Notes under the pieces: generated by a model | Database searches by the model: none | The model's input: only the letters and a program-made list of their open reading frames with translations | Told to the model about the DNA's origin: nothing | Made by a program: the position numbers and the translations under genes | Source: Chloroflexaceae bacterium | GTDB taxonomy: Bacteria; Chloroflexota; Chloroflexia; Chloroflexales; Chloroflexaceae | DNA: 64,000 nt | Assembly (NCBI GenBank): GCA_025057155.1 | Contig: JANWYD010000007.1 | Span: 186,001-250,000 of the forward strand | Direction: 5' to 3' | Shown: positions 1 to 64,000 of the stretch, piece after piece | How the letters are laid out: every line of letters starts with the position of its first letter | Position numbering within the stretch: the stretch's first letter is position 1

Positions 1-1
1 C

Positions 2-1240
2 GGCGCGCGACCGCGGATCGAGGCCACTACGGTTCGCGAGCAGGCCCTCGAGGGGGCCGACTATGTGATCGCGATGTTCCAGGTGGGCGGCTACCGGCCC
101 GCCACGGTGACCGACTTCGAGATCCCCAGACGCTTCGGCCTGCGACAGACCATCGGCGACACTATCGGCATCGGCGGGATCATGCGCGGGTTGCGCACCA
201 TTCCGGTGCTCCTGGACATGTGCCGCGACATGGAGCGCCTCTGCCCCGATGCGACCTTGCTCCAGTATGTCAACCCGATGGCGATGAACTGCTGGGCGAT
301 CAGCCGCGCCAGTCGCATTAACGCCGTGGGCCTCTGCCACAGCGTGCAACACACCATTAGCGAACTGGCCTATGACCTGGGCCTGCCGGAGGAGGAGATT
401 GACTACCTCTGCGCCGGGATCAACCATATGGCCTTTTACCTGCGGCTGGCCCATCGGGGTGCGGACCTCTACCCGCGCCTGCGCCAGATCGTGGAGGAGA
501 ACCGGGCGCCGGCATGGAACCGGGTGCGCTACGAACTCTTCCGGCGCCTGGGCTACTTCGTGACCGAGTCGAGCGAGCACGTGAGCGAGTACACCCCCTG
601 GTTCATCAAGCGCGACCGGCCCGACCTGATCGAGCGGTTCAACATCCCGCTCGACGAATACCCGGCCCGTTGCGAGCGGCAGATTGCCGAATGGGAGGGG
701 ATGCGCCCGTTGCTGGAGCATGGTGACGCAGCGGCCCTGGCGCGCTACGAGCAGGAGACGCGCGAACGGCGTCTGGCCGAGATCGCCGCGCGCGACCCGC
801 ACCTGGCGGGCTACCTGCGGCAGCGCTGGGCGCGCGAGCGCCAGGAGGGGGGCGCGCCCTCCGGCGAGTACGGCGCGCTGATCATCCATGCGATGGAGAC
901 CGGTCAGCCACGGGTGATCTACGGCAACGTCGCCAACCACGGGCTGATTGACAACCTCCCCCAGGGGTGCTGCGTCGAAGTGCCCTGCCTGGTGGACCGC
1001 AACGGCGTGCAGCCGACCCGGGTGGGGGCTCTGCCACCGCAGCTTGCCGCGCTGATGCAGACCAACATCAACGTGCAGGCGTTGACGGTGGAAGCGGCGC
1101 TCACCGGGAAACGCGAACACATCTACCATGCCGCCATGCTCGATCCCCATACTGGCGCCGAACTCGATCTCGAGCAGATCTGGGCGCTGGTGGATGCGTT
1201 GATCGCCGCCCATGGCGACTGGCTGCCGGCCTATAGCTGA
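2..1240 (+). CDS. GH4 family glycosidase (alpha-galactosidase-like), 5' truncated by window edge
   Basis: The reading frame is already open at base 2, so the gene starts before the window; the GTG at 65 is internal. GH4 enzymes are NAD- and Mn-dependent glycosidases that act by a redox-elimination mechanism in the cytoplasm. Visible family blocks are QVGGY, DTIGIGGIMRGLR, NPMAMNCW, GLCHSVQ and AGINHMAFYL; the Cys and His of CHSVQ and the NHMAF region are the expected metal-binding positions. The N-terminal Rossmann GxG motif (about 60-70 residues) is missing because of the cut. The CHSVQ form fits alpha-galactosidase or alpha-galacturonidase better than 6-phospho-glycosidases. Substrate is inferred only. 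A GATTTTG-type repeat follows the stop codon. Confidence 0.9.
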   Translation, partial: GARPRIEATTVREQALEGADYVIAMFQVGGYRPATVTDFEIPRRFGLRQTIGDTIGIGGIMRGLRTIPVLLDMCRDMERLCPDATLLQYVNPMAMNCWAISRASRINAVGLCHSVQHTISELAYDLGLPEEEIDYLCAGINHMAFYLRLAHRGADLYPRLRQIVEENRAPAWNRVRYELFRRLGYFVTESSEHVSEYTPWFIKRDRPDLIERFNIPLDEYPARCERQIAEWEGMRPLLEHGDAAALARYEQETRERRLAEIAARDPHLAGYLRQRWARERQEGGAPSGEYGALIIHAMETGQPRVIYGNVANHGLIDNLPQGCCVEVPCLVDRNGVQPTRVGALPPQLAALMQTNINVQALTVEAALTGKREHIYHAAMLDPHTGAELDLEQIWALVDALIAAHGDWLPAYS

Positions 1241-1251
1241 TGCTCCTCATA

Positions 1252-1291
1252 TTTCGGATTGTGGATTTTGGATTTTGGATGTTGGATTGCC
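1252..1291 (+). repeat. GATTTTG tail repeat after GH4 stop
   Basis: A G/T-rich run built from GGATTTTGGATTTTGGAT starts 12 bases after the GH4 stop codon and ends in GGATTGCC-ATATAG. The same motif, in the same orientation to the gene, follows the stop codons at 3622, 10577 and (minus strand) 28005. Confidence 0.7.
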
Positions 1292-1404
1292 ATATAGGAC
1301 ATCAAGAAGTGATCTGGCGATGAGGCGCATGCATGTCAGCCGGAATTTGTATAAGAGGATTGTAGGGAAGCGGCGAAGCCCCTCCAGGCCTCTGCCAACT
1401 GTGG

Positions 1405-1410
1405 TACAAT
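1405..1410 (+). promoter_or_regulatory. Putative -10 box of the MFS exporter gene
   Basis: TACAAT sits in the context TGTGGTACAATAG, an extended -10 form. No good -35 is visible. The identical 11-base core GTGGTACAATAG recurs before the small membrane protein gene at 34741. The -10 lies 13 bases upstream of the TetR-type palindrome. Confidence 0.5.
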
Positions 1411-1422
1411 AGTCTATGACTG

Positions 1423-1436
1423 ACCGACCGGTCGGT
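1423..1436. promoter_or_regulatory. TetR-type operator palindrome
   Basis: ACCGACCGGTCGGT is a perfect 14-bp palindrome lying between the -10 box and the ribosome binding site of the MFS gene, where a bound dimer would block transcription. Palindromes of this shape are typical of TetR/AcrR operators, and a TetR gene follows the MFS gene. The regulator-operator match is inferred. Confidence 0.7.
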
Positions 1437-1454
1437 AACTTGAGGAGGTGCACC

Positions 1455-2846
1455 ATGGAACCTTCGCCTGAACGACGGCGCAATCAGGTGCTGGGGCTGC
1501 TCTTTGTCGGCGTCTTGATGGCGGCGCTGGACATCGCCATCGTCGGGCCGGCCCTGCCGGCCATCCAGGGCGACTTCGGGGTGACCGAGAAGGCCCTGGC
1601 CTGGGTCTTTTCGCTCTATGTGCTTGGCAACCTGGTCGGCACGCCGGTGATGGCGGCCCTATCGGACCGCGCGGGCCGGCGCTGGATCTACGCCCTGTGT
1701 GTCGGCGGCTTCGCCCTCGGCTCGCTGATCGTGGCCCTGGCCCCGACATTCGCCATCCTGCTGGCGGGACGTCTGCTCCAGGGGTTCAGCGCGGGCGGCA
1801 TCTTTCCCGTGGCGAGCGCGGTGGTGGGCGACACCTTTCCGCCTGAGCAGCGCGGTTCGGCGCTGGGGCTGCTGGGCGCGGTCTTCGGCATCGCCTTTCT
1901 GATCGGCCCCATCCTGGGCGGCGTGCTGCTGCTGCTGGGCTGGCCGTGGTTGTTCCTGATCAACCTGCCCATCGCGCTGGCGGTGATCGCCCTTAGCCTG
2001 CGCCTGCTGCCCACGGCCAGCGCGCGCGCCGGGGCGCCCTTCGACCTGGCCGGCACGCTGACCCTGGGGGCGGCCCTGGCGGCCCTGGCCTACGGCCTCA
2101 CCGTGCTTGACCCGGCCCAGATCAGCCAGGGTCAGATCGATCCCCTGGCGCTGCCGATGCTGGCCGCTGCAATCCTGCTGCTGCCGGTGTTTCTCTGGAT
2201 TGAGCAGCGCGCCGGGGCGCCCATCCTGCAACCGGCCCTCTTCCGCTCACGCCCGATCCGCCTCACGGCGGCGCTGGCGGTTGGCGCGGGCATTGCCGAG
2301 ACAGCGGTGGTCTTCATTCCGGCTTTGCTCACCCTCGCCTTCGGCGTCAGCGCCTCCACCGCCAGCTTCATGCTCCTGGTGGTCGTCCTGGCCATGTCCG
2401 TCGGCTCGCCCATTTCAGGGCGCATGCTCGACCGTTTCGGCTCGCGGCTGGTGATTGCTGGTGGTACACTGTTGAGCGCGGCAGGGTTGCTGCTCCTCGG
2501 TCTGTTCCCCAGCAACCTGGTGTTGTTCTACGTGGCCTCAGTGCTGCTAGGGCTGGGGCTGGCGGTCCTGCTGGGGGCAGCCCTGCGCTACGTCTTGCTC
2601 AACGAAACCGCCGCCAGCGAGCGGGCCGCGGCGCAGGGCCTGCTAACGGTGACGATGGGCGTGGGCCAGTTGCTCGGCGCGGTGGTGGTCGGCCTGATCG
2701 CCGCGAGCGCGGCGCTGCCTCTCGACGGCTACGCGCGCGCCTTCCTGGCTATCGGTCTGCTGATGGCTGCACTCACCATCGCTGCTCTAGGATTGCGCGA
2801 CCGCGCCGCGGAGCGCCGGCGGGCGCTGGAAATGGCGACGCAGTGA
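1455..2846 (+). CDS. MFS drug-type exporter, DHA2 (14-TM) family
   Basis: Predicted inner-membrane proton-driven efflux pump of 463 residues. The segment LDIAIVGPALPAIQGDFG near the N-terminus is the DHA2 motif in TM1, and LSDRAGRR is the MFS loop 2-3 signature; the rest is a chain of hydrophobic helices, of length consistent with 14 TM. The start at 1455 is chosen because GAGGAGG lies 8-14 bases before it; an upstream in-frame ATG at 1416 would translate through the operator. A TetR regulator lies downstream on the same strand, so the pair is a likely self-regulated efflux unit. The substrate is unknown. Confidence 0.9.
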   Translation: MEPSPERRRNQVLGLLFVGVLMAALDIAIVGPALPAIQGDFGVTEKALAWVFSLYVLGNLVGTPVMAALSDRAGRRWIYALCVGGFALGSLIVALAPTFAILLAGRLLQGFSAGGIFPVASAVVGDTFPPEQRGSALGLLGAVFGIAFLIGPILGGVLLLLGWPWLFLINLPIALAVIALSLRLLPTASARAGAPFDLAGTLTLGAALAALAYGLTVLDPAQISQGQIDPLALPMLAAAILLLPVFLWIEQRAGAPILQPALFRSRPIRLTAALAVGAGIAETAVVFIPALLTLAFGVSASTASFMLLVVVLAMSVGSPISGRMLDRFGSRLVIAGGTLLSAAGLLLLGLFPSNLVLFYVASVLLGLGLAVLLGAALRYVLLNETAASERAAAQGLLTVTMGVGQLLGAVVVGLIAASAALPLDGYARAFLAIGLLMAALTIAALGLRDRAAERRRALEMATQ

Positions 2847-2865
2847 TGCCGATGGGATGACCATT

Positions 2866-2964
2866 CCTCACCCGCCCCCGCCTCGCTGCGCTAGGTGCGC
2901 GGATGGAGGAAGGGGAGCGTTGCGCGCGCGCTGACGTCCTCACCCGCCCCCGCCTCGCTGCGCT
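2866..2964. repeat. 27-bp direct repeat between MFS and TetR genes
   Basis: A 27-bp sequence beginning CCTCACCCGCCCCCGCC occurs at 2866-2892 and again, perfectly, at 2938-2964. It is C-rich and non-coding in appearance. The following sequence, to about 3020, has a CCTCCCTCCCC / GGGGGGAGGG inverted arrangement. Confidence 0.75.
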
Positions 2965-3040
2965 CGGCCCCCCCTCCCTCCCCACCGCAGGTGGAGAGGT
3001 AGGGGGCCGGGGGGAGGGTGAGGAGCAAAGGAGTTCCGCC

Positions 3041-3622
3041 ATGAGCGGATCAGCGGATAGCGTCCGGGAAACGATCATTGTCGAGGCGGCGCGGCTCATT
3101 GTGGCCCATGGATACGACGGCGTGGCCATGCGTGAAATCGCCGAAGCGGCGGGGATCTCCAAGCCCGGCCTGTACTACCACTTTCGCGACAAGGAGGATT
3201 TGCTGGAGGCGGTGCTGACGCACTGGGTCGCCGAGACTGAGGCGCTGGTGGCGGCGGCGCGGCAGGCGCCCGACACGCGCGCCCGGTTGACCGTGCTGGT
3301 GCGCGGGCTATTCGCCCAGGCGCCTCTCCAGCGGGCGCTCATCCGCCTCGGCACGCAGGATCTGCCCCGTCTGGGCGAGGCTACGCGAGAGCGAATCCAG
3401 CGCTGCTACGCCAGCGGCTTCCTGGAGCCAATCGAGGCCATCATCCGCGATGGGGTGGCGCGGGGCGAGTTGCGCCCGATCAACCCCCATCTGGCCACCT
3501 GGCTGCTGCTGGGGATGCTCTACCCTTTCTTCCATACCGACCATCCCTGCGCCCGCCTGGCCGATGAGCAGACGGCAACCCAGATCGTTGAGATTCTGCT
3601 GGATGGGATTGCGGCGCAATAG
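3041..3622 (+). CDS. TetR/AcrR family transcriptional regulator
   Basis: 193 residues, the normal size. The N-terminal helix-turn-helix (about residues 8-55) reads EAARLIVAHGYDGVAMREIAEAAGISKPGLYYHFRDK in the genome, the classic TetR pattern (…GLYYHFRDKEDLLEAVL). The C-terminal ligand domain is of TetR_C type. The start at 3041 is chosen because AAAGGAG lies 9-15 bases upstream and because the longer frame from 2903 reads repeat-like sequence. It most likely represses the MFS exporter through the palindrome at 1423-1436 and releases it on binding the exported compound; this link is inferred from position. Confidence 0.9.
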   Translation: MSGSADSVRETIIVEAARLIVAHGYDGVAMREIAEAAGISKPGLYYHFRDKEDLLEAVLTHWVAETEALVAAARQAPDTRARLTVLVRGLFAQAPLQRALIRLGTQDLPRLGEATRERIQRCYASGFLEPIEAIIRDGVARGELRPINPHLATWLLLGMLYPFFHTDHPCARLADEQTATQIVEILLDGIAAQ

Positions 3623-3640
3623 GGGCAACCTCATTGTACT

Positions 3641-3674
3641 ATTTTGGATTTGGGATTTTGGATTTTGGATTGCC
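3641..3674 (+). repeat. GATTTTG tail repeat after tetR stop
   Basis: ATTTTGGATTTGGGATTTTGG followed by GATTGCCGGATATAG, 18 bases after the TetR stop codon and in the same orientation as the copy at 1252. Confidence 0.7.
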
Positions 3675-3691
3675 GGATATAGCGTTCTCAT

Positions 3692-4016
3692 TGGTCTGTG
3701 AACAGGTTTTTTTCTCAACCCGCCCCCTCCTCAACCCTCCCCCGCCGGGGGAGGACGTCTGGCACCTCCCCCCAACGGGTGGAGGCTGGGTTCTCAGGTG
3801 TAGGGTTTTTCGAGCGAGCAGGGGTTTTCGGCATTCCAATGCGCTTGCGATTCCTCACCCCCCCGCCCTCCTCTCTCGCTCGCGGGAGAGGGGAGAGTCG
3901 GGCGTCCCAATGCCCCGGATGGCGCATGCGACGCGAGCCTGCGCTGGAAAACCCTACACCTGAGAATGCAGGCCGGGAGGAGGGCGGAAACGCCAGGAAA
4001 CTTACGTCACAGACTA
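3692..4016. repeat. Family B repeat, copy 1, interrupted by a family A element
   Basis: The ends are GGTCTGTGAAC on the left and ACGTCACAGACTA on the right, an imperfect inverted repeat. The interior has the family B palindromes CCCTCCCCCGCCGGGGG and CCTCCCCCCAACGGG. Compared with the intact copy at 32326-32468, the sequence breaks after GGAGGCTGGG (3790) and resumes near 3967. The intervening bases are a family A element. Confidence 0.75.
3791..3966 (-). mobile_element. Family A MITE-like element, copy 1 (nested)
   Basis: 176 bp bounded by TTCTCAGGTGTAGGGTTTT and its inverted copy ending ACCCTACACCTGAGAA. There is no coding capacity. The interior carries the shared blocks GGCATTCCAATGCGC and GATGGCGCATGCGACGCGAG in the opposite orientation to copies 2 and 3. 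It is inserted in a family B repeat; the flanks AGGCTGGG and AGGCCGGG look like a slightly diverged target duplication. Confidence 0.75.
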
Positions 4017-4066
4017 TTCACGACGCCTGGCGCGATGTGTGTGCATTGACTCACAGGAATGGGATC

Positions 4067-4894
4067 ATGAGCGATTTCGACTGGCTGCGGCAGCGCCTGG
4101 AGAGCGCCTTCGGGCAGTTGCTCTCCCAGGCCCCTGAACTGGCGCGGATCTGGGGGCAGTGGTTCGAGGCCCTGGAGGGTGAACCCGTGCCCCTGGCGCG
4201 CCTGGAGAAGCCGCTACGGGAAGTGCGGCTGGCCCTGGTGACGACGGGGGGCGTGCATCTGCGCGCGCAAACGCCGTTTGACATGCGCGACTCGCGCGGC
4301 GATCCCACTTACCGGGCCATTCCCGCCGATACGCCTGTGAACGAGCTGGCGATCACCCACGACTACTACGACCACACCGACGCCGAGCGCGATCTGAACA
4401 TCCTCTTTCCGCTGGAACTCGCGCGCGAACTGGCGGCCCGCGGCGCCATCGGCGGTCTGGGAACCTGTTACGGCTTCATGGGGCACATCGAGCCGCCCCA
4501 CGTCGAGACGCTGATCCGCCAGACCGCGCCCGAGGTGGCGGGCATGCTGCGGCAGGAGAAGATTGATGCGGTGCTGCTAACCCCTGCCTGAGGGCTGTGC
4601 AATCAGTCCGTGGGACTGATCGCCAGGGTCATCGAGAGTTTTGGCATCCCAACCGTGTGCATTATCGCTCTGCGCGAGATCGCCGAGCGGGTGCGCCCGC
4701 CGCGCGCCATTCATCTGAAGTGGCCCTTTGGTCATCCCCTGGGAGAGCCGGGTAACCGGGCGCAGCAACTCTGCGTGCTGTACATTGCGCTCCAGGCTCT
4801 CTATACCGTGCGCGAGTCGGGGACGATCTATGATCCAGGCTGGCGTTGGCGCCGCGAGGAGTATGAAGAACCCGATCGCTGGGATCTGCCTTGA
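4067..4894 (+). CDS. GrdB/PrdB-like reductase family protein, candidate selenoprotein (UGA = Sec175)
   Basis: One frame runs from ATG 4067 through an in-frame TGA at 4589-4591 to a stop at 4894, giving 275 residues if the TGA is read as selenocysteine. The product belongs to the glycine/sarcosine/betaine reductase selenoprotein B-like family. The sequence around the TGA reads LLTPA-U-GLCNQSVG, so Sec would be the first residue of a UxxC redox pair with Cys178; homologues usually have CxxC here. The 100 residues after the TGA stay in frame and family-like (IPTVCIIALREIAERV, WPFGHPLGEPGN). A hairpin of bacterial SECIS type starts 10 bases after the TGA, and a tRNA-Sec gene lies at 30412-30505. 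The reaction is unknown; a thiol/selenol reductase role is inferred. The alternative is a nonsense mutation. Confidence 0.85.
4589..4591 (+). other. In-frame UGA, predicted selenocysteine codon
   Basis: TGA lies between GCC (Ala) and GGG (Gly), at the position where the family has the first Cys of CxxC. The frame continues open for 101 codons. Confidence 0.8.
4602..4620 (+). promoter_or_regulatory. bSECIS-like stem-loop
   Basis: ATCAGTCC-GTG-GGACTGAT forms a perfect 8-bp stem with a 3-base loop that begins with G. The loop starts at base +19 after the UGA, the same distance as the GGU loop of the E. coli fdhF SECIS and within the accepted 16-37 range for bacterial SECIS elements. Confidence 0.75.
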
Positions 4895-5065
4895 GGGCAG
4901 CTTCGCGAGGCGGCACTCCAGCGCTGTTGATTGTGTGACGGCAAAGCAGTCGCCGACCATGGCCGCGTAGCGGGCCGCGCCGGGGTAGGACGATGCTCCC
5001 TCCCCTCGCCTGCCCGTCTGGCCTTGCGTCCTGCTTTCACGCACCCTCGGGCGCATAACGGGTCC

Positions 5066-5335
5066 TCACCCGGACCGGTCACGCCGCTTGCCGCGTCCGG
5101 AGAGGCGAGTGGCGTCCGGGGCGAAGGTGATCGTGAAGGGACGCTCGATGGCCCCCTCAGGGCAGTAGCTCTCGCACACCTCGCAGAAGGTGCAATCTTC
5201 TGGCCGCGTGATCACGGGCAGACCCCCCAGGATCGTCACGGCACGCGTCGGGCAGAGCTCGACGCACAGGCCGCAGCCGGTGCACAGCCGAACGTTGATC
5301 AGCGGAAGGACGTACTGGTACTGGTGGGATGCCAT
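5066..5335 (-). CDS. Ferredoxin, 2x[4Fe-4S]
   Basis: 89 residues with two complete cluster motifs, CTGCGLCVELCP and CTFCEVCESYCP, each of CxxCxxCxxxCP type, so a bacterial two-cluster ferredoxin acting as a soluble electron carrier. The first motif is followed by TRAVTILGGLPVI, as in ferredoxins with a short linker. The start at 5335 is chosen because AGGAGGG lies just upstream; the longer open frame reads non-conserved sequence. It converges on the selenoprotein gene and is divergent from the Crp/Fnr gene at 5698. It could be the electron donor of the neighbouring redox protein, but that is only a positional inference. Confidence 0.9.
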   Translation of the reverse strand: MASHQYQYVLPLINVRLCTGCGLCVELCPTRAVTILGGLPVITRPEDCTFCEVCESYCPEGAIERPFTITFAPDATRLSGRGKRRDRSG

Positions 5336-5697
5336 GCTCCCTCCTGCCTGCCATCCGCAGCGGGCAGTTGCCGAGCGGTGCGGCCGGTATCCGCGTGCCG
5401 GCAGGCGCCAGTGTAGCACCGACGGGCGTCCCTGGAAGCGACAATTCTCACAGGGATGGTGTGGGACCTGGCGTGTATGCCACGGGGTCGCTCCCTTAAG
5501 TGTGATGAAGGTATAATGCGTGAGGAGTGGGCCGGTTGCCTTCGGCGCCGAGGGAAGCGCCGAGCGCCGGCAGCATTTCTCAAAACGATTGATCCGCAAC
5601 GATGGCGGCGCAAGCGTCGCGAGCCGCACGGCTCAGGGTTCTAAACGGATCGATCATTCCGGTCAGTACTCTGTGGTTGAGCGATGAGGGGCGGCCA
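5336..5697. promoter_or_regulatory. Divergent promoter region, ferredoxin / Crp-Fnr
   Basis: Gene-free 362-bp region. On the plus strand GTATAAT at 5511-5517 is a good -10 box, which would give a leader of about 170 bases before the Crp/Fnr start. This leader contains a nested hairpin around 5532-5575 (TCGGCGC / GCGCCGA inside GCCGG / CCGGC). No clear Fnr box (TTGAT-N4-ATCAA) is visible. Confidence 0.45.
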
Positions 5698-6369
5698 ATG
5701 ACCAGTTATGCGCCGATGCTGGAGCAGATGCCCCCGTTCGCCGGCCTGCCCGAAACGACCCTGCGCGCCCTGGCGGCGATCATGACGGTCCTGGAGCGTC
5801 CAGCGGGGACGACGCTGCAACTTGAGGGCGAGCCGGCTGAGGCGATGTATCTGGTCGTCGCCGGACGGGTGAAGCTCTACCGCCTTTCGACCGGCGGTCG
5901 CGAGCAGGTGCTCGGGATCGTCGGGGCGGGCGGGCTGTTTAATGCCGTGCCGATCTTTGATGGCGGCCCCTGCCCCGCCAGTGCCGAGACGCTGGATGAC
6001 GCGGTGCTGGCGGCTTTGCCGCGCCAGCGACTGCTCGAGCTCATCGACTCGCACCCGGCGCTGGCACGGGCGCTCCTGAGCGAGCTTGCCGCAAGGCTGC
6101 GTCACATGGTTGACCTGGTTGACACCCTTGCCCTGCACACGGTGCAGGGACGCCTGGCCCGGCTGTTGCTCGAGCAGGCCCGGGCAGCCGAACGGGGCGC
6201 GCCGGTCGCTCCGCTTACCCAGGCTCAGATGGCCGCGCGTCTGGGAACGGTGCGCGAGATGGTGAGCCGCACCCTCAAGAGCTTTGAGGCCCTCGGACTG
6301 ATCCGCATGGAGCGCAACGCGATCCATGTGCTCGACCGGGCAGGTCTCGAGCGCCAGACCGACCTGTGA
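5698..6369 (+). CDS. Crp/Fnr family transcriptional regulator
   Basis: 223 residues. The N-terminal cyclic-nucleotide-binding fold (residues about 10-120: GTTLQLEGEPAEAMYLVVAG, VKLYRLSTGGREQVLGIVG) is followed by a dimer helix and a C-terminal winged HTH of Crp type (LTQAQMAARLGTVREMVSRTLKSFE, about residues 170-195). The Fnr cysteine cluster is absent, so it is not an [4Fe-4S] oxygen sensor. The start at 5698 follows GATGAGGGGCGGCCA. It is divergent from the ferredoxin gene and may control it; the effector is unknown. A long inverted repeat after the stop separates it from the convergent response-regulator gene. Confidence 0.92.
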   Translation: MTSYAPMLEQMPPFAGLPETTLRALAAIMTVLERPAGTTLQLEGEPAEAMYLVVAGRVKLYRLSTGGREQVLGIVGAGGLFNAVPIFDGGPCPASAETLDDAVLAALPRQRLLELIDSHPALARALLSELAARLRHMVDLVDTLALHTVQGRLARLLLEQARAAERGAPVAPLTQAQMAARLGTVREMVSRTLKSFEALGLIRMERNAIHVLDRAGLERQTDL

Positions 6370-6390
6370 CGGGCAACGAACGTGAACGGC

Positions 6391-6450
6391 GCCGAGGTCC
6401 GCAACCCGCTTCAGAATGGCAAAAACGCAGTGCCGGTTGCGGACCTCGGC
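6391..6450. terminator. Long inverted repeat between convergent genes
   Basis: GCCGAGGTCCGCAACC (6391-6406) and its perfect inverted copy (6435-6450) form a 16-bp stem around a 28-base loop, between crp/fnr and the oppositely oriented response regulator. There is no T-run, so it may act as a bidirectional transcription barrier rather than a canonical intrinsic terminator. Confidence 0.5.
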
Positions 6451-6485
6451 GTTGTGGCGCGCCGTTGTTCCGGGAGAGGCGGACA

Positions 6486-7208
6486 CTACTCCGTGGAGGA
6501 CGGATCGCTGCTGAGGGTGTAGCCCATTTTGATCCAGCCCTTCTTGATAGCGTAGATCACCGCCATCGTGCGGTCGTTGACCTGCAGCTTGGAGAGGATG
6601 GAGGTAATATGGTTCTTGACCGTCTGCCCGCTGATGGACAATTCGTTGGCGATTTCCTTATTGGAAAGACCGCGAGCAATGCAGTCGAGGATTTCGATCT
6701 CCCGGCTGGTGAGGGGGGCGAAGAGATTTGAGGTCTGTTCATCATCGGTGGCGGCCAGTTCGCGGAACTGGTGGAGCACTCGGGTGGCGACGGCGGGGCG
6801 AGCCAGCACGGCATCGTTAATCAAATAGCGACCCTTCGCAACCTCGCGGATGAACATCAGCAGTTCCTCAGGGTGCACATCCTTGGACGAATAGGCGGCC
6901 GCGCCGACCTTGATCGCCTGGAACAGTTGATCATCGTCCTCATAGACGCTGAGCACAATGATTCCGATGCGCGGGTCACGGCGTTTGATCACCCGCGCAA
7001 CCTCCAGACCGTTGAGGCCAGGCAGATTGATATCCACCAGGACCACATCGGGGTTGAGGCGCTCAGTAAGCTTAAGGGCTTCCTGACCGTTTTCCGCCTC
7101 GCCGACCACCGTAATATCATCGGCGTCTTCGAGACTCCAGCGGATCCCCTGGCGGAAAAGAGGGTGATCGTCTATGATCAATACGCGGATGGGATTTGGG
7201 TTCGTCAT
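6486..7208 (-). CDS. NarL/FixJ-type response regulator
   Basis: 240 residues. The receiver domain has the acidic pair DD at 13-14, the phospho-acceptor Asp59 in VVLVDINLPG and a conserved Lys in AAYSSKDV. The C-terminal LuxR-type HTH is complete (LTSREIEILDCIARGLSNKEIANELSISGQTVKNHI). It overlaps the stop of the upstream sensor kinase by four bases (ATGA), so the two are translationally coupled. The usual receiver Thr/Ser is retained (VLSVYEDDD). Targets are not evident; the family controls redox, biofilm or stress genes. Confidence 0.95.
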   Translation of the reverse strand: MTNPNPIRVLIIDDHPLFRQGIRWSLEDADDITVVGEAENGQEALKLTERLNPDVVLVDINLPGLNGLEVARVIKRRDPRIGIIVLSVYEDDDQLFQAIKVGAAAYSSKDVHPEELLMFIREVAKGRYLINDAVLARPAVATRVLHQFRELAATDDEQTSNLFAPLTSREIEILDCIARGLSNKEIANELSISGQTVKNHITSILSKLQVNDRTMAVIYAIKKGWIKMGYTLSSDPSSTE

Positions 7209-8251
7209 AGGGGCCTCGATGGAGTTCCTGCGCCGCGCAGCGGCAAACTGACCGCAACCTCGGTTCCATGGCCGGGGCGGGTCGTAACCACAAAACTGGC
7301 GCCGATCAACTCGGCCCGTTCGCGCATACTGGTCAGCCCCCAACTCTCGCGCCCGGCGCGTCGGGCCACCTCACGCAGATCGAAGCCGGGCCCCTCGTCG
7401 CGAATGAGGAGCACCAGGCGGTCGTCACACCGCGTGAGTACAAGGTGTATCGGCGCGCCGGGCGCGTGCTTGCGAGCATTCTGGAGCGACTCCTGGACGA
7501 TACGGTACAGGACGATCTCGGCCTCGGCCGGCAAACGCGGGAGCGGATCGAGGTCAAGGCTGACCGGAACATTGACCGTGTCACGGTAGCGCTGCACATA
7601 CTCGCGGACGGCGTTGGCAAGCCCCTGCTCCTCGAGCTTGCCTGGGCGGAGATCGGCGATGAAGCCGCGCACCTCACGCAAGCCTTCGCGCGCGTTCTCG
7701 CCAAGTTGCCCAAGCATCTCTTGCAGATGCTCCAGCCGGCGTTCGGCCAGCAGCATCTGGCAGCGTTCGAGCCCCATCAGCGTGTTGGCCAGCACCTGGG
7801 CAGGACCGTCGTGCACCTCGCGGGCCAGGCGCGCCCGTTCTTCTTCGCGGCCCATGATGACCTGCGAGCGCAGAGCCTGCACCCAGGGATCAGCGGTGTC
7901 GCCCTCGCCGCCACCCGCCAGAGTAGCGCTGCTCATATCAATCTGGCGCACCAACTGGTCGAGCTGACGCAGGGCGCGGCGCATCCGCTCGTACTCCCGC
8001 GTCAGGGACTCGTGGGCGGCGCGCAGGCGCCGCTGGCGTTCGGCCAGCGTCGTGGCGCTAACCTGGCCACGCTCCGACGCGAAGCGCGCCTGGATGATCA
8101 CTTCGTCGAGCTGGCGCTCCAGGCGGCGCACCTCGGCTTCGAGCCGGGCAAGCTCCTGCTGCGCGGAGGCGTATAACGCTCGCAGACGGGCGATCTGCTC
8201 GGCAACAATGGCATGCGCCGCCTCTAGCAGCGCTGAAGGCTCCGGATGCAC
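7205..8251 (-). CDS. DegS/NarX-type sensor histidine kinase, cytoplasmic
   Basis: 348 residues with no membrane segment. Residues about 10-105 form a long coiled coil rich in Glu, Arg and Leu. The HisKA_3 dimerisation domain holds the phospho-acceptor His147 in EEERARLAREVHDGPAQ, followed by a HATPase_c domain (QESLQNARKHA, DEGPGFD, GLTSMRERAELIGA). GTG 8251 is chosen as start because GGAGCAGG precedes it; the in-frame extension to 8350 crosses an AT-rich promoter-like stretch. DegS-type soluble kinases sense cytoplasmic signals through the coiled coil. It pairs with the overlapping response regulator. Confidence 0.92.
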   Translation of the reverse strand: MHPEPSALLEAAHAIVAEQIARLRALYASAQQELARLEAEVRRLERQLDEVIIQARFASERGQVSATTLAERQRRLRAAHESLTREYERMRRALRQLDQLVRQIDMSSATLAGGGEGDTADPWVQALRSQVIMGREEERARLAREVHDGPAQVLANTLMGLERCQMLLAERRLEHLQEMLGQLGENAREGLREVRGFIADLRPGKLEEQGLANAVREYVQRYRDTVNVPVSLDLDPLPRLPAEAEIVLYRIVQESLQNARKHAPGAPIHLVLTRCDDRLVLLIRDEGPGFDLREVARRAGRESWGLTSMRERAELIGASFVVTTRPGHGTEVAVSLPLRGAGTPSRPL

Positions 8252-8458
8252 AGGACCTGCTCCCTGCTGAATATAACGTGTGCTCAGTATAGCATGCGCC
8301 TGAACGAGCGGGCAACACGCGCGCCCAGGGTTCTTGACGCGCCTTGACATTGGATGGCTGCTCTGTTACAACTGCCGATGGAGATGATAGCAATGGCCTG
8401 TAGGCGCAACCCTCCGGGTTGCGCTGGCTTTGACTCCACGTGGAGGGCTGCGCCACAT

Positions 8459-9307
8459 ATGCCGCCGCGTCCCGATGAAATTCTTGAACTGGCCCGCGCG
8501 CGCATCGCGGAGCAACGCGCGCGCGAGCAAAGCGCCGCCGCTGAACGACGCCAGCGGTTCTGGGAACTGGTCTTTCTCGCGTTCGTTGGCGCCATTATTC
8601 TGACGTTCGCCCTCTGGCCTGGCGCCACTCTGGAGTGGAAGCTCTATGCAGCCGTACACGGCCTGGTGGCCCAGAAGCACCTGGTCTTCCTCGGCGAGCG
8701 GCCCCTGCCGCTCTGCGCGCGCAACGCGGGGATTTACAGCAGCTATCTGCTCAGCCTGGGATACCTGTTTGCGCGAGGGTATGGACGGGCCGCGGCGCTG
8801 CCCTCCCGCCCGCTTCTGGCGGTGCTGGCTCTGGGCGCCCTGGCGATGGTCGGTGATGGGGTCAATTCGGTGCTGGAGGATACAGGGCGGGCCTACCTCT
8901 ACATGCCGCGTAACGACCTGCGCACCATCACCGGCGTTCTGTTCGGCATCGCGCTGACGCCGATCATTCTGTTCGTCTTTAACCGCGCCCTGCGCGCCAA
9001 CGCGGAGATGCAGCGCCCGGTGCTGGACTGGCGCGGCTTTGGCGGCTTGCTGCTGCTCAACGGGCTGCTGGCGCTGGCCATCCACAGCGGCCTGGAAGCC
9101 CTCTACTGGCCGCTGGCGCTGCTCGGCGTAGCGGGGATCATCGCTGAACTGTTCACCATGTTCCTGCTGCTGGCGGCGGTCGCGTCCGGCTATACCCGCC
9201 GGGTTGTCGCGCTGCGCCAGCTCGCCTTCCCCGCCTGTATCGCCCTGGTTCCCACCCTGCTGGTGGTGGCCGGCCTGGCCGCGCTGCGCTTCGCCGAGGG
9301 CGGATGA
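8459..9307 (+). CDS. DUF2085 family membrane protein
   Basis: 282 residues. A charged N-terminal helix (EILELARARIAEQRAREQ) is followed by about seven hydrophobic segments. The stretch HGLVAQKHLVFLGERPLPLCARNAGIY contains the LPLCARN-GIYSSYLL signature of DUF2085, a family of unknown function whose conserved Cys and His may bind a metal or cofactor. The ATG at 8459 has GGAGGG 11 bases upstream. It is divergent from the sensor kinase, and the shared upstream region holds the palindrome GCGCAACC-CTCC-GGGTTGCGC at 8404-8424. Confidence 0.8.
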   Translation: MPPRPDEILELARARIAEQRAREQSAAAERRQRFWELVFLAFVGAIILTFALWPGATLEWKLYAAVHGLVAQKHLVFLGERPLPLCARNAGIYSSYLLSLGYLFARGYGRAAALPSRPLLAVLALGALAMVGDGVNSVLEDTGRAYLYMPRNDLRTITGVLFGIALTPIILFVFNRALRANAEMQRPVLDWRGFGGLLLLNGLLALAIHSGLEALYWPLALLGVAGIIAELFTMFLLLAAVASGYTRRVVALRQLAFPACIALVPTLLVVAGLAALRFAEGG

Positions 9308-9497
9308 GGTCGCTTGAATGCCCTGGCGACCAGGGAGCGGTGGGGCAGCAACGACCGGCTGGTTGCCCCGACCAGGCTCGACGTGCAGGAAAGCCGGGTT
9401 CTGAACCGTAGTGCGTGAGGCCAACCCGGCGCACAGCCGGGATAGTATGATACTCGCAGGAGGGCACAACGCCGCCGTCCCAACGCAAGGGGTTCCC

Positions 9498-10577
9498 ATG
9501 ACGGAAACGCCTGTCTACGAACTGGCCATCATCGGCGCGGGGCCGATTGGCATCGAACTGGCCGTGTGCCTGCGGCGCGCAGGGGTGGAATACCTGCACC
9601 TTGATGCGGGGCAGATTGGCCACACGATGACCTGGTGGCCGCGAAATACGACCTTTTTCAGCACCACCGAGCGCCTGGCCATCGCCGGCGTGCCCATTCC
9701 CAACAACCACCAGAACCGTATCACCGGCGAGGAGTACCTGGCCTATCTGCGCGCGGTGGTCGAGCAATTCGACCTGCCGATCCACACCTACGAGCCGGTC
9801 ACCAACCTGAGCCGTGACGCCGACGGCTTTACCCTGATCACTGCGCCGCTCACCGGCGAACGGCGCTACCGGGCGCAGCGCGTAGCTCTGGCGATTGGCG
9901 ACATGCACTACCCGAACCGGCTGCACATCCCCGGCGAGGATCTGCCCCACGTCTCGCACTACTTCCGCGACCCGCACGACTACTTCCGGCGCCGCCTGCT
10001 GATCGTCGGCGGCAAGAACTCGGCGGCGGAGGCGGCGTTGCGCTGCTGGCGCGCCGGGGCGCGGGTGACGATCAGCTACCGCCGCGCCCGCTTTGACGAA
10101 CGGCGGATCAAGCACTGGCTCCTGCCTGATCTGGAGGCGCAGATCGAGGCCGGAACCATCGCCTTTCTCCCCGAAACTGCGCCTGTGGCGATCCATCCGG
10201 GCTGCGTTGAACTGGCGCGCACCGAAGACGGACGACCAGTGGACGGGCCTCCCCTCATGCACGAGACGGACTTTGTGTTGCTCGCCACCGGCTTTCGCGG
10301 CGATCAGCGCCTGCTCGAGCAGGCGGGCGTGGAACTGTGGGGACCGAATCGCGTCCCGGTCTACAACCCGGAGACCATGGAGACGAATGTGCCGGGTCTC
10401 TACCTGGCAGGCACGGTGGCGGCAGGCATTCAGCAGCGTTATACCATCTTCATCGAAAACAGTCACGAGCACGTGGGGAAGATCGTGCGCGCCCTTACCG
10501 GGCAGTGGCCCGCGGCCCTTGGCGATGTGCCGGCGCGCAGCTATGGGCTGGCCTTTGAGCGGTACGAAGCTAATTAA
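9498..10577 (+). CDS. YpdA-like FAD/NAD(P) oxidoreductase
   Basis: 359 residues, a thioredoxin-reductase-like flavoprotein. The FAD-binding GxGxxG is [12 protein letters not shown] at residues 10-22; a second Rossmann motif, [15 protein letters not shown], binds NAD(P); VLLATGFRG and GLYLAGTVA are the closing FAD contacts. TRX-type CxxC is absent, as in YpdA, which reduces bacillithiol disulfide in Firmicutes. Whether this organism makes bacillithiol cannot be told here, so the thiol substrate is open. The start at 9498 has AAGGGG upstream. The gene is monocistronic: it is followed by a GATTTTG repeat and a hairpin. Confidence 0.85.
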
Positions 10578-10579
10578 TT

Positions 10580-10610
10580 GCGGATTTTTGATTTTGGATT
10601 TTGGATTGGG
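10580..10610 (+). repeat. GATTTTG tail repeat after ypdA-like stop
   Basis: GCGGATTTTTGATTTTGG and a further GATTTTGGATTGGG begin two bases after the stop codon, in the sense orientation, as at 1252 and 3641. Confidence 0.7.
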
Positions 10611-10651
10611 CGTGGCGCATTTCCTCTTCCTGACTTAACGCATTCCTGGAG

Positions 10652-10680
10652 GTTGCGGGGAAGCGCCGCCTCCCCGCAAC
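10652..10680 (+). terminator. Hairpin downstream of ypdA-like gene
   Basis: GTTGCGGGGA (10652-10661) pairs with TCCCCGCAAC (10671-10680) around a nine-base loop. It is a likely 3'-end structure; no T-run follows, so the terminator call is moderate. Confidence 0.5.
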
Positions 10681-10749
10681 GGGAAATCCTGCAGGTCGTA
10701 GGCCCCTGCAACCCCTGCCGACACGAAGTCTCGTTATCGTCTTAGAGAT

Positions 10750-10890
10750 CAAACAAAAAACGCCGGGCGGATCAGGCGATCCGTCCGGCGTTTCCGCCCA
10801 AAAAAGGGGCGTAGCCGGGGAGGACCAATGTCCCTTTCGCCTCTACCATCAGAGACTACCGGCTACGTCTGGCTATAGAATAGCATGTGT
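10750..10890 (-). ncRNA. Orphan structured RNA with three-way junction and intrinsic terminator
   Basis: On the minus strand a 9-bp stem (CGTAGCCGG / CCGGCTACG, 10859-10867 with 10810-10818) encloses two small hairpins: CTCT/AGAG (10841-10854) and GGAC-ATTG-GTCC (10822-10833), separated by GCGAAAG. Behind it lies a strong intrinsic terminator reading leftwards. No ORF follows on that strand, so it looks like a stand-alone small RNA rather than a leader. TTGACA occurs on the minus strand at 10888-10893, but a well-spaced -10 was not found, so the 5' end is uncertain. It was not recognised as a known RNA class. Confidence 0.5.
10755..10790 (-). terminator. Intrinsic terminator of the orphan RNA
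   Basis: CGCCGGACGGATC-GCCT-GATCCGCCCGGCG read on the minus strand forms a 13-bp stem (one G-U pair), followed directly by TTTTTTG. This is a textbook rho-independent terminator and fixes the direction of transcription as minus. Confidence 0.8.
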
Positions 10891-11047
10891 CAAGCGACAG
10901 ATCCAGTGTCAGCGCGATCACCTGGAGTTGCGAGGGCGCAACCAAACAAGATCGCCGCCCGGACACGACACATGGGAGAGGTTCTTCTGTGTTGCCGGGG
11001 CCACGCACCGGGCGGGTACGGCCTGCCACAGACCCCTGACAAACGCT

Positions 11048-11328
11048 TCAACTCGTGGCCAGTAACTGCTCCAGATCGCCATAGTCGTAGGGCGGACGTT
11101 TGCGGACGGTCAACACATCAATAGCCTGATCCGCTTCGGTAATTGCATAAACAATTCGCCAGCGTTCCAATCGGATACGGCGCAACTCGCGCACGGGCTC
11201 CGAAGGAGCTTCTACAGACTGTTCTGGCGCGGGTTGAGAACGCGCGGTTCCGCCACCGGATGGATACAGCAACTCTTTGCTCTCAGAAGGACGGGGCTCA
11301 TCGGCCAGCTCGGCAATGACCCGCCGTA
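11048..11328 (-). pseudogene. Truncated RelE/ParE-type toxin remnant
   Basis: The C-terminal half looks like a RelE/ParE toxin: VRELRRIRLERWRIVYAITE, then IDVLTVRKRPPYDYGDLEQLL, which carries the catalytic-region Arg residues of the fold. Reading further back in the same frame gives VRRVIAELADEPRPSESKELLYPSGGG, a toxin-like helix, but it is stopped by a TAA at 11329-11331 and there is no good start codon or ribosome binding site. No antitoxin gene is adjacent. It is probably a decayed toxin; a short functional version from an internal TTG cannot be excluded. Confidence 0.5.
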
Positions 11329-11456
11329 CTTATTCCGCGGCAGAACACCGGTCCGCACTGCGCCAGGGCGCACACCCGCTGTCGGCGGACCGGGAGTTGC
11401 GGGGAGGCTGCGCCTCCTCACACCCCTTCAACGGCGCCTCAGGTGTCAATCGTGTC

Positions 11457-13010
11457 TTACGCCTTGAGCAACTGCCGGCGGGTGATCAGCGCGACGAGGG
11501 CAAAGGTTATCACTGCAATCAGGCCGAGGCCGATCCAGGTCCAGAGATTGGGGAGGATGCCGCGCAGCATCATGTCCTGGAACCCGGCGAGGCCGTGGGT
11601 CATGGGGATGGCGTAGGCGACGATCAGGGCAGGCCAGGCAAAGCTGTCCAGAGCGATGAAAAAGCCGCTGAAGAAGATAGAGAGCAACAGCGAGATCATA
11701 GCCAGTTGAATGGCCTGGCTGTCGGAGCCGGAGAGGGCCGAGATCAGGAAGCCGACCCCCAGGGAGGCGACGATGAGGAGCAGGATCAGCGCGGCGAAGA
11801 GCAGCCAGTTGCCCAGCAGCGGCACGCCCAGGAGGGTCATGGCCACGATCAGCGCCAGGGTCGCCAGGCCGATGAAGACGGTGTAGCCCAGGTACTTGCC
11901 CACGATCAACTGGGTCAGGTTCACCGGGGCGACGCGGAAGACCTCGAAGGCGCCCATGAGCCGCTCGCGCACCAGGGCCAGGGCGCCGAGCGTCACCGCG
12001 GTGTGCTGCACCAGCAGCGCCAGCACTCCCGGCGCGTAGTAGACCACGGCGGGGTAGGCGCCGCCACGAAGGTTGCGGTAGCTCTGGGTCACGGGAGACA
12101 CCAGGCGCTCCGGGGGGGTATTGACGAAGATCTCCAGACTGCCGTTCAGCGTGCGCAGATCGTTCTTTGCCGCTGAAATCTCCGCCAGCGCCTCGGCGAG
12201 CTTATCGTCGGCGATGGCCCGGTCAATGCGGTCAAGGTTCGTCTTCAGGCGCTCGATGGTCGGGCGGAGCCGGGCGCTCTCGCCGCCCTGGGCGGCCAGA
12301 AACTCCTGCGAGGGCAGCACCTGCTCCAGGGCCTCCAGGGTGGCCCGGATTTCGCGGATGTCGCGCCGGGCGGCCTCGGCGCGCGCCTCCAAGACCCCAC
12401 GTTCCAGCTCGGCTACCTTGCCCTCGGCGTCCACCACGCGCACGCGAATGGTGGTGGCCTCCTGCTGGGCCTGGGCAGCGGTGGCGCGCAGGATGGCTTT
12501 GTTGATCTCGTTCACCTCGGCGTAGGCCAGGTACTGGATCCAGCCTTCCACCAGGGGGTTGATCGCGTTCGAGATGAACTCGATCTGCGGACTGACGCCC
12601 TCCTGCAGGGCGGTGGCGGCATTCTCGGGGATAATCTGCACCAGGTCGAGGTCGCCAGCGGCCAGTTGGGCCTCGGCGCTGGCCCGGTCGGTGGTAATCG
12701 CCCGCAGGTCAAAGTTCAACCCGATCACCTCGCGGATCTGTTCCTCGCTGATACCGGGCGCGCCGCCCGGCGGCAGGACTACAGCGGTGCGCACGCGGGG
12801 GGTGCTATTGACGTAGGTCGCGCCAAAGAGGATAAGCACCAGCAGCGGCCCGACGATCAGGCTCATGATCAGCAGGGGCTGGCGGCGGATCTCATTGACT
12901 TCCTTGAGAAAGTAGGCCCGCGCGCGGATCAGCCAGCGACGCCAGGCTGGCGCATCGCCGGGTCGGGCGCGCGCGGGCGCGGTCTTCTCGATGAGCGGCG
13001 TCTCAGCCAT
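11457..13010 (-). CDS. ABC-2 type exporter permease with large extracytoplasmic domain
   Basis: 517 residues. One N-terminal TM (about 40-65, LLIMSLIVGPLLVLILFGATYV) is followed by a soluble region of about 270 residues that includes a coiled coil (AEGKVAELERGVLEARAEAARR), then five C-terminal TM helices (ABC2_membrane, ending in ALITRRQLLKA). The layout is that of ABC-2 permeases that export drugs, lipids or peptides. It overlaps the upstream ATPase gene by 8 bases, so the two form one transporter. A single permease gene is present, so a homodimer is expected. The substrate is unknown. Confidence 0.88.
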   Translation of the reverse strand: MAETPLIEKTAPARARPGDAPAWRRWLIRARAYFLKEVNEIRRQPLLIMSLIVGPLLVLILFGATYVNSTPRVRTAVVLPPGGAPGISEEQIREVIGLNFDLRAITTDRASAEAQLAAGDLDLVQIIPENAATALQEGVSPQIEFISNAINPLVEGWIQYLAYAEVNEINKAILRATAAQAQQEATTIRVRVVDAEGKVAELERGVLEARAEAARRDIREIRATLEALEQVLPSQEFLAAQGGESARLRPTIERLKTNLDRIDRAIADDKLAEALAEISAAKNDLRTLNGSLEIFVNTPPERLVSPVTQSYRNLRGGAYPAVVYYAPGVLALLVQHTAVTLGALALVRERLMGAFEVFRVAPVNLTQLIVGKYLGYTVFIGLATLALIVAMTLLGVPLLGNWLLFAALILLLIVASLGVGFLISALSGSDSQAIQLAMISLLLSIFFSGFFIALDSFAWPALIVAYAIPMTHGLAGFQDMMLRGILPNLWTWIGLGLIAVITFALVALITRRQLLKA

Positions 13011-13995
13011 GGCGAGCCTCCTGGGCGCGCTGGTCCATTTCCATAATCTTTATAAACACCTCGTCGTAGCTGACCTCGACCGGCGCGGCGCTTTCGACGC
13101 CGATGCGCGGCTTCTGATTCTCCAGACGGTTCAGCACCTCGGGCAGCCATTCGCGGGCGTCCTCGACCACGACGTGGATATCGGCCTCCGCGTCGGGGTC
13201 CGGCGAGCGATGGGCCGTCCGGACCACATCTTTCCAGCGCCTGAGCACCTCCAGGGCGCGGTGCACCTCTTCGGGGTTCGTCAGCGTCAGGTCAATAATT
13301 TCGCCGCCGAGGGCCATGCGCCGGAGATTCTCGGGCGTATCCACGGCCAGAATGCGCCCCTTGCGCATCACGGCCACGTAATCGCAGTAGACGGCCTCAC
13401 TGACCACCTGGGTGGTCACTACCAGGGTGCGGCCCTGATCGCGGAGCTGGCGGAAGTACTCCCAGAAGCGGGCGCGCAACACCGGGTCAATCCCGGCGGT
13501 TGGCTCGTCGGCGAAGAGCAGCACCGGGTCGTGCATGAGCGCCCCGGCGAGCATCAGGCGGCGCTGCATGCCGCCGGAGAGGTTCCGGGCAAGGCGATGG
13601 CGGGCGTCGCTCAGGTCCACAAAGGCCAGCAACTCGTCGAGCCGGGCGCGCACCTGGCGGGCGGGCATACCGTAGAGCGAGGCGACGAAGGCGGCATTCT
13701 CGGCCACGCTCAGCCGAGGGTAGAGTACGAACTGCTGGGGGATATAGCCGATCCGCTCGCGATCGGCAGCGCGAAACCGGGCCGGATTGCGGCCCAGGGT
13801 GGTGATGCGTCCCTTCTGGGGGATCAGCAGGCCCAGGGCCACGCGGCAGGTGGTGGTCTTGCCGCAGCCCGAGGGGCCGATCATGCCCAGAATAGTCCCC
13901 TCCGGCACCTGATAGTGCTGATCGAAGATTCCGGACCCATTGCCAAAATCCAGTTCGACCCCTTCGGAGAGGATGACAAGGTTCCTGGTAGACAC
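13003..13995 (-). CDS. ABC exporter ATPase (ABC-2 partner)
   Basis: 330 residues. Walker [11 protein letters not shown]-loop IPQQFVLYP, signature LSGGMQRRLMLA and Walker B VLLFADEPTAGIDP are all complete; the last 100 residues form the usual C-terminal extension of drug/antibiotic exporters (DUF4162-like). The GTG at 13995 is chosen because CAGGAG lies eight bases upstream and the ABC fold starts about 10 residues later; the open frame extends to 14106 without conserved sequence. It energises the overlapping permease. Confidence 0.92.
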   Translation of the reverse strand: MSTRNLVILSEGVELDFGNGSGIFDQHYQVPEGTILGMIGPSGCGKTTTCRVALGLLIPQKGRITTLGRNPARFRAADRERIGYIPQQFVLYPRLSVAENAAFVASLYGMPARQVRARLDELLAFVDLSDARHRLARNLSGGMQRRLMLAGALMHDPVLLFADEPTAGIDPVLRARFWEYFRQLRDQGRTLVVTTQVVSEAVYCDYVAVMRKGRILAVDTPENLRRMALGGEIIDLTLTNPEEVHRALEVLRRWKDVVRTAHRSPDPDAEADIHVVVEDAREWLPEVLNRLENQKPRIGVESAAPVEVSYDEVFIKIMEMDQRAQEARHG

Positions 13996-14161
13996 GGGCT
14001 TGCTCCTGGTGGTGGGGCAACCTGCATGCAGGGCAACCTGGAAGGCTGCCCCACCCGGATTGTTCGCACACCGGTACGCAGGGCACGGGGAAATCTGGTT
14101 TCCCATTATCGTTGATCACGACGCCTCGGTCGCTCACGCAGTCACGGGGGATGTAGAGAGT

Positions 14162-14331
14162 TTCTCAGGTGCAGGGTTCTTCGGCCCATCCTCGCGTCGC
14201 ATTCGCCATGTAGGGCATTGGGACGCCCGCCCTCCCTCTCCCTGAGCGGGAGCTGGGGGCGGGGGGTGAGGACCGTAAGCGCATTGGAATGCTGAAAACC
14301 CCTTCTCACTTGAAAAACCCTACACCTGAGA
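14162..14331 (+). mobile_element. Family A MITE-like element, copy 2, with target duplication
   Basis: 170 bp with ends TTCTCAGGTGCAGGG and CCCTACACCTGAGA. It is flanked on both sides by the 12-bp direct repeat GATGTAGAGAGT (14150-14161 and 14332-14343), a candidate target-site duplication. There is no coding capacity. The interior palindrome CCTCTCCCTGAGCGGGAG and the block GTAAGCGCATTGGAATGC are shared with the other copies. Confidence 0.8.
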
Positions 14332-14343
14332 GATGTAGAGAGT

Positions 14344-14602
14344 CGGGGTGCCAGTCACCTTCGGCTTTCGCGTTCCGCTCAATCGTGAGCGGCTGCATAG
14401 AGCGCCCGACCGCTTGTACCAGAAAGGGTCGCCGAGAGAAACCGCTGCTGTGTCCCCCTCAGGGCTCGTACAACGTCCGCCGCCAGCGGCGGGGTGTGGG
14501 GTGGCGTAGACGTGCCAGGGATGCTTCTGGCGCGATTACCAGCGAAAAACCGGGATCAGGGGCTTGCCCGAGTTACACAAGCCCCGCCATCTCCAACGTC
14601 CT
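14344..14602. other. Gene-free stretch before the mazEF pair
   Basis: No supported ORF. It contains a short unit (CAACGTCCGCCGCCAGCGG, 14472-14490) that resembles sequence at 15322-15340, also 3' of the toxin gene, so the toxin-antitoxin pair is flanked by similar bases. Nothing else was recognised. Confidence 0.4.
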
Positions 14603-14645
14603 TGTCTACATATCTGCTATAATATCGTAGACTATAATGTAGACA
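14603..14645. promoter_or_regulatory. Promoter/operator of the toxin-antitoxin pair
   Basis: TGTCTACAT (14603-14611) and ATGTAGACA (14637-14645) form a perfect inverted repeat centred on 14624, with a third half-site GTAGAC at 14627-14632. Two TATAAT boxes lie between and at the edge (14618-14623, 14633-14638). This is the expected layout for autorepression by a ribbon-helix-helix antitoxin. Confidence 0.65.
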
Positions 14646-14663
14646 GCGAAAGGGTGGGGGACG

Positions 14664-14930
14664 ATGGCGACGACGACCATTCGCGTGTCAAAGGAAACGC
14701 GGGACCTGCTCAACCAGCTTGCCCGGGCCGCGGGAACGTCCATCCAGCAGGTGCTGGAAACTGCCCTGGAGCAGTACCGTCGGCGGCAGTTTTTAGAGTC
14801 CTTGAATGTCGCCTATGCCGCGTTGCAAGCCGACCCGCAGGCGCAAGCCGAGGCGGCGGCTGAAGCTGCCCTGTGGGATGTGACCCTGCTCGATGGACTT
14901 GACCAGGAGGAGGAGGGGGATGGGTCTTGA
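14664..14930 (+). CDS. Ribbon-helix-helix antitoxin (MazE-like role)
   Basis: 88 residues. The N-terminus TTTIRVSKETRDLLNQLARAAGTSIQQVLETALEQY is a ribbon-helix-helix DNA-binding fold (CopG/MetJ type); the acidic tail (LDGLDQEEEGDGS) would wrap the toxin. The stop codon overlaps the toxin start by 11 bases. RHH antitoxins bind inverted repeats in their own promoter, and one is present at 14603-14645. Confidence 0.88.
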   Translation: MATTTIRVSKETRDLLNQLARAAGTSIQQVLETALEQYRRRQFLESLNVAYAALQADPQAQAEAAAEAALWDVTLLDGLDQEEEGDGS

Positions 14931-15267
14931 ACCGTCACGGGGTGAAATCTGGCTCGCCAATCTCAATCCTGTTCGTGGCCATGAGCAAGCAGGCACGCGC
15001 CCGGTGCTGATTATCTCGACCGACCTGTTTAACCACGGACCTTCCGGACTGGTGTTTGTGATCCCGTTGACCCGAACGGATCGCCGTATCCCGGCGCATA
15101 TTGCCCTCGATCCGCCTGAAGGAGGGGTCAGCACCCGGAGTTTTATCCTGTGTGACGCCCTCCGCTCGATCTCGAAGGATCGTCTGCAAGGAAAGCCCTG
15201 GGGAGCAATTACGCCTGTGACGATGCGACGAGTAGAGGACACGTTGCGTATCTTATTGGAGTTATAA
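14920..15267 (+). CDS. mazF: MazF/PemK-type endoribonuclease toxin
   Basis: 115 residues, full length for the family. RGEIWLANLNPVRGHEQAGTRPVLIIS is the PemK/MazF N-terminal signature, and VIPLTRTDRRIPAHIALDP, SFILCDALRSISKDRL match the beta-barrel core. MazF toxins cut mRNA at short sequences. The start at 14920 follows AGGAGGAGGAGGGGG inside the antitoxin gene, ensuring coupled translation. Confidence 0.93.
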   Translation: MGLEPSRGEIWLANLNPVRGHEQAGTRPVLIISTDLFNHGPSGLVFVIPLTRTDRRIPAHIALDPPEGGVSTRSFILCDALRSISKDRLQGKPWGAITPVTMRRVEDTLRILLEL

Positions 15268-15391
15268 TGCCCATTCGATTTCTGGGGGAGGTTCGGAAGG
15301 ACGTAGCCCCTCGGGGCTGATGCAACGTCCGCCTCCAGGGGGGAGGCGACATGGCTGTCCGGTATGTCCTGGTTGCGCACCAGGATGCAAT

Positions 15392-15420
15392 GGTCTGGGT
15401 AGGCCTGGCCCTCCCAGACC
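15392..15420. repeat. GGTCTGGG palindrome (gene-end hairpin family)
   Basis: GGTCTGGG and CCCAGACC flank GTAGGCCTGGCCCTC. It is the degenerate sister of the perfect 14-bp-stem hairpin at 39736-39764. Here it lies 35 bases downstream of the minus-strand CPBP gene and downstream of mazF on the plus strand, so it is a plausible bidirectional 3' end. Confidence 0.5.
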
Positions 15421-15454
15421 ATTTCAGCGAGCAGGAGCGCCGCACGCCCCCTGG

Positions 15455-16678
15455 TTACCCCGCCGCCGCCCGCAACTCCTGCGGCAGAATGCCCAGCCCA
15501 TCGGCCAGGCGCAGGGCGCTCTCCGGGTCGAGGGGGGCCAGGCCCAGCTCAATCTCCGCCAGCAGCCGCGCCGGCAGCCCGGCCCGCTCCGCCAGGTCAA
15601 TGTAGGTCAACTGCGCCGCACGCCGTAGTCGGGTGAGCTGGCTCGCCGAAAGGAGCGGCGCGCCCGTCTGGGCGGCGGCAAGCGCAGCCCCCGCGCCCAT
15701 CGCCACCCGCGCCGGGGCCGGCGGTTCACCCGCGCCCATCGCCACCCGCGCCGGGGCCGGGGCCGCGCCCGCTGGCGCCCGCGGGGTCAGGCGCGCCAGC
15801 GCGAACAGCAGCACGGCAATCCCCGCGCACACCCCGCCGATGAGCATCGCCAGCGGCAGCGCCGTCGCCACCGGCGAGTCCTGGTTGGCCCGCGCATAGG
15901 GCATCACCAGCAGCATCACGATGCTGGCCACCCCGTGGGCCAGGGCCACGCCGATGATCGAGCCGCTCAGCCGCACCACCCCGGCGAAGACCAGCCCCGT
16001 GATGAAGGCCAGCAGGGCGTAGAGGGGCGAACCGAAGCCCAGTTGCACCAGGGCGAAGATGGTTGCCACATAGAGCGGCCCCCAGCGTCCCAGCGCCGGC
16101 CCGCTCACCGTTTGCAGCAGGCCGCGGAAGATCAACTCTTCGGCGAAGCCGGCGAAGACCAGCAGGGCCAGGGCGAGGGCGGCGACGGCCTGCCAGGAGA
16201 CCAGGCCGGCGGGGAGTTCGGGACGCAATAGGACCGCCCCGGCGTAGCCCAGGGCGATGCCGCAGCCCGTCACCATCAGTTGCATCCACCATTCGCCGAG
16301 GGTCAGGCCCACCTCGCGCGGGCGCAGCCGCAGGGCGCGGATCACCAGCGCGGCGGCGACGAGGATGCCCGCCCCGGCCAGGGTGATGCTGAGCAGCAAC
16401 GCGCCGGACGGCGGCAACGCCAGGGCGACGATGCGCAGCAGAGGGACGAGCAGCAGGGCCAGGGCCAGGTTGCGCTCGTGTCCGGCGCGGCCCAGGGCGC
16501 TGTGGTAGATGAGGGCCAGGGCCAGGGCGGCGTGGAGCAGCAGGCCCGCCAGGGGCCGCCCGCCGGCCACCAGCAGCTCGGCAATGGCCAGGGGCGCGGG
16601 GTAGAGCCAGAACCATAATCCCGGCGCCAGCGCGCGTTCAGAGCCGCGGGTCTCAAAGGGGAGCGATGAGGTTGTCAT
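15455..16678 (-). CDS. CPBP (CAAX-protease-like) membrane protein with C-terminal HTH
   Basis: 407 residues. About nine TM helices hold the CPBP/Abi fold: EELIFRGLL is motif 1 (EExxxR) and HGVAS the last His motif. Motif 2, normally FxxxH, reads FALVQ (codon CAA at 16043-16045), so one predicted catalytic His is replaced. After a Pro/Ala linker containing two copies of PAPARVAMGAG comes an Xre-like helix-turn-helix (LTRLRRAAQLTYIDLAERAGLPARLLAEIE), about the last 70 residues. The start is set at 16678 by GGAGG 10 bases upstream. A membrane-tethered regulator is a possible reading; peptidase activity is doubtful. Confidence 0.85.
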   Translation of the reverse strand: MTTSSLPFETRGSERALAPGLWFWLYPAPLAIAELLVAGGRPLAGLLLHAALALALIYHSALGRAGHERNLALALLLVPLLRIVALALPPSGALLLSITLAGAGILVAAALVIRALRLRPREVGLTLGEWWMQLMVTGCGIALGYAGAVLLRPELPAGLVSWQAVAALALALLVFAGFAEELIFRGLLQTVSGPALGRWGPLYVATIFALVQLGFGSPLYALLAFITGLVFAGVVRLSGSIIGVALAHGVASIVMLLVMPYARANQDSPVATALPLAMLIGGVCAGIAVLLFALARLTPRAPAGAAPAPARVAMGAGEPPAPARVAMGAGAALAAAQTGAPLLSASQLTRLRRAAQLTYIDLAERAGLPARLLAEIELGLAPLDPESALRLADGLGILPQELRAAAG

Positions 16679-16749
16679 TGTAAAGTTCCTCCTTTTGTGC
16701 GTATAGCCGGTTGGAAGAGGGAAAATCGCGTTCTCTGCGCCACTGTCTG

Positions 16750-17988
16750 TCAAACGGGCACGGTTCGTCCGGCGGGTTCCAGAAGTGCGGCGTACAGGGC
16801 TTCGATCCGCGGGATGACCGCGTGCGCCTGAAAGGCGGCCACGCGCCGCTGCCCCGCCGCGCCCATGCGCCGTCGCGCCGCCGGGTCGCCAAGCAGGCGC
16901 GCCAGGGCCGCCGCCAGCGCCCCGGCATCGCCCGGCGGCGTCAGCAAGCCCGTTTCCTCATGCGCCACCAGGTCTGGCAGGCCGCCGATGCGCGAGGCGA
17001 CCAGCGGGCGGCCTGCCAGCATAGCTTCCATCGCCACCGTCGGGCAGGGTTCGGGCCAGATGGAGGGCACGATGCCGATAGCGCAGCGCTGCCATGCATG
17101 CATGACCGCGGCGTGGGGCCAGTGCTCGAACACTTGCGCCCCCGCGGGAAGCCGCAGATCCTGCTCCGCCCACGCGCCAATAAGCGCCAGCGGCGGCGCG
17201 TCCTCAAGGCGCGCGTAGGCCTCGAGGAGCACGTGCAGGCCCTTGTGACGATTGAGCGCCCCGACGAAGAGGAGGAAGTCGCCGGATGGAAGCTGCGCCG
17301 CGAGGTCCCCCGCATCGTTGTCTGACATCTCGATGCCATCGGCAATGAAGTTAGGGATCACTTCCCAGGCGCGCCCACTGCCAGCCAGACCGTTGCCCTC
17401 CGCCACGGCCTGGCTGACGGCGATAAAGCGGTCCACTGCCGCGAGCAGCCAGGACAGGGTCGCCCGCTGCGCGGCCAGGGTCGCGCTGGCTTTCAGCAGG
17501 CCGTAGTGCGCCGCGGCGCACCCCGGGCAGCGGTCCGGCGCCGGGCCGGTACACGGGTGATCCTGGCGCAACAACATTTTGGTGGCGCAATGCAGACCGT
17601 AGTCGTGCAGGGTGACCACTAGTTTCGCGCCGCTCCCGGCCTTAAGCGGCAGAAAGGAATGGACGATCCAGCTATGGGCGTGGACGATCTCGGGGCGTTC
17701 GCGCCGGAGAATGCGCCGCAAGGCCCACACTGTCTCAGGATCAGGCGCCGGCGGGGCGAAGCGGCGTCCCGTCTGGCTGAACAGCGCCGAGGCGCGCTGC
17801 ACAGTCCCCTGGATGCGGTAGATCCGCACCCCCCGGTCCTCCTCGAAGCGTTCCAGGCCCTCGTGCCAGAGGGTGGCTACGGCTACCCGGTGCCCCCGGT
17901 TTGCCAGTTCGAGGGCCAGGTTCTCGACGTGGCGCTCCTGGCCGCCAATCAGGGGCCGATAGAAATCAGTGAGCATTAAGATCCGCAT
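16750..17988 (-). CDS. Group 1 glycosyltransferase (GT4)
   Basis: 412 residues, two Rossmann domains. The N-terminal acceptor domain starts MRILMLTDFYRPLIGGQERHVE; the C-terminal nucleotide-sugar domain has FVGALNRHKGLHVLLEAY and the E-x7-E region PSIWPEPCPTVAMEAMLAGRPLVAS. Cytoplasmic or membrane-associated retaining transferase. A Cys-rich loop (CATKMLLRQDHPCTG-PDRCPGC) with five Cys in the acceptor domain is unusual and may bind a metal. It is the last gene of the glycan cluster, and its substrate is unknown. Confidence 0.93.
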   Translation of the reverse strand: MRILMLTDFYRPLIGGQERHVENLALELANRGHRVAVATLWHEGLERFEEDRGVRIYRIQGTVQRASALFSQTGRRFAPPAPDPETVWALRRILRRERPEIVHAHSWIVHSFLPLKAGSGAKLVVTLHDYGLHCATKMLLRQDHPCTGPAPDRCPGCAAAHYGLLKASATLAAQRATLSWLLAAVDRFIAVSQAVAEGNGLAGSGRAWEVIPNFIADGIEMSDNDAGDLAAQLPSGDFLLFVGALNRHKGLHVLLEAYARLEDAPPLALIGAWAEQDLRLPAGAQVFEHWPHAAVMHAWQRCAIGIVPSIWPEPCPTVAMEAMLAGRPLVASRIGGLPDLVAHEETGLLTPPGDAGALAAALARLLGDPAARRRMGAAGQRRVAAFQAHAVIPRIEALYAALLEPAGRTVPV

Positions 17989-18092
17989 GGCGCAATTCGA
18001 GGTTGTAGCTTGATGATCGCCGCCTGAACATCGAGCATCTGAGCGTGGTTGCTGGTGCACCGACGCCTCAACAGGCTCAATGCCGTTCACTT

Positions 18093-18326
18093 TCAGCCGG
18101 CCAGCGCGGCGGTAATGCGCGTCGCCACCACCAGCGCAAAAACGCCCACCAGCGGCGCAATCGCCACCCACAGGGCTGCCCGCATCCGCCCTGCGCGTGC
18201 GTGCGCCAGGCTGCTGATCGCTTCGCGCTGTACCAGCACGCCGATCAGGAACAGCGTGGCGGCCAGTCCCATAGTTGATGCCGCGCCGGTGAACCCCATG
18301 TCGAGGATGAGTGGATGCACGGTCAT
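18093..18326 (-). CDS. Small two-TM membrane protein
   Basis: 77 residues with two hydrophobic helices (about 14-33 and 50-72) separated by a basic loop (QREAISSLAHARAGRMRAA). GGGAGG stands right before the ATG. It belongs to no family I recognise. It sits inside the glycan cluster between the flippase and the last glycosyltransferase, so an accessory role in envelope assembly is possible. Confidence 0.6.
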   Translation of the reverse strand: MTVHPLILDMGFTGAASTMGLAATLFLIGVLVQREAISSLAHARAGRMRAALWVAIAPLVGVFALVVATRITAALAG

Positions 18327-18391
18327 GTCCTCCCTTCAGATGAAATTCCGTCTAAAGTTCCAAAACCGCCTGATAATTCGTCTGTGGAGGT

Positions 18392-18436
18392 GTGGAGATG
18401 TTCTTTCACCTCCACACCTCCACACCTCCACACCTG
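18392..18436. repeat. TGGAGGTG short tandem repeat
   Basis: CCTCCACACCTCCACACC units are repeated several times. The last codons of the flippase gene are made from this repeat (protein end CGGVEVWR). Similar tracts lie at 38932-38955, 41664-41695, 41727-41762 and 55170-55245. Confidence 0.7.
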
Positions 18437-19719
18437 GACCGCCACAGCGGGCGCAGGGCCGTGCCCAGCATGAGCAGCGCCAGGCCGCCCTGGGCGATCA
18501 GCTTTGCCCAGCCGATGGCCAGGATGCCCAGCGCTGGCAGCATCAGCGCGCTGAGGCTCAGCAGCAGGCCGCAGTTCGCCGCTTGCAGCGCCACGATCAC
18601 CCGTATGCGGTTTTCGACCCGCGCGATGCTCATTGCCAGCGCCAGCACCGCCTGTGGAACGCTCGACAGCACCAGCAGGCGCAACAACTCGGCGCTGGCA
18701 TCGGCGTACTCCTGGCCGATGATCCGTAACAGAAGGGGCGCGCCGGGCAGCATGACCACTGACGCGAGCGCCAGCAGGATCAGCATTTGCCCGAGCACGC
18801 GCCGGCTGTAGACAATCATCTTCGCGCGCTCGCGGGCGGCTTCCACGGTAAACGAAGCGGTCATGTTTGCCGCTAACAATTCCAGTGCTCCTACCATCAC
18901 CCAGGGCAGATAGAAATAGGCGTTCGCCTCTGTCCCCAGGGCGATTGCCACCAGTACGGGCACGAGCGTCGTGGATGCCAGGGCAAACAGCGATCCCAGA
19001 TAGTCCCCGGCCACAAAGCGAACCAGGCGCTCGAAGCTCATCTGCTTCTCCGCCTGGTCTGAAGCAGCGCCGTGGGCCGGCAACCAGCGCGAAAAAATGA
19101 GATAGTTGGCGGGAATGACCAGCGCCAGCATAGGGACGGTGTAGGCAAAGTAGATTGCGGGCTCCAGGGCGCTGCCGGCCAGGGCAATCAGCAGCGCGAT
19201 CTTGATCAGCGAGTAGATCAGGTTTTCGACTGGCACCCAGAGCGTGCGGCGCAGCCCGGTCACCACGTGATCCTGGAGCGCGAAGATCGTCTGCGCCGCC
19301 ACCGAGATGATGAACCACGCGGCGAAAGCGGGTCGTGTGATGATGAAGGCCTCTTCAGGCAGCCACCGGCGGGCGACCAGCAGCGTCGCGCCGCCACACA
19401 GCAGGCTGGCGCCGAGGCTGGCGGCGTAGGCGCCGAGGATCAGCCGGCGCGCCGCCAGACCGGCCAGCGGCAGGAAGCGGATCAGCGCGCCGCGCAGGTT
19501 GAGCTGGGCGATCCCCGCCAGGAACATCAACAGGGAGACCAGCGCTGAACTGGCCCCGACCGCCGCTGGAGGATACAGGCGGGCCGCCAGCACCCAGAAG
19601 ACGAAGCCGAGACCGGACATGGCTATGGCGCTCGCGATCAGCGCATAGCCGTTGAGGTACAACGGCGAGCGTAACCCGGCGACAATACGGGTAAACGAAG
19701 TTCTGGCCTGAGTGAGCAT
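18406..19719 (-). CDS. Polysaccharide flippase (MATE/Wzx-like superfamily)
   Basis: 437 residues with about 12-14 hydrophobic helices and few charged loops; the order and the segments RFVAGDYLGSLFALASTTLVPVLVA and VENLIYSLIKIALLIAL match the oligosaccharide flippase (Wzx/PST) families. It would move lipid-linked glycan units across the membrane. The C-terminal tail CGGVEVWR is encoded by the TGGAGGTG repeat, suggesting that the original stop was overrun. It lies within the glycan cluster. Confidence 0.88.
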   Translation of the reverse strand: MLTQARTSFTRIVAGLRSPLYLNGYALIASAIAMSGLGFVFWVLAARLYPPAAVGASSALVSLLMFLAGIAQLNLRGALIRFLPLAGLAARRLILGAYAASLGASLLCGGATLLVARRWLPEEAFIITRPAFAAWFIISVAAQTIFALQDHVVTGLRRTLWVPVENLIYSLIKIALLIALAGSALEPAIYFAYTVPMLALVIPANYLIFSRWLPAHGAASDQAEKQMSFERLVRFVAGDYLGSLFALASTTLVPVLVAIALGTEANAYFYLPWVMVGALELLAANMTASFTVEAARERAKMIVYSRRVLGQMLILLALASVVMLPGAPLLLRIIGQEYADASAELLRLLVLSSVPQAVLALAMSIARVENRIRVIVALQAANCGLLLSLSALMLPALGILAIGWAKLIAQGGLALLMLGTALRPLWRSRCGGVEVWR

Positions 19720-19845
19720 GGTTTTCGTTCCTAACCTGCCGGTTTCCCCGCCTGGCCTGTTCTGTCAGCGTTCGGGCGAGGCGTGGAGACGGAGTCTCCC
19801 CGCGTTCCTCCAAACCCGTGGGGTGAGGTTGCTTCGCGGACGGAC

Positions 19846-20658
19846 CTAATTCCCCACCAGATGCACTGTCCGGTACGGCTTGTTCTCCTGATCGCGGAAC
19901 AGCAGCACCTCGGCTCGTCTGCTCGCTCCTAGATCCAGGCGTTCAGGCAACGGTATGCGATAGGTCTGGCCAGGCGGCAGCGTGCCCGCCCAGGCGCCAA
20001 TAACGTTGCCGTCCGGCAGGCGCACCTCCAGGCGATAGGCGACCGGGGCATGCTCGTGATTGGCAACCACCACGGCCTGACGCACGGCGCCATCAATCCT
20101 TGCCGGCTCTATCGCCAGCACGGTGAAGGGTTTGGTTTCAACCTGGGCGGCCCGGTACACCGCTGAGCCGGCCCATCCCGCAGAAAGTATCACCAGCGCC
20201 GCGGCCAGCGCGCCGGTTAGCAGACGGCCTGGCTGTCGCGCCGGCGCCGCGCCATCCGGCGCCTGGCGGAAGAAGCCGCCCGCAGCGCCGCCTGAACGTT
20301 CCAGGCGCCAGGCTCCAATGACGAGTCCCGTTATCGTGATCCCCCAGCTCAACGCGGCAAAGAGCACGCCTGAGAAGGGTAGGGCCGCGAGATCCATACC
20401 GGCGCCCACAAGGATGCCCAGCGCCAGACTCAAGGGGATGCTCAGGGCCGCCTGTTGCAGGTGATGGGCCTCGCGTGGAAAGAGGGCGAAGAGCACAGCA
20501 TAGCCTGGCGCAAAGCACGCCAGCATCAAGCCCAGCGGCGCGCGGAGCGCCGGCGCCTGCACATTGCTCGCTGCCAGCAGCATGGCCAGCGTGGCGCTCA
20601 GCCCGACCAGAGCGGGAATGAAGAGCGGTCCGGGCCGGCGAGTAAGGAGCGTGTTCAT
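19846..20658 (-). CDS. DUF1616 domain membrane protein
   Basis: 270 residues. Four TM segments in the first half include RAPLGLMLACFAPGYAVLFALFP, the hallmark of DUF1616; a further TM (about 148-168) precedes a beta-rich outer domain (PFTVLAIEP-RIDGAVRQAVVVANHEHAPVAYRLEVRL). DUF1616 proteins are common in archaea and Chloroflexota next to glycan genes; the function is not known. It overlaps the upstream GT-C-like gene by four bases (ATGA). Confidence 0.85.
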   Translation of the reverse strand: MNTLLTRRPGPLFIPALVGLSATLAMLLAASNVQAPALRAPLGLMLACFAPGYAVLFALFPREAHHLQQAALSIPLSLALGILVGAGMDLAALPFSGVLFAALSWGITITGLVIGAWRLERSGGAAGGFFRQAPDGAAPARQPGRLLTGALAAALVILSAGWAGSAVYRAAQVETKPFTVLAIEPARIDGAVRQAVVVANHEHAPVAYRLEVRLPDGNVIGAWAGTLPPGQTYRIPLPERLDLGASRRAEVLLFRDQENKPYRTVHLVGN

Positions 20659-22562
20659 CGGGTCACCGCCTTTCGGTAGAGAATGATGTCGCCGTTGTCA
20701 TAGACGCGCTGCAGATCGCGAATGCGATCGAACTTCTCCAGACGCTCGACCGGCACCGGTTGGGTCGGTCGCTGCTGGCCGAAGGGATCGGCGTCGCCGA
20801 AGTAGGTGCTGTAGCGCGGCAGATAGCGCGACACCCGCCGGTCCACGCTAACGAAGTCAATCTTGTGCTCGTTGAGGAACCAGATCGCGCCGCCGGGATC
20901 GTCGTAGTAATAGAGGTGCCCGACGCCCCAGATCCGGGTCCGCTGGTTGCCGAAGGCGCCAAAGGCCACCTGGCTGGCCCGGTCGCCGGCGACGCGGTGG
21001 TGCGGGCCGTAGTGCGCCTCCAGCCAGCGCGCCGCCGCGACCAGATCATCGGTGATGGCTTCCGGCCCGGAGGCGGCGAAGATCTGGTGGGTGTGGAAAC
21101 GTCCCGCCTGGTTGTCGCCCAGCACGATCCCGCCGATCAGCAGCGGTATGGCGATGCCGAACGCTGCCAGGCTCTTTGGAGCGCGCGGACGGCGCGTTTC
21201 GGTCTCAACGCCGTAGAGGGCGATGATCGCGTACAGGGCCACCCCCAGGAAGAGGAACGGCCAGGAGCGATAGGCCGCGTCTTGATTGACCGTCAACACC
21301 AGGGGCGTGGAGAGGAGCCAGAGGACCGGGCCGAATATTCCCAGGACGAGAATGCCTGCGTAGGGCGTGAGATCCTGACCTCGCCTGACCCAGAAGAAGC
21401 GCGCCGCCCGCGCCGGGCCCGCCGCAATGAGCGCGGCAATCAGCGCGGGGTAGAGGTAGGCAACTATGCGCTCGGCCAATGGCAGCGGCGAGTTGGCGAA
21501 GAGCGGGCGTAACCGCCAGGCATCACTGCCGGGTGACGCCGCCGAAGCACTCAAGGCCGCCTGCACCCCGTTGAAGAATGCCACCGTCCGATTCGTGATG
21601 GTCAGGACGACGTACTGAATGCCCCGATCAGACTGGAAGGCAAGCCAGGCCAGGCCGAAGAGGGCCGCGAAGAACAATAGCCCGCCAAAGAGTCGGCGTT
21701 GTTTGTGACCTACCGACCAGGTCACCAGCGCGCATATGAGCAGCCAGGCCAGACTGATGAGGGTGCTGAAGTGATGGGTGATGCTTATCGCCGCGATCAC
21801 CGGCAGCAGCAGCAGATGAAATGGCCAGGCCGATGGCGTCTCTTGCCGTAGCAGGTTCAGGCTGAGCAGCGCCACCACCAGGAACAAAAGGGTGCCCAGG
21901 GTCTCATAGCTGAAGACGCTGTGGAAGAAGAAGAAACTGCGGTTGCTCATGTAGAGCAGCCCGCCTACGAACGCCAGGCGCTCCGGCACGCGCAAGGCGG
22001 CCAGCGCAGCGTAGGCGAGCACCGGCATGGTGAGGTGGACTATCAGCGGCACGAGCCGCACCGCCCATTCCGAGGGCAGACCGGCGCTGCTGACGATGTG
22101 CAGCCCGAGCAGGGCCAGACCCGGATAGTCGCGCGGAACGGTGAAAAAGGTGAGATTCACCTCGCGTGTTCCCTGTTCGCGCATCAGGGTCAGGGCCTGG
22201 TAGTGGTACAGTTCATCGGCGAAGATCGGATAGGCCGGGCTGCGCAGAAAGGTGGGCGCGTACAGCGCGCCGCCAAGCAGGGCGAGCATCAGTACGCGCT
22301 GCCAGGTCGTGCCGGCGGGCGCTATGCCGGTGATGAGCGCCCCGCCCATGCACAACCCCAACCCGGCCCAGAACCATCCATAGGCCGCCGGAGTGTTGGC
22401 CTCCACGATATATGCCTGCGCCAGCACGCCCAGACCAAGGAAGAACAGGGCCAGGCTCACGGCGTAGATCGGAGGGCGCCAGCCGCGCGCCTGCACGCTA
22501 CTGAAGGCCAATCCTCCCGGCAACGCGGTTTGTCGCTGTTTCATTGGAACGTGAACACTCAT
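20655..22562 (-). CDS. Multispanning GT-C-like glycosyltransferase
   Basis: 635 residues with about 12-13 TM helices in the first 460 residues and a soluble C-terminal domain. A conserved acidic pair in the first outer loop, FADELYHYQALTL, fits the catalytic Asp-Glu of polyprenyl-sugar-using GT-C enzymes (ArnT/PMT type). The C-terminal domain (AAGPEAITDDLVAAARWLEAHYGP, YYYDDPGGAIWFL) looks like the outer domain of such proteins. AAAAGGAG precedes the ATG. It may instead be a polymerase-type protein; the donor and acceptor are unknown. Confidence 0.75.
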   Translation of the reverse strand: MSVHVPMKQRQTALPGGLAFSSVQARGWRPPIYAVSLALFFLGLGVLAQAYIVEANTPAAYGWFWAGLGLCMGGALITGIAPAGTTWQRVLMLALLGGALYAPTFLRSPAYPIFADELYHYQALTLMREQGTREVNLTFFTVPRDYPGLALLGLHIVSSAGLPSEWAVRLVPLIVHLTMPVLAYAALAALRVPERLAFVGGLLYMSNRSFFFFHSVFSYETLGTLLFLVVALLSLNLLRQETPSAWPFHLLLLPVIAAISITHHFSTLISLAWLLICALVTWSVGHKQRRLFGGLLFFAALFGLAWLAFQSDRGIQYVVLTITNRTVAFFNGVQAALSASAASPGSDAWRLRPLFANSPLPLAERIVAYLYPALIAALIAAGPARAARFFWVRRGQDLTPYAGILVLGIFGPVLWLLSTPLVLTVNQDAAYRSWPFLFLGVALYAIIALYGVETETRRPRAPKSLAAFGIAIPLLIGGIVLGDNQAGRFHTHQIFAASGPEAITDDLVAAARWLEAHYGPHHRVAGDRASQVAFGAFGNQRTRIWGVGHLYYYDDPGGAIWFLNEHKIDFVSVDRRVSRYLPRYSTYFGDADPFGQQRPTQPVPVERLEKFDRIRDLQRVYDNGDIILYRKAVTR

Positions 22563-22587
22563 GGGATCTCCTTTTCTTGGATAAGGT

Positions 22588-23886
22588 TCATTCGGTCGCT
22601 ACTGCCGCCCGGTCTGCCACCGCGCGCTGTCTGGCGATGCGCTGGCAGATGGCCGCGCTGGCCAGCGCCCGCGCGCGCTCCTGCGCTACCCCGGCGTTCA
22701 ACGTGGCGATAACCGTCTCCCGTTGCGCGAGCTGCGCTTCGATCAGTTCGATCAGCCGCGCCCCGCTCACTGTTTCGATAGGGACGATCCACTGGCCGAG
22801 GTCCATGCGCCGCATGATCCCGGTGGTCTTGTGCTCATAGGCAATCGCCACTACGGGCACACGCGCGAGCATGGCGAAGATCGCCGAGTGAAAGCGCGTG
22901 GCCAGCAGCATGTCCATTCCGCCCAGCATCTCGATCAGCTCAGATGGCGCCAGATCGTCTGCGATCACCCGCACCCGATCCGGGCGTTTCAGCCGCGCGG
23001 CCAGCCGCCGCTCCACGAGGCGATCGTCATCATTGCCGGGACCGATGACCTGGGGCAGGAAGACGATCTCGGCGTCGTGAACGGCCAGCAGATGGGCCAG
23101 GGCCTCTACCAGCGCGTCTTCGTAGTGTCGCTGCGCCGCCTGGCGATCCAGCGAATGGGGGAACGACCAGTTCCGCGCCGTGACCCCGACCCGCAGACGG
23201 CCCGAACGGGGCATGCTGACGTGACGGGCGGGCCGGTCTCGGTCCAGCGCGAAGGCCATGTCGGCGCCAAAATGCAACCGCTCCGGGGCGATGCGCATGG
23301 CCTGGATAGTCGCCAGCGACTCGCTCTCGCGGATCACCACTGCGTCGGCGCGGCGCAGCACGTGGCCCACGAGCGAGCGGAGGAGCGCGCTGCGGAAAGG
23401 GCCAACGCTCTGGCCGAGACAGACCACAGGGACGCCGGCCGCCAGGGCCGCCATCACCTGTGCCACGTGGACGAGCACGCCCGGCCCCCAACTGTCCTGC
23501 CAGAAACCGCCGCCGCAACTGATTGCCACATCGGCGCCGGCGATCGCATTCGCCAGATCACGCAGCCCGGCGGACCACCGGCGCGGCAGCGACCGCCGAG
23601 TCAGGCGGCTGGCGAGCAGCGCTCCGAGCAGGGCCAGATACTCGCTCGCAAAACGCCCAATACGTGCCGCCACCGGGATGTGTGCGGCATACAACAACCC
23701 GAAGGGACCGGCCACGACCCGCAGGTTTTCGGCGGCATAGCGGGGCCGATCAATTTCTGGCGTCAGCGAGACAAGCGTGATGTCGGCCTCGGGCGCGACG
23801 GCGCGCACCGCGCGGACGGTGCCGAGCACGATCGCCGCGTCGCCCTTGTTGAGCCAGCTATAGGTGTTAAGAATGACGATGCGCAT
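22588..23886 (-). CDS. Polysaccharide pyruvyl transferase family protein
   Basis: 432 residues. The N-terminus MRIVILNTYSWLNKGDAAIVLGTV and the later SCGGGFWQDSWGP, VCLGQSVGPF, RESESLATIQAM and TRFHSAIFAMLARVPVVAIAYEHKTTGIM are the conserved blocks of the CsaB/ExoV pyruvyl transferase family. These enzymes add pyruvate ketals to sugars from phosphoenolpyruvate. The start at 23886 has GGAGGTGG upstream; it overlaps the preceding glycosyltransferase by 20 bases. It points to a pyruvylated surface glycan. Confidence 0.93.
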   Translation of the reverse strand: MRIVILNTYSWLNKGDAAIVLGTVRAVRAVAPEADITLVSLTPEIDRPRYAAENLRVVAGPFGLLYAAHIPVAARIGRFASEYLALLGALLASRLTRRSLPRRWSAGLRDLANAIAGADVAISCGGGFWQDSWGPGVLVHVAQVMAALAAGVPVVCLGQSVGPFRSALLRSLVGHVLRRADAVVIRESESLATIQAMRIAPERLHFGADMAFALDRDRPARHVSMPRSGRLRVGVTARNWSFPHSLDRQAAQRHYEDALVEALAHLLAVHDAEIVFLPQVIGPGNDDDRLVERRLAARLKRPDRVRVIADDLAPSELIEMLGGMDMLLATRFHSAIFAMLARVPVVAIAYEHKTTGIMRRMDLGQWIVPIETVSGARLIELIEAQLAQRETVIATLNAGVAQERARALASAAICQRIARQRAVADRAAVATE

Positions 23887-25030
23887 CGCCTGCCACCTCC
23901 ACAACAACCGCCTGACGGGCGCGCGACGCCCCGGATCGGGCCGCCGCGGCGTAGATCGCCAGCATCGAGTCGGTAATGGCCGATCGGGTGTACGGCCGCA
24001 GATCGGGCGGCGCGCCTGTCTCCCGCCGGACCGTCGCATCAATCAGCGTTGCGAGTTGCCCATCGCTGGCATCCGGGGGAACCAGCGTCACCCATGCCGG
24101 GTAGCGCCGGGCGAACTCACGGTGCGCCGGGATATCGCTGCATACTACCCGGCACCCCAGAGCCAGTCCCTCGATGATGGTGCGCCCGAACGACTCGGCC
24201 TCCGAGAGCGACGCCAGCGCTCCCGCGCGGCGGTACCAGGCGCGCAGGTCGGCGTCGCTCACCCGGCCGGCCAGATGCACCCTTGAGCGCACCCCGTACC
24301 GCTCGGCTAACCGCTCCAGCCGCTCGCGCTCCGGCCCATCGCCAACCAGGGTCAGCGTGTAGGTGGCTGGCAGATGAGGCAGGGCCGCTATTAGCCGATC
24401 CATCCGCTTATGGGGCGCCATCCGTCCAACGCTGAGGAGGGAAGTGGGCGTCCGCACCTCTGCCAGGAGGGGCAGCTCCGCGCTGGCGTGAGCTTCGTCA
24501 ACCAGGGCCACAATGACAGGAACGATGCTGACCTGGCGCGGGCCGAGGCCAAAGGTTCGGCTGACCAGGGCTGTCTCGGCCTCAGAAACGCACACGATCC
24601 TCTCTGCGCGCCGGATTAATCCTCTGGTGGCCGGCACATAGAGCCGGTGCAATAGGTTCGCCAGTGAAGTGTGCCCCTTGCCGTGGTAGTACAGGCTGAG
24701 CACCAGCGGCGCCGGGCGAGCGACACAGGCCAGGATCAGGGGCAGGGCGTGGAAATTGTGGGCATGCGCCACGTCCCAGGCCCCGGCATGCGCTCGCAGA
24801 TAGCGCAGCATACCCGAGGGGTAGCGGTACACCCCTCGTCCAACGGCAGGGAAGCGCCGCACCTCCACGCCGTCAATCCATTCCACCGGCGCCAGATCGC
24901 GTCGCCGGCTTTCGGCCAGCACCGTCACCTGATGCCCGCGCCGCACGAGCGCCTCACTGAGCAGTTGGATATGGGCCTCGATCCCGCCCAGGTCGGGATA
25001 GTAACCTGACGAAATCTGCACAATTTTCAT
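23867..25030 (-). CDS. Group 1 glycosyltransferase (GT4)
   Basis: 387 residues. MKIVQISSGYYPDLGGIEAHIQ is the acceptor-side glycine loop, LLSVGRMAPHKRMDRLIAAL the donor-binding strand, and SLSEAESFGRTIIEGLALGCRVV the E-x7-E motif; all are intact. It starts in an ATGA overlap with the GT2 gene before it and its end overlaps the pyruvyl transferase gene, so it is part of a tightly packed operon. Sugar specificity cannot be read from sequence. Confidence 0.95.
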   Translation of the reverse strand: MKIVQISSGYYPDLGGIEAHIQLLSEALVRRGHQVTVLAESRRRDLAPVEWIDGVEVRRFPAVGRGVYRYPSGMLRYLRAHAGAWDVAHAHNFHALPLILACVARPAPLVLSLYYHGKGHTSLANLLHRLYVPATRGLIRRAERIVCVSEAETALVSRTFGLGPRQVSIVPVIVALVDEAHASAELPLLAEVRTPTSLLSVGRMAPHKRMDRLIAALPHLPATYTLTLVGDGPERERLERLAERYGVRSRVHLAGRVSDADLRAWYRRAGALASLSEAESFGRTIIEGLALGCRVVCSDIPAHREFARRYPAWVTLVPPDASDGQLATLIDATVRRETGAPPDLRPYTRSAITDSMLAIYAAAARSGASRARQAVVVEVAGDAHRHS

Positions 25031-26025
25031 CGGGCGCCTCGCGGAAGCAGATACTGAGTGAGACGGTAGCGTCGCCGAGCGTCGAGATGCGCCGCCAGCG
25101 CGCCGGCCACATAGCCAGAGCCGGTTATAGCCAGACCGGCCAGGATAGCCGCCGAGCGCCGGATGCCGCCGGGATCGCGCCCGGTGACGGTCTCCGCCAG
25201 CCCCCGCAGCACACCCGAAGGCAAGACGCGGGCCACGTAGTCGCGTTCGGCGGCAAGCCCATCGCGCGAACCGACCAGGCGGGCCATCTGGGCCTTGGAG
25301 AAGCCCTCGGCATAGCATCGCGCGCGGAAATAGGCCCAGCTCGCGCGGCCCTCGGTCACCCGATGGCGTACCCGGGCCTGTGGCACAAAGAGCAACACGT
25401 GATCGCCGCGACGTTGCCACAGGCGGATAGTGAACTCGGTGTCGTCGCTGCGCATGAGATCGTGGCCAACCTGCCCGATCTCGCTGCGGAAACCGCCTGC
25501 CAGTTCGAACGCCTCGCGCCGGAACGACATATTGCACCCGATGAGGCGCTGCACTGGCGCCGGCGCAGTCGGCACGCCACGGTACGTGCAGCCGACCACC
25601 CAGTCGAACTCCTCGGGGAACCATCCCGGTCGCGCGACCGGCCAGAGCGGCTCAATCGCCCCGCCGGCGGCAATGACCTGAGGATCGCGGTACGCCTCGA
25701 GGAGCAGAGCCAGCCAGTCGGGCTCGGGGATGGCATCATCATCGAGAAAGGCGATGATTGCCCCGGTCGAATGGGCCACGCCGGCGTTCCTGGCCCCTGA
25801 AAGCCCTCGCGGGCCACCATTGGCGATCACCCGCACGCCCTCCAGGGCCGGTTCGTCACAGGCCCGCTCGAAGAGCGCCGGATTGTGATCCACCACCACG
25901 ATAATCTCGTGCGGCGGCGCCTGTTGCGTCCGCAGCGCGGCCACGGCGGCCAGCAGATCGCTCCAGCGGGCCTCGGTGTAGGCGCAAATGATCACTGAGA
26001 CAGGCAGATTCCTTGAGGATGCCAC
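25027..26025 (-). CDS. GT2 family glycosyltransferase
   Basis: 332 residues with the GT-A fold: VSVIICAYTEARWSDL at the N-terminus, GLSGARNAGVAHSTGAIIAFLDDDAIPE with the DxD metal site, and the acceptor-side HDLMRSDDTEFTIRLWQRR (ED-type catalytic base). A hydrophobic C-terminal segment (SAAILAGLAITGSGYVAGALAAHL) may anchor it. It overlaps the next gene by four bases. Confidence 0.94.
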   Translation of the reverse strand: MASSRNLPVSVIICAYTEARWSDLLAAVAALRTQQAPPHEIIVVVDHNPALFERACDEPALEGVRVIANGGPRGLSGARNAGVAHSTGAIIAFLDDDAIPEPDWLALLLEAYRDPQVIAAGGAIEPLWPVARPGWFPEEFDWVVGCTYRGVPTAPAPVQRLIGCNMSFRREAFELAGGFRSEIGQVGHDLMRSDDTEFTIRLWQRRGDHVLLFVPQARVRHRVTEGRASWAYFRARCYAEGFSKAQMARLVGSRDGLAAERDYVARVLPSGVLRGLAETVTGRDPGGIRRSAAILAGLAITGSGYVAGALAAHLDARRRYRLTQYLLPRGAR

Positions 26026-26040
26026 GACAAACCTCCTCTC

Positions 26041-27291
26041 TCAATGCGTTGCCTCGACGCCTGGAAAACGGACGGCGACGCTTCGCTGATCCTGCTCACG
26101 CTGCTTGCTTGCAGAGTGCGAAGCAAACAACGCCATAAGCAGAGTGGTGGCGAAAAGTTTCGTGCCGCCAACCACCATCGCCAGTGCGACGATCAGGGCC
26201 TCGCTCGAATAGAACCCGCCGGGAGCGCCCGAAACCCACTGGACGGCCAGGCCGAGGGTCCAGAGACTACCGGCAAGGATGAGCAGCCCGGCGAACCCGT
26301 AGGTGGCGAGACGAACCGGCTGCCGCGTCAACAGATCCAGGATGCGGTTGGGCCGGCGCATGCCGTAATGGGTAGTGTACAGATGCACTACTCCGCCCAG
26401 CATGACTAACTGGAAGCCGGTTAGAAAAGCCATGGCGCTGAAGATCATCGCGTGCAGAGTTGGCGCGCCGCCGGAGAAGCCGGAGGGGCCATGGCGCAGT
26501 ATCAGCAGTGCCGCAAAGGCGAGCAGCCAGAGCAGCAGGCCAGGCAGAATGTAGGTGACGAAGGGATTAAAGATCGCCGCCAGGCGCAGGACGCGCAGGA
26601 GGATCGCCCAGCCGTCACGCAACGGCTTCAGCTTCTTTTCGCCGATGCGCTCGTGGTACTGAATGGGCATGCTATGCGTCTTGAGGGCCAGCAGGCCCGC
26701 CTTGACCATGATCTCGGTCTCGATGTCGAAGCCGTCAGATTCAAGGCGCATCGCCAGCAGATGGCGCCGGTGCAGCCCGTAGAGGCCGCTCAGCACGTCG
26801 TTGCCCTCAACCTGGTGCACGCTGCGGATCAGATGATCGAAGAACAGGTTGCCCAGCCGGTTGACGAACGGGATCTTGTCGCGTCCCTCCTGGCGCACAC
26901 AGCGCACCAGATCGTAGTGATCGAGCTGGCGCGAGATTTCGGGGATGGCGCTGGCAGGGTAAGTAGCGTCGCCATCAATGAAAATCACCTTTTCGCCGCG
27001 AGCATAAGCGAGGCCGGTCCGCATTGCGGCGCCTTTGCCGCGATTGGTCTCGTGGCTGATGATCCGGCAGGGGTAACGCTGTGCAATCGCGACGGTGCCA
27101 TCACGGGAACCGTCGTCAATTACCAGGATCTCGTAGCCTGGCCCCACGCTGGCCAGCACCTCCTCCAGCACCCGGGGTAAGGCTGCTTCTTCGTTGTAGA
27201 CGGGGATCAGGACAGTCGTGTGGATGGGTGAGCGGGCATCCTCGGACACGCCGAGCAGGGTCGGATAGGGGTGGAACGTCGTTGAGACCAC
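26041..27291 (-). CDS. GT2 glycosyltransferase of polyprenyl-phosphate (DPM1/ArnC-like) type
   Basis: 416 residues. The catalytic domain (residues 25-235) shows TTVLIPVYNEEAALPRVLEEV, LVIDDGSRDGTVAIA, TNRGKGAAMRTGLAYARGE and IDGDATYPA, as in dolichol- or undecaprenyl-phosphate sugar synthases; four C-terminal TM helices follow. It likely loads a sugar on the lipid carrier that the GT-C-like protein uses. The start is GTG 27291 with AGGAGGAG upstream. It is the first gene of the cluster, which is read from here towards 16750. Confidence 0.92.
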   Translation of the reverse strand: MVSTTFHPYPTLLGVSEDARSPIHTTVLIPVYNEEAALPRVLEEVLASVGPGYEILVIDDGSRDGTVAIAQRYPCRIISHETNRGKGAAMRTGLAYARGEKVIFIDGDATYPASAIPEISRQLDHYDLVRCVRQEGRDKIPFVNRLGNLFFDHLIRSVHQVEGNDVLSGLYGLHRRHLLAMRLESDGFDIETEIMVKAGLLALKTHSMPIQYHERIGEKKLKPLRDGWAILLRVLRLAAIFNPFVTYILPGLLLWLLAFAALLILRHGPSGFSGGAPTLHAMIFSAMAFLTGFQLVMLGGVVHLYTTHYGMRRPNRILDLLTRQPVRLATYGFAGLLILAGSLWTLGLAVQWVSGAPGGFYSSEALIVALAMVVGGTKLFATTLLMALFASHSASKQREQDQRSVAVRFPGVEATH

Positions 27292-28004
27292 AGGCTCCTC
27301 CTCGTCACTGGGGTTAGATGTAGTAGAAAGATGGGTTCGGAAGGGAGCGCGACGTTATTATTCGATTTTTTACACGGTATCGGCGCTGAATTACCAATTT
27401 GTTACCAGAAGTTCACATTTTTCGTTGTAGTCTTTCTGTAATCTAATTACTTTTGTTAGTACTATGGTGAATATATATGATTTGATACAAGGTAGCGTTT
27501 GATTGGAGCGCCCATTCTGTGGGCAACGATATCGAGAAACGAAGTTTCTCTCCATTCCGCCAGTTTGGGGAGATTGGCCCTGCTCGGCGGCTGTACACGA
27601 CACGCATGTCACGCCGCTTTATATGCGCCGCTCTTGCAAAGCGCGTCCTGACGCGGAGATAGCAGGAGGGCAGGTTCTGAACCTGCCCCTGCGTGCGGAT
27701 ACTGTATCGCGCTGACGACCGAGGAGCGAACCGGCAGGAAAGACAGGGGCTAAACCGTTCCAATACTTGTGGGAATGCAGGAGAACTCGGCGGAGACTCT
27801 TACTGACACACGCGGCGCAGGGGAAGCAGGGGCAAATCATCTTTATTCCCCCTGACTTCCCCCCACCTCTGATGTTTCGGCGCGGCGAACGGGTCAGCGC
27901 AGATCTAGCCAGCGCGTTTGGGCATTAGCACGATGCCGCCCGCCTCCTGATGCGCTGCGCCCGATCCAAAATCCAAAATCCAAAATCCAAAATCCAAAAT
28001 CCCA
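27292..28004. promoter_or_regulatory. AT-rich upstream region of the glycan cluster
   Basis: 713 bp without a supported gene. Bases 27345-27490 are strikingly AT-rich for this genome (for example TATATATGATTTGATAC), giving a plausible promoter and a 5' leader of 100-200 bases for the glycan operon on the minus strand. The ORFs reported here have no recognisable protein character. The right end carries the GATTTTG repeat at 27963-28003. Confidence 0.5.
27963..28003 (-). repeat. GATTTTG tail repeat after BTAD regulator stop
   Basis: Five units of ATCCAAA (GATTTTG on the minus strand) end two bases before the TAA stop of the regulator (28005-28007), so on the coding strand the repeat follows the stop directly. 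It is the purest of the four copies. Confidence 0.8.
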
Positions 28005-29030
28005 TTACCCTACCGCCCGTTCGCGCTGCAACTGGGTGTAGACCCGCACCACCGGATCGTTGCCGGCGCGCGGGTCAACGCGGGCGGCCCGCAGGTAGTG
28101 CTGGAAGGCATGCTCCAGTTCGGCGTAGTGGCCCAGGCCGGCGTAGGCCCGCAGCAGCCAGACGGTCAGGTCGTCGGCGGCGGGGTCCTCGGATAGGGCC
28201 AGGTCGCAGAGGCGGGCGCATTCGTGGTAGCGGCGCTCATTGCAGGCATGCTCGGCCAGGCGTTCGACGAGGTTCAGGAAGTCGCCCGCCAGGAGGTTGC
28301 GGCGCTCGATCAATGCGCTCCAGGCGCCGGAGACATCGGCCATATAGGGGCCCCGGTACAGTTCGAGCGCCTGGGCGTAGAGCGGCGACGCCGCCGCCAG
28401 GCCCTCCTGCTCCTCAAGCTCCGCTGCCAGGGCGCAGAGGCGTTCAAACGTTTGCACATCGGTCCGCACGTGGTCAGGATGCAGCAGGCAGCGATCCTCG
28501 CTGATCACCAGGACGGCGTCGGCCAGCTCTTCGCCCCCCGCCTCGACGATCAGCGTGCGCAGCGAACTGAGCGTGCGTGTGAGGCCGCTGGCGGCGCTTT
28601 CCTGGCCCCAGACAGCGGCCATCAGCGCCTCGCGGCTGAGGCCGCGCCCCCCGGCGTGGATCAGCGCCGCCAGCACCGCCCGCAGCTTGTGGCTGCCCGC
28701 CCGGCCCCGGTCACGCTCGGTCACCTGAGCCAGGATGGGCACGCCCGCCACCCAGACCCGCAACACCCCCAGGCAGGCCGCCTGCACCTCCGGACCGGGG
28801 AGCGGCTCAGAGGCGGCCCGCGGCACGTAGCGCGTCAGGACCTCCTGGGCCTTCCGCACGCGCTGGCGCTCTTCAGCATCGCCGCGGGCCAGCAGGATCC
28901 TCAGGCGCCGGGCTGCTTCATCGCCGTAGCTGCTGTAGAGTAGCATCGCGCTCTGGCGTTGCACCTGCGGATCGTCGTGCAACAGCAGCGGCACGAACAG
29001 GTCGATCAGCGGTGTCGCATAGTTGGCCAT
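28005..29030 (-). CDS. BTAD-domain (AfsR/SARP-like) transcriptional regulator with HEAT-like N-terminus
   Basis: 341 residues. Residues 1-75 look like a HEAT-type helical pair (LHDDPQVQRQSAMLLYSSYGDEAARRLRILL). A winged-helix OmpR-like domain follows (SHKLRAVLAALIHAGGRGLSREALMAAVWG, SGLTRTLSSLRTLI), then a BTAD tetratricopeptide-like domain (LYRGPYMADVSGAWSALIERRNLLAGDFLNLVERLAE). There is no ATPase domain, so it is a short regulator. GGAGGG precedes the ATG. Targets are unknown. Confidence 0.88.
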   Translation of the reverse strand: MANYATPLIDLFVPLLLHDDPQVQRQSAMLLYSSYGDEAARRLRILLARGDAEERQRVRKAQEVLTRYVPRAASEPLPGPEVQAACLGVLRVWVAGVPILAQVTERDRGRAGSHKLRAVLAALIHAGGRGLSREALMAAVWGQESAASGLTRTLSSLRTLIVEAGGEELADAVLVISEDRCLLHPDHVRTDVQTFERLCALAAELEEQEGLAAASPLYAQALELYRGPYMADVSGAWSALIERRNLLAGDFLNLVERLAEHACNERRYHECARLCDLALSEDPAADDLTVWLLRAYAGLGHYAELEHAFQHYLRAARVDPRAGNDPVVRVYTQLQRERAVG

Positions 29031-29484
29031 AGTCCCTCCAGGAGCAGATACCGGGCGTGCATCGGGTCATACCGATACGCGGCGCGCGCCGGCCCGGCTG
29101 CGCCGCGCTGCCCTGATCGGGAATCGCTGTTCTATGCTCACTTGAACGAGAGTTGACCGATTTTTTTCGTAGACCTGGTGTGCGCCTTCCCGCCAGGCGG
29201 GGGCATGGGGAAACCAGGTTTCCCAACGGCCTGCGGGCAGATACGGGCAGGGAACCGGGGAAACCCGGTTTCCCCGCCCTCCTTCGCACAGCCGCGACGA
29301 GCCTGACCAAATGGGCAGGTGGAGTCTGATCAAAGGAAAGTGGCGGGAAGCATCCGTTCGGGTGAAACTCAACACACAAGCTGTTTTCGTGTGACCCGGA
29401 GCACCCCGTTGTGAAGCGCGCCTGACGGCGCGGCGCTTCTTCGTACTGTGCGCCGTCGTATTGCGGATAGAAAGGATGTTGCGT
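29031..29484. other. Intergenic region rich in GGAAACC palindromes
   Basis: No gene. It has two members of the dispersed palindrome family: GGGGAAACCAGGTTTCCC (29203-29220) and CGGGGAAACCCGGTTTCCCCG (29256-29276), near a G+C-rich inverted region. It is the divergent upstream region of the BTAD regulator and the HdeD-like gene, so promoters for both should be here. Confidence 0.45.
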
Positions 29485-30018
29485 ATGGCAACCACGGTTG
29501 TCCCGGCCCAGAGCAGGATTCCCTGGTGGATCGTTTTGCTGCTGGGGATCGCCTACATCATCGCGGGACTGTTCCTGGTGTTTCAGCCGCTGGCGAGCCT
29601 GGTCGTGATCGCCTTGTTCACCGGCGCGACCTGGTTTGTGTCGGGCGTGCTCGATCTGATCAGCCTCTTCCGTGACCGGACGCGCTGGGTGTGGACCATC
29701 CTCAGCGGGGTGATCGGCATCTGGGCCGGCCTGGTTCTGCTTGGGCAGCCGCTGGTAGGCGGCATTCTGCTGCCAGCCGTTTACATCATTATTCTGGCCC
29801 TGAGCGGGGTCGTTCTGGGGATCCTGCGGATCGTGCAGGGCGTCCAGGGTGGCGGCCTGGGGGTGATCATCTGGGGCGCGGTGACGACCCTTCTGGCAGG
29901 CTGGCTGCTGCTGCACCCCCTGGCAGGGGTGGTAGTTCTCCCGTTCGTGTTCGGCATCTTCGCCATCATCGGCGGGATCTTGACCATCATCGCGGCGTTT
30001 CAGATCCGCCAGGCGTAG
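29485..30018 (+). CDS. HdeD/DUF308 family membrane protein
   Basis: 177 residues with six TM helices in three repeats of the DUF308 type (AYIIAGLFLVFQPLASLVVIALFTGATWFVSGVLDLI; ILSGVIGIWAGLVLLGQPLVG; TTLLAGWLLLHPLAGVVVLPFVFGIFAIIGGILTIIAAF). E. coli HdeD is linked to acid and density stress, but biochemistry is lacking. The ATG at 29485 is preferred over 29476 because GAAAGGA ends immediately before 29476. Confidence 0.9.
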   Translation: MATTVVPAQSRIPWWIVLLLGIAYIIAGLFLVFQPLASLVVIALFTGATWFVSGVLDLISLFRDRTRWVWTILSGVIGIWAGLVLLGQPLVGGILLPAVYIIILALSGVVLGILRIVQGVQGGGLGVIIWGAVTTLLAGWLLLHPLAGVVVLPFVFGIFAIIGGILTIIAAFQIRQA

Positions 30019-30047
30019 GCGCCAGTCCCTCGTGGGGGGCACAACGA

Positions 30048-30076
30048 GAGAAGGGCGAAACCCTTTCGCCCTTCTC
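30048..30076 (+). terminator. Hairpin after hdeD-like gene
   Basis: GAGAAGGGCGAAA (30048-30060) and its exact inverted copy (30064-30076) leave a CCC loop. It is a strong stem 30 bases after the stop codon; no T-run follows. Confidence 0.55.
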
Positions 30077-30254
30077 GTGATTCCCAGGGGCGCGGGGGCA
30101 ACCTGGTCGCCCTCTGTGGTATACCGCCCGCATGGCACCGGAGGTTCGGATGTCTACTGATCAGCGCCAGGTTGGGTCTGGCCGGGGCCGCCCCGGTCTG
30201 GCTGCTCACGCCAGCGGGCTGACGTCGCCGCCGCTCCATCGCGGAGACAACACG

Positions 30255-30324
30255 GAGACCTGACAGGGAGTCGTTGGAGCGCCCGGCGTGAATGGGGATC
30301 ATCCACGCCTCCCTGTCAGGTCTC
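30255..30324. other. Long stem-loop downstream of tRNA-Sec
   Basis: GAGACCTGACAGGGAG (30255-30270) and its perfect inverted copy (30309-30324) enclose a second stem, GGCGTG / CACGCC. The whole can fold as a 70-base structure. It lies 88 bases beyond the 3' end of the tRNA-Sec gene on the same strand. It could be a 3' structure of that transcript or a degenerate mobile repeat; no open reading frame is present. Confidence 0.45.
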
Positions 30325-30411
30325 ACATTACGGTCTTTTTTCCTCTGCGATCCTCTGCGGTAAAGATCGGCGATCTCGAAGATGGGCAACGGCCTGCACC
30401 CGGGAAAACAT

Positions 30412-30505
30412 CGAGAGCGCGTGGGAGTCGAACCCACCGGCGAGGCTCGTCACCCCGCCCACAGGTTTTGAAGACCAGGGCGGCCACCGGGCCACGTCCG
30501 CTCTC
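30412..30505 (-). tRNA. selC: tRNA-Sec (anticodon UCA)
   Basis: 94 bases without CCA. It has the selenocysteine tRNA hallmarks: anticodon loop CTTCAAA with TCA; a 6-bp D-stem with 4-base loop (GTGGCC-CGGT-GGCCGC); a long variable arm with 7-bp stem (GGCGGGG / CCTCGCC); T-arm GTGGG-TTCGACT-CCCAC; and an extended acceptor stem of eight bases per side (GAGAGCGG / GCGCTCTC). Two pairs are non-canonical: G-G at acceptor position 8 and T-T in the anticodon stem. CCA is not encoded. This tRNA supports the UGA reading at 4589. The other sel genes are outside the window. Confidence 0.88.
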
Positions 30506-30913
30506 ATGACGATTCTAGCCCTCCCTTACGACCTCTGTCAAACAGGCCCGTTCATGCTCCAGGGCGGTCGCAACGTCTCTGGGGCCGGCCCCGAACCCCG
30601 GGTGTTTCGCTGGTTTTGGCGGCTACGCCGCCCTGATCCCCTCGGAGGCGGACTTTGCATCAATTCTGAAGGTTGCAGAGTAAGGTTCCGGCGCACCTGG
30701 CGACGTTGCAACAGCCCCGGCGCATTCCTGGTGTCGCGTCCCCGCAACTCCACGCCTGGTCCGGAGTGCCCTGAAGGTGCAGACCACGTAGCAGGCAGAT
30801 CCGATATCCTACCGCTACTCCAGGTAGCGGACTTGATTCTTCACCTGGCCAGGCGCCGTGCTACACTTAAAGATCGGCCCTGTAGCGCGCACGTAGCGAA
30901 GGGAGGTGATCAT
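30506..30913. promoter_or_regulatory. Upstream region of the Kelch-type gene
   Basis: 408 bp without a supported gene, also the upstream side of tRNA-Sec. On the plus strand TTCACC (30840-30845) and TACACT (30862-30867), spaced 16, are a weak promoter candidate ahead of the Kelch-like gene. No structured leader was recognised. Confidence 0.35.
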
Positions 30914-32251
30914 ATGAACCGCTACGTGATCCTTGCGCTCGTGTTGTGTCTGGCGCTCGCCGGAGGCGCGGCCAGCCTGGGCCAGCCGCCGGCCTCGGCG
31001 CTCGCCGGTCCGGTGGTGCTGCAAGTGACCCCGTCGCAGGTGTACAACACCACCGCCAGTGAAGTGACCATCAAGGGCTCTGGCTTTGTCGCCACCCCGG
31101 TCGTTACGTTGACCCTGGGCGATCAGGCCCCGATCGTGCTCAGCCAGGTCAGGTTTGTTGACTATGCCACGCTCGTCGTGACGATACCAGCCGAGACCCC
31201 CGAAGGCGCGTATGTTGTCACCGTGTATAACCCTGATGGCTCAAGCCACCACACCGGCCCTGCCGGCTTGACTGTCGTGCGTCCTGGTGATCAGCGCATG
31301 CGCGCCTGGATGCCAACCACGCCCCTGCCGGGCGGCCGTTTCGCTTTCGCCGCCGTTGCCACAGCAGGAAACGTGTATGTAATTGGCGGACTCCTCGGAG
31401 GCGGTTCGGATCAAACCGTTGTGCAGGCGAGGATCATGCCCGATGGCCGGCTTGGACCCTGGCAGGACGCCAGCCAGTTGAACCGCTCTCGCGGCGGAAT
31501 TGTCGGCGTCGTTAGTGGAGAATATATTTATGTAATTGGAGGCGCCATTGGCGCCGGGTTGCCCACCGAACGCACTATCGAGCGCGCCAGGGTGGCGCCG
31601 GATGGCGCGCTTGGCCCGTGGGAGGTGATCGGCGAATTGCCCGAGGTGCGCTACGGGGCTGCCGGGGCCGTGGTTGGCGAGTATCTGTTTATCATGGATG
31701 GCAGAACCGTAGTGGGTGATGTCTCCATGGATACGATACGCGCCCGCATCGCCCCCGACGGAACGCCGGGTCCCTGGGTGGAAGTGGCGCCAACCCGGGG
31801 GCGCAGTGTGGCCGCGGCCAGCAGTGGTCAGGCCATCTTCGTTCTCAACGATGATGGTTCAATCGAACGCAGCCGAATGAATGCCGACGGCAGCCTGGAA
31901 CCGTGGACCACCGTCGCGCCGACCAGGGTCAACCATCGCGGCGGAGCGCTGGCCGTGTTCCAGGGGAGTCTGGTTGTGCTTGGCGGCTCTGGCGGCGCCC
32001 CTCCCAACGTGTATAGCCTGACTAATGTTGAGCGCGCCGACATCAGGAGCGATGGCTCGCTCGGCCCCTGGACGTCTGCGCCATCGCTATTGACGAGCCG
32101 GTCGGCCTTCAGCGTAGCAACATCGAACCAGTGGCTCTATGCCATCGGGAGTACGCCGAGCTATCCCTCTATCCCCGGCGAGCAGCCAGTGGAGTTCAGC
32201 GGTTCGGCGCTGCCGCCTCGACTCTACATGCCGCTGATCGGGCGCGAATAG
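30914..32251 (+). CDS. Secreted IPT/TIG and Kelch-like repeat protein
   Basis: 445 residues. A signal peptide (MNRYVILALVLCLALAGGAASLG) ends near residue 30. An IPT/TIG immunoglobulin-like domain follows (about 38-120: VTPSQVYNTTASEVTIKGSGF), then about six Kelch-like blades with the spacing of YVIGG motifs (NVYVIGGLLGG, YIYVIGGAIG, LVVLGGSGG) and a repeated PDG-LGPW element in each (MPDGRLGPW, APDGALGPW, APDGTPGPW, RSDGSLGPW). The C-terminus LYMPLIGRE resembles the short tail seen on many exported Chloroflexota proteins. Binding partner unknown. GGGAGGTGAT precedes the ATG. Confidence 0.88.
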   Translation: MNRYVILALVLCLALAGGAASLGQPPASALAGPVVLQVTPSQVYNTTASEVTIKGSGFVATPVVTLTLGDQAPIVLSQVRFVDYATLVVTIPAETPEGAYVVTVYNPDGSSHHTGPAGLTVVRPGDQRMRAWMPTTPLPGGRFAFAAVATAGNVYVIGGLLGGGSDQTVVQARIMPDGRLGPWQDASQLNRSRGGIVGVVSGEYIYVIGGAIGAGLPTERTIERARVAPDGALGPWEVIGELPEVRYGAAGAVVGEYLFIMDGRTVVGDVSMDTIRARIAPDGTPGPWVEVAPTRGRSVAAASSGQAIFVLNDDGSIERSRMNADGSLEPWTTVAPTRVNHRGGALAVFQGSLVVLGGSGGAPPNVYSLTNVERADIRSDGSLGPWTSAPSLLTSRSAFSVATSNQWLYAIGSTPSYPSIPGEQPVEFSGSALPPRLYMPLIGRE

Positions 32252-32286
32252 CCGTCGTGATAGCGGAGAGCCTCACCCACTGCAAA

Positions 32287-32318
32287 GGGGGCGGGGAACC
32301 AGGGTTCCCCGCCCCCTT
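32287..32318 (+). terminator. Terminator after the Kelch-type gene
   Basis: GGGGGCGGGGAACC-AG-GGTTCCCCGCCCCC forms a 14-bp perfect stem 36 bases past the stop, preceded by AAA and followed by TT. It is very stable. Confidence 0.65.
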
Positions 32319-32325
32319 GCGCTGA

Positions 32326-32468
32326 TTAGTCTGTAAACAAAGTCTTTCGCTGGACCCCTGCCACCTCCCCAACCCTCCCCCGCCGGGAGAGTGCGCCTGG
32401 CGCCTCCCCCCAACGGGGGGAGGCTGGGAGGGAGGCGGAAATGCCGGGAAACTTACTTCACAGACTAA
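32326..32468. repeat. Family B repeat, copy 2 (intact)
   Basis: 143 bp with inverted ends TTAGTCTGTAAAC and CTTCACAGACTAA. The interior has palindromes CCCTCCCCCGCCGGGAG and CCTCCCCCCAACGGGGGGAGG-type stems. No coding capacity. It is the reference copy used to define the nested insertion at 3791. Confidence 0.75.
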
Positions 32469-32575
32469 TAAGCTGCGCAACCCTAAACCGACTCTGCAAC
32501 CCTCAGCGCCTCTGCGGTACACATTAGAAAACCCGGTTCACCGACCGTTTACGCATGCCCGCCGATCCCCACCGG

Positions 32576-33187
32576 CTACCCCTGGGAGGTCGCGTCTTCT
32601 TCGGGCGTGGCCGTCTCCCACTGAACACGCTGCACGCGCGGCGGGCGCTCCAGGCGCTCGACGCCCAGCACCATGCGCCGCACCACCCGCAGCGTGTCGC
32701 CGATGAAGCGTTGCCCGTCGCGAATGGGGAAGGCGAAGCGCAGCGGGCCAACCTTTGCCGCCACGCTGAGCACGTTGTTCGGGAAGAGCGCAATCTGGTC
32801 GCTCACATCGCTCAGGACCGCCGTAAGCAGCGCCTGGGCGTTCTCGGTGACAGTGGTTCCGGGCGGCGGCATGAGCACGTTGAGCGTCAACTGGCGCGCT
32901 ATCTCGATGTGGCTCTGCACGCGGATCTCGCCTTCGCCGCGAATGATAGCCTGGCACGCCAGGCGCTGCCCATTGGCCAGGCGCGCCTCGGAGAGCCAGG
33001 CGCGCTCGATCTCGCTGGGCGGGCTGAGGTGCTCGCTCCCGGCGAGCACCTGGCAGCGACAGGCCTGACATGTGCCGATATTGTCGCACAGAAACCCGAT
33101 ATGGGCGGCGTTGCGCCGGCCAACGTTCAGCAGCCGCTCGCCCACCTTCGCTTCCATTGGCACGTCGTTCAAGATGACCGTAGGCAC
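32576..33187 (-). CDS. [2Fe-2S] ferredoxin-like protein with extra C-terminal domain
   Basis: 203 residues. The first 95 are an adrenodoxin-type ferredoxin domain: LCDNIGTCQACRCQ (C-x5-C-x2-C) and a distal LACQ supply four cluster ligands. The second half (VLMPPPGTTVTENAQALL, ALFPNNVLSVAAKVGPLRFAFPIRDGQRFIGDTLRVVRRMVLG) is not a reductase module and was not recognised; it has amphipathic stretches. Adrenodoxin-like ferredoxins with extra domains occur as chlorosome envelope proteins (CsmI/J/X of green sulfur bacteria), so a chlorosome or membrane association is one hypothesis. The GTG start at 33187 has AAGGAG upstream. Confidence 0.75.
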   Translation of the reverse strand: MPTVILNDVPMEAKVGERLLNVGRRNAAHIGFLCDNIGTCQACRCQVLAGSEHLSPPSEIERAWLSEARLANGQRLACQAIIRGEGEIRVQSHIEIARQLTLNVLMPPPGTTVTENAQALLTAVLSDVSDQIALFPNNVLSVAAKVGPLRFAFPIRDGQRFIGDTLRVVRRMVLGVERLERPPRVQRVQWETATPEEDATSQG

Positions 33188-33272
33188 GCAAACTCCTTCT
33201 GTATTCAGTGGATGCTTCTGGCTGTCGGTAGCAGGCAACTTTCCAGGTTGCCTACGAGGTCATACCACATCC

Positions 33273-34292
33273 CTACACCACCTCAATCTGCTCCGGGCCG
33301 CCATATACGGCCCACCAGGGACTGGCGCCCTGGCTTACGGCCTGGTTAAGGGTCTGGAGATTCCGCACGCCGCGGTCCTCCAGCCAGGCTTCGAGGGCCG
33401 CCAGACCCTGGCGTCCGTAGACGGGCAGGCTCTCCTGCCAGATGGCGCGGCCGCAGAGCAGCCCGGCGAACGGCACATCGGACTCGCCGGCCAGTTCGAT
33501 CGTTTCGGTCAATACGTCAATGCTCATGCCGGCGCTGAGGTAGATAAAGGGCTTGCGGGCCGCGCTGGCGGCCTGGCGGAACAGCTCCCTGGCCTCCTCG
33601 CGATCATAGGCTTTTTCGCCGCGAAAGGCGCGCATGCCCTCCACATACTGTGCCAGCACCGGCACTTCAACCATCAGCACGTCTACCTGGTATTGGGGCT
33701 TCGAGAACTCCTCCATCGCAGCGCTGACGTAGCGCGGCTTGACGCGGGCGAACTCCAGCGAGCGGATGTCCAGACGGTCATCGTAGGCGATCGGTTCGAG
33801 AAACAGGGCCATATCGTTCGCAGCGCACTCCGCCCCCACCCGCTCGACGAAAACGTGCTTGGCCTCGTTGATTCGCGGATCATCGAAGGGATTGTAGTAC
33901 AGCAAGAGCTTGATCGCGTTCGCCCCGGCCTCCTTCAAGCGCCGAACGTTCCACAGGTCGAGCAGCGCGGGCAGCCGACCGCGCGCGTTCGTATCATAGC
34001 CGCTCTTCTCGTAGGCGAGCAGCACGCCCGTCGCGGGCGCGCGCTGGGCAAGAGCGGGAAGGCCGTACTCCGGGTCCATCAGGATCGCACTTGCGTAACG
34101 CGACAGAATGCGCGTGACCGCGATCTTGAACTCCGTCAACAGCCCATCGTCACCCTGCCGGTCCCGGACCCTGGCAATCGCGTTTTTCAGCGAGCCGCGT
34201 TGATCCATCGCCGCAGCGGCAATGATGCCACGCTCGTCCGCGCAGGCCTGAATCCCCTCGAACTTGCCTCGCGTGATGGTCATTCTGGCCAT
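33273..34292 (-). CDS. lacD: LacD-type class I aldolase (tagatose/fructose-bisphosphate)
   Basis: 339 residues, typical of the DeoC/LacD family. AAAAMDQRGSLKNAI and LMDPEYGLPA at the N-terminus, NAIKLLLYYNPF (the active-site Lys is in IKLL) and LFLEPIAYD and FIYLSAGMSIDVL are conserved LacD blocks. The enzyme splits tagatose-1,6- or fructose-1,6-bisphosphate. The start ATG at 34292 is preceded by AAGGTGGG. It is next to the [2Fe-2S] gene on the same strand, about 85 bases apart. Confidence 0.9.
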   Translation of the reverse strand: MARMTITRGKFEGIQACADERGIIAAAAMDQRGSLKNAIARVRDRQGDDGLLTEFKIAVTRILSRYASAILMDPEYGLPALAQRAPATGVLLAYEKSGYDTNARGRLPALLDLWNVRRLKEAGANAIKLLLYYNPFDDPRINEAKHVFVERVGAECAANDMALFLEPIAYDDRLDIRSLEFARVKPRYVSAAMEEFSKPQYQVDVLMVEVPVLAQYVEGMRAFRGEKAYDREEARELFRQAASAARKPFIYLSAGMSIDVLTETIELAGESDVPFAGLLCGRAIWQESLPVYGRQGLAALEAWLEDRGVRNLQTLNQAVSQGASPWWAVYGGPEQIEVV

Positions 34293-34690
34293 GGTTTAGT
34301 CTTCCCACCTTACTTGCGTTGAAACCATTATCCAGACGAGCGTTACAACGCTATTCGAGAATGATCCCGCAGGTAGGCGCAGCAGAGCGGCAAACCGGCT
34401 TGCCTCGCGTCCCCGCCGCAAACGTTCGTCCGCCTGAGAGGATGGCGACGAGAGGCCGACACCCTTCAGCTTTCATCTGCCACCTGGAAAAGAGAGTGTC
34501 TGGGAACGACTATGCTCTTCCAGAAAACCTCTTCACTCTCGACGCGGAGTATTCAGGAGGGCCTGCCCTCTCTCAGGAACGTCGCAACGATAGTTAAACA
34601 TGCCAGACGCACCGACCGTGGAGTATATGACAATTATACCTGAAATAGCACGAAACGTGGTGCAGCGCGTCACGGCGAGCAGCGATGTGG
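34293..34690. other. Divergent intergenic region, no gene seen
   Basis: About 400 bp between the aldolase (minus) and the small membrane protein (plus). It holds no supported ORF; the AT-rich stretch 34600-34640 (GAGTATATGACAATTATACC) is a plausible promoter zone for either side. Confidence 0.4.
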
Positions 34691-34696
34691 TACAAT
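34691..34696 (+). promoter_or_regulatory. Putative -10 box of the small membrane protein gene
   Basis: TACAAT in the context GATGTGGTACAATAG, the same extended -10 form found before the MFS gene at 1405. The start codon lies 45 bases downstream. Confidence 0.5.
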
Positions 34697-34740
34697 AGAA
34701 ATGCCTATGCACAGCTAACACCAGCAACTCTGGAGGACCT

Positions 34741-34911
34741 ATGAAGCAGGCAGTTGGCGCCGTAACGTTTCTGCTCGGGCTGGTCTTTGGGTTGATCGGC
34801 GGCGCGGCATTGCTGGCGTATGCCTACCAGGCCGCTGGCCTCTACCCGCCCGATGATGCGACGATCAAGTTCATCGCCCGCGAGCGGGGGTGGCTTCGCG
34901 ACGATGTGTAG
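34741..34911 (+). CDS. Small membrane protein (56 aa)
   Basis: MKQAVGAVTFLLGLVFGLIG starts a short protein with one strong TM helix (residues 4-27) containing a small-residue run (GLIGGAALLAYAY), then a short soluble tail (PPDDATIKFIARERGWLRDDV). GGAGGACCT directly precedes the ATG and a -10 box is at 34691, so expression looks real. It is not assigned to a family. It lies upstream of the acyl-CoA synthetase gene, 102 bases apart. Confidence 0.75.
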   Translation: MKQAVGAVTFLLGLVFGLIGGAALLAYAYQAAGLYPPDDATIKFIARERGWLRDDV

Positions 34912-35013
34912 CCGTTGAGGGAATGCCGCCGGCAATCGCCCGAACCCGGAGGTTGTCGCGCGCAGGCGCATTCCCCCGCGTCATAAGCGCGTAACAGCAC
35001 GAGGAGGTGCCTG

Positions 35014-36756
35014 ATGGAGAAGCCCTGGCTATCGGCTTATGAGAAGGGCGTTCCGCCGACGCTTACCTATCCCAACCTGACTCTGAACGAACTGCTGCTC
35101 AACGCAGCGCGGACCTACCCTGACAAAACCGCCACCAACTTTGTGCTCAAGTATATGCTCGGCGGCCGCTACACCGTTGGCGGGCGGTTGACCTACAAGC
35201 AACTCAACGAACTGGTTGATCGCCTGGCCACGGCCCTCTACCAGCTCGGAGTGCGCAAAGGCGAACGGGTGGCGATAATGCTGCCGAACTCGCCCCAGTA
35301 CATCATCGCCTTCTTCGCCGCCATGCGCATCGGCGCAATTGTGGTCAATGTCAACCCCACCTATACCAGCCGTGAGTTGCAGTTCCAGCTCAGTGATGCC
35401 GGCGCCGAAACGATCATTCTCCTCAATCTCTTCTGGCCGCGGTTGCGCGAGGTCCGCAGCGAGACGCCGCTGAAACGCGTTATCGTGGCTTATATTTACG
35501 ACACTCTGGGCTTCCCCTCGAACTTCCTGGTGCGCAGCGCGCAGAAGCGCACCCCTGAGTGGGTGGACGTGCTGCCCGAGCAGGACACCTTCTTCTTCCA
35601 GCATCTTCTGGAGAAGTATGGCCCCACTCCGCCCAAGGTAACGGTGTCCCCTGACGATACCGCCCTCTTCCAGTACACCGGCGGCACCACCGGCTTGCCC
35701 AAGGCGGCCATGCTCACCCATCGCAACCTGATCGCCAATGTGCACCAGGTCAATGCCTGGCTGCCCAGCGGCCGCCCCGGCGGCGAAAAGATGATGGCGG
35801 CCATTCCCTTTTTCCATGTCTATGGCATGACCGTGGCGATGCTCTACTCGATCCATCTGGGATCCGAGATTATCATTGTGCCCAACCCCCGTCCGATTGA
35901 CAATGTGATGAACGTCATGCAGAAGGAACGGGCGACGCTTTATCCGGGCGTGCCGGCGATGTACATTGGCATTGTCAATCATAAGGATGTCGCGAAGTAC
36001 GATCTGCGCAGCATCAAGGCCTGTATCTCCGGCTCCGCGCCGCTGCCGATGGAGATCCAGGAGCGCTTCGGCCAGATTACCGGCGGACGGCTGGTGGAGG
36101 GCTTCGGCATGACCGAGGCCAGCCCCGTTACCCACTGCAACCCCGTCTTCGGCAAGCGCAAGGCCGGCAGCATCGGCGTGCCCCTGCCCGATACCGACGC
36201 CAAGATCATCGATCTGGAGACCGGCGAACCCTTGCCCTTCGATGGCGAAACCCAGGGCGAGCTGTGCGTGCGCGGCCCGCAGGTGATGAAGGGCTACTGG
36301 AACCGCCCCGACGAGACCGCGGCCACGATTGACGCCGAGGGCTGGCTGCATACCGGCGATATCTGCAAGGTCGATCCCGAGGGCTACTTCTACGTTGTGG
36401 ACCGGAAGAAGGACATGATTAACGTCTCGGGCTTGAAGGTGTTGCCCCGCGACGTGGAAGAGGTGCTCTTCATGCACCCCAAGGTGCTTGAAGCCGTGGT
36501 GGCGGGCATTCCCAACCCCACCCGCGGCGATGATACGGTCAAGGCCTATATCGTGCCCAAGCCCGGTGAGAACCCCACGGTCGAGGAGATTAAAGAGTTC
36601 TGCAAGCTCCACCTGGCCCCCTACAAGGTGCCGCGTGAGGTGGAGTTCCGTACCGAGCTGCCCAAGACTATGGTCGGCAAGGTGCTGCGGCGCCAGTTGG
36701 TTGAAGAAGAGAAGGCCAAACAGGCCGCCGGAACCACCGCGACCGCTACGGCCTGA
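35014..36756 (+). CDS. Long-chain acyl-CoA synthetase (FadD-like)
   Basis: 580 residues, the full size of fatty acyl-CoA ligases. The P-loop YTGGTTGLPKAAMLTH, the A4/A5 motif GFGMTEASP, the adenylation hinge GWLHTGDI and DRKKDMINVSG, and the C-terminal lysine region (LPKTMVGKVLRRQL) are all intact. The enzyme converts fatty acids to acyl-CoA with ATP via an acyl-adenylate. AGGAGGTGCCTG precedes the ATG. Confidence 0.95.
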   Translation: MEKPWLSAYEKGVPPTLTYPNLTLNELLLNAARTYPDKTATNFVLKYMLGGRYTVGGRLTYKQLNELVDRLATALYQLGVRKGERVAIMLPNSPQYIIAFFAAMRIGAIVVNVNPTYTSRELQFQLSDAGAETIILLNLFWPRLREVRSETPLKRVIVAYIYDTLGFPSNFLVRSAQKRTPEWVDVLPEQDTFFFQHLLEKYGPTPPKVTVSPDDTALFQYTGGTTGLPKAAMLTHRNLIANVHQVNAWLPSGRPGGEKMMAAIPFFHVYGMTVAMLYSIHLGSEIIIVPNPRPIDNVMNVMQKERATLYPGVPAMYIGIVNHKDVAKYDLRSIKACISGSAPLPMEIQERFGQITGGRLVEGFGMTEASPVTHCNPVFGKRKAGSIGVPLPDTDAKIIDLETGEPLPFDGETQGELCVRGPQVMKGYWNRPDETAATIDAEGWLHTGDICKVDPEGYFYVVDRKKDMINVSGLKVLPRDVEEVLFMHPKVLEAVVAGIPNPTRGDDTVKAYIVPKPGENPTVEEIKEFCKLHLAPYKVPREVEFRTELPKTMVGKVLRRQLVEEEKAKQAAGTTATATA

Positions 36757-36819
36757 TGGCAACGGCAGAGCCAGGGCGAGGCGCGATTCGCGCCTCGCTC
36801 TGGCTTCACTGTGTTCTCG

Positions 36820-37260
36820 CTATCGGTCGTTGCTCTCCTGCTGGATCGTGATCACCCGCACGTTCGTATCGCCGGACAGCAGACTGAGCACAGTGGTGAC
36901 GAACGAGATCACCAGCCCGCCCCAGAATGCATCCCAGAAGCTGTCAATGCGAAAAGCGATGTGGAGTTGATCCGCCAGAGCCGAGGTCAGGCCCAGCAGG
37001 ATCGCGTTGATGACCAGCCCGAAGAGGCCAAGGGTGAGGATCACCAGCGGGCAGGTCAGCAGATAGAGCAGTGGGCGCAGCAGGGCGTTGAGCAGGCCGA
37101 AGATCAGGGCGACCACCCCGATGTGCCAGCCGGGGCCGCTGAAGTGGATGCCCGGCACGATCCAGACGGCGACGAAAATGGCCAGGGAACTGATAAGCCA
37201 GCGGAGAATGAGCCGCTGCCATGCCGGGCGCGCTGGCGCCGGGATCTGCTGGGGATTCAT
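36820..37260 (-). CDS. Phage-holin-family IV-like small membrane protein (4 TM)
   Basis: 146 residues with four hydrophobic helices: LILRWLISSLAIFVAVWIVPGI, HIGVVALIFGLLNALLRPLLYLL, CPLVILTLGLFGLVINAILLGL, SFWDAFWGGLVISFVTTVLSLL. This is the profile of the mycobacterial 4-TM 'holin' family, which is widespread in non-phage settings; no lysis gene is nearby. The start at 37260 is chosen from AGGAGCC upstream; the track's longer frame runs into repeat DNA. Function unknown. Confidence 0.85.
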   Translation of the reverse strand: MNPQQIPAPARPAWQRLILRWLISSLAIFVAVWIVPGIHFSGPGWHIGVVALIFGLLNALLRPLLYLLTCPLVILTLGLFGLVINAILLGLTSALADQLHIAFRIDSFWDAFWGGLVISFVTTVLSLLSGDTNVRVITIQQESNDR

Positions 37261-37439
37261 AGAAGTCAGGCTCCTGTGGCCTCCTGCTGCGACGAAGCGT
37301 GGCGTATGCGCCTCATGGCCCGCTTCCATGATACTATAACAAGCTGAAAAGAGGCGTTCCTGGAAGGAGCGGCCCTGATCTGGCGCAAGGTCCGCCTCCA
37401 GCGGGGGGATTGGGCCGGCATAGCTGCCTGATAATGTCA

Positions 37440-37481
37440 TTTTTTGTTGGTTGTGGCGGCTATGCTGCCACAACCAACGCA
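37440..37481. other. Hairpin next to family A copy 3
   Basis: TTTTTGTTGGTTGTGGC (37441-37457) pairs with GCCACAACCAACGCAAAA around GGCTATGCT. It is a symmetric stem that would form in either strand, ending in T-rich and A-rich flanks, so it could end transcription from both sides. Confidence 0.45.
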
Positions 37482-37498
37482 AAACCCGGGGGATTGGG

Positions 37499-37664
37499 TT
37501 CTCAGGTGCAGGGTTTTTCTGGCCCATGCTCGCGTCGCATGCACCATCCGGGGCATCGGGACGCCCAGCTCCACCCTCTCCTGCGCGCGGGAGAGGGGGG
37601 CGGGGGGTGGGGATCGTAAGCGCATAGGAATGCCGAAAACCGCTTCTCGCTCGAAAAACCCTAC
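37499..37664 (+). mobile_element. Family A MITE-like element, copy 3 (right end decayed)
   Basis: The left end TTCTCAGGTGCAGGGTTTTTC is intact. The right end stops at GAAAAACCCTAC and continues with TAAAGTCGG instead of ACCTGAGAA, so nine bases of the terminal inverted repeat are lost or replaced. The interior (GTAAGCGCATAGGAATGCCG, CATGCTCGCGTCGCATGC) matches copy 2. Confidence 0.75.
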
Positions 37665-37866
37665 TAAAGTCGGCCGTCCGCCTGTGCCGACGGCGGCATC
37701 CACGCCGGTGGACGCCCGGCGATTCGCCTGCCAGATGCAACTTCAGTCGCCAACCGCGTAACCCGAAGCGCCGTGTGGGTAATGCACAGGACCATGCGGG
37801 GAGACGGGGAAACCTGGCGCCCATACCTCCCGCCAACAGGCTATGCTCACATCAATACACCATCCG

Positions 37867-38652
37867 ATGAGCACCGACCTCCTTTCAACTCCGCTATTCG
37901 CCGCCGTGCAACGCAGCGCCGAAGCCGACGGCAAGGCCGCCTACTTCCGTCTGCATCGCCACCGTTTTGCAGCCATGCTGCGGGCGATGGGCGACATCGG
38001 CGGCGCGGAGGTGCTGGAAGTGGGCGTCACCCCCGGGCAGTTCACCGAGTTGCTCGTCGGCGCGGGCGCTCGCGTTCGCGGCGTTGACCTTGATCCCGAA
38101 CGGCGACAGGCGCTCTGGCAACGTCTCGGCGTCGAGGTGCGCCGCGCCAACCTGGAACGCGAGCCGCTGCCCTTCGCCGACGCCTGCGTTGACTGGGTGG
38201 TCTTCTCCGAAGTGCTCGAGCACCTGCTCTACTCGCCGCTGCCCGTACTGCGCGAGTTCTGGCGGGTGCTGCGTCCCGGCGGGCGCTTGCTTATCACTAC
38301 GCCGAACGAACTGTACCTCAAGAGCCGCCTGCGCACCATTCTGCGCGCCGCCCTCTGGCTCAGCCTGAGCACCCGCGACGAGTTCCGCCAGCAGATGCTG
38401 CTGGAGGGCGAGGCGCGCTACACCACCCACGCCCGCACCTACACCATGGGCGAGTTGACCTGGCTGGTGCAGCAGGCGGGCTTCCGCGTCATCCAGCGCC
38501 GCTTCGAGGCCCCCTGGGAGCGGGTGGGCCTCGAAGCGACCCGCCTGCGCACCGCCCCCCTCCGCGTGCTGGCCAAGGGCCTCTTCGCCGCCGCCACCGC
38601 TGCCGTCCCGCCGACGCGTTCGATGTTGCTGGTGGTGGGGCAGAGACCGTAG
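37867..38652 (+). CDS. Class I SAM-dependent methyltransferase
   Basis: 261 residues with a canonical Rossmann MTase core: VLEVGVTPGQFTELLVG is motif I (EVG-x-G-xF), VRGVDLDPERR motif II, DWVVFSEVLEHLL motif IV and LRPGGRLLITTPN motif VI. The region around YTTHARTYTMGELTWLVQQAGF is typical of ubiquinone/menaquinone-type or sugar MTases. The substrate cannot be inferred. Two starts are possible (37843 and 37867); no clear ribosome binding site separates them. Confidence 0.88.
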   Translation: MSTDLLSTPLFAAVQRSAEADGKAAYFRLHRHRFAAMLRAMGDIGGAEVLEVGVTPGQFTELLVGAGARVRGVDLDPERRQALWQRLGVEVRRANLEREPLPFADACVDWVVFSEVLEHLLYSPLPVLREFWRVLRPGGRLLITTPNELYLKSRLRTILRAALWLSLSTRDEFRQQMLLEGEARYTTHARTYTMGELTWLVQQAGFRVIQRRFEAPWERVGLEATRLRTAPLRVLAKGLFAAATAAVPPTRSMLLVVGQRP

Positions 38653-38788
38653 CCGCAAGGTCCGCCACCTTCTACGGCGCCCGCCCTGCCAGGTGAGCCG
38701 GCTATCCCTCGAACAACCTCGTTCCTGACGGCAGCCAGAACGGGATAAAAATAACGCGGAATCTCGGAAGAGATTCCGCGTTCCAATC

Positions 38789-38864
38789 TGGTGGAGCGAA
38801 GGGGATTCGAACCCCTGACCTCCTGCTTGCAAAGCAGGCGCTCTCCCAACTAAGCTACCGCCCC
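38789..38864 (-). tRNA. tRNA-Ala (anticodon UGC)
   Basis: A full cloverleaf is readable on the minus strand. The anticodon loop is CTTTGCAAG with TGC; the T-arm has GGTTCGAATCC; the acceptor stem carries the G3-U70 pair that identifies alanine. CCA is encoded at the 3' end (38789-38791). Confidence 0.95.
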
Positions 38865-39096
38865 GAGTCTCAGACTAGTCTTGGCGCCAGGCAACCCCAA
38901 TAGTTCCTCCACGGTTTTACAACCAGTTTGTGGAGGTGTAGAGGTGTGGAGATGCGAAGGTGAGGGCCAGACCATCAAGCTCTTCTGCGACGTGCCTGAG
39001 GTCATTCACGATCAATGGTTAGCCGGCGCCCTGATCAGCGAAAAGGCAAAAGGTAAAAGTGTGCGTCACCTTTCACCCTTTGCCTTTGCCAGACCC
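38865..39096. other. Spacer between tRNA-Ile and tRNA-Ala with TGGAGGTG repeat
   Basis: 232 bp without a gene. It holds a TGGAGGTG tandem tract at about 38932-38955. The inverted sequence AAAAGGCAAAAGGTAAAAGTG / CACCTTTCACCCTTTGCC-type lies around 39040-39090 and may form a hairpin. A promoter for tRNA-Ala could be here. Confidence 0.4.
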
Positions 39097-39173
<77 letters not shown>

Positions 39174-39220
39174 CTGCACCACTGCCGAGTATAGCACACG
39201 GCAGGGGGGGTGTCAAATCC

Positions 39221-39472
39221 TTAGTCCGTCTCCAGTTCAGCCTGCAGAGCGTTAATGGCGATGCGCACCTGGCGCGCCCGCTCTTCGAGGGTGGCGACCA
39301 TAGCCCGCGCAGCGGACAACCGCGCGGCGCGCGCCCCCGCGACGGCGCCTGCCGGCACCTGTTCGGCCTCCAGGCGCTGAACCGATTGCCGGGCCAGTTC
39401 GATGCTTGGCGTGAGCGAGGCGAGTCGCTGGCTAAGTTGCGCGACCCGGCTGTGGAAGAAGCTCTCGGTCAT
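39221..39472 (-). CDS. Small coiled-coil protein of unknown function
   Basis: 83 residues. It is almost entirely alpha-helical (QLSQRLASLTPSIELARQSVQRLEAEQV, ARAMVATLEERARQVRIAINALQAEL) with heptad-like spacing and no TM segment. The start at 39472 has GGAGGGGAG about 13 bases upstream; an upstream ATG at 39508 would instead place that element inside the gene. Upstream lies the perfect palindrome GGCCCCATCATCA (39501-39528). No known family recognised. Confidence 0.55.
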   Translation of the reverse strand: MTESFFHSRVAQLSQRLASLTPSIELARQSVQRLEAEQVPAGAVAGARAARLSAARAMVATLEERARQVRIAINALQAELETD

Positions 39473-39500
39473 AGGCTGATAGTTCTCCCCTCCATTGAGC

Positions 39501-39528
39501 GGCCCCATCATCAGGTGATGATGGGGCC
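39501..39528. promoter_or_regulatory. Perfect 13-bp-stem palindrome before the coiled-coil gene
   Basis: GGCCCCATCATCA-GG-TGATGATGGGGCC. It sits 29 bases upstream of the start codon chosen at 39472; it could attenuate expression or be an operator. No T-run follows. Confidence 0.4.
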
Positions 39529-39735
39529 ATGTCACGCTCCTGTGCAATGAGTGATGGCGCTGGCGCGATCCTGGATTGTAGGTTGCGGATTGAGCGTATA
39601 TCTGGATATGCCTGGCGTCATGCTCCTTCTTGCGCCAGCGTCATGAAATGCATTGCTTATAGTATACCACAATCATCCGCCTTTTGCACAGGTTGCGAAC
39701 AGGAAAATGGTGCGAAAGGTGTTCAAAGAGGGGGG

Positions 39736-39764
39736 GGTCTGGGAGGGCCTGGCCCTCCCAGACC
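39736..39764. repeat. GGTCTGGG hairpin at the 3' end of the AcuI-like gene
   Basis: GGTCTGGGAGGGCC-T-GGCCCTCCCAGACC, a perfect 14-bp stem. It lies 28 bases downstream of the minus-strand oxidoreductase gene and is followed by a second small hairpin (GGGGAACCCGACGTTCCC). The degenerate copy is at 15392, and a related pair stands at 50019-50066. Confidence 0.6.
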
Positions 39765-39792
39765 CTGCGGGGAACCCGACGTTCCCTATTCT

Positions 39793-40788
39793 TCATGCGT
39801 TCACATCCACCACGATGCGCCCGCGCACCTGGCCCTGGGTGATGGTCTCGCTGTACTCCGGCACGGCCGACATCGGAATCACCTGGGTGAGCCGATCAAT
39901 CAGCTCGCCGGGGAGGTCGCGGGCGATGCGCGCCCAGGCTTCACGGCGCTGTTCGGGGGGGACCATCACCGACTCGACGCCAATAAGTTGCACGCCCCGC
40001 AGGATGAAGGGGAAGACCGAGGTGGTAAATTCGGCCCCGCCGGCGTTGCCGCAGGCCGCCACGACGCCGTAGTAGGCCACTGAGCGGAAGATGCCCCCCA
40101 GCACCGCGCCGCCTACCGTGTCCACCGCTCCGGCCCAGCGTTCGCTCTCCAACGGGCGGCCTGGCGCGGTCAGCACGGCGCGGTCAATCACCGAGGCGGC
40201 CCCCAGGCTCTTGAGATACTCTTCTTCCTGGAGCCGCCCGGTGGCGGCTACTACCTGATAGCCAGCGCGGGCCAGCAGGGCCACGGCCACGCTGCCCACG
40301 CCCCCCGCGGCGCCCGTCACCAGCACTTCGCGCCCGCCGGGCCGCACCCCGTGACGCTCCAGCGCCTGCACGCATAGCATGGCGGTAAAGCCGGCTGTGC
40401 CGATGGCCATGGCCTGGCGCAGGCTCATCCCCTCCGGCAGCGGCACCAGCCAGTCGGCCTTGACCCGGTTGAGCTGGCTGTAGCCGCCCCAGTGCCGCTC
40501 GCCAACCCCCCAGCCGGTCAGCACCACCTGGTCGCCCGGCTTGTACTGCGGCGAAGCTGACTCGACCACCGTGCCGGCGAAGTCAATGCCCGGAGCCATG
40601 GGCGTTGAACGCAGGATCTTGCCCTTCCCCGTAACCGCCAGCCCGTCCTTGAAGTTCAGCGTTGAGTACGCGACCCGCACCAGCACCTCGCCAGGCGGAA
40701 GGTCGCTCACCGGCACGTCACGCACCTCGACGCGGCGCGACCCGCCGCTCTCGTCCACCACCAGGGCGCGAAAGGTCTCGTCGCTCAT
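39793..40788 (-). CDS. AcuI/YhdH-type zinc-free MDR oxidoreductase
   Basis: 331 residues of the medium-chain reductase family without zinc-ligand cysteines. APGIDFAGTVVESASP, GERHWGGYSQLNRVKADWLVPLPEG and VLVTGAAGGVGSVAVALLARAGYQVVAATGR (NADPH-binding GxGGVG-like) mark the AcuI/YhdH/YhfP branch, whose best known member reduces acryloyl-CoA with NADPH. The start at 40788 has AAGGAGG. It has its own promoter, divergent from the VOC gene. Confidence 0.88.
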   Translation of the reverse strand: MSDETFRALVVDESGGSRRVEVRDVPVSDLPPGEVLVRVAYSTLNFKDGLAVTGKGKILRSTPMAPGIDFAGTVVESASPQYKPGDQVVLTGWGVGERHWGGYSQLNRVKADWLVPLPEGMSLRQAMAIGTAGFTAMLCVQALERHGVRPGGREVLVTGAAGGVGSVAVALLARAGYQVVAATGRLQEEEYLKSLGAASVIDRAVLTAPGRPLESERWAGAVDTVGGAVLGGIFRSVAYYGVVAACGNAGGAEFTTSVFPFILRGVQLIGVESVMVPPEQRREAWARIARDLPGELIDRLTQVIPMSAVPEYSETITQGQVRGRIVVDVNA

Positions 40789-40813
40789 GTTGTCCTCCTT
40801 GACACGTTGCTGG

Positions 40814-40842
40814 ATTATAATAGAGCCGTGTCGCTTTGCCAA
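40814..40842 (-). promoter_or_regulatory. Promoter of the AcuI-like gene
   Basis: On the minus strand TTGGCA (complement of 40837-40842) and TATAAT (complement of 40814-40819) are spaced by 17 bases, a near-consensus sigma-70 promoter. The start codon is 26 bases downstream. Confidence 0.7.
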
Positions 40843-40870
40843 CTTCGCCAGATTGGGATGGAGCAAGCCC

Positions 40871-41638
40871 ATGATACGAGGAATCGACCACGTCGTGATC
40901 CTGGTGACGGACCTCGCGCAGGCGGTGCGGGACTACGAGGCCCTGGGCTTCCGGGTGGCGCCGGGCGGCGCCCATAGCGATGGAGCGACCCACAACGCGC
41001 TGATTGGCTTTGCCGACGGCACCTATCTGGAGTTGCTGGCCTTCGTGCGGGAGGCGCCCGAGCATCGCTGGTGGCGCCACGTCGCCGCGGGCGAGGGCCT
41101 GATCGAGTTCGCCCTGCTGGCCGGCGAGATCGAGGCCGCCGTGGCCGGGGCGGCGGCGCGGGGGCTGCACCTCGATGGCCCCTTCAGCGGCGGGCGCGAG
41201 CGGCCCGATGGCGTCCACATCCACTGGCAGAGCGCCTTCCCCGTTGCACCTGAGTTGCCGTTCCTCTGCGGCGATGTGACGCCCCGCGATCTGCGCGTGC
41301 CCCACGGCGAGGATTGCCACCATCCCAATGGCATTACTGGCATTGGTCGCATGAGCGTGGCCGTAACCGACATCGACAGCAGCGCCGCCCTCTACGCCGA
41401 GTTGCTCGGCCACGGGCCGACGATGGAGCCGGGGCGCCGTATCTTCAAACTGGGACCGCATCACGTCGCCCTCCAGGCCCCCGGCGCCGAGCTGGCCGAC
41501 CATGTGCTGATCGAGGCGCGACTGGCCACCCGCGGACCGGGCATCGCCGGCCTGGTGCTGCGCCGCGACCATATGCCGGGCGAGCCGCAACCCCTTGATC
41601 CCGCCCTGACCCACGGCGCGGCCATTGCCGTCGCGTAA
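40871..41638 (+). CDS. Glyoxalase-like (VOC superfamily) protein
   Basis: 255 residues made of two vicinal-oxygen-chelate halves: IDHVVILVTDLAQAVRDYEALGF at the N-terminus and HPNGITGIGRMSVAVTDIDSSAALYAELLG after residue 155. The first half matches Glyoxalase_3 (HNALIGFADGTYLELLAF). The metal-binding His9 and Glu58-like positions of the first half are visible. Activity unknown; such proteins are often isomerases, dioxygenases or resistance proteins. It is divergent from the AcuI-like gene. Confidence 0.85.
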   Translation: MIRGIDHVVILVTDLAQAVRDYEALGFRVAPGGAHSDGATHNALIGFADGTYLELLAFVREAPEHRWWRHVAAGEGLIEFALLAGEIEAAVAGAAARGLHLDGPFSGGRERPDGVHIHWQSAFPVAPELPFLCGDVTPRDLRVPHGEDCHHPNGITGIGRMSVAVTDIDSSAALYAELLGHGPTMEPGRRIFKLGPHHVALQAPGAELADHVLIEARLATRGPGIAGLVLRRDHMPGEPQPLDPALTHGAAIAVA

Positions 41639-41663
41639 GGGGGCCTCGGCTGTTCTGGCCAGT

Positions 41664-41762
41664 GGAGGTGTGGAGCTGTGGAGCTGTGGAGCTGGATCTT
41701 TAAGTTTATGATAAAAGATCTGAAAACACCTCTACACCTCTACACCTCCACACCTCCACACT
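41664..41762. repeat. Two TGGAGGTG tandem tracts
   Basis: GTGGAGGTGTGGAGCTGTGG on the plus strand (41664-41695) and the inverted CACCTCTACACCTCTACACC run (41727-41762) flank a short AT-rich region. Together they form an imperfect inverted repeat just before the IMPase-like gene. Confidence 0.6.
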
Positions 41763-41784
41763 TCTTGCCGGACCAGACGCGCCT

Positions 41785-42804
41785 ATGATCCCCGACCGCA
41801 ACGCGCTGCTCGACCTGCTGCTGGCCCTTCAGGCGCGGATCCGCGACGCGGTGGTCGCGGCGTGCGAACGCCAGGCCATCGCCGATCTCTCGGGCGTGGC
41901 CGAAGATGAGGCTCAGGGCGACACGATCTACGCTGTTGACCGCGTGGGCGAGGCGACGCTGCTGGCCTTCTTCGCCGAACATGTGGCCCCGCGCTGGCCG
42001 CTGGTGTTGATCGCCGAGGGTCTGCCCGCCGGCCAGATCACCCTCCCTGAAGGTCTGCCCGAAACCGAGGCGCTGATCCGGGTGATCGTTGACCCGATTG
42101 ACGGCACCCGCGGCCTGATGTACCAGAAACGCTCCGCCTGGTCCCTGGCCGGGGCAGCGCCCAACCTGGGGCCGGCGACGCGACTGAGCGACATCGAAAT
42201 CGCCGCGCAGACCGAGATCCCCCTGGTGAAACAACACCTTTGCGACGTGCTCTGGGCTGTAAGGGGCGAGCCGGTCCACGCCGTGCGGGTCAACCGTCTC
42301 AGCGGGGAACGGAGCCCGCTGCACCTGCGGCCCTCCGCCGCGCCGAGCATCGCCCACGGCTTCGCCACCATCAGCCGTTTCTTCCCCGGCGCGCGCGATG
42401 AACTGGCCGCGATTGACGAGGCGGTGGTCCGGGCGACCCTTGGCCCGCCCCGGCCCGGCAAGGCCCACTGCTTCGAGGATCAATATATCTGCACCGGCGG
42501 GCAGCTCTACGAACTGATTGCCGGCCACGACCGCTTCGTGGCCGACCTTCGCCCCCTCCTCGAGCGCCACCTGGCGACCCGCGGCGAGAGCCTGGGGATC
42601 TGCTGCCACCCCTACGACATCTGTACCGCCCTGATTGCCCGCCAGGCAGGCGTGTTGCTCACCGATGAGCGCGGAGGCGAACTTGATCCGCCCCTGGTCG
42701 TTGATGCCGACGTCGCCTGGATCGGCTACGCCAACCCCGCCATTCGCGCCCAGGTCGAACCGGCGCTGCTGGGAGAACTGCGCCGCCGCGGGCTGATTGG
42801 TTGA
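41785..42804 (+). CDS. Inositol-monophosphatase-family protein
   Basis: 339 residues. The metal-binding motif [20 protein letters not shown] is the IMPase/FBPase-like DPxDGT signature, and [26 protein letters not shown] upstream is equivalent to the first metal-site helix. The C-terminal region, which in IMPases has WDxAA, reads [17 protein letters not shown]: the Asp is kept and Trp is replaced by Tyr. The substrate is a phosphomonoester of unknown kind. It precedes a galactokinase-like gene by 6 bases, so both are probably co-translated. Confidence 0.8.
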
Positions 42805-42810
42805 GCGACG

Positions 42811-44169
42811 ATGCCCACGGCATTCGACCACTTCATCACCGTGGCGCGCGGGCTGCGCGGCGACTTCTTCGACCCGCACCGGCCCATTATCGCCGCCCGC
42901 GCCCCTGGCTGGGTGGACCTGCTCGGCGGCGCGGCGGCGCCCGCCGGGGCGCTGGCCCTGGGCTGGCCCCTGGGAGTGATCGCCTGTGTCGCCGCGCAGC
43001 CCGACCCGGCGCCACGCATCGTGGTTCGCGACGAGGCCGGAGAGACCGCCACCCTGCCCCTTGCCAATCTGGTGGACGGCGAGGGCGCCCCGCGGCCCTA
43101 CGCCGAGGTGAGCGCGCTACTCGCCAGGCGCCCGCCGCACCTGCGGCTCATCGGCGCGGTCTGGCTGGCGCTAATGCGCGAGGAGTTCATGCGCTTCCCG
43201 GAGGGCGCGCGGCTGCTGGTGCGCCCTCACCACGGCCCCGGCGCGACCATCAGCCTGCTGGCGGCGATGGCCCAGGCCCTGGTCGCGCTGGCCGGCGCGC
43301 GCCTGGCCCCGCGCGAACTGGGGCTGACCTGCCAGACCGCCCTTGGGCGAGTGGTGCATCCGGACCATTCTCACAGCGCCCTGGGGGCGCTGGTCAGCGT
43401 ATGCGCCCCGGCCAGCGCCCTGCTGCTGTTGCATCCGCAGCCGGCGTGGATCTGGGGCTACCTGCACCTGCCGCCGGGAACGGCGATCTGGGCCGTGCGC
43501 GTGGGCGAGGGGCCGGGTCCGGGCGCGCCGGCCTTTACCCGCGTCGCCACGGCAATGGCCTACCGCCTGGCCGCCGAGGCCGAGGATCTGACTCTCGCCG
43601 ATGCTGACGCCCGCTGGCAGGGCTATCTGGCTAACATCGGCCCTGACCGCTTCGAGCGCCACCTGCGCGACCTGCTGCCTGCCAGCCTGCGCGGACGCAC
43701 CTTTCGCGCCCGCTACGGGCCGCTCCCCGGACTGGCGCTCGACCCTGCGCGGAGCTACCCGGTGCGGGCCAGCGCGGCCCTGGCAGTGGACGAGCACCTG
43801 CGCGGGCGGCTGGCGCTCGCGCTGCTGCGGGCCGCGGCAAGCAAGGATCAACGCGACGATGACCTGATGCTGGTGGGCGAACTGATGCTGCGCTCACACT
43901 GGGCGCAGCGGGCAGCGGGCTACGGCGACGCGCACGCCGACCAGCTGGTCAGCCGCGTGTATGGAACGGGCCTGGCGCGGGGGCTGTACGGCGCGCGGGC
44001 CGCTGTGGCCGAGAGCGGCGCAACCATAGCGGCGCTGGGGCGCGTCGAGGCCGAAGGCGCGTTGCGGAGCATCGCCGAACGCTATGCCGCCGAGGTCAAC
44101 CTGCCGGTGACGCTTTACGGGGGAAGCATCTCCGGGTGCGCTGTAGCGGGAGAGCGGCGGATTACGTGA
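42811..44169 (+). CDS. Galactokinase-like GHMP family protein with degenerate motifs (pseudokinase candidate)
   Basis: 452 residues. The overall fold is galactokinase-like: APGWVDLLGG corresponds to the sugar-binding GRVNLIGEH, and the C-terminal LGELMLRSHWAQRAAGYGDAHADQLVSRVYG plus GLYGAR matches galactokinase closely. All three GHMP motifs are altered: motif 1 GWVDLLGG, the ATP loop PxGxGLSSSAA reads HHGPGATISLLAA, and motif 3 (GLYGAKITGGGSGG) reads GLYGARAAVAESGATI. The catalytic Asp region also lacks the MDQ pattern (PDHSHSALGAL). It may be a sugar-binding pseudokinase or an enzyme of different mechanism. Confidence 0.7.
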   Translation: MPTAFDHFITVARGLRGDFFDPHRPIIAARAPGWVDLLGGAAAPAGALALGWPLGVIACVAAQPDPAPRIVVRDEAGETATLPLANLVDGEGAPRPYAEVSALLARRPPHLRLIGAVWLALMREEFMRFPEGARLLVRPHHGPGATISLLAAMAQALVALAGARLAPRELGLTCQTALGRVVHPDHSHSALGALVSVCAPASALLLLHPQPAWIWGYLHLPPGTAIWAVRVGEGPGPGAPAFTRVATAMAYRLAAEAEDLTLADADARWQGYLANIGPDRFERHLRDLLPASLRGRTFRARYGPLPGLALDPARSYPVRASAALAVDEHLRGRLALALLRAAASKDQRDDDLMLVGELMLRSHWAQRAAGYGDAHADQLVSRVYGTGLARGLYGARAAVAESGATIAALGRVEAEGALRSIAERYAAEVNLPVTLYGGSISGCAVAGERRIT

Positions 44170-44998
44170 GCGGCGTCTCGCCCCGGTGCAGGCGGGCCTC
44201 AAGCGCATCAATCGCACCTGGCAGATCCCGGACCCCTTCGATCACCAGGTGCGCGCCGGCAGCCAGAAGTTGCCCCCCGATGCGCGCGTGGGCATCGGCG
44301 CGCTCCTGCGGGGTCAGGGCGGCCACCTCCGCGGCGGTCAAGCCCAGCGGGCTGCCAGTCAGGGTCACGCCCACCGTCCACATGCCGGCGTTCAGCCCCT
44401 CTTCCATATCCACCGGCGTATCGCCGACCTTGACCAGAGCGGCCATGGGGTAGACGCCCAGGCGCATAGCGTTCAGGAAACACATCCAGGGAGCAGGGCG
44501 TCCGGCGGGAACGTCGTCGGAGCACACCAGGCAATCGGGGGCGTAGCCCCGCACAGCGGCGGCGGGGGCGAGCACGTCCATCATGCTGCGCAGGTAGCCG
44601 GTGGTCGAGCCGATCTTGAGGCCGCGCTCACGCAACTCCGCCAGGGCCTCGAGCAGGCCGGGGATGGGATCGGCGTAGTCCGCCAGGACCGCCAGTTGCA
44701 AAGGCACGAAGCGGGCGAACAGGTCCTTGATGTCCCCCGCGGTCGGCGACGCCCCGTGAACGGACTCCCAGGCCGCGGCGACCGCCGGGCGGGCCAGGAT
44801 GGCCCGCAGGTGTTCCTTCTTCATCAGGCCCATGCCGGCGCGCGCATCCTCGACGGTGATCGGCACTCCCCGTTCGGCGAACAAGCGCACGAAGACGGCG
44901 GTCGGGGCGAACGAGCCGTGGTCCACGGCGGTTCCCGCCCAGTCGAGGATGACGGCCCGAATGGGGCCGCGGTAGGGGCGGTGGGTGATGGTGGTCAT
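44162..44998 (-). CDS. phnX: Phosphonoacetaldehyde hydrolase (PhnX-like)
   Basis: 278 residues, HAD fold. The nucleophile Asp19 lies in VILDWAGT, as in PhnX; MGLMKKEHLRAIL carries the Schiff-base Lys of the cap domain; KVGDTPVDMEEGLNAGMWTVGV is the third HAD motif. PhnX cleaves phosphonoacetaldehyde to acetaldehyde and phosphate, the last step of 2-aminoethylphosphonate breakdown. The 2-AEP transaminase (phnW) is not in the window. It is convergent with and overlaps the pseudokinase gene by 8 bases. Confidence 0.9.
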   Translation of the reverse strand: MTTITHRPYRGPIRAVILDWAGTAVDHGSFAPTAVFVRLFAERGVPITVEDARAGMGLMKKEHLRAILARPAVAAAWESVHGASPTAGDIKDLFARFVPLQLAVLADYADPIPGLLEALAELRERGLKIGSTTGYLRSMMDVLAPAAAVRGYAPDCLVCSDDVPAGRPAPWMCFLNAMRLGVYPMAALVKVGDTPVDMEEGLNAGMWTVGVTLTGSPLGLTAAEVAALTPQERADAHARIGGQLLAAGAHLVIEGVRDLPGAIDALEARLHRGETPLT

Positions 44999-45151
44999 GA
45001 CTGGCTCCTGTGCGGTCCAGCCGCATGAGCTTGAGGTGAGTGCGGGTGATTCCTCATTCTCCCCCAGCCCCCTGCTTCTCCACCCCGGGTGGAGAAGCAG
45101 GGAGCGCCGAGTGCTGCGAGGGGGGGAGGGGGAGGAGCGGCGCCCTCGAAA

Positions 45152-45176
45152 GGCGGGGAAACCCGGTTTCCCCGCC
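45152..45176. repeat. GGGGAAACC palindrome
   Basis: GGCGGGGAAA-CCCGG-TTTCCCCGCC, a member of the dispersed palindrome set (also 29256, 48678, 57108). It lies 19 bases downstream of the PAS-STAS gene end. Confidence 0.6.
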
Positions 45177-45194
45177 CCCGCATCCGAAGTGGCG

Positions 45195-46457
45195 TCAGCC
45201 TCGCCTGTGTCCCGCCCCATTCAGCCTGTGCGCGCCCAGCCCGTCCAGCGCCTCGGCGATGCCGCTCTGGAGCGTGCTGCGGGTAATGATCCCGCTCAGA
45301 TCGACCCCCAGGGTGACCAGAGTCTGGGCTACTTCAGGGCGGATACCGGTGAGGATCACCTGCGCGCCAAGCAGTTTGACCGCCTGCGCTGCGCGGATCA
45401 GGGCGTTTGCCACCTGGGTGTCAATCACCGGCACCCCGGTAATGTCAATGATCGCGGTGCTGGCGTGCTGCTCGGCAACCCCGGCGAGCAGCGTTTCCAC
45501 CACCAGTTGCGCGCGGTTGCTGTCAACGCTGCCAATCAGGGGCATGGCAACGACCCCCTCGGCAATCGGGATGAGCGGGGTCGAAAGCTCGCGCAGCGCG
45601 GCCTGCTGGGCCCGAATGACCAGCTCCTGCAACTCCTGGCGCTCCTGTTCGCGCCGCTGCTCCTCGGTGAGATCGCGTACAAAGCTGATAAACACGTTCG
45701 ACCCATCCGGTCCATCGAGCCGGTAGGACACGGTGCCCACGGGAACAACACTGCCATCGCTCCGCCTGTAGCGGGTTGCAAGGCGCACCACGCCTCGCTC
45801 GATGAGTTGCTGGAAATGGATCTGCACTTTTTCCGGCTCTTCGGCAACGAGACCGGGGCCAAAGGCGCCGATCAGGTCGTTCGCGCCGCGCAGGGCATGC
45901 ATGGCCGGATTGGCGTAGATATAGTACCCCTGCGCGTCGGCAATCACGATCCCATCCGGTGCTCGTTCAACCAGATTCTTGAATATGTGCAACTCGGCTT
46001 CGCGCTGCTGTTCTACACTGATGTCGCGGATGATTGATGCGTAGGCGAACGGGTTGCCCTCGCCATCGCGAAGCAGCACGGCCGAGATCTCGGCCGGAAA
46101 GCGCCGTCCGTGCCGGTCCTGCTGCTCGACTGTACCGCGCCAGAAGCCCTGCGCGGCGATCTCCTGGCTGATCGTCTCAAGGCGGGCCAGAGACTCTGGC
46201 GGGTAGAAAACGCGCCAATCCACGCCGATAATCTCATCCCCATACCCGAAAAGCTTGCGGTAGGCAGGATTGGCGTAGGTTATTCGCCCATCGCTCCCCG
46301 AAATCCCGATAGCATCCGGGGCATGTTCGAAAAGAGTTTCAAAAATGCGGAGTCGCTGTTGCTGCTGTTGGAATGTAGCATCATCAATGGATGCGTTGGC
46401 CTGAGGCGCCGGCGTTGCGCCGGGAGAGCGAGGGTCGTTGGAGGACGTAGCGGGCAT
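45195..46457 (-). CDS. PAS-PAS-STAS sensor (RsbR-like)
   Basis: 420 residues. Two PAS domains (ETLFEHAPDAIGISGSDGRITYANPAYRKLFGY and NLVERAPDGIVIADAQGYYIYANPAMHAL, each ending in a PAC segment) are followed by a C-terminal STAS domain (LIPIAEGVVAMPLIGSVDSNRAQ and IIDITGVPVIDTQVANALIRAAQAVKLLGAQVILTGI). In RsbR-type proteins the STAS Thr/Ser is phosphorylated in the stressosome; here DITGVPVIDTQV has it. It lies between the phosphonate genes; a signal or redox ligand is not specified. No kinase domain. Confidence 0.9.
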   Translation of the reverse strand: MPATSSNDPRSPGATPAPQANASIDDATFQQQQQRLRIFETLFEHAPDAIGISGSDGRITYANPAYRKLFGYGDEIIGVDWRVFYPPESLARLETISQEIAAQGFWRGTVEQQDRHGRRFPAEISAVLLRDGEGNPFAYASIIRDISVEQQREAELHIFKNLVERAPDGIVIADAQGYYIYANPAMHALRGANDLIGAFGPGLVAEEPEKVQIHFQQLIERGVVRLATRYRRSDGSVVPVGTVSYRLDGPDGSNVFISFVRDLTEEQRREQERQELQELVIRAQQAALRELSTPLIPIAEGVVAMPLIGSVDSNRAQLVVETLLAGVAEQHASTAIIDITGVPVIDTQVANALIRAAQAVKLLGAQVILTGIRPEVAQTLVTLGVDLSGIITRSTLQSGIAEALDGLGAHRLNGAGHRRG

Positions 46458-46918
46458 CGTCGGTTCGCTCCTCTGTTCGCAGATACACGCCTGGCATGCG
46501 TGGACGCGACTTTTGATGAGCGCATCCACAGAACCAGGCCGGTTTATCAGGTGCCGATGTCGTTAAAACGTTCGCTGAAGATGAGGGATCCTGCTGGAGT
46601 CCGCAAAAGCGAGTGGTTTAGTCGGGTTTCTGGAAGCCATAGCCCTTCGAGATCTTCCTTTGAAAGAGTATCATGGAGGCATTCCTGGAGCAGGCATTCT
46701 GAGGATGGTTCACTCTAACGGTCGCTCTCGTTCGATAATCCTGCGAAAGCGTTTTATCCGAATTGTAGATAGCGTTCATCTGGCGCCGGTCGGTCTAACG
46801 CCGTCATCAAAGTGTAAGGCGAATCCATACCGGTATATTACCACCGGCGGTGGCAAACCTCGCTCTCCCCGACCGGCCCGGGTCGGCATCGGGCGCACTG
46901 CGAGGCGCGCGGCGCGGA
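46458..46918. other. Gene-free stretch upstream of the PAS-STAS gene
   Basis: 461 bp. It is lower in GC than its surroundings around 46550-46830. I see no ORF with protein character and no strong hairpin; a promoter for the minus-strand PAS-STAS gene should be near 46480-46560. Confidence 0.4.
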
Positions 46919-48616
46919 TCAGCGCGCCTTCCACGCCTGGGCGCGCCGGGCGATGCCGCGGGTGGCGAGGTCGTAAAGCAGGCGCACCCCCACACTGGTG
47001 AGGATCACCAGCACCGACATGGCCGCGGCCGCAGCGGTGTCGCCAGCGTCGTCCATGTTAACGATGGCGACTGAAGCCAGTTTCAGGGCCGGCGAGTAGA
47101 GAAACACAACCGCCGAGACGGTCACCATGGCGTTGACAAAGTAGTACATCGCCATTTCGAGCATAGCCGGCAGGCTGAGGGGTACGGTAACCTTCCAGAA
47201 GGTGCGGTAGAAGGGCGCCGCCAGCGAGGCGGACACCGCCTCGAACTCCGGATCGAGTTGCTTCAGAGCTGTGACGGCGGTCATGAAGCTGACGGTGTAG
47301 AAGTGGACAATGTTCGACAGCACCAGAATGGCCATGGTGCCATACATAAAGGCGAACGGATTGGGAAAGGTCAGGCCGCCGATCCGCCATTCCAGCGGAT
47401 TGAAGAAGAAAATGTAGGCCAGACCAATTACCATGCCCGGCAATGCTACCGGAAGCATCGAGAAAAAGTACGCCGCTGACCGCGCCGTTTTTAAGGGTGT
47501 TGTTTTCTCAATCAGATATGCGCTGATGAAGGTAATCGCCGTGCCCACTATGGCGGTGTACAACGACATGCGCACGCTGTTCCAGAACGCGCTGTAGCCG
47601 CCGCCCCCCACCCGCGAAAAGTCGAAGTGTTTGAGGCTCAGGGTGAGGTTGTAGGGCCACAACTCAACCAGCGCCGCCAGAAAAACCGTGGCGATTACCG
47701 CGAACACGGCCAGGGTCAGCAGCAGGCAATAGACGAACGCCGCGCGGTCCATCCAGGGGCGCGGGCGCGGCTGGAACGGCGCCGAGCGCGCCGACAGCGC
47801 TGCGGCCTGCCGGCGCTGAACGATGCGGTCCGCCAGAAAGGCGATCGCGGTGGGAATGAGCAGTAGGATGCTGATCGTCGCGCCCATCTCGAAATTTTGC
47901 TGGCCAATGACCTGTTTGTAGATGTCGGTCGCCAGCACATTGTAGTTGCCCCCCACTACTTTGGGGACGCCGAAATCGGTCAGCACCAGGGTGAAGGTGA
48001 CGAAGATGGCGCTGACCAGACCGAAGCGCATACTCGGCAGGGTTACGGTGAGGAAGGTGCGCAGCGGCGACGCGCTGAGCGACTCGCTGGCCTCGTAGAG
48101 ACGCGCGTCGGCCAGGCTTGCCGCAACCAGCAGGATCATGACGGCCTGGGGAAAGACGTAGAGCAGTTCGCCCAGCACGATCCCGGTAAAACCGTAGAGT
48201 TGAATGTCCCAGCCGGGGATAAGGCCGCCGAAGCCGGTAGTGACCAGCCCCTTGCGCCCAAACAGGTAGACCAGGCCAATGCCGTGGGCCAGGGGCGGCA
48301 CGTAGAGCGGCAGCATGGCCGCCAGCAGGAAGGCGCGTTTCCCCGGCATGCACGTGCGCGTCAGGGCGTAGGCATACCCGAAGGCCAGGGCCACTGCCAG
48401 GATCATCGTAGTCAACGACACGCTCAGGCTGTTGGTGAAGGAGATCGCCAGCGCTGGCGTGCCAAAATAGCGCTGATAGTTGGCCAGCCCGACCCAGTTG
48501 CCTTCCTGGTCTGAAAAGCTGCGCTGCACCAGCGGCACAAGCGGCAACACGACCCCGATGAGCAGCCATGCCAGCACCAGCAGGATCAGGATGCGCTTGA
48601 GATGCTCTTCTTTCAT
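46919..48616 (-). CDS. ABC importer permease, two fused permease domains (2-AEP/iron type)
   Basis: 565 residues with 12 TM helices: two consecutive BPD_transp_1 modules, each with its own EAA loop ([27 protein letters not shown] and [27 protein letters not shown]). Fused permeases occur in iron(III) FbpB and in putative 2-aminoethylphosphonate uptake systems. The start at 48616 gives the N-terminal TM about 10 residues later; upstream frame is repeat-like. The phnX gene nearby favours a phosphonate substrate, but iron cannot be excluded. Confidence 0.9.
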
Positions 48617-48914
48617 TGCGGTTGCAGGTGGCTGCCCCCTCCCAGAAACCCTCTCTTTCACCCCGTCGGGGAGGCAAGGAAACCGGGTTTCCGCGCCCCT
48701 GCTCGCCGGGAGGGTTCGGGAGGGCAGCGCCCTTGCAGGAACACCCTCTATCCTCCTCAGGGAGGGGCGCGGGGAAGCAAAGCCTCGCCGCAACCTCTGA
48801 CTCCGCCCTCGGCGGGCGCGCGCCCCGACGAAACCCGGACCGGTCTGCCGCCACGGGCAGCGCCAGCGGATCGCAGAGGGCTGCGCCCTCCGCACCTCCC
48901 CGCCGGGCGAAAAC
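48617..48914. other. Intergenic region between ABC permease and ATPase
   Basis: 298 bp. It includes the GGAAACCGGGTTTCC palindrome (48678-48692) and G+C-rich short repeats. The permease and ATPase genes are therefore not tightly coupled, although they share a strand. Confidence 0.45.
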
Positions 48915-49985
48915 TCACGAACTGGCCGGGTAGACCCGCAGGTGCCGCGGCGGCAACTCGACGGGGATCGTCATGCCCGCGCTGATGGACGCCTCGGAGG
49001 AGTGTTCCGGCGGCATATAGGCAATTATCGGCGCTTCCTGGCCCAGACGCAGGTGCAGGCGGTAGAACGGCCCGATAAACTCGATTTCCTCTACCCGCGC
49101 CCGGAGCACGTTGACGGCCTGCCCATTACGCGCCACCTGCACCTGTTCGGGGCGGATCGCCAGCGTCACCGGCTGACCGGCGGGCTGATCGAGGCCATGG
49201 TCCAGTTCCAGGTCGGTATCCTGGAACCTCACCCGGTGGTCGCCGCACGCCACTGCCGGCAAGAAATTCATCAACCCCACGAAATCGGCCACGAAGGGCG
49301 TCGCCGGCTGGTGGTAGATAACCTCGGGTTCGCCCACCTGCACGATCCGGCCCCGCTCCATGACCACCACCCGGTCGGCCATGGTCAGGGCCTCTTCCTG
49401 GTCGTGGCTGACCATTACGGTAGTAATGCCAAGCTGCCGTTGCAGGCGGGCAATCTCGATGCGCAGGTTGGCGCGCACCCGCGCGTCCAGCGCCGAGAGC
49501 GGCTCGTCGAGCAGGAGCAGGCCGGGAGAAATCGCCAGGGCGCGCGCCAGCGCGACGCGCTGCTGTTGCCCGCCGCTCAGTTGCGCAGGGTAGCGGGAAG
49601 CGTACTCTGACAGGCCCACCAGTTCCAGCATCTCCGCCACACGGGCGCGGATCTTCGCGCGGGGTTCACGGCGGTTCTCCAGGCCGTAGGCAACGTTTTG
49701 AAAGACGGTAAGGTTGGGAAACAGAGCATACGATTGAAAGACGATGCCGAAATTGCGCCTGGACGGGGGCAGGCGCGTCACGTCCTGCCCGGCCTGGATG
49801 ACGCGCCCGGAGGTCGGTTCTTCCAATCCGGCAATGATCCGCAGCAGTGTGGTTTTGCCGCACCCGCTCGGCCCCAGCAAGAAGACGAATTCCCCCTCGC
49901 CAATCTCAAGGGTGACATCATCGAGGGCTACGGTGCGGTCGAAGCGCTTGCTGACGCGGTCAATCTGTAAGTAAGCGTGTGCCAT
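48915..49985 (-). CDS. ABC importer ATPase (2-AEP/iron/spermidine type)
   Basis: 356 residues. Walker [11 protein letters not shown]-loop [11 protein letters not shown], signature [15 protein letters not shown] and Walker [13 protein letters not shown] are complete, with H-loop VSHDQEEAL. The last 110 residues are a TOBE-like regulatory domain ([30 protein letters not shown]). The start at 49985 is chosen over upstream Met codons because the fold begins there. It is the energiser of the fused permease. Confidence 0.9.
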
Positions 49986-50018
49986 GCCGGTTGAGACCAT
50001 CTCTGGCAAAGGATGTTT

Positions 50019-50067
50019 CCGGGAGGGCGCGAACCCTCCCGGACCCTGCGCGCAACCTGGAGGGTTG
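50019..50067. repeat. Paired hairpin between ABC ATPase and binding-protein genes
   Basis: CCGGGAGGG-CGCGAA-CCCTCCCGG (50019-50042), then ACCCTGCG and a second small hairpin (GCGCAACCTGGAGGGTTGCCC region). The layout equals that at 39736-39786. It lies just after the substrate-binding protein gene on the minus strand and may separate its mRNA level from the ATPase. Confidence 0.55.
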
Positions 50068-50069
50068 CC

Positions 50070-51137
50070 CTACTTCGGCTCAGACTTGGTATCGTAGCGC
50101 CGCATCCACTCCGTCAGGATGCGCTCGCGATTGGCGGCGGCCCAGTTGAAGTCGTTGGGGATCAACTGTTTGATCGGGTCGGGCGGGTAGCCTTCCGGCA
50201 CACCCACTGTGGTTTCGGCGGCCGTGATGGGGTAACTGGCGGCGTATTTGACCATCACCTCATCACTGATCGCCCAGTCGAGGAAGGTGCGAGCCGCAGG
50301 CTTGATGCTGGCCTTCTTGATCAGGGCATTGGCCTCGATGTCCCAGCCCGAGCCTTCGGTGGGAAAGACCGCCTCAATAGGCTGGCCCTCAGCCTTCTGC
50401 TTGATAGCGCGGTAGTCGAACGAGATGCCGATCACCGTCTCGCCGGCGCCGGCCATCTTGCAGGGTTTGGAACCGGAGTGGGTGTAGGCGGCGATGTTCT
50501 CGTGCAGGGCGTCAAGGTATTTCCAGCCTTCCTCTTCGCCTTTCATTTGCAGAATGGCCGAGACCGACAGGTACCCCGTGCCGGAAGAGTTGGGGTTGGG
50601 CATCACAATCATACCGCGGTATACCGGGTTGGTCAGATCCTCCCAGCTCGCGGGCATGGGCAGGCCCTTGGCGGCCAGCTCGACGGTGTTGACGCAGAAG
50701 GCCGAGAACCAGGCGTCAATCCCCACCCAGTGGGGCGGATTGGCGCTGTCGCGGAAGTTGGCGCGGATCTTCTCCAGGCCGGCGGGAGCGTAGGGTTCGA
50801 GCATCTGCTGCTGATCGGCCAGCAACAGACTGGAAGCGGCCAGGCCCCACACCACATCGGCCTGCGGATTATCCTTCTCGGCCAGCAGCCGGGCGGTAAT
50901 CACGCCGGTCGAGTCGCGCACGATGTTGACCTTGATGTTGGGATACTTCTCATTGAAGAGCGGCAGATACACGGCAATCTGATCGTCTTCGAGGGCCGTA
51001 TACACGGTAATTTCGCCCGACGTGGCATCGCTCGCCGCGCCGCCACCGCTGGCGCCGCCGCCGCCGGCGCCGCCGCCGCCACACGCCGAAAGTAGCACGC
51101 CGAACACCAGCACCAGCAACCCGAGGCTCCTGAGCAT
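50070..51137 (-). CDS. Extracellular solute-binding lipoprotein (2-AEP/iron type)
   Basis: 355 residues. A lipoprotein signal ([14 protein letters not shown]) has Cys near residue 19, followed by a Gly-rich linker. The mature part is a two-lobe binding protein ([55 protein letters not shown]). Sequence such as [17 protein letters not shown] and [33 protein letters not shown] fits PhnS2/AEP-binding proteins as well as Fbp-like ones. It has a separate AT-rich promoter region upstream and is probably the most expressed gene of the set. Confidence 0.88.
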
Positions 51138-51227
51138 ACCCCTCTCCTTCCAGGCACAGCGGTTCCGCGGGGACAGGCATGAATGTAGTTGGATGCAGGT
51201 ATTACCCTAGCGCCAGAAGGTTAAGTG

Positions 51228-51265
51228 AGTATAAAATAAATATTAAGTAAAAACTAAATTCGGGT
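51228..51265 (-). promoter_or_regulatory. AT-rich promoter region of the binding-protein gene
   Basis: AAATAAATATTAAGTAAAAA and flanking bases are unusually AT-rich. On the minus strand TATACT (51228-51233) is a -10 candidate, with TTTAGT (51253-51258) upstream at a longish spacing of 19. The leader to the GTG/ATG at 51137 would be about 80 bases. Confidence 0.4.
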
Positions 51266-51306
51266 GAGTAACCACAGGTTGATGCTGAACAAGGCTGCTC
51301 TCTTTG

Positions 51307-51610
51307 TCATGCACTACCCCATGCGTCGGGCCACAGCAACGCAGCCTCCAACCGCCCGATGTGATAGCGCAGAACCAGACAGTCGCAGCTCCGCTCAGGC
51401 TCCAGCGTCGCCGTGCGTTCCTGAAGCCTCGCCAGCAGGCTCGCTGGCGTAGCGCGCTGCGCCTCGATGAGCGCGCGCATCGCCGAGGGGCCATCTTGCC
51501 GGGCAAATAGAGCCTGGCCGGAAACTCCAGGCCGAAGTCGCGCCGCTGAGCGGCTGACGAACCATCGGCATGGCGACCATCTCTGGAGTATGGGACTGCT
51601 CGATCGTTTG
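51307..51610 (-). pseudogene. Possible decayed gene fragment
   Basis: Two overlapping minus-strand frames seem to encode pieces of one helical protein: QRRDFGLEFPARLYLPGK in one and ARQDGPSAMRALIEAQRATPASLLARLQERTATLEPERSCDCLVLRYHIGRLEAALLWPDAW in the next. This looks like a frameshift or a remnant. No family was recognised; it could also be chance, given the high GC of the region. Confidence 0.3.
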
Positions 51611-51810
51611 AGTATGTGAGGCTTATCACTGTATAATACAGCCGCCCGCAGCGGGGTTTGGCAGTGGCCAGACCGTCCGATAAAGAGCTTGTTCGCCGGT
51701 TCCAGCATTGTAGCTGCCAGAACCAGCCCCCGAACGGTCACCCGCAAACAGCCGCGCAGCGAAACCATGTCTAACGGGACGCACCAAAGCGCCGGCAAGG
51801 CGCTCAGACA

Positions 51811-52767
51811 ATGCAACGACCGCTCCTGGAACGCGCCCAACTGGGGGTGTACCTCCTGGCGATTATCAGCGGGGCGCTGCTCGGCGCGGCGCTGCCGGGA
51901 GCGTCGCCCTGGCTCGAACTGCTGCTCTGGCCCACACTGGCCAGCCTGCTCTACGCGACGTTTACGCAGATTCCGCTGCTGCACCTCCGTCAAATCTGGC
52001 GCCAGCCACGCCTGCTGCTGATCATTCTGGGGGCGAATTTCCTGATCGTGCCGCCGGTGGTATGGGGGTTGATGGCGACGATCGGCGACGATCCCGTCCT
52101 CAGATTGGGTGTCGCCATGGTCCTGCTGGCGCCCTGTACTGACTGGTACGTGACCTTTACCCATCTAGGCAGGGGCGACGCGCGGCTGGCGCTGGCATCC
52201 ACACCGTTGCTGCTGCTGGCGCAGATGGCGCTGTTGCCGCCATTGATCTGGCTCGTAGCGGGAACGGAAACCGCTGCAATCATCGAATCGCAGGCATTTG
52301 CCGCCGTATTTGTCGGACTGATCCTTATTCCCCTTACCCTCGCGTGGCTGACCGAACGCTGGGCGGAGAGCGCCCGGCCCGGCGCACGCTGGATAGCGCT
52401 CATGAGCCACGCGCCGGCGCCACTGCTGGGACTCACCCTCTGGCTCATCGCGGCAGCCAACATCCAGCGCCTCACGCTCGAGGTCGCAATGTCGCTTGGG
52501 CATATTGTGCTCATCTACCTCGGCTATCTGGCGCTGGTCCTGCTGATCGCCCGCGTCCTTGGATGGCTGCTCAAACTCGAAGCGCGACCCGCGCGCACGC
52601 TCTGTTTCAGCATGGGAACGCGAAACTCGTTTGTCGTGCTCCCTTTTGCCCTGGCATTGCCTGAGACTATGCACCTGGTTATTCCAGTGATCGTCCTGCA
52701 ATCACTCGTGGAACTCGCCGGTATGCTCTTCTACCTGTGGTATGTTCCACGGTTGTTTCCGGATTGA
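51811..52767 (+). CDS. ACR3/bile-acid-symporter-family transporter (arsenite-like)
   Basis: 318 residues with about ten TM helices. VLLAPCTDWYVTFTHLGRGD carries the ACR3-type CTDW motif with the conserved Cys, and CFSMGTRNSFVVLPFALALP is the second conserved block of this superfamily. ACR3 pumps arsenite out. No ars genes (arsR, arsC) are nearby, so the substrate remains open. A short ribosome binding site (AAGG) is present. Confidence 0.82.
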   Translation: MQRPLLERAQLGVYLLAIISGALLGAALPGASPWLELLLWPTLASLLYATFTQIPLLHLRQIWRQPRLLLIILGANFLIVPPVVWGLMATIGDDPVLRLGVAMVLLAPCTDWYVTFTHLGRGDARLALASTPLLLLAQMALLPPLIWLVAGTETAAIIESQAFAAVFVGLILIPLTLAWLTERWAESARPGARWIALMSHAPAPLLGLTLWLIAAANIQRLTLEVAMSLGHIVLIYLGYLALVLLIARVLGWLLKLEARPARTLCFSMGTRNSFVVLPFALALPETMHLVIPVIVLQSLVELAGMLFYLWYVPRLFPD

Positions 52768-53074
52768 CCATCGCGTCGCAAACCGATGCCGCCGAACGGT
52801 GGTTCGTATGCCGCATCCCGGAAGCGTGACCTTACAATCTTTCTTAAACCGGCGCGCCAACCGTCCGCCGGCGCCTGCGGAGCGGCCTGTCCCCCGCTTC
52901 GTCCGGCCACGTCGCCGCGCGCGAGATTTGTTATACTGCAATCCATGCTGGATGCGCTATCCTGAGCTTTGGAAGCCCGGTTGCAACCTCAAATTGGCGG
53001 AGAAACGCGCCGTGTGCATCCAGTATCCCGGCGAGACGCACGTCCCACCGGGCGCATCGCAGAAAGGCTCCTCC
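52768..53074. other. Gene-free stretch before the WD40 lipoprotein gene
   Basis: 307 bp of coding-like GC but no supported ORF (the open frame from 52742 continues here without recognisable sequence). The likely promoter of the WD40 gene lies in GATTTGTTATACTGC (TATACT at 52932-52937). Confidence 0.4.
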
Positions 53075-55123
53075 ATGCCGCCCTTCCGCTTCCGCTGGCG
53101 CCGGCTCGGGTGCTGGCTCCTGTTCCTGTTGACCGGGTGCAACGGTCTGGCGCCCCTGCCCGCCACTGCGCCGCCCTTGCCCCCGCCGCCGCCCATTGTT
53201 CCGCTGAACCGGCTCGCCGGGCAACCTCTGGCCGGCCCGCTGACGCCCCTGACCCCCGCAAACGCTGCTCAGGCTGCCACCCTGGCCACGCTCGGCGGGA
53301 TTGGCGCGCCGCGGGCGGCTTTCTGGCTCGACGACGGGCGTATTGCCCTTTCCACCGATCTGGGCCTCGCCATCTGCGATCCGGCCACCGGCCAGATCGG
53401 CCCCCTCTTCGGCCCCCAGCCGCCACGGCTGGCCGCCGGCGTCCTGCCGGGACAGCGCCTCCTGCTGCAGAGCTTCGATCCCACGGCGCCTCTGGACGAA
53501 CTGCTGATCTGGGACGTGGCCGCCGATCGCGCCATGCCCGTGCCCATCCCCCTCACAGCGCGCCTGACCCTGGCGCCCGCTGGCGCGCTCCTTGCTCTCC
53601 ACGCCGCCCGCATCGAACAGGTTGGGAGCAACCTGATCGCTGTCGAGGATGGGCGCCTGGTCATCACCGATGCGCAGGGCCGCGAGGTCCGCACCGTGAC
53701 CGAACCCTCTGCCGGGGCTGTCGCGTTCTCCACTGACGGGCGCCTCCTGGCTATCGGTCGTGCCGATTTCGCCACCATGCCTCCGGCGCTCAGCGTCGCC
53801 CTGGTTGACCTGGCTTCGGGCGCCACCCGTCAGACGCTCACCGGTATCACCTATCAGGTCGAAACGCTGCTCTTCGTCCCCGGCGCGTCGGCGCTGATCG
53901 TGCAGGAGAACGGCGGCGGGACCAGCCTGTGGGACGTGGAGAGTGGTCACAAGCTCCGTGATCTGGGAACCCTGGCGGGGATTGCCGCCGCCCCTGACGG
54001 TCGGCAGGTCGCAGCGATTGAGGGACCAGTGGTGCGCCGCTGGGGCCTCCCGGAGTGGCGCGAGTTGCCGCCGCTCGCCGTGCCCGCCGAGGTCGCGCCT
54101 GGACTTTCCGGCGCCGCGCTGGCCTTCGCTCCTGATGGCAACCGCCTGATGGCGGCTGGCCCCGAGCGGCTTATAGTCTGGGATCTGGCCGTGCCCGACG
54201 CTGCGCCTCTGGTGCGCGCCTTCACCGCCGCGTTGCGGCAGGTGGCGATTGCCCCCGACGGAGCGACCCTGGCGACGGCGGGGGGCCAGGAGAGTATTCT
54301 CTGGGATCTCGGCAGTGGCGAGGCGCGCTGGCGCGTCTGGGCCAACGTGCCGGCGGTCGCCTTCACGCCTGATGGCAGCCAGGCGCTGCTCCGCGCGGAA
54401 CCGGCGGCTGAGCCGGGCGATCGTATTGGCCTGCGCGATGTTGCCGGCGATGCGCTGACATTGCTTGCTCTGCCTGCCAACTCACCCGCGTTCGCGGTGT
54501 CGCCCACGGGGACCAGTTTCGTGATGTCCGCCTCGCGGCGCCTGTTGCTCTACGATCTGACCACCGGCGGGCGGATCTGGGCGATTGACACCCCGCCAAC
54601 GCTGGGGGGCGCCTTGAGCGGCACGCCGAGTTCCTCGGCGCCGGTATTCTCGCCCGACGGGCGCTTCGTGGCCATGGGCGTGGATACCGAGGTCCGCATG
54701 TGGGATGCCGCCAACGGAACCGAACTGCGGATCTTTACCCACAAGAGCGCCATGTCGGGCGTAGATCAGGTGGCCTTCGCGCCCGGCAGCGCCGTGCTGG
54801 CCTCGCTCACCCTCGACAGCGTGATCCTCTGGGACGTGGCCCGTGGCGAGGCCATCCGCACCCTGAAGCTCGACGACCCCGATCGCCTGTTTCGCAACCT
54901 CGCCTTTGGCCCGGACGGTGCGCTGCTGGCCACCGCCACGACGCGCAACGCGAGCATCCCGGAGAGTCAGGCGCTGCTCTGGGAGGTCGCGACGGGCCAG
55001 GCAGTGGCAACGCTGCCCGGTCACCCCGGCGCGGTCACGTCCGTCGCGTTTGCCCCCGATGGAACGTTTCTGGCTTCGGCGGCCACTGATGGCACGGTGC
55101 GCCTGTGGGGGGTGCGGCCCTGA
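53075..55123 (+). CDS. WD40-repeat lipoprotein
   Basis: 682 residues. The signal peptide ends in LLFLLTGC (lipobox, Cys near residue 22). The mature protein has a long chain of WD40-type repeats, visible as FAPDGN-RLMAAG, IAPDGATLATAGG, FTPDGSQALLRA, FSPDGRFVAMG and FAPDGTFLASAATDGTVRLWG, with WD-ending strands (LWDVESG, LWDLGSG, LWDVARG, LWEVATG). It probably forms an 8- to 14-blade propeller outside the membrane. Binding partner unknown. The start at 53075 is chosen because the lipoprotein signal begins there. Confidence 0.9.
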   Translation: MPPFRFRWRRLGCWLLFLLTGCNGLAPLPATAPPLPPPPPIVPLNRLAGQPLAGPLTPLTPANAAQAATLATLGGIGAPRAAFWLDDGRIALSTDLGLAICDPATGQIGPLFGPQPPRLAAGVLPGQRLLLQSFDPTAPLDELLIWDVAADRAMPVPIPLTARLTLAPAGALLALHAARIEQVGSNLIAVEDGRLVITDAQGREVRTVTEPSAGAVAFSTDGRLLAIGRADFATMPPALSVALVDLASGATRQTLTGITYQVETLLFVPGASALIVQENGGGTSLWDVESGHKLRDLGTLAGIAAAPDGRQVAAIEGPVVRRWGLPEWRELPPLAVPAEVAPGLSGAALAFAPDGNRLMAAGPERLIVWDLAVPDAAPLVRAFTAALRQVAIAPDGATLATAGGQESILWDLGSGEARWRVWANVPAVAFTPDGSQALLRAEPAAEPGDRIGLRDVAGDALTLLALPANSPAFAVSPTGTSFVMSASRRLLLYDLTTGGRIWAIDTPPTLGGALSGTPSSSAPVFSPDGRFVAMGVDTEVRMWDAANGTELRIFTHKSAMSGVDQVAFAPGSAVLASLTLDSVILWDVARGEAIRTLKLDDPDRLFRNLAFGPDGALLATATTRNASIPESQALLWEVATGQAVATLPGHPGAVTSVAFAPDGTFLASAATDGTVRLWGVRP

Positions 55124-55363
55124 ACCGGCGGCGACCCGGCGTTCCGGCTTATCGGGAAGAGGCGTGAATCTGTGGAGGTGGGGAGGTGGGGAACTGTGGA
55201 GGCGGGGAGGTGGGGAACTGTGGAGGCGGGGAGGTGGGGAGGTGAAGCGCGCAGTGGTATGCCAACTCCTGTTGAAGACGATGCCTGCGCGTCATCCCCA
55301 GGTCGAATCGAAACGCCATATCCAGCAATCTAAAATCCAGGATCCAGAATCCGCAATGGCATT
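55124..55363. other. Repeat-rich stretch between WD40 and modA genes
   Basis: It has GTGGAGG-type tandem repeats (55170-55245), then a single decayed GATTTTG-like run (about 55330-55352, minus orientation). No gene. Confidence 0.5.
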
Positions 55364-55503
55364 TATTGTGAACTAAATCTTTCCGTAACTCCGCCCCCTC
55401 CCCAACCCTCCCCCGCCGGGGGAGGGAGTCCGGCTCCTCCCCCCAACGGGGGGAGGTTGGGAGTGGGGCGGAAAGGCAAGGAAACTTCGTTCACAGACTA
55501 TTT
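55364..55503. repeat. Family B repeat, copy 3
   Basis: Right end TTCGTTCACAGACTATTTATG is well conserved; the left end (ATTGTGAACTAAATC) has lost the AGTC core. The interior has CCCTCCCCCGCCGGGGGAGG and CCTCCCCCCAACGGGGGGAGG-type palindromes. It lies 15 bases upstream of the modA start. Confidence 0.65.
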
Positions 55504-55517
55504 ATGCTGGAGGCGCC

Positions 55518-56342
55518 GTGAAATTGTCCATCCTCATCCCCCTGACCGGCATCCTGCTGCTCCTGCTCGCCGCCTGCGGCGCGCCGCGGACGGGCGAGCC
55601 TGCGGATCGGCCCGCGAGCGGCGCCGCGGCGCAGGCGACCTCGGAACTTGTCGTCGCAGCCGCCGCTGACCTGACGCCGGCATTCCGGGAGATCGGCGCG
55701 TTGTTCGAGCAGCAAACCGGCATCCGGGTGATCTTCAACTTCGGTTCAACCGGCCAGCTTGCCCAGCAGATCGAGCGCGGCGCGCCGATAGACCTCTTCT
55801 ATGCGGCGAACAAGTCGTTTATCGAGGATCTGAACCGCGAAGGGCTGGTCATTCCCGAGACCATGCAGGTCTACGCCCAGGGCCGGTTGACACTGTGGAC
55901 GCGCCCCGACAGCCCGAATAAACCCGAACGTATCGAGGACCTGGTCGCCCCGGTCTATGCGCGGATCGCCATCGCCAACCCCGAACACGCCCCCTACGGC
56001 CAGGCAGCGAAGGAGGCCCTGGAGCGCGCCGGGATCTGGGGGGCCGTTGAGCCGCGTCTGGTGTACGGCGAGAACGTCGCCCAGACCCTCACCCTGGCCG
56101 ATACAGGCAATGTTGATGTGGCCATCGTGGCGCTGTCGCTCAGTGTGCAGGGGAACGGTTCCTGGACGATTATTCCGGCGGAGTTGCACCCTGACCACCC
56201 GCTGATCCAGATGGTCGCGGCGATCAAGGGCACGCCGCGCGAGGCCGAGGCCCGCCAGTTCATTGCCTTTGTCAACGGCCCCGATGGGCACGCTATCATG
56301 AAGAAGTACGGCTTTATTCTTCCCAATGAGATTGTCGAATGA
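55518..56342 (+). CDS. modA: Molybdate ABC transporter substrate-binding lipoprotein
   Basis: 274 residues. A lipoprotein signal (LTGILLLLLAACGAP) is followed by the ModA fold: SELVVAAAADLTPAFREIGALFEQQTGIRVIFNFGSTGQLAQQIERGAPIDLFYAANKSF, with the Ser-x-x-Gln oxyanion region. VAIVALSLSVQ and IIPAELHPDHPLIQMVAAIKG end the second lobe. The start is GTG 55518, supported by GGAGGCGCC. The stop overlaps modB by four bases. ModA binds molybdate (and tungstate) outside the membrane. Confidence 0.93.
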   Translation: MKLSILIPLTGILLLLLAACGAPRTGEPADRPASGAAAQATSELVVAAAADLTPAFREIGALFEQQTGIRVIFNFGSTGQLAQQIERGAPIDLFYAANKSFIEDLNREGLVIPETMQVYAQGRLTLWTRPDSPNKPERIEDLVAPVYARIAIANPEHAPYGQAAKEALERAGIWGAVEPRLVYGENVAQTLTLADTGNVDVAIVALSLSVQGNGSWTIIPAELHPDHPLIQMVAAIKGTPREAEARQFIAFVNGPDGHAIMKKYGFILPNEIVE

Positions 56343-57022
56343 ACTGGCCCGCCTTCTGGCTCTCCGTCCAGGTGACAACGATCGCGACGGTTTGCATCAC
56401 CGTGCTCGGTCTGGCGCTGGCCCTGTTGCTCACCCGCGTCCGGCTGCCGGGGCAAATTGTCTTCGAGACGCTCCTCTTGCTTCCGCTGGTGCTCCCGCCA
56501 AGTGTAATCGGCTACTATCTATTGCTGGCCCTTGGCCGTGGCAGCCCGCTGGTAGAATGGTTCAACGTGCGCATTCTATTCACCTGGCCGGCCGCCGTGG
56601 TCGCCGCGACGGTGGTCGGGTTGCCATTGATGATACAGAGCAGTCGGGCGGCGCTGGCGAATGTTGATCCGGTCCTGGAAAACGCCGCACGCACCCTGGG
56701 TTCGAGCGAATGGCGCATCTTCTGGCAGATCACCCTGCCGCTGGCCCGGCGCGGCATCCTGGCCGGCATGATCCTCGGCGGCGCGCGGGCCCTTGGCGAA
56801 TTCGGCGCGACGCTGATGGTCACCGGCAATATCCCCGAACGGACCCAGACGCTCCCGGTGGCGATCTACGATGCCGTCCAGGCCCAGCGCTATGCCGATG
56901 CGCACCTGATGGTGCTGGTGATGACCGGCCTGGCCTTCGTCGGCCTGCTCTCGGTGCGCTGGCTGGAGCCGCCGCCACAGCGCGCCCGCCGTGAGACCCG
57001 CTCGGACGCGCTTGATGAGTGA
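56339..57022 (+). CDS. modB: Molybdate ABC transporter permease
   Basis: 227 residues with five TM helices. The inner-loop EAA motif is LENAARTLGSSEWRIFWQITLPLARRGI, and the region GARALGEFGATLMVTGNIPERTQTLPVAIYDAVQ is the ModB-specific periplasmic/gate segment. It is translated with modA through ATGA. Confidence 0.95.
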   Translation: MNWPAFWLSVQVTTIATVCITVLGLALALLLTRVRLPGQIVFETLLLLPLVLPPSVIGYYLLLALGRGSPLVEWFNVRILFTWPAAVVAATVVGLPLMIQSSRAALANVDPVLENAARTLGSSEWRIFWQITLPLARRGILAGMILGGARALGEFGATLMVTGNIPERTQTLPVAIYDAVQAQRYADAHLMVLVMTGLAFVGLLSVRWLEPPPQRARRETRSDALDE

Positions 57023-57107
57023 GTCGTCGCGCCCCTCCCGCAGGGCGGGCCCGAGGAGGGCCTTGCCCTCCCGGAAATCTCCCTCTCCCCCGTGTGGGGA
57101 GGGCAGG

Positions 57108-57130
57108 GTGGGGAAACCGGGTTTCCCCAC
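57108..57130. repeat. GTGGGGAAAC palindrome between modB and modC
   Basis: GTGGGGAAAC-CGG-GTTTCCCCAC: 10-bp stem. It is one of the GGGGAAACC palindromes and lies in the 191-bp gap between modB and modC. Confidence 0.6.
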
Positions 57131-57213
57131 GCCCCTGCCGCAGGGCGGGCCTGGCTCTCCCAGAACATCATCGGATACCCCGGAGATACGGATAGGCGCA
57201 AAGGGTGCGATCC

Positions 57214-58374
57214 ATGGCCCCACAATTACAGGTGGAGTTTGAAAAACGCCTCGGGCCGATGCTGCTCCAGATGCAGTTCAGCGTCGGAGCCGAAATCCTG
57301 GTGCTCTTCGGGCCGTCGGGGGCCGGCAAGACCCAGACGCTGCAGGCCATCGCCGGGTTGATGCGCCCGGATCGGGGACGGATCGCCCTCGATGACACGC
57401 TCTTCTTCCAGCGCGAGCCGGGGGCCCGTTCGGTCCATCTTCCGGCGCGCAAGCGCCGGGTCGGCTATGTTTTTCAGCAGTACGCTCTCTTTCCGCATCT
57501 GACAGCGTTGGAGAATGTGGCCTTTCCGCTGGCCGGGCGGCGTGACGCCCACACCCGCGCCATGGCGCTGCTTGAGCGCATGCGCCTGGAGCACCTCGCC
57601 CGGCGCATGCCGCATGAACTTTCAGGCGGGCAGCAGCAGCGCGTGGCAATTGCCCGCGCCCTGGCGGCCGAGCCGCGCGTGCTCCTGTTCGACGAGTCCT
57701 TCTCGGCGCTGGATCGCCGCATCCGCGAGCGCCTCCACGCCGATCTGCGCACCCTCCAGGCCGAACAGCGGTTGATCGTGATCTACGTAACCCACAACCT
57801 CGACGACGCCTTTGCCGTCGGCCACCGCCTGGCCGTGGTTCGCGACGGGCGCGTGGAGCAGATTGGACGGCTGGACGACGTCTTCACCCGTCCGGCCAAC
57901 CGTCGGGTCCTGGAGATCCTGGGGATTCCCAACGCGATTGCGGCGCGGGTGGTGGAGGTCACTCCGGCGCAGACGGTGCTCGACTGGGATGGGAAGCTGC
58001 TGGCCGCGCCGCCGCTCGATCTGCCGCCGGGGGCGGAGGTGACGGCCTACATTCGCCCGGAAGACATCCGGCTGATCTACCCCGATCGCCCCTTGAACCG
58101 CATGCTCGGGCAGAACCTGCTGGAAGGGAAGGTGATCGAACGGCGGCCTGGACGGCACCTGCACCACCTGCGCGTGGCCCTCGGCGATGGCCACCTGATC
58201 GAGGTGGCCCATCCGGCCTCGTCATACACCACCCTGCCGCTGTTCCCCGGCACGCCGGTGCAACTGGTGCTGCGGAAGGAGAGCATCGTTGTGATTGCCC
58301 CCCGCAACGCCGAGGGCCGGCGCAATGTGTCAACCACCGTTCTGGCCGACCAGCGCGACCAGGAGATGGCATAA
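57214..58374 (+). CDS. modC: Molybdate ABC transporter ATPase
   Basis: 386 residues. Walker A GPSGAGKT, Q-loop YVFQQYALFPHLT, signature [15 protein letters not shown] and Walker B LLFDESFSALDR are complete (here E is followed by S, a ModC feature), with VTHNLDDAF as H-loop. The C-terminal 140 residues contain the oligomolybdate-binding TOBE/MOP region. The ATG at 57214 is preceded by AAGGGTG. Molybdate uptake would serve Mo-cofactor enzymes. Confidence 0.94.
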   Translation: MAPQLQVEFEKRLGPMLLQMQFSVGAEILVLFGPSGAGKTQTLQAIAGLMRPDRGRIALDDTLFFQREPGARSVHLPARKRRVGYVFQQYALFPHLTALENVAFPLAGRRDAHTRAMALLERMRLEHLARRMPHELSGGQQQRVAIARALAAEPRVLLFDESFSALDRRIRERLHADLRTLQAEQRLIVIYVTHNLDDAFAVGHRLAVVRDGRVEQIGRLDDVFTRPANRRVLEILGIPNAIAARVVEVTPAQTVLDWDGKLLAAPPLDLPPGAEVTAYIRPEDIRLIYPDRPLNRMLGQNLLEGKVIERRPGRHLHHLRVALGDGHLIEVAHPASSYTTLPLFPGTPVQLVLRKESIVVIAPRNAEGRRNVSTTVLADQRDQEMA

Positions 58375-58439
58375 GTCGTCGCCAACCGCATGTTCATCAC
58401 ACCCAAAACCAGCGACGAGCGGAGGATGGCACGGCACAG

Positions 58440-58486
58440 AGGCTGGGAGGGGGCGGACAGGCCAGGAAACTCACTTCACAGACTAC
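58440..58486. repeat. Family B repeat, right half only (copy 4)
   Basis: GGCTGGGAGGGGGCGG followed by CCAGGAAACTCACTTCACAGACTA. The left half of the element is missing. It lies just after modC. Confidence 0.6.
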
Positions 58487-58572
58487 TCAATAATGTACAG
58501 AAAAAGACTTGACTGATCATCAAGCTTTTAGGTATAGTAATAGCATCCCTGAGTATAAACGGAAAGCGCCCA

Positions 58573-59382
58573 ATGGACAGGCGCACAGCATCGCCTAGCA
58601 CCCACGAACCTTGCTGGCCGCTCCGCCGGTTGCTTGCGTCTCATATCTATCGCCGGCATGCTCCCCCACGGCCGCGTCCCCTGCGCTTTTCGTTTGTGAT
58701 TCCGGCGCTCGATGAAGAAATGTTCATTGAGGACTGCATTCGTTCGATCCAGGCGCAGCAGGATCAGCCCCATGAAATTATCGTAGTTGACAATGGCAGC
58801 ACTGATCAAACGGCTGCGCTTGCCCAACAATTGGGATGCATTGTCGTTCGCGAGGAAAAACGCGGCCTCAGCCATGCCCGCAATAGAGGTGCGCTGGCGG
58901 CAAGTGGAGATATCGTCTGTTTTATTGACGCTGACTGCAGGTTGTCGAAGGGGTGGCTACGAAGCGCGCGGCGCTGTTTTGCGCGATCCGGCATCGGCGC
59001 TGTTTTGGGGCCAAGCATCTATGTCCATGCGAGCCTGCTGAAACGACTCTGGTACAACCTGTATGTGGTTGGCGTTGTTGTTGCGGTCGCGGTATCACAG
59101 GTGTTCTTCCGGCGCATGGTCTTTACGGGCAACAACCTGGCGATCCGGCGCGACCTGTTTCTACAACTGGGCGGTTACGAACCGGTGATTGGCGAAGGAT
59201 ACTGGTTCAGCCGAAGGTTCTGGCGGCAATCCGCCTATCAAGGACGTTTCTGCGCGCGCATGATCCTGTGGAATTCGCCCCGCGGCTTCGAGCATCATGG
59301 CTTTATACGCACTCTGGCATACTGGATTCGTGGAACGCTGCGCAGGGTCTCACAGGAAGGCTACACCTACAAGACCTATTAA
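58573..59382 (+). CDS. GT2 family glycosyltransferase
   Basis: 269 residues. LRFSFVIPALDEEMFIEDCIRSIQAQ is the GT-A start; DNGSTDQTAALAQQLGCIVVREEKRGLSHARNRGALAASGDIVCFIDADCRLS carries the D-x-D metal site; FFRRMVFTGNNLAIRRDLFLQLGGYEP is the acceptor side. A hydrophobic segment near residues 155-180 may anchor it. It heads a lipid-gene cluster. The codon usage looks slightly less GC-rich than the neighbours. Confidence 0.9.
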   Translation: MDRRTASPSTHEPCWPLRRLLASHIYRRHAPPRPRPLRFSFVIPALDEEMFIEDCIRSIQAQQDQPHEIIVVDNGSTDQTAALAQQLGCIVVREEKRGLSHARNRGALAASGDIVCFIDADCRLSKGWLRSARRCFARSGIGAVLGPSIYVHASLLKRLWYNLYVVGVVVAVAVSQVFFRRMVFTGNNLAIRRDLFLQLGGYEPVIGEGYWFSRRFWRQSAYQGRFCARMILWNSPRGFEHHGFIRTLAYWIRGTLRRVSQEGYTYKTY

Positions 59383-59398
59383 AGAAAGCGATGCCGCT

Positions 59399-59998
59399 AT
59401 GCGTGAGCGGTTGATGTTTCTTTCTGAGCAGATGAAGCTGCTTCCCAATCAACTGACGGCGGCGCGGATCGTTCTTTTGCCGATCCTGTGGATCTGCGCA
59501 TTCCTGAAGTTGTCGATCGTGCTGGGCATCGGCCTGATCATCTCCTTTGCGACCGATGTGCTGGATGGCCATGTCGCACGGCGTCTCGGCCAGGTCTCGC
59601 CATTTGGCAGCAAGCTCGACTCGCTTGCGGACAACCTCCTCATTCCATCAGGCCTGATATGGCTCTGGATGCTGAAGCCTGCGGTATACCACGATCACGG
59701 CCTGATCTGGATCATCAGCATTACGCTCTATTTTGCCTCGCTCCTGGTTGGCGCCCTCAAGTTTCGCCGCTTCGCCAATCTGCATCTGCATTCCAAACGT
59801 TACGGCTCCGTGCTCATGTATCTCTTCGCGTCGCATGCATTTATCGCCGAGCAGTATAGTTTGACGCTGTTCTACCTCGCAATGGGCATGTTTATCATAT
59901 CTTCAACCGAAGGCTTGCTGTTGCAGTTGATCTGCTCGCACGTGGATGAACATATGGGCTCAATCCTCTTCGTTCTCCGGCGCCGGCTCTCCAGGTGA
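59399..59998 (+). CDS. CDP-alcohol phosphatidyltransferase
   Basis: 199 residues with about six TM helices. The signature D-x2-DG-x2-AR-x8-G-x3-D-x3-D is complete: DVLDGHVARRLGQVSPFGSKLDSLAD at about residues 50-75. These enzymes transfer the phosphatidyl group of CDP-diacylglycerol to an alcohol (glycerol phosphate, inositol phosphate or others). The start at 59399 is preferred over 59297, which lies within the GT2 gene. The stop overlaps the next gene. Confidence 0.92.
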   Translation: MRERLMFLSEQMKLLPNQLTAARIVLLPILWICAFLKLSIVLGIGLIISFATDVLDGHVARRLGQVSPFGSKLDSLADNLLIPSGLIWLWMLKPAVYHDHGLIWIISITLYFASLLVGALKFRRFANLHLHSKRYGSVLMYLFASHAFIAEQYSLTLFYLAMGMFIISSTEGLLLQLICSHVDEHMGSILFVLRRRLSR

Positions 59999-60990
59999 GC
60001 ATAACATACTCGATGGGGAAGATGATGCGTTTCATCGCTGATGTTGACTTTCGTCGGCAATGCGTCGAGCGGCTCAACTTCCCTGCCGTGCTCCAGTCGG
60101 TGCCGCAGAAATGGTTGGTGGTCGTCAATCCATCCGCTGGCCATCATACGCATGGATGGATGCGGGAAATTGGCCACCGTATGCAACGCGAGCTTGGAAG
60201 CAATGTCGCCTTCACGCGCAGCTACGAACACATCGCCGAACTTCTCAGGGAGGCCCCGGACGCGGACGGAATAGCGGTCGTTGGAGGCGATGGGACGGTT
60301 GCAGAGGCGGTCAATCATATGCGTCTCGACCGCCAGTATCTCCTGGTGCTGCCCGGGGGGACCGGCAACGGGCTGGCCCGCGATCTTGGGATCGTCTCCA
60401 TCGATCACGCTCTGGCCGCCTATCGTGCAGAAAGGCGGCAAACCGTCGATCTGCTCCAGGTTCTGTTCGATACGCCCTATGAACGGATCTGCCGTTTGAT
60501 GGTCAGCACCCTGTCATTAGGGTATGCAGCCGAAACCGTGGTGCTGGCCGGGCGACTCCCACGTGCGCTCAACGCGTTCCGCTACATTGGCGCCTCAATC
60601 GTCCAGACTGCGCGCATGCCAGACCTGACGCTGGCAGTCGAGATCGACGGATCACCGCCTCTGGAGATGCGCCTTACCAATCTGATGATAAATAACACCA
60701 GGTACGCAGGCAATTTCTGTGCGTTTCCCAACGCAAGCCTGCTGGACGGCCAATTTGATCTGCTGCTCGCTGAAAACAGCTTCTGGCAGCAGATCTTCAA
60801 TAATCTGGCCGTCCTGTCACACACCCATATGTATCGAAGCGGGCGCGATACTCGCGCCCGCTCAATACGTATTCGCTCCGCTACGTCATTGCGCCTCATG
60901 CTGGATGGCGAGATCTGGGAGGATGTTCGCGAGTTGCGTGTGCGCGTGCTCCCACAACGCCTGTGTTGCTACTGCCGGTCAACAGGTTGA
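59995..60990 (+). CDS. Diacylglycerol/lipid kinase family protein
   Basis: 331 residues. LVVVNPSAGHHTHGW and VVGGDGTVAEAVN and LPGGTGNGLARDLG are the DAGK_cat signatures (nucleotide-binding NPxxG and GGDGT); the C-terminal lipid domain runs to CCYCRSTG. The GTG at 59995 overlaps the stop of the preceding gene (GTGA). Family members phosphorylate diacylglycerol, sphingosine or other lipids in the membrane. Confidence 0.9.
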   Translation: MSITYSMGKMMRFIADVDFRRQCVERLNFPAVLQSVPQKWLVVVNPSAGHHTHGWMREIGHRMQRELGSNVAFTRSYEHIAELLREAPDADGIAVVGGDGTVAEAVNHMRLDRQYLLVLPGGTGNGLARDLGIVSIDHALAAYRAERRQTVDLLQVLFDTPYERICRLMVSTLSLGYAAETVVLAGRLPRALNAFRYIGASIVQTARMPDLTLAVEIDGSPPLEMRLTNLMINNTRYAGNFCAFPNASLLDGQFDLLLAENSFWQQIFNNLAVLSHTHMYRSGRDTRARSIRIRSATSLRLMLDGEIWEDVRELRVRVLPQRLCCYCRSTG

Positions 60991-60995
60991 TCGCC

Positions 60996-61898
60996 ATGAG
61001 CGACCGGCATCTTCAGGTGTTGCTGATCTACGCCGCGTTTCTGGCGCTAAGCATCGGGTTGACGCTGGCACGGCGCTGGCTGCGGGCCGCCGACCGCGGG
61101 CCGGGTGTGTGGAGGAAGTACCCGACCTACATCGTGTTAAATTTGATCTTTGTAGCCGCCGCCTGGCTGCCACCGTCATGGCGCGGCCTGGCGCTATTGC
61201 TCGCTTTGATCGGGGGTGGCGCCAGTTGGGAGATCGCACGGGCGCTCCGGTTAAGCATACACGAGCGCATCGTTCTGACGGCAGCTACCGTCAGTCTGGT
61301 GCTCGCTGCCGAATGGTTGACCCTCTCAGCGTATCTGTCAATCTGGCTGGGAATGCTGCTGTTGGCCTTGGCCGCCGGCGCGCTGATCGATGCACGTGGA
61401 CGGACTGGCCCGCGTGTGATGGGCATTGCGGGCGCGATGGTATACCTCCCCATCTGCCTGGCGCCGCTCCTCTGGCTCTGGCACGGCGAGGATGGCGGAT
61501 TCAGAGTCGTCTTTCTTTATTTGATTATTGCCGGGAATGATGCCTTTGCCCAGATTACCGGGCAGTTGCTTGGCGGACGCTTACTCGCGCCGCAGATCAG
61601 TCCGGGCAAGACCGTCGCTGGTGCAATCGGCGGATTCGTCTGTGCCGTCATGTTAGGAGGGGTGCTGAGTACGACGATCGGCTGGTCGGTTGTAACTGGC
61701 GTATGCGTCGGAGCAGCGCTCGGAATCGCAGGGCAGATCGGCGACCTGGTCGAGTCGAGCTGGAAGCGCGCGCTTGGGATAAAAGATTTTAGCACCCTTC
61801 TGGGGGCCCAGGGTGGGGTTCTCGATCGTTTCGACGCCTTGCTCTTCGCTTCGCCGGTGTTTTATCTGATAGTAATCAGTCCACTGGTTGAGCCGTGA
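60996..61898 (+). CDS. cdsA: Phosphatidate cytidylyltransferase (CdsA-like)
   Basis: 300 residues with about eight TM helices. The CdsA signature is present: ISPGKTVAGAIGGFVCAVMLGG and GDLVESSWKRALGIKDFSTLLGAQGGVLDRFDALLF (the S-x8-K-R-x3-K-D-x5-P-GH-GG-x2-D-R-x-D form is shortened to GIKDFSTLLGAQGGVLDRFD: the usual PGHGG reads GAQGG). It makes CDP-diacylglycerol from phosphatidate and CTP and would feed the CDP-alcohol transferase two genes upstream. It is followed closely by a convergent gene. Confidence 0.9.
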   Translation: MSDRHLQVLLIYAAFLALSIGLTLARRWLRAADRGPGVWRKYPTYIVLNLIFVAAAWLPPSWRGLALLLALIGGGASWEIARALRLSIHERIVLTAATVSLVLAAEWLTLSAYLSIWLGMLLLALAAGALIDARGRTGPRVMGIAGAMVYLPICLAPLLWLWHGEDGGFRVVFLYLIIAGNDAFAQITGQLLGGRLLAPQISPGKTVAGAIGGFVCAVMLGGVLSTTIGWSVVTGVCVGAALGIAGQIGDLVESSWKRALGIKDFSTLLGAQGGVLDRFDALLFASPVFYLIVISPLVEP

Positions 61899-61903
61899 AA
61901 TCT

Positions 61904-63109
61904 CTACTGCGCGCCCTGCCGCTCCTGTGCCAGGTACTGCGCACCACCACTGGCCCTGGCAAGGAACGCCGCGCCCGCCGCGCGCTCGGCTGCCGCCGCT
62001 TCGCGCAGCGCGGTCGCGATCCGCCTCGCCCCGCGCCGGTCGGCGACCCCGCCGCCGAGCGCCGCGAGCGCGATGGCATAGCCGTCCGCCGCCTGCTCGA
62101 GCCGTTCGGCCGCCCGGGCCATATCAGCTTCGTCCGGAAAGCGTTCGCGCAGGAAGCGCGCGTTGTCGCGGCGGAAGCGCGCGGCGCTTTCCAGGCTCTC
62201 CTTGATCGCCGCAACGGGATAGCGCGATCCCCGCCGTTCGATCTGGTCGGCCACACGCTCCAGCACCACGACGCCGGTGGGCGGCCCGTAGCGATTGCCG
62301 CCCAGCGTGGCGTTCGCCAGGCGCTCCCAGACCGGTCGCAGATCGTCGGCCCGCGGACCGGGCTCGAAGATCGTGAGCGAGTAACGCCACGGATAGGCGA
62401 ACCGGCGCGCCAGGCTGGTCACCGCCTGCAGCAGGCGCGCTTCCGTGATGTAGATCCCGATCTCGCCCGGCGGGCGCTCGCCAGGCGCACAGGTGGCCGG
62501 CGGGACGCAGACGGTCTCGTACAGGTAGAATCCGGAGGCGTCATAGCCAATTAACACGTCGCTATGGGCGATGAACGTGGATGCGCCGTAGAGCGCGCCC
62601 ATGTCCAGGGCCACGCGCACCGGGTAGCCGCGGGCCAGGAAGGAACGCAGCGCCCGGACGTAGAGCGCCGGGTCGTCGGTCACGTAGTAACGTCGGCGCA
62701 GGCCCAGGTAGGGCGCCGCGTCACGCAGGCCCACTTCGGGATCGACGCCGCAGGGCAAGAACATGTTCGTCCTCGGGATCGCGCTGAACCCGTAGGTGAA
62801 GGCCATGAGAAAATCAATATGCGCGCGGGAGCAAAGGGCGCCGCGCTGCGCGGCGATCATCTGGAGGCTGGTAGATTGGCAGGCCGGGACATCGGCGGCG
62901 ATCCAGGGCACGTCGCGCAGATGCTGTTCGGCCGGATAGTCGCCCACATCCGTCGCCGCTAATCGAATTGGCGCATACGTCTGCTCATAGTAACGCCGCA
63001 AGAAACCGCGCAGCAGCAACCGCCAGCCGACCGCGCCGGCCAGCGTCAGCGCCAACGCGAAGACAAGCGCGCCTGTTACGGCGTTGTGCCTGGTCAGTGT
63101 ACGTTGCAT
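61904..63109 (-). CDS. Membrane-anchored C39-like (papain-fold) protein
   Basis: 401 residues. One N-terminal TM (VTGALVFALALTLAGAVGWRLLL) is followed by a C39-like domain: VPACQSTSLQMIAAQ (Cys in the NxxCG/CQ position), then FIAHSDVLIGYDASGFYLYE with the His of the active site. It resembles BtrH/C39 peptidase-like families more than bacteriocin processing peptidases. The C-terminal 130 residues are helical and Arg/Ala-rich. Substrate unknown; convergent with cdsA. Confidence 0.75.
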   Translation of the reverse strand: MQRTLTRHNAVTGALVFALALTLAGAVGWRLLLRGFLRRYYEQTYAPIRLAATDVGDYPAEQHLRDVPWIAADVPACQSTSLQMIAAQRGALCSRAHIDFLMAFTYGFSAIPRTNMFLPCGVDPEVGLRDAAPYLGLRRRYYVTDDPALYVRALRSFLARGYPVRVALDMGALYGASTFIAHSDVLIGYDASGFYLYETVCVPPATCAPGERPPGEIGIYITEARLLQAVTSLARRFAYPWRYSLTIFEPGPRADDLRPVWERLANATLGGNRYGPPTGVVVLERVADQIERRGSRYPVAAIKESLESAARFRRDNARFLRERFPDEADMARAAERLEQAADGYAIALAALGGGVADRRGARRIATALREAAAAERAAGAAFLARASGGAQYLAQERQGAQ

Positions 63110-63270
63110 GGCCGCACCTCACACTCCCCCATGGATGCCCGCGCGGTCCGCCACGAGGCTGCACGGCGCCTCCGGGTTCGTCTATTGAGAAGAGGGCTGC
63201 GCGCAGCGTTGGGCGGCTATCGCGTTTCTCGAAATGATTACCCGCTCAGCGTCCTCAGTGGCTCAGTGTC

Positions 63271-64000
63271 CTAATGCGTCAACGGCACCAGCGACATCTT
63301 GATCCCCAGCACCGCGCCCCGGTACCACAGAAACGCTCCCAGCCAGACGATCAAGGCCAGCGCCACCAGCGCTACCCGACGCCCCGCCGGGCGCTCCCAC
63401 AGTCGCCCCAGCGCCGCTGCGCTGGCCAGACAGCATAGTGGAGCGATAAAGTAGACATACCGAACCTGCATGGTGTTGAGGTAATCCACCGCCACGTAGA
63501 TGAAGGGCGTGATCAGCCATCCCAGCACCAGCGCCCGCCCCAGCGGGCGCTCGGCCCGTTGCAGTAGCAGCGGAATCCCCGGCAGCAACATCAGGAAGGG
63601 CAGCATACCCATGCCCCGCCAGACGGCCACCGGCAGCACGTAGTTCAGATAGGCCCGGTGCTCGGCCATGCGCTCGGGCGAGAGCAGGTGCTGGTCGCGC
63701 ATGATCGTCTGCACCGACGCCAGCATCGGCGGCGCCACCGCGCTCAGGTACACCAGCGCGCATACACCGAGGGCGCCGAGGCCCGCCAGGGTCACCCCGC
63801 TCCAGGCCATCGCCGAGGGGCGCGGGCGCAGCCAGGCCAGGCCCAGCGTGAGCAACCCGGCGGTAACGGTGAGGATCAACACTCCCACGTGCGAGAGCAG
63901 CACCAGGCAGAGGCTCAGGAACAGCAAGGCCGCCCCCGCCCGGCTCGGGGCGCGCGTGTAGCGCAACAGCAGCCAGAGCAGCAGCAGCAGGAACATCTGG
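63271..64000 (-). CDS. GT-C-like multispanning membrane protein, 5' truncated by window edge
   Basis: The minus-strand frame is open to the end of the window, so the N-terminal part is missing; about 243 residues are visible. Seven or eight hydrophobic helices (LLLFLSLCLVLLSHVGVLILTVTAGLL, WSGVTLAGLGALGVCALVYLS) and the stretch ITPFIYVAVDYLNTMQVRYVYFIAPLCCLASAAALGRLWERPAG, with a basic cytoplasmic end, are of ArnT/PMT-like glycosyltransferase character (C-terminal half). The catalytic acidic loop would be in the missing part. Confidence 0.7.
   Translation of the reverse strand, partial: QMFLLLLLWLLLRYTRAPSRAGAALLFLSLCLVLLSHVGVLILTVTAGLLTLGLAWLRPRPSAMAWSGVTLAGLGALGVCALVYLSAVAPPMLASVQTIMRDQHLLSPERMAEHRAYLNYVLPVAVWRGMGMLPFLMLLPGIPLLLQRAERPLGRALVLGWLITPFIYVAVDYLNTMQVRYVYFIAPLCCLASAAALGRLWERPAGRRVALVALALIVWLGAFLWYRGAVLGIKMSLVPLTH

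Follow-up and report, generated by a model that had tools for sequence, protein, structure and literature searches.

A stand-alone PrdB-like gene of a Chloroflexaceae bacterium with a predicted Sec-x-x-Cys redox motif

In D-proline reductase the PrdA subunit binds proline via its pyruvoyl group, the selenocysteine (Sec, U) of PrdB attacks, and a PrdB cysteine acts as the resolving residue, with PrdC having been proposed to re-reduce PrdB (PMC3091704). PrdB selenoproteins with a UxxC motif have been known since 2005 from ocean metagenomes and were described again in 2008 (PMC1088965, PMC2398784), with the Sargasso/GOS data yielding 42 Sec genes in one study (PMC1088965), and 235 Sec and 110 Cys genes in the other (PMC2398784). 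A 2006 account mentions a "proline reductase" selenoprotein family in genomes that include Anaeromyxobacter and Geobacter, and also reports three selenoproteins of Chloroflexi (PMC1794560). The PrdB family has since been counted among the bacterial selenoproteins of widest distribution (PMC9312934).

We analyzed a stretch of 64,000 nucleotides (hereafter the window) from a Chloroflexaceae bacterium, in which a gene interrupted by an in-frame UGA had been put forward as a candidate selenoprotein. The gene is a further case of the described, widespread UxxC PrdB selenoproteins. The Sargasso/GOS proteins share with it the family name, the UxxC motif and the existence of both Sec and Cys forms, and probably represent the same kind of stand-alone gene; unlike it they are metagenome fragments, and the likeness is judged from their published description. 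What is new here is a clade of relatives with a Sec-x-x-Sec (UxxU) motif, along with thioredoxin-fold genes that recur next to relatives and are in some cases UGA-encoded too.

The reading frame, its UGA codon and the downstream hairpin

Read-through translation of a single frame gives a protein of 275 aa, constituted by 174 codons, the UGA, 100 further sense codons and a terminal UGA stop (Table 1), in line with the original prediction of a frame running on past the first UGA. The motif around this codon reads T-P-A-U175-G-L-C178-N-Q-S-V-G, and the residues across the predicted Sec175 are TPA-U-GLCNQSVGLIAR. Mechanical ORF calling splits the gene into two frames (3698-4591 and 4610-4894), which is the misannotation that had been anticipated from an annotation pipeline.

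Table 1. Positions of the gene, its functional elements and the tRNA-Sec gene within the window
Feature	Position	Strand	Evidence
PrdB-like selenoprotein gene, Sec at residue 175	4067..4894	+	read-through translation; PF07355 above gathering score; TIGR04483 E 5e-47; full-length homologues
In-frame UGA, predicted to encode Sec175 at the start of UxxC	4589..4591	+	UGA in 27/27 codon-aligned homologues; Cys in Ktedonobacteria-type homologues
Cys178 codon (resolving Cys at the second redox position of UxxC)	4598..4600	+	no variation within A1 and A2; a second UGA in the UxxU clade
SECIS-like hairpin, 8-bp stem 4602-4609 / 4613-4620, loop GUG 4610-4612	4602..4620	+	synonymous suppression; covariation
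tRNA-Sec gene, anticodon UCA, needed for UGA decoding	30412..30505	-	ARAGORN; Rfam RF01852 70.1 bits

A class-wide search recovered a match in 56 of 158 genomes. Among the named carriers of the gene are Chloroflexus, Candidatus Chloroploca, Oscillochloris, Kouleothrix, Candidatus Viridilinea and Herpetosiphon, as well as a Nitrospirota MAG. Each of the best 30 homologues contains exactly one in-frame TGA, always in the context TP[AG]-U-G-[LI]-C-N, and a codon alignment places it at the same position in all 27 homologues included. Downstream of the UGA the dN/dS ratio ranges from 0.00 to 0.20 across 11 pairs, and in 10 of these it is lower after the UGA than before it. This purifying selection past the UGA argues against both a truncated product of 174 codons and a pseudogene. 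The TAA or TAG "stops" seen inside some homologues are located upstream of the real start. A reassigned genetic code, under which UGA would be an ordinary sense codon, is not supported, as UGA also terminates the window gene and many of its homologues. The UGA is a functional, conserved recoding site.

Beyond the UGA, the strands AUCAGUCC and GGACUGAU form the stem of a hairpin whose GUG loop, beginning with G, is reached 18 nt past the UGA, and the predicted 8-bp hairpin is accordingly present with the proper spacing. An Rfam search detected no family at this hairpin. The region folded alone is not exceptional in its stability (z = -1.49), so that the case rests on comparison. Among the 27 codon-aligned homologues, the normalised synonymous codon entropy of codons +4 to +11 is 0.28 vs 0.77 elsewhere, the lowest-entropy windows of the gene lie over the hairpin, and several of its codons are near-fixed (CAG 26/26, TCC 27/27, CTG 27/27, GGA 25/27). 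In a set of 33 diverse sequences the stem pairs in 93.2% of the cells and includes 12 two-sided changes, such as CAGACC-GUG-GGUCUG; the covariation score is 0.187 as against 0.090 +/- 0.012 for shuffled versions (0/500) and 0.102 for the best slid version. Shared ancestry is only partly corrected for by the covariation controls, which makes the synonymous test the stronger evidence. More distant subfamilies also have a hairpin in roughly this location, though its sequence differs. Together these comparisons indicate that the hairpin is under selection and lies in the bacterial SECIS register.

The host genome codes for SelA (467 bits), SelB (324 bits) and SelD (371 bits), the last of which itself contains an in-frame UGA (...DCAGUASK...), and the tRNA-Sec gene lies in the window. 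By hand count, SelA is present in 37 of the 39 tested genomes with Sec-form genes, the remaining two being 84-86% complete, and absent in 9 of 23 genomes that lack the gene. The FdhA relatives show no in-frame UGA. The third candidate for a selenoprotein is of the Prx-like UxxC type (SDRFFUPNCAPQL; G000:C7:278732-279148, locus L151) and is encoded 28 kb beyond the end of the window; such a protein with an in-frame UGA also occurs at L153. The window additionally holds adjacent tRNA-Ala (TGC) and tRNA-Ile (GAT) genes (38789-39173), with no rRNA matches in it at Rfam gathering scores.

It might be argued that the UGA is simply a stop, marking a pseudogene, a sequencing error or the boundary of two separate genes, given that translation table 11 reads it as such and ORF callers split the gene there. 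This is contradicted by its presence in 30/30 of the best homologues, by the strong selection on the downstream segment, by relatives with Cys at the UGA site (see below) and by the full Sec machinery of the host, which make such a reading extremely improbable. The two observations that the original prediction had named as counting against it are likewise contradicted: an assembly error is excluded because the UGA is kept in at least five genera, and the UGA of relatives lies at the same aligned position with a hairpin under selection, rather than at a non-conserved position without one. We infer that Sec is incorporated at this codon, and consider it nearly certain that the gene encodes a selenoprotein.

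Cysteine forms, predicted structure and a clade with two UGA codons

Homologues of family f30, from large genomes (6-14 Mb) that appear to belong to Ktedonobacteria, and of families f23 and f49 carry LTAG-C-PLCHR, in which the first Cys aligns precisely with the UGA, beside LTAG-U-PLCHR in the sister genes L141 and L145. The UGA hence stands in place of the first Cys of a CxxC motif with Cys178 retained, as had been proposed; and these Cys homologues, together with the selected hairpin, the conserved UGA and the Sec machinery, support the view of a selenoprotein form of a reductase-like family in Chloroflexota. In a tree of 62 rows, CxxC is found in 14, some of them sister to UxxC rows, and the Cys and Sec forms are interleaved within one well-supported clade, which suggests that exchange between Cys and Sec has probably occurred more than once. 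The motif further varies to U-x-x-x-C at L092 and L144, and one PrdB-like homologue (L089 of genome G088) has lost both redox residues (TPGGPLSHQ).

An AF2 model based on 23 sequences (mean pLDDT 90, pTM 0.90) has a strand (168-172) leading into the motif and a helix (178-191) starting at Cys178. This confident model places the predicted Sec175 and Cys178 between the end of a β-strand and the start of a helix, as in redox CxxC motifs. Sequence and profile searches of solved structures returned nothing meaningful, and a fold search of the PDB no chain at E <= 0.001, so structure gives no guide to the catalytic mechanism.

Seven genomes, all from the class-wide search of 158 genomes, have a version with two UGAs three codons apart in the motif PA-U-P-I-U-H-Q-S-V-A-L (AA-U in one). 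These UxxU genes (L077, L079, L080, L081, L083, L085 and L088) form one clade with support of 100/100, and UGA also terminates four of the seven, which indicates that the code has not been reassigned in them. Their predicted hairpin (CGCGCU-CGUGC-AGCGCG), with a stem identical among the seven, lies further downstream, which puts its loop G at a distance of 21 nt from the second UGA, a spacing shared with the one-UGA family. A search for the exact UxxU DNA pattern in 400 genomes of the phylum, among which this class is thinly covered, recovered it only in G094. In reviews of 2022 and 2026, UxxU appears under Prx-like and other families, and PrdB has just the single-Sec UxxC form (PMC9312934, PMC13188914). 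The Prx-like selenoproteins are comparable in combining UxxC and UxxU within one family; however, they are peroxiredoxin-like, whereas the clade described here is PrdB-like.

Family affinities, gene neighborhoods and possible function

The best NCBIfam match of the protein is PrdB (TIGR04483; 160.3 bits, E 5e-47), as against ~48-52 bits for the GrdB profiles of that database, and it also passes the Pfam GRDB profile (PF07355; 28.8 bits vs a gathering score of 22), with an alignment confined to positions 212-345 of the 347-position profile. Its counterparts are PrdB and the C-terminal half of GrdB. The "GrdB-like" label of the original prediction therefore holds for the family, but the protein itself is nearer PrdB. 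With GrdB of glycine/betaine/sarcosine reductase (PF07355, TIGR01917/01918) it shares the homologous C-terminal half and UxxC; unlike a full-length GrdB of ~430 aa, it lacks the N-terminal half. PrdB it resembles in size (275 vs 242 aa, PMC3091704), in aligning over most of its length, in having UxxC with Sec first and in the known selenoprotein form of that family.

These similarities would fit a true PrdB subunit that cleaves D-proline together with PrdA. Against this, the TIGR04483 score is far under the equivalog cut-off of 300 bits, and PrdA has no match in the genome itself or in 12 related carriers (13 gene-carrying genomes). Five other Chloroflexota did yield remote PrdA-like segments in the same search, and these, standing in for a positive control with full-length PrdA, make the absence good, though not perfect, negative evidence. 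Moreover, no neighbors of the prd operon are found at the window gene, which is instead surrounded by genes for TetR and an MFS protein upstream and a ferredoxin downstream, along with Crp, and the neighbors differ between genera. Given that the pyruvoyl subunit was not found, the protein is best described as PrdB-like but not D-proline reductase, an activity that very likely is absent from these bacteria; participation in that enzyme is a very unlikely explanation.

The neighborhood of the window copy includes no adjacent thioredoxin-fold gene, and its conservation ends at the genus, so that the window context offers no pointer to function. The ferredoxin gene (5066-5629, minus strand) is convergent with the PrdB-like gene, and 2-oxoacid:ferredoxin oxidoreductase genes are found downstream in a congener (L052:6884-9446) and in the Nitrospirota MAG (L073:7454-9991). 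Among relatives, four Herpetosiphon loci (L069, L070, L071 and L072) have a thioredoxin gene ~100 bp upstream; that of Herpetosiphon aurantiacus (L070:5503-5898) is on the same strand as the PrdB-like gene. In the UPLCHR/CPLCHR subfamily, 12 loci have a peroxiredoxin gene either next to the PrdB-like gene or no more than 3 kb from it. A peroxiredoxin with UGA at the position of the peroxidatic Cys (TPVU) is directly upstream in L092 and L144, where two selenoprotein genes thus stand side by side. A TlpA-like redoxin with an in-frame UGA (SW-U-[RG]-C-R) is encoded 1-2.5 kb away in L077, L083, L085, L086 and L088, four of which are UxxU genes, with L086 having one UGA. These pairings are observations on individual loci, and the suggested link to thioredoxin stems from the neighborhoods of relatives and not from the window.

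In light of these contextual connections, we propose that the window gene encodes a stand-alone PrdB-like selenoprotein acting as a thioredoxin-linked selenol oxidoreductase or peroxidase, a role that, taken as a whole, we regard as somewhat probable. Ribosomes would read the UGA as Sec with the aid of the hairpin, SelB and tRNA-Sec. By analogy with PrdB and GrdB, Sec175 would then attack an electrophile, most likely a peroxide or disulfide, and Cys178 would resolve the resulting adduct, after which a thioredoxin-type protein could re-reduce the Sec175/Cys178 pair. Peroxidase activity has been reported for GrdB of Eubacterium acidaminophilum (ref. B55 as cited in PMC3091704). The main alternative is a selenoprotein mainly attacking a small organic substrate reductively, through C-N or C-S cleavage of the GrdB/PrdB type with an unrecognized partner. 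GrdB and PrdB alike have a carbon substrate (PMC3091704, PMC13188914), and in one Chloroflexus genome (L154:166-3509) the gene is preceded by ATP-grasp, Peripla_BP_2-domain and DUF547 genes, with the DUF547 gene just 10 bp away. The missing pyruvoyl subunit and the several subfamilies that adjoin Trx, Prx or TlpA-like genes speak against such a reading, which we consider possible but rather doubtful.

Extending the proposed thioredoxin-linked role to the whole group, it is conceivable, at a likelihood a little short of even, that the stand-alone PrdB-like proteins of Chloroflexota are a distinct class of selenoenzymes, other than proline reductases, whose UxxC or UxxU motifs are coupled to thioredoxin-fold partners. 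As part of this conjecture, a single hairpin, shifted by 9 nt such that its loop G is at the usual distance from the second UGA, would serve both UGAs of the UxxU genes and yield a diselenide-capable site near a UGA-encoded TlpA-like protein.

Implications for the family

A gene that appears to be broken by a stop is, almost certainly, a working one with UGA read as Sec in its redox site, and database names would suggest for it a D-proline reductase activity that these bacteria very likely lack. What the family does apart from Stickland fermentation is not settled by the literature cited here. As cultured Chloroflexus and Herpetosiphon carry the gene, both Sec incorporation and function are directly testable. 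The UxxU clade, in turn, raises the questions of how decoding proceeds at two UGAs spaced by three codons and of what might be gained by a possible diselenide over a Sec-x-x-Cys pair.

Follow-up and report, generated by a model that had tools for sequence, protein, structure and literature searches.

The minus strand of the window (the whole 64,000-nucleotide stretch of DNA that was analysed) carries an RNA that represents a new family absent from the catalogues; its general type, the orphan structured small RNA, is a known one. Its core is a compact three-way junction that is maintained by compensatory changes among homologues, preceded by a conserved promoter-like block and followed by a terminator hairpin. 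With a compact, defined structure and a likely promoter and operator, this RNA could be proposed as a new Rfam family. As to its function, we tentatively favour a stand-alone, trans-acting small RNA whose transcription is helped by an activator and which offers a shaped binding site for a protein.

A covarying three-way junction on the minus strand

The minus strand between positions 10900 and 10740 folds with an energy of -70.7 kcal/mol, compared to a shuffle mean of -50.8 kcal/mol (sd 4.0, z -5.0), and none of 200 shuffles matched this stability. The resulting fold (Table 1) agrees in large part with the original prediction, as the proposed 9-bp closing stem was recovered as P1 and the linker GCGAAAG lies at positions 10840-10834 of the minus strand. 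Two inner hairpins of 4 bp each had also been proposed, of which P3 indeed has this length, whereas P2 comprises 7 bp including G-U pairs. Similarly, the predicted hairpin with its T6 tract is present, but it does not directly follow the junction, since a 15-nt gap holding a first T6 tract intervenes.

Table 1 Features of the RNA and of its upstream region in the window.
Feature	Position	Strand	Description	Basis
Dyad GGTTGCG-N4-CGCAACT, putative activator site	10926-10943	minus	18 bp; centre at about -64.5 from the predicted start	
Weak -35-like hexamer	10900-10905	minus	T1 and A4 constant in 6/6 loci	
Extended -10 TGC-TATTCT	10877-10885	minus	TGnTAnnnT in 6/6 first modules; predicted start at 10870	
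Three-way junction module	10809-10868	minus	60 nt	Fold, covariation (9/20 pairs), RNAalifold
P1	10867-10859 with 10818-10810	minus	9 bp	Fold
P2	10856-10839	minus	7 bp including G-U pairs	Fold
J2/3	10838-10834	minus	GAAAG	Fold
P3	10833-10822	minus	4 bp, extendable to 5	Fold
First T6 tract	10800-10805	minus	4 nt 3' of the last P1 pair; inside the 15-nt gap	Sequence
Terminator hairpin with T6	10755-10793	minus	Begins 15 nt after the module	Sequence and folds

The first T6 tract is shared by the window and genomes G002 and G003 and is missing from G001, while the terminator hairpin and its T-run are found in all four of these and, in weaker form, in G032 and G025. In the window, this hairpin was missed by a simple terminator scan, probably because of an A-C mismatch, and was visible in the folds. 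Flanked by an A-run on one side and a T-run on the opposite side, it may also terminate the convergent YpdA-like gene.

The proposed junction withstood a comparison of homologues for compensatory changes. In an alignment of seven modules, 139 of 140 pair cells (99.3%) were standard pairs. Changes on both sides with pairing kept were observed for 9 of the 20 pairs (16 cells), and 0 of 500 shuffles reached these values; the shuffle test ignores kinship among the rows, three of which are near-identical and two of which stem from one genome, leaving about three independent lineages, and the covariation counts include inherited changes. Control structures slid by one to three columns yielded only 0-3 such pairs, and RNAalifold predicted the identical 20 pairs without guidance. 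On the complement strand, 88.6% of cells were paired, as opposed to 99.3% on the minus strand, since G-U pairs account for many of the tolerated changes; this places the RNA on the minus strand. The minimum free energy fold of G025 lacked the first junction; the sequence of this genome nevertheless permits all 20 pairs. Across modules, the junction letters J1/2 (UA) and J2/3 (GAA) are mostly fixed, whereas the helices covary freely and the letters of J3/1 vary.

Two genomes of genus g11 (G032 and G025) show, when read by eye, another three-way fold 4 bases after the first module, and the helices of this second fold, likewise compared by eye, differ between the two genomes in compensating ways. 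Although left out of the seven-module covariance model (R2), the two second folds received scores of 27.7 bits (E 6.5e-5) and 22.8 bits (E 0.0013) from it in an unfiltered search of 55,556 bases, with the best other matches at 15.3 bits or less. The second fold is therefore likely a diverged tandem copy of the first junction. It is followed by a poor U-tract.

Distribution and genomic neighbourhood

A DNA search of 61 genomes detected the RNA in four, which belong without exception to the window's genus and include its own genome. A first covariance model (A2, R1), built from five modules, matched 7 of 41 genomes, one of them with the weak match L016, and added the two g11 genomes, which represent a second genus of the same family. 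Using the seven-module model (A5, R2) and a promoter-including model (A7, R3), carriers amounted to 6 of 158 genomes of the class, from two Chloroflexaceae genera only, and in a phylum sample 3 of 400 genomes were positive, all of the window's genus. Altogether, the three models revealed no carrier beyond the same six in the family, the class, the 400 phylum genomes and 36 chosen genomes; prefilters in these searches left 13 to 150 candidates to be scored in each genome, which means that diverged relatives can be missed. An unfiltered search of 20 loci around YpdA-like genes likewise gave no additional carrier. Among the named records, three MAG contigs, of Chloroflexales, Chloroflexaceae and Chloroflexi, contain the RNA.

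Several weak matches were dropped. L016 (E 0.0045, and 0.022 in a later search) as well as L051 and L052 (E 0.47 and 0.55) appeared coding-like by eye and were without the RNA layout, and L072 (E 0.06) did not form the module fold.

The six carriers provide seven modules, as G001 alone has two tandem modules in the model, which are 15 bases apart and share a single terminator after both. Tandem copies aside, there is one copy per genome. Because the RNA was not found in G004, which belongs to a carrier genus and is itself listed as 100% complete, nor in G014, it is dispensable at least at the genus level.

In the window, the RNA is convergent with a YpdA-like gene (9498-10577, plus strand) and no sense-direction gene lies downstream, just as had been predicted from the sequence. 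The product of this gene resembles a YpdA-like flavin oxidoreductase (TIGR04018 match of 300 bits, under the 340-bit cutoff). In each of the six loci the next gene runs convergent to the RNA; it is YpdA-like in five of them, while the other side of the RNA differs. G001 and G032 have the YpdA-like gene, then the RNA on the opposite strand and beyond it two genes running away, which we take from sequence features to be HlyD-like and MacB-like. The window, G002 and G003 have instead of the HlyD-like neighbour a ParE-like tail in the same direction as the RNA. In the window, this ParE-like toxin gene (11048-11330, minus strand) matches PF05016 just below the cutoff and either lacks its front part or has it out of frame; a longer open copy in G003 runs off the contig end (L009, 1-357).

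In G025, the RNA is retained without a YpdA match and adjoins a histidine-kinase-like gene; in G032, the likely counterpart of that gene lies 5 kb beyond YpdA. Conversely, G016 has adjacent YpdA-like and HlyD-like genes without a convincing RNA match, other genomes also keep YpdA without the RNA, and G004 has neither a YpdA match nor the RNA. In G014, no module was found; in the last 900 bases of L063, a transposase-like open frame follows the HlyD-like start and occupies the position at which the sister genome has the RNA. Since its neighbours differ among loci while the RNA stays, the RNA is a separate unit that survives neighbour changes. A function tied to YpdA was rejected, given the RNA without a YpdA match in G025 and the genomes with YpdA without RNA, as was a 3' UTR of the ParE-like gene, because G001 and G032 carry the RNA without that neighbour.

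Two further observations concern the surroundings of YpdA-like genes. In genus g9 (L027-L030, L032, L033, L035 and L037), a tRNA-like sequence that runs in the same direction and has a clear -10 comes after the YpdA-like gene, in place of the small RNA, and in the relative G022 (L034, about 2640-2980) an array of near-identical palindromic units (GGGCACCCGCAAGGGGTGCCC) lies upstream of the YpdA-like gene.

A promoter-like block upstream of the module

Conservation among the loci begins at a defined point upstream of the module. In a 131-base alignment ending inside the module, the first 42 columns showed only background identity (9-15 identical positions out of 42 in five pairwise comparisons), and identity rose abruptly at the 18-bp dyad. 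Dyad, -35-like hexamer, 17-bp spacer and TGnTAnnnT together form a gapless alignment across six loci. The spacing of the dyad is fixed in five of the six; in G001 the dyad is altered, yet still a dyad, and in G025 it is degenerate. G000, G002, G003 and G032 (4 of 7 genomes) each contain the exact dyad GGTTGCG-N4-CGCAACY at one site only, always before the RNA. It is absent from G001, G004 and G025, with G001 and G025 having the altered versions.

The combination of a weak -35 with a dedicated dyad near -64.5 suggests that the promoter of the RNA is probably activator-dependent. Judged from these elements, the RNA is probably transcribed from its own regulated promoter. For comparison, a tRNA promoter within the window consists of TTGACA-N17-TATACT, its -10 preceded by TGTGC; the extended -10 of the RNA in the window resembles it, as does the TGTGC-TATCCT of G002 and G003. 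The window also contains a selenocysteine tRNA (30413-30505, minus strand), which exceeds its Rfam gathering score and is preceded by a stretch resembling a promoter (TTGACA...TAGAAT).

Relation to known RNAs and possible modes of action

The original prediction could not place the RNA in a known class. At gathering scores, no Rfam 15 family, glnA and Chloroflexi-1 included, was found on the RNA in the window nor in L007, L053, L054 and L009, and the best sub-threshold score on this RNA in a permissive scan was 24.6 bits. The weak overlapping matches were to CC3552 (RF01529; 24.6 bits, gathering score 50) and ar14 (RF02344; 23.4 bits, gathering score 58.8), which are also small RNAs with a strong final hairpin. 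The glnA and Downstream-peptide (glutamine) riboswitch motifs form a small three-way junction as well; our RNA differs from them in having neither an Rfam match nor a regulated gene downstream. Hammerhead ribozymes share with it a three-way junction with GAAA between two stems, and their core motif is CUGANGA opposite GAAA. A hammerhead was nevertheless rejected, as CUGANGA is not conserved in the seven modules; the CUGAUG of the window is part of P2, and G001, G032 and G025 have not retained it. A type III toxin-antitoxin RNA was likewise rejected, because no toxin gene lies directly downstream, where the genes are YpdA-like or histidine kinase and on the other strand.

From the same phylum, an earlier report describes the Chloroflexi-1 motif (RF01698), a candidate structured RNA from Chloroflexus aggregans (PMC2864571), which, unlike our RNA, is an Rfam family. 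The HRC-28-1 motif is a structured RNA of six stems with a terminal terminator, is always opposite its neighbour gene and was proposed as a 3' UTR element (PMC8632094). Terminator and opposite-strand neighbour are common to both, whereas our RNA is preceded by a conserved promoter-like block. Our literature searches yielded little on small RNAs in Chloroflexota and listed no description of this RNA.

The original prediction had left the choice between a riboswitch aptamer and a small regulatory RNA. Covariation and the lack of an Rfam match agree with an orphan small RNA, whereas the riboswitch part is disfavoured by the convergent gene in all six loci. In our favoured, still tentative explanation, a non-coding transcript of about 116 nt (about 130-185 nt in two-module versions) would start some 2 nt before the module at the extended -10 promoter with its poor -35, probably assisted by a factor at the dyad, and would stop at the downstream hairpin. 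The working part would be the three-way junction itself, with its fixed junction letters and freely covarying helices. We infer that it acts in trans, most likely by capturing a protein on the shaped site (titration or scaffolding), and tandem copies would raise avidity. A bolder version, which we regard as rather unlikely, is a new class of trans-acting RNA in which tandem three-way junctions serve as a protein- or metabolite-binding decoy, controlled by a dedicated activator with a once-per-genome site. If the RNA is a decoy, a regulatory circuit new to Chloroflexaceae would come to light through its partner.

A possible, though less probable, alternative to protein binding is a base-pairing small RNA, in which the C-rich strand (3' side of P3 together with J3/1, e.g. 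CCUCCCC) or the loops would bind the ribosome-binding sites of target mRNAs. Each of the seven modules is rich in pyrimidines along this stretch (G001b has one A), the RNA is a stand-alone unit with a terminator, and the sub-threshold matches to ar14 and CC3552 are typed as sRNA in Rfam; ar14-like RNAs act by base pairing. However, the C-rich strand is largely paired, and the pattern of a variable J3/1, covarying helices and mostly fixed J1/2 and J2/3 is unlike that of a conserved seed. While the computed evidence does not firmly separate the two modes, we prefer the protein-binding RNA because constant junction letters beside free helices suggest that a shape is recognised, and tandem copies suggest avidity.

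A cis-acting riboswitch or leader that has lost its gene seems improbable, as does a 3' UTR element belonging to the upstream gene. The compact, aptamer-like junction, its tandem copies and the closely following U-tract would fit such an element, as would the co-directional upstream gene in the window, G002 and G003. Yet a cis switch is unlikely because there is no gene downstream. The upstream gene is divergent in G001 and G032, which excludes a 3' UTR there, and the conserved promoter-like block immediately precedes the module. Still less credible is a functionless remnant of some mobile or repeated element, despite the narrow, patchy distribution and the local duplication, given the single copy per genome apart from tandem copies, the recurrent YpdA-like neighbour, the structure-maintaining compensatory changes and the lack of any match in viral contigs, phages and plasmids. 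Finally, a small protein gene within the RNA is very hard to credit: an ATG in P2 of every first module opens 17-40 codons, but this open reading frame was rejected, as its start column varies (20, 29, 27), its frame differs and its peptides are unrelated between genera, and several substitutions that change residues fall on both partners of covarying base pairs.

Follow-up and report, generated by a model that had tools for sequence, protein, structure and literature searches.

We identified a bacterial tRNA-Sec (selC) gene at positions 30412–30505, on the minus strand, of the window, by which we mean the whole stretch of 64,000 nucleotides that was analysed. We believe that the data are very likely best explained by a functional, single-copy gene of the 8/5 type, with a sigma70 promoter that would start transcription at the first base of the tRNA (G1) or no more than one base away. 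The tRNA-Sec itself belongs to a known family, and what merits bench work is the leaderless arrangement.

ARAGORN names 30412–30505 as tRNA-SeC (tca), and within the window the Rfam model RF01852 matches it with 70.1 bits (E 2.7e-12), which is above the curated cut-off of 47 bits. The original prediction had called a tRNA-Sec (UCA) at exactly these coordinates without stating the strand. G1 is at 30505, the discriminator G73 is at 30412 and the UCA anticodon is at 30471–30469. Read 5' to 3', the tRNA is GAGAGCGG AC GTGGCC CGGT GGCCGC CCTGGT CTTCAAA ACCTGT (23-nt variable arm) GTGGG TTCGACT CCCAC GCGCTCTC G. All of the parts that had been claimed for it are present in the sequence: the 8-nt acceptor strands, the 6-bp D-stem with its 4-nt loop, the long variable arm and the UCA. 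Together with the 5-bp T-stem, the acceptor strands give an acceptor and T helix of 13 layers (8+5), of which 12 are standard pairs and the eighth acceptor layer is a G.G mismatch. The gene does not encode CCA, as the final G is followed by ATG. A free-energy fold recovers the cloverleaf arms, but with just three pairs in the anticodon stem. When we searched the genome with RF01852, this was the sole real tRNA-Sec; the one other match that passes the cut-off, with 49.7 bits, belongs to a tRNA-Ser(GCT), which we rejected as a second copy. A tRNA-Sec was also found in 103 of 150 relatives. Taking these features together with the partner genes described below, we infer that 30412–30505 is a real and functional member of the bacterial tRNA-Sec family.

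Two mismatches had been noted in the gene, a G-G at acceptor position 8 and a T-T in the anticodon stem, and they had been described as either tolerated or an early sign of decay. Both are real. The first is G 30498 opposite G 30420, the second is U28.U42 (30477 opposite 30463), and we found a third non-canonical pair, C26.U44 (C 30479 and T 30461), which closes the six-layer anticodon stem. If the gene were in early decay, two true mismatches plus the C.U that closes the anticodon stem would mark a loss of constraint. However, when selC is compared among sister genomes, as had been proposed, the mismatches prove to be fixed throughout the genus and also occur outside it. In 100 parsed relatives from the class, the eighth acceptor layer is G.G in 70, C-G in 21, G-C in 4, G.A in 3 and T.C in 2, so purine-purine pairs are tolerated there. 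G.G is one step from C-G as well as from G-C. Each of the 5 genomes of the genus has U28.U42, as does one further genome, G016. Among 400 sampled Chloroflexota genomes, the same arm occurs with U.U in 20 and with U-A in 16, and because both forms are found inside each of the families f1, f33 and f35, the change occurred more than once. Scanning 84,980 species for CTGGTCTTCAAAACCTGT gave at least 119 loci, and at least 108 of them parse as tRNA-Sec with the identical U.U arm. The named ones come from Chloroflexota, Planctomycetota, Bacillota, Acidobacteriota and Armatimonadota, a list of five phyla that describes the spread of U28.U42 and not its frequency, since the scan selected that very sequence.

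The tRNA is also far better conserved than its surroundings, with 96–99% identity across the genus and G016 against 38–49% over the aligned bases of the 250-nt flanks. In addition, the gene retains an intact promoter, and its genome has selA, selB, selD and a conserved UGA, as we describe below. According to a review, no Sec enzyme binds the anticodon arm (PMC7609411), and tolerance of a U.U pair there fits the absence of such contact. On this comparison of sequences, the mismatches are features of the lineage and not decay, so of the two options originally offered only tolerance stands, and we regard a gene in early decay as very improbable. The non-canonical pairs would retain the layers of the 8+5 helix and relax pairing at sites where mispairing is tolerated in the lineage. 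These mismatches are no ground for calling the tRNA-Sec gene a pseudogene.

The original prediction also held that the Sec machinery must lie elsewhere if the gene is functional, and called for a genome search. The host genome is a Chloroflexaceae genome of 5.13 Mb that is 100% complete, and a profile search of it located all three genes outside the window, with one match each above the cut-off: selA with 567 bits (contig C2), selB with 324 bits (C19) and selD with 371 bits (C31). The genome therefore has selA, selB and selD alongside the tRNA-Sec. The selD gene (L018) has an in-frame TGA within MADCAGUASK, at the usual Cys/Sec site, which makes SelD itself a selenoprotein. The candidate hairpin for selD folds no better than shuffles (z 0.26). 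We also looked for a formate dehydrogenase selenoprotein, and the FDH-like matches had no in-frame TGA.

Within the window, a PrdB/GrdB-like selenoprotein gene lies at 4067–4894 on the plus strand, with 275 aa including Sec and a TGA stop at 4892 (TIGR04483, PF07355 and relatives). TIGR04483, the model for D-proline reductase PrdB, matches with 160.3 bits, which is below its equivalog cut-off of 300, and so the product is a related selenoprotein that we do not call PrdB. Its in-frame UGA is at 4589–4591, in the motif U-G-L-C. Of 46 related genomes, 23 have matches to this protein. All matches that cover the site have an in-frame TGA, and the two without it are fragments that end short. The TGA is at the same residue in 23 sequences, although these were chosen by a search that required a TGA, and the unbiased count is the one for all matches that span the site. 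Behind the UGA is a bSECIS-like hairpin at 4602–4620 (plus strand), with an 8-bp stem, a GUG loop and a fold z of -2.7; the UGA is 18 nt from the hairpin loop. A UGA followed by an 8-bp hairpin at this distance fits the general bSECIS pattern. The codons AAT CAG TCC GTG GGA CTG ATC 3' of the UGA show little synonymous variation in the 23 sequences, whereas downstream codons for invariant Ala, Arg and Gly vary freely in the same set. Over 19 distinct sequences, the synonymous sites of the hairpin are near-invariant. We take the hairpin and the conservation of synonymous sites as strong evidence that Sec insertion at 4589 is under selection, which bears out the earlier claim that the tRNA supports Sec insertion at this codon. 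A paralogous GrdB/PrdB-like branch (L263, L264, L267 and L268), with the motif U-P-L-C, has a hairpin of almost identical sequence after the UGA.

Look-alikes with a UCA anticodon do exist (PMC7609411), so the gene might in principle be an allo-tRNA or a selC-type tRNA-Cys that inserts no Sec. Against this, the discriminator is G73, where selC-type tRNA-Cys has U73, the molecule has the 8/5 fold with the bacterial 6/4 D-arm, and the genome has a complete Sec system together with UGA-containing genes. We consider such a look-alike extremely improbable, and we regard it as settled that UGA is read as selenocysteine in this lineage.

Upstream of the tRNA-Sec there is a single sigma70-type site on the minus strand. 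It consists of a -35 hexamer TTGACA (30536–30541) and a -10 hexamer TAGAAT (30512–30517), which jointly match at 11 of 12 positions and are separated by a spacer of 18 nt. In shuffles of the region, 0.1 such sites are expected. The -10 box and G1 are 6 nt apart. In relatives, the box is 6–7 nt from base 1 of the tRNA-Sec in 30/33 cases in the family, 5/5 in f2, 7/11 in f4 and 6/8 in f19, and in f7 the gap is 5–6 nt in 5/5. Between and around the hexamers the sequences of the relatives are unrelated, with a mean spacer identity of 29%, and the position of the box is kept where the flanks have diverged to 43–49% identity. Such a promoter, at a score of at least 9, is found in 45 of 100 class-level relatives, compared with a mean of 0.03 and a maximum of 1 in shuffles. 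In the Chloroflexota families f10, f11 and f12, we found no such promoter near the tRNA-Sec, and the signal of a close promoter was likewise not found at the same-arm loci of Planctomycetota, Bacillota and Armatimonadota. In three Acidobacteriota loci (L131, L141 and L194), GCTATATT precedes base 1 of the tRNA-Sec by about 7 nt, the box being TATATT, and there is no -35 box. The close spacing may extend to this phylum as well.

A gap of 6–7 nt makes G1 the seventh or eighth base after the -10 box, which is where starts usually fall. The gap of 6 nt here, and of 6–7 nt in relatives, thus puts the start at base 1, and we predict that transcription of the tRNA-Sec probably begins at G1 (30505) or within one base of it. 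Bacterial RNA polymerase usually starts at a purine that follows a pyrimidine. Base 1 is G, and the base before it is a pyrimidine in 84 of 84 cases, although this adds little because a pyrimidine at -1 is also common in control tRNAs (63 of 76).

There is another way to read the distance. The gene could be a functional tRNA-Sec with a short leader of 1–8 nt that is matured by RNase P, in which case the close promoter would reflect a general taste for short leaders. Short leaders are indeed the rule among the tRNA genes here, and the genome has a partial match to RNase P RNA, whose 47 bits fall short of the family cut-off. As far as this match shows, the close promoter does not come from a loss of RNase P. 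In the control tRNAs, which came from this genome and from the retrieved contigs, however, the gap is mostly 11–14 nt and is 5–8 nt in 3 of 51, while tRNA-Sec makes a separate peak at 6–7 nt in several families, at a gap that places G1 at the usual start distance. The difference between tRNA-Sec and control gaps has a Fisher p of 2e-21, or 3e-13 with class-only controls, and both values are too small since the relatives are not independent. We therefore judge a short leader to be possible, though rather unlikely. Two of the three control tRNAs in the 5–8 nt range are both tRNA-Lys genes of the same genome (L317, TTT, and L313, CTT), with gaps of 6 and 7 nt, so tRNA-Sec may not be the only tRNA here that is transcribed without a leader.

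We think it likely that in these Chloroflexota (this order and the Anaerolineae-like f19) tRNA-Sec is transcribed without a leader and has a 5'-triphosphate with no use of RNase P, while most other tRNAs are leadered. In such a scheme, the sigma70 promoter would set RNA polymerase at G1, and the primary transcript would already have the mature 5' end and a triphosphate, the latter being deduced from the start. RNase P would not be needed for the 5' end, and what would follow is 3' trimming and CCA addition. The enzymatic steps after this are taken from the known bacterial Sec pathway: SerRS would serylate the tRNA-Sec, SelA would convert the seryl-tRNA using selenophosphate from SelD, and SelB would deliver the product to UGA codons that have a hairpin behind them. 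The UGA codons served here would be the ones in the PrdB-like gene and in selD.

The RNA has the same 8+5 layers, 6-bp/4-nt D-arm, UCA anticodon, variable arm and G73 as the bacterial 8/5 tRNA-Sec of RF01852, such as that of E. coli selC and A. aeolicus. It differs from this type in the G.G eighth layer, U28.U42, C26.U44, the lack of an encoded CCA and the promoter 6 nt from base 1; in E. coli, RNase P cuts the tRNA-Sec from its leader. The 12-bp (7/5) bacterial tRNA-Sec variants likewise have one weakened acceptor layer, but they lack one base pair and one base, whereas here both strands keep 8 nt and 13 layers remain (PMC5330540).

For the arrangement of the gene, two systems outside bacteria can be compared. 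The eukaryotic tRNA[Ser]Sec has a 5'-triphosphate. Its gene has upstream promoter elements (PMC8362101), and it resembles the present gene in having a promoter upstream and a start at base 1, which here is predicted. The likeness is one of arrangement only, as the eukaryotic gene uses Pol III and has a 9/4 fold, compared with a bacterial sigma70 promoter and an 8/5 fold, and the promoters are not homologous. In Nanoarchaeum equitans, transcripts of tRNAs also begin at base 1, as we predict for this tRNA-Sec, and all tRNAs there are leaderless since RNase P is absent (PMC10941002), unlike here, where most tRNAs are leadered and there is a match to RNase P RNA. The literature that we searched, with most subscription papers outside its scope, contained no report of a leaderless tRNA-Sec in bacteria. 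If our reading of the promoter is true, there is a second domain of life in which tRNA-Sec bypasses RNase P, and these bacteria came to a leaderless tRNA-Sec in parallel with eukaryotes but independently of them. It would then be a testable question why tRNA-Sec tends to arise with a mature 5' end. One possible reason is that RNase P may cleave an 8-bp acceptor stem inefficiently or with a shift of one base; another is that the triphosphate may matter for SelA, for SelB or for stability.

We also made some observations on the surroundings of the gene. An inverted repeat with 20-nt arms (95%) lies at 30255–30324, some 90 nt beyond the 3' end of the tRNA-Sec gene; it has no T run and may be a terminator or a repeat element. 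The usual place of a tRNA-Ala/tRNA-Ile pair is in rRNA operons; in the window, tRNA-Ala(TGC) and tRNA-Ile(GAT) are adjacent on the minus strand at 38789–39173, and no rRNA gene was detected. On the plus strand, 30506–32251 is an ORF that encodes TIG and Kelch domains. Its first ATG adjoins the tRNA-Sec and overlaps the promoter of the tRNA gene, and the true start of this ORF is probably further downstream.
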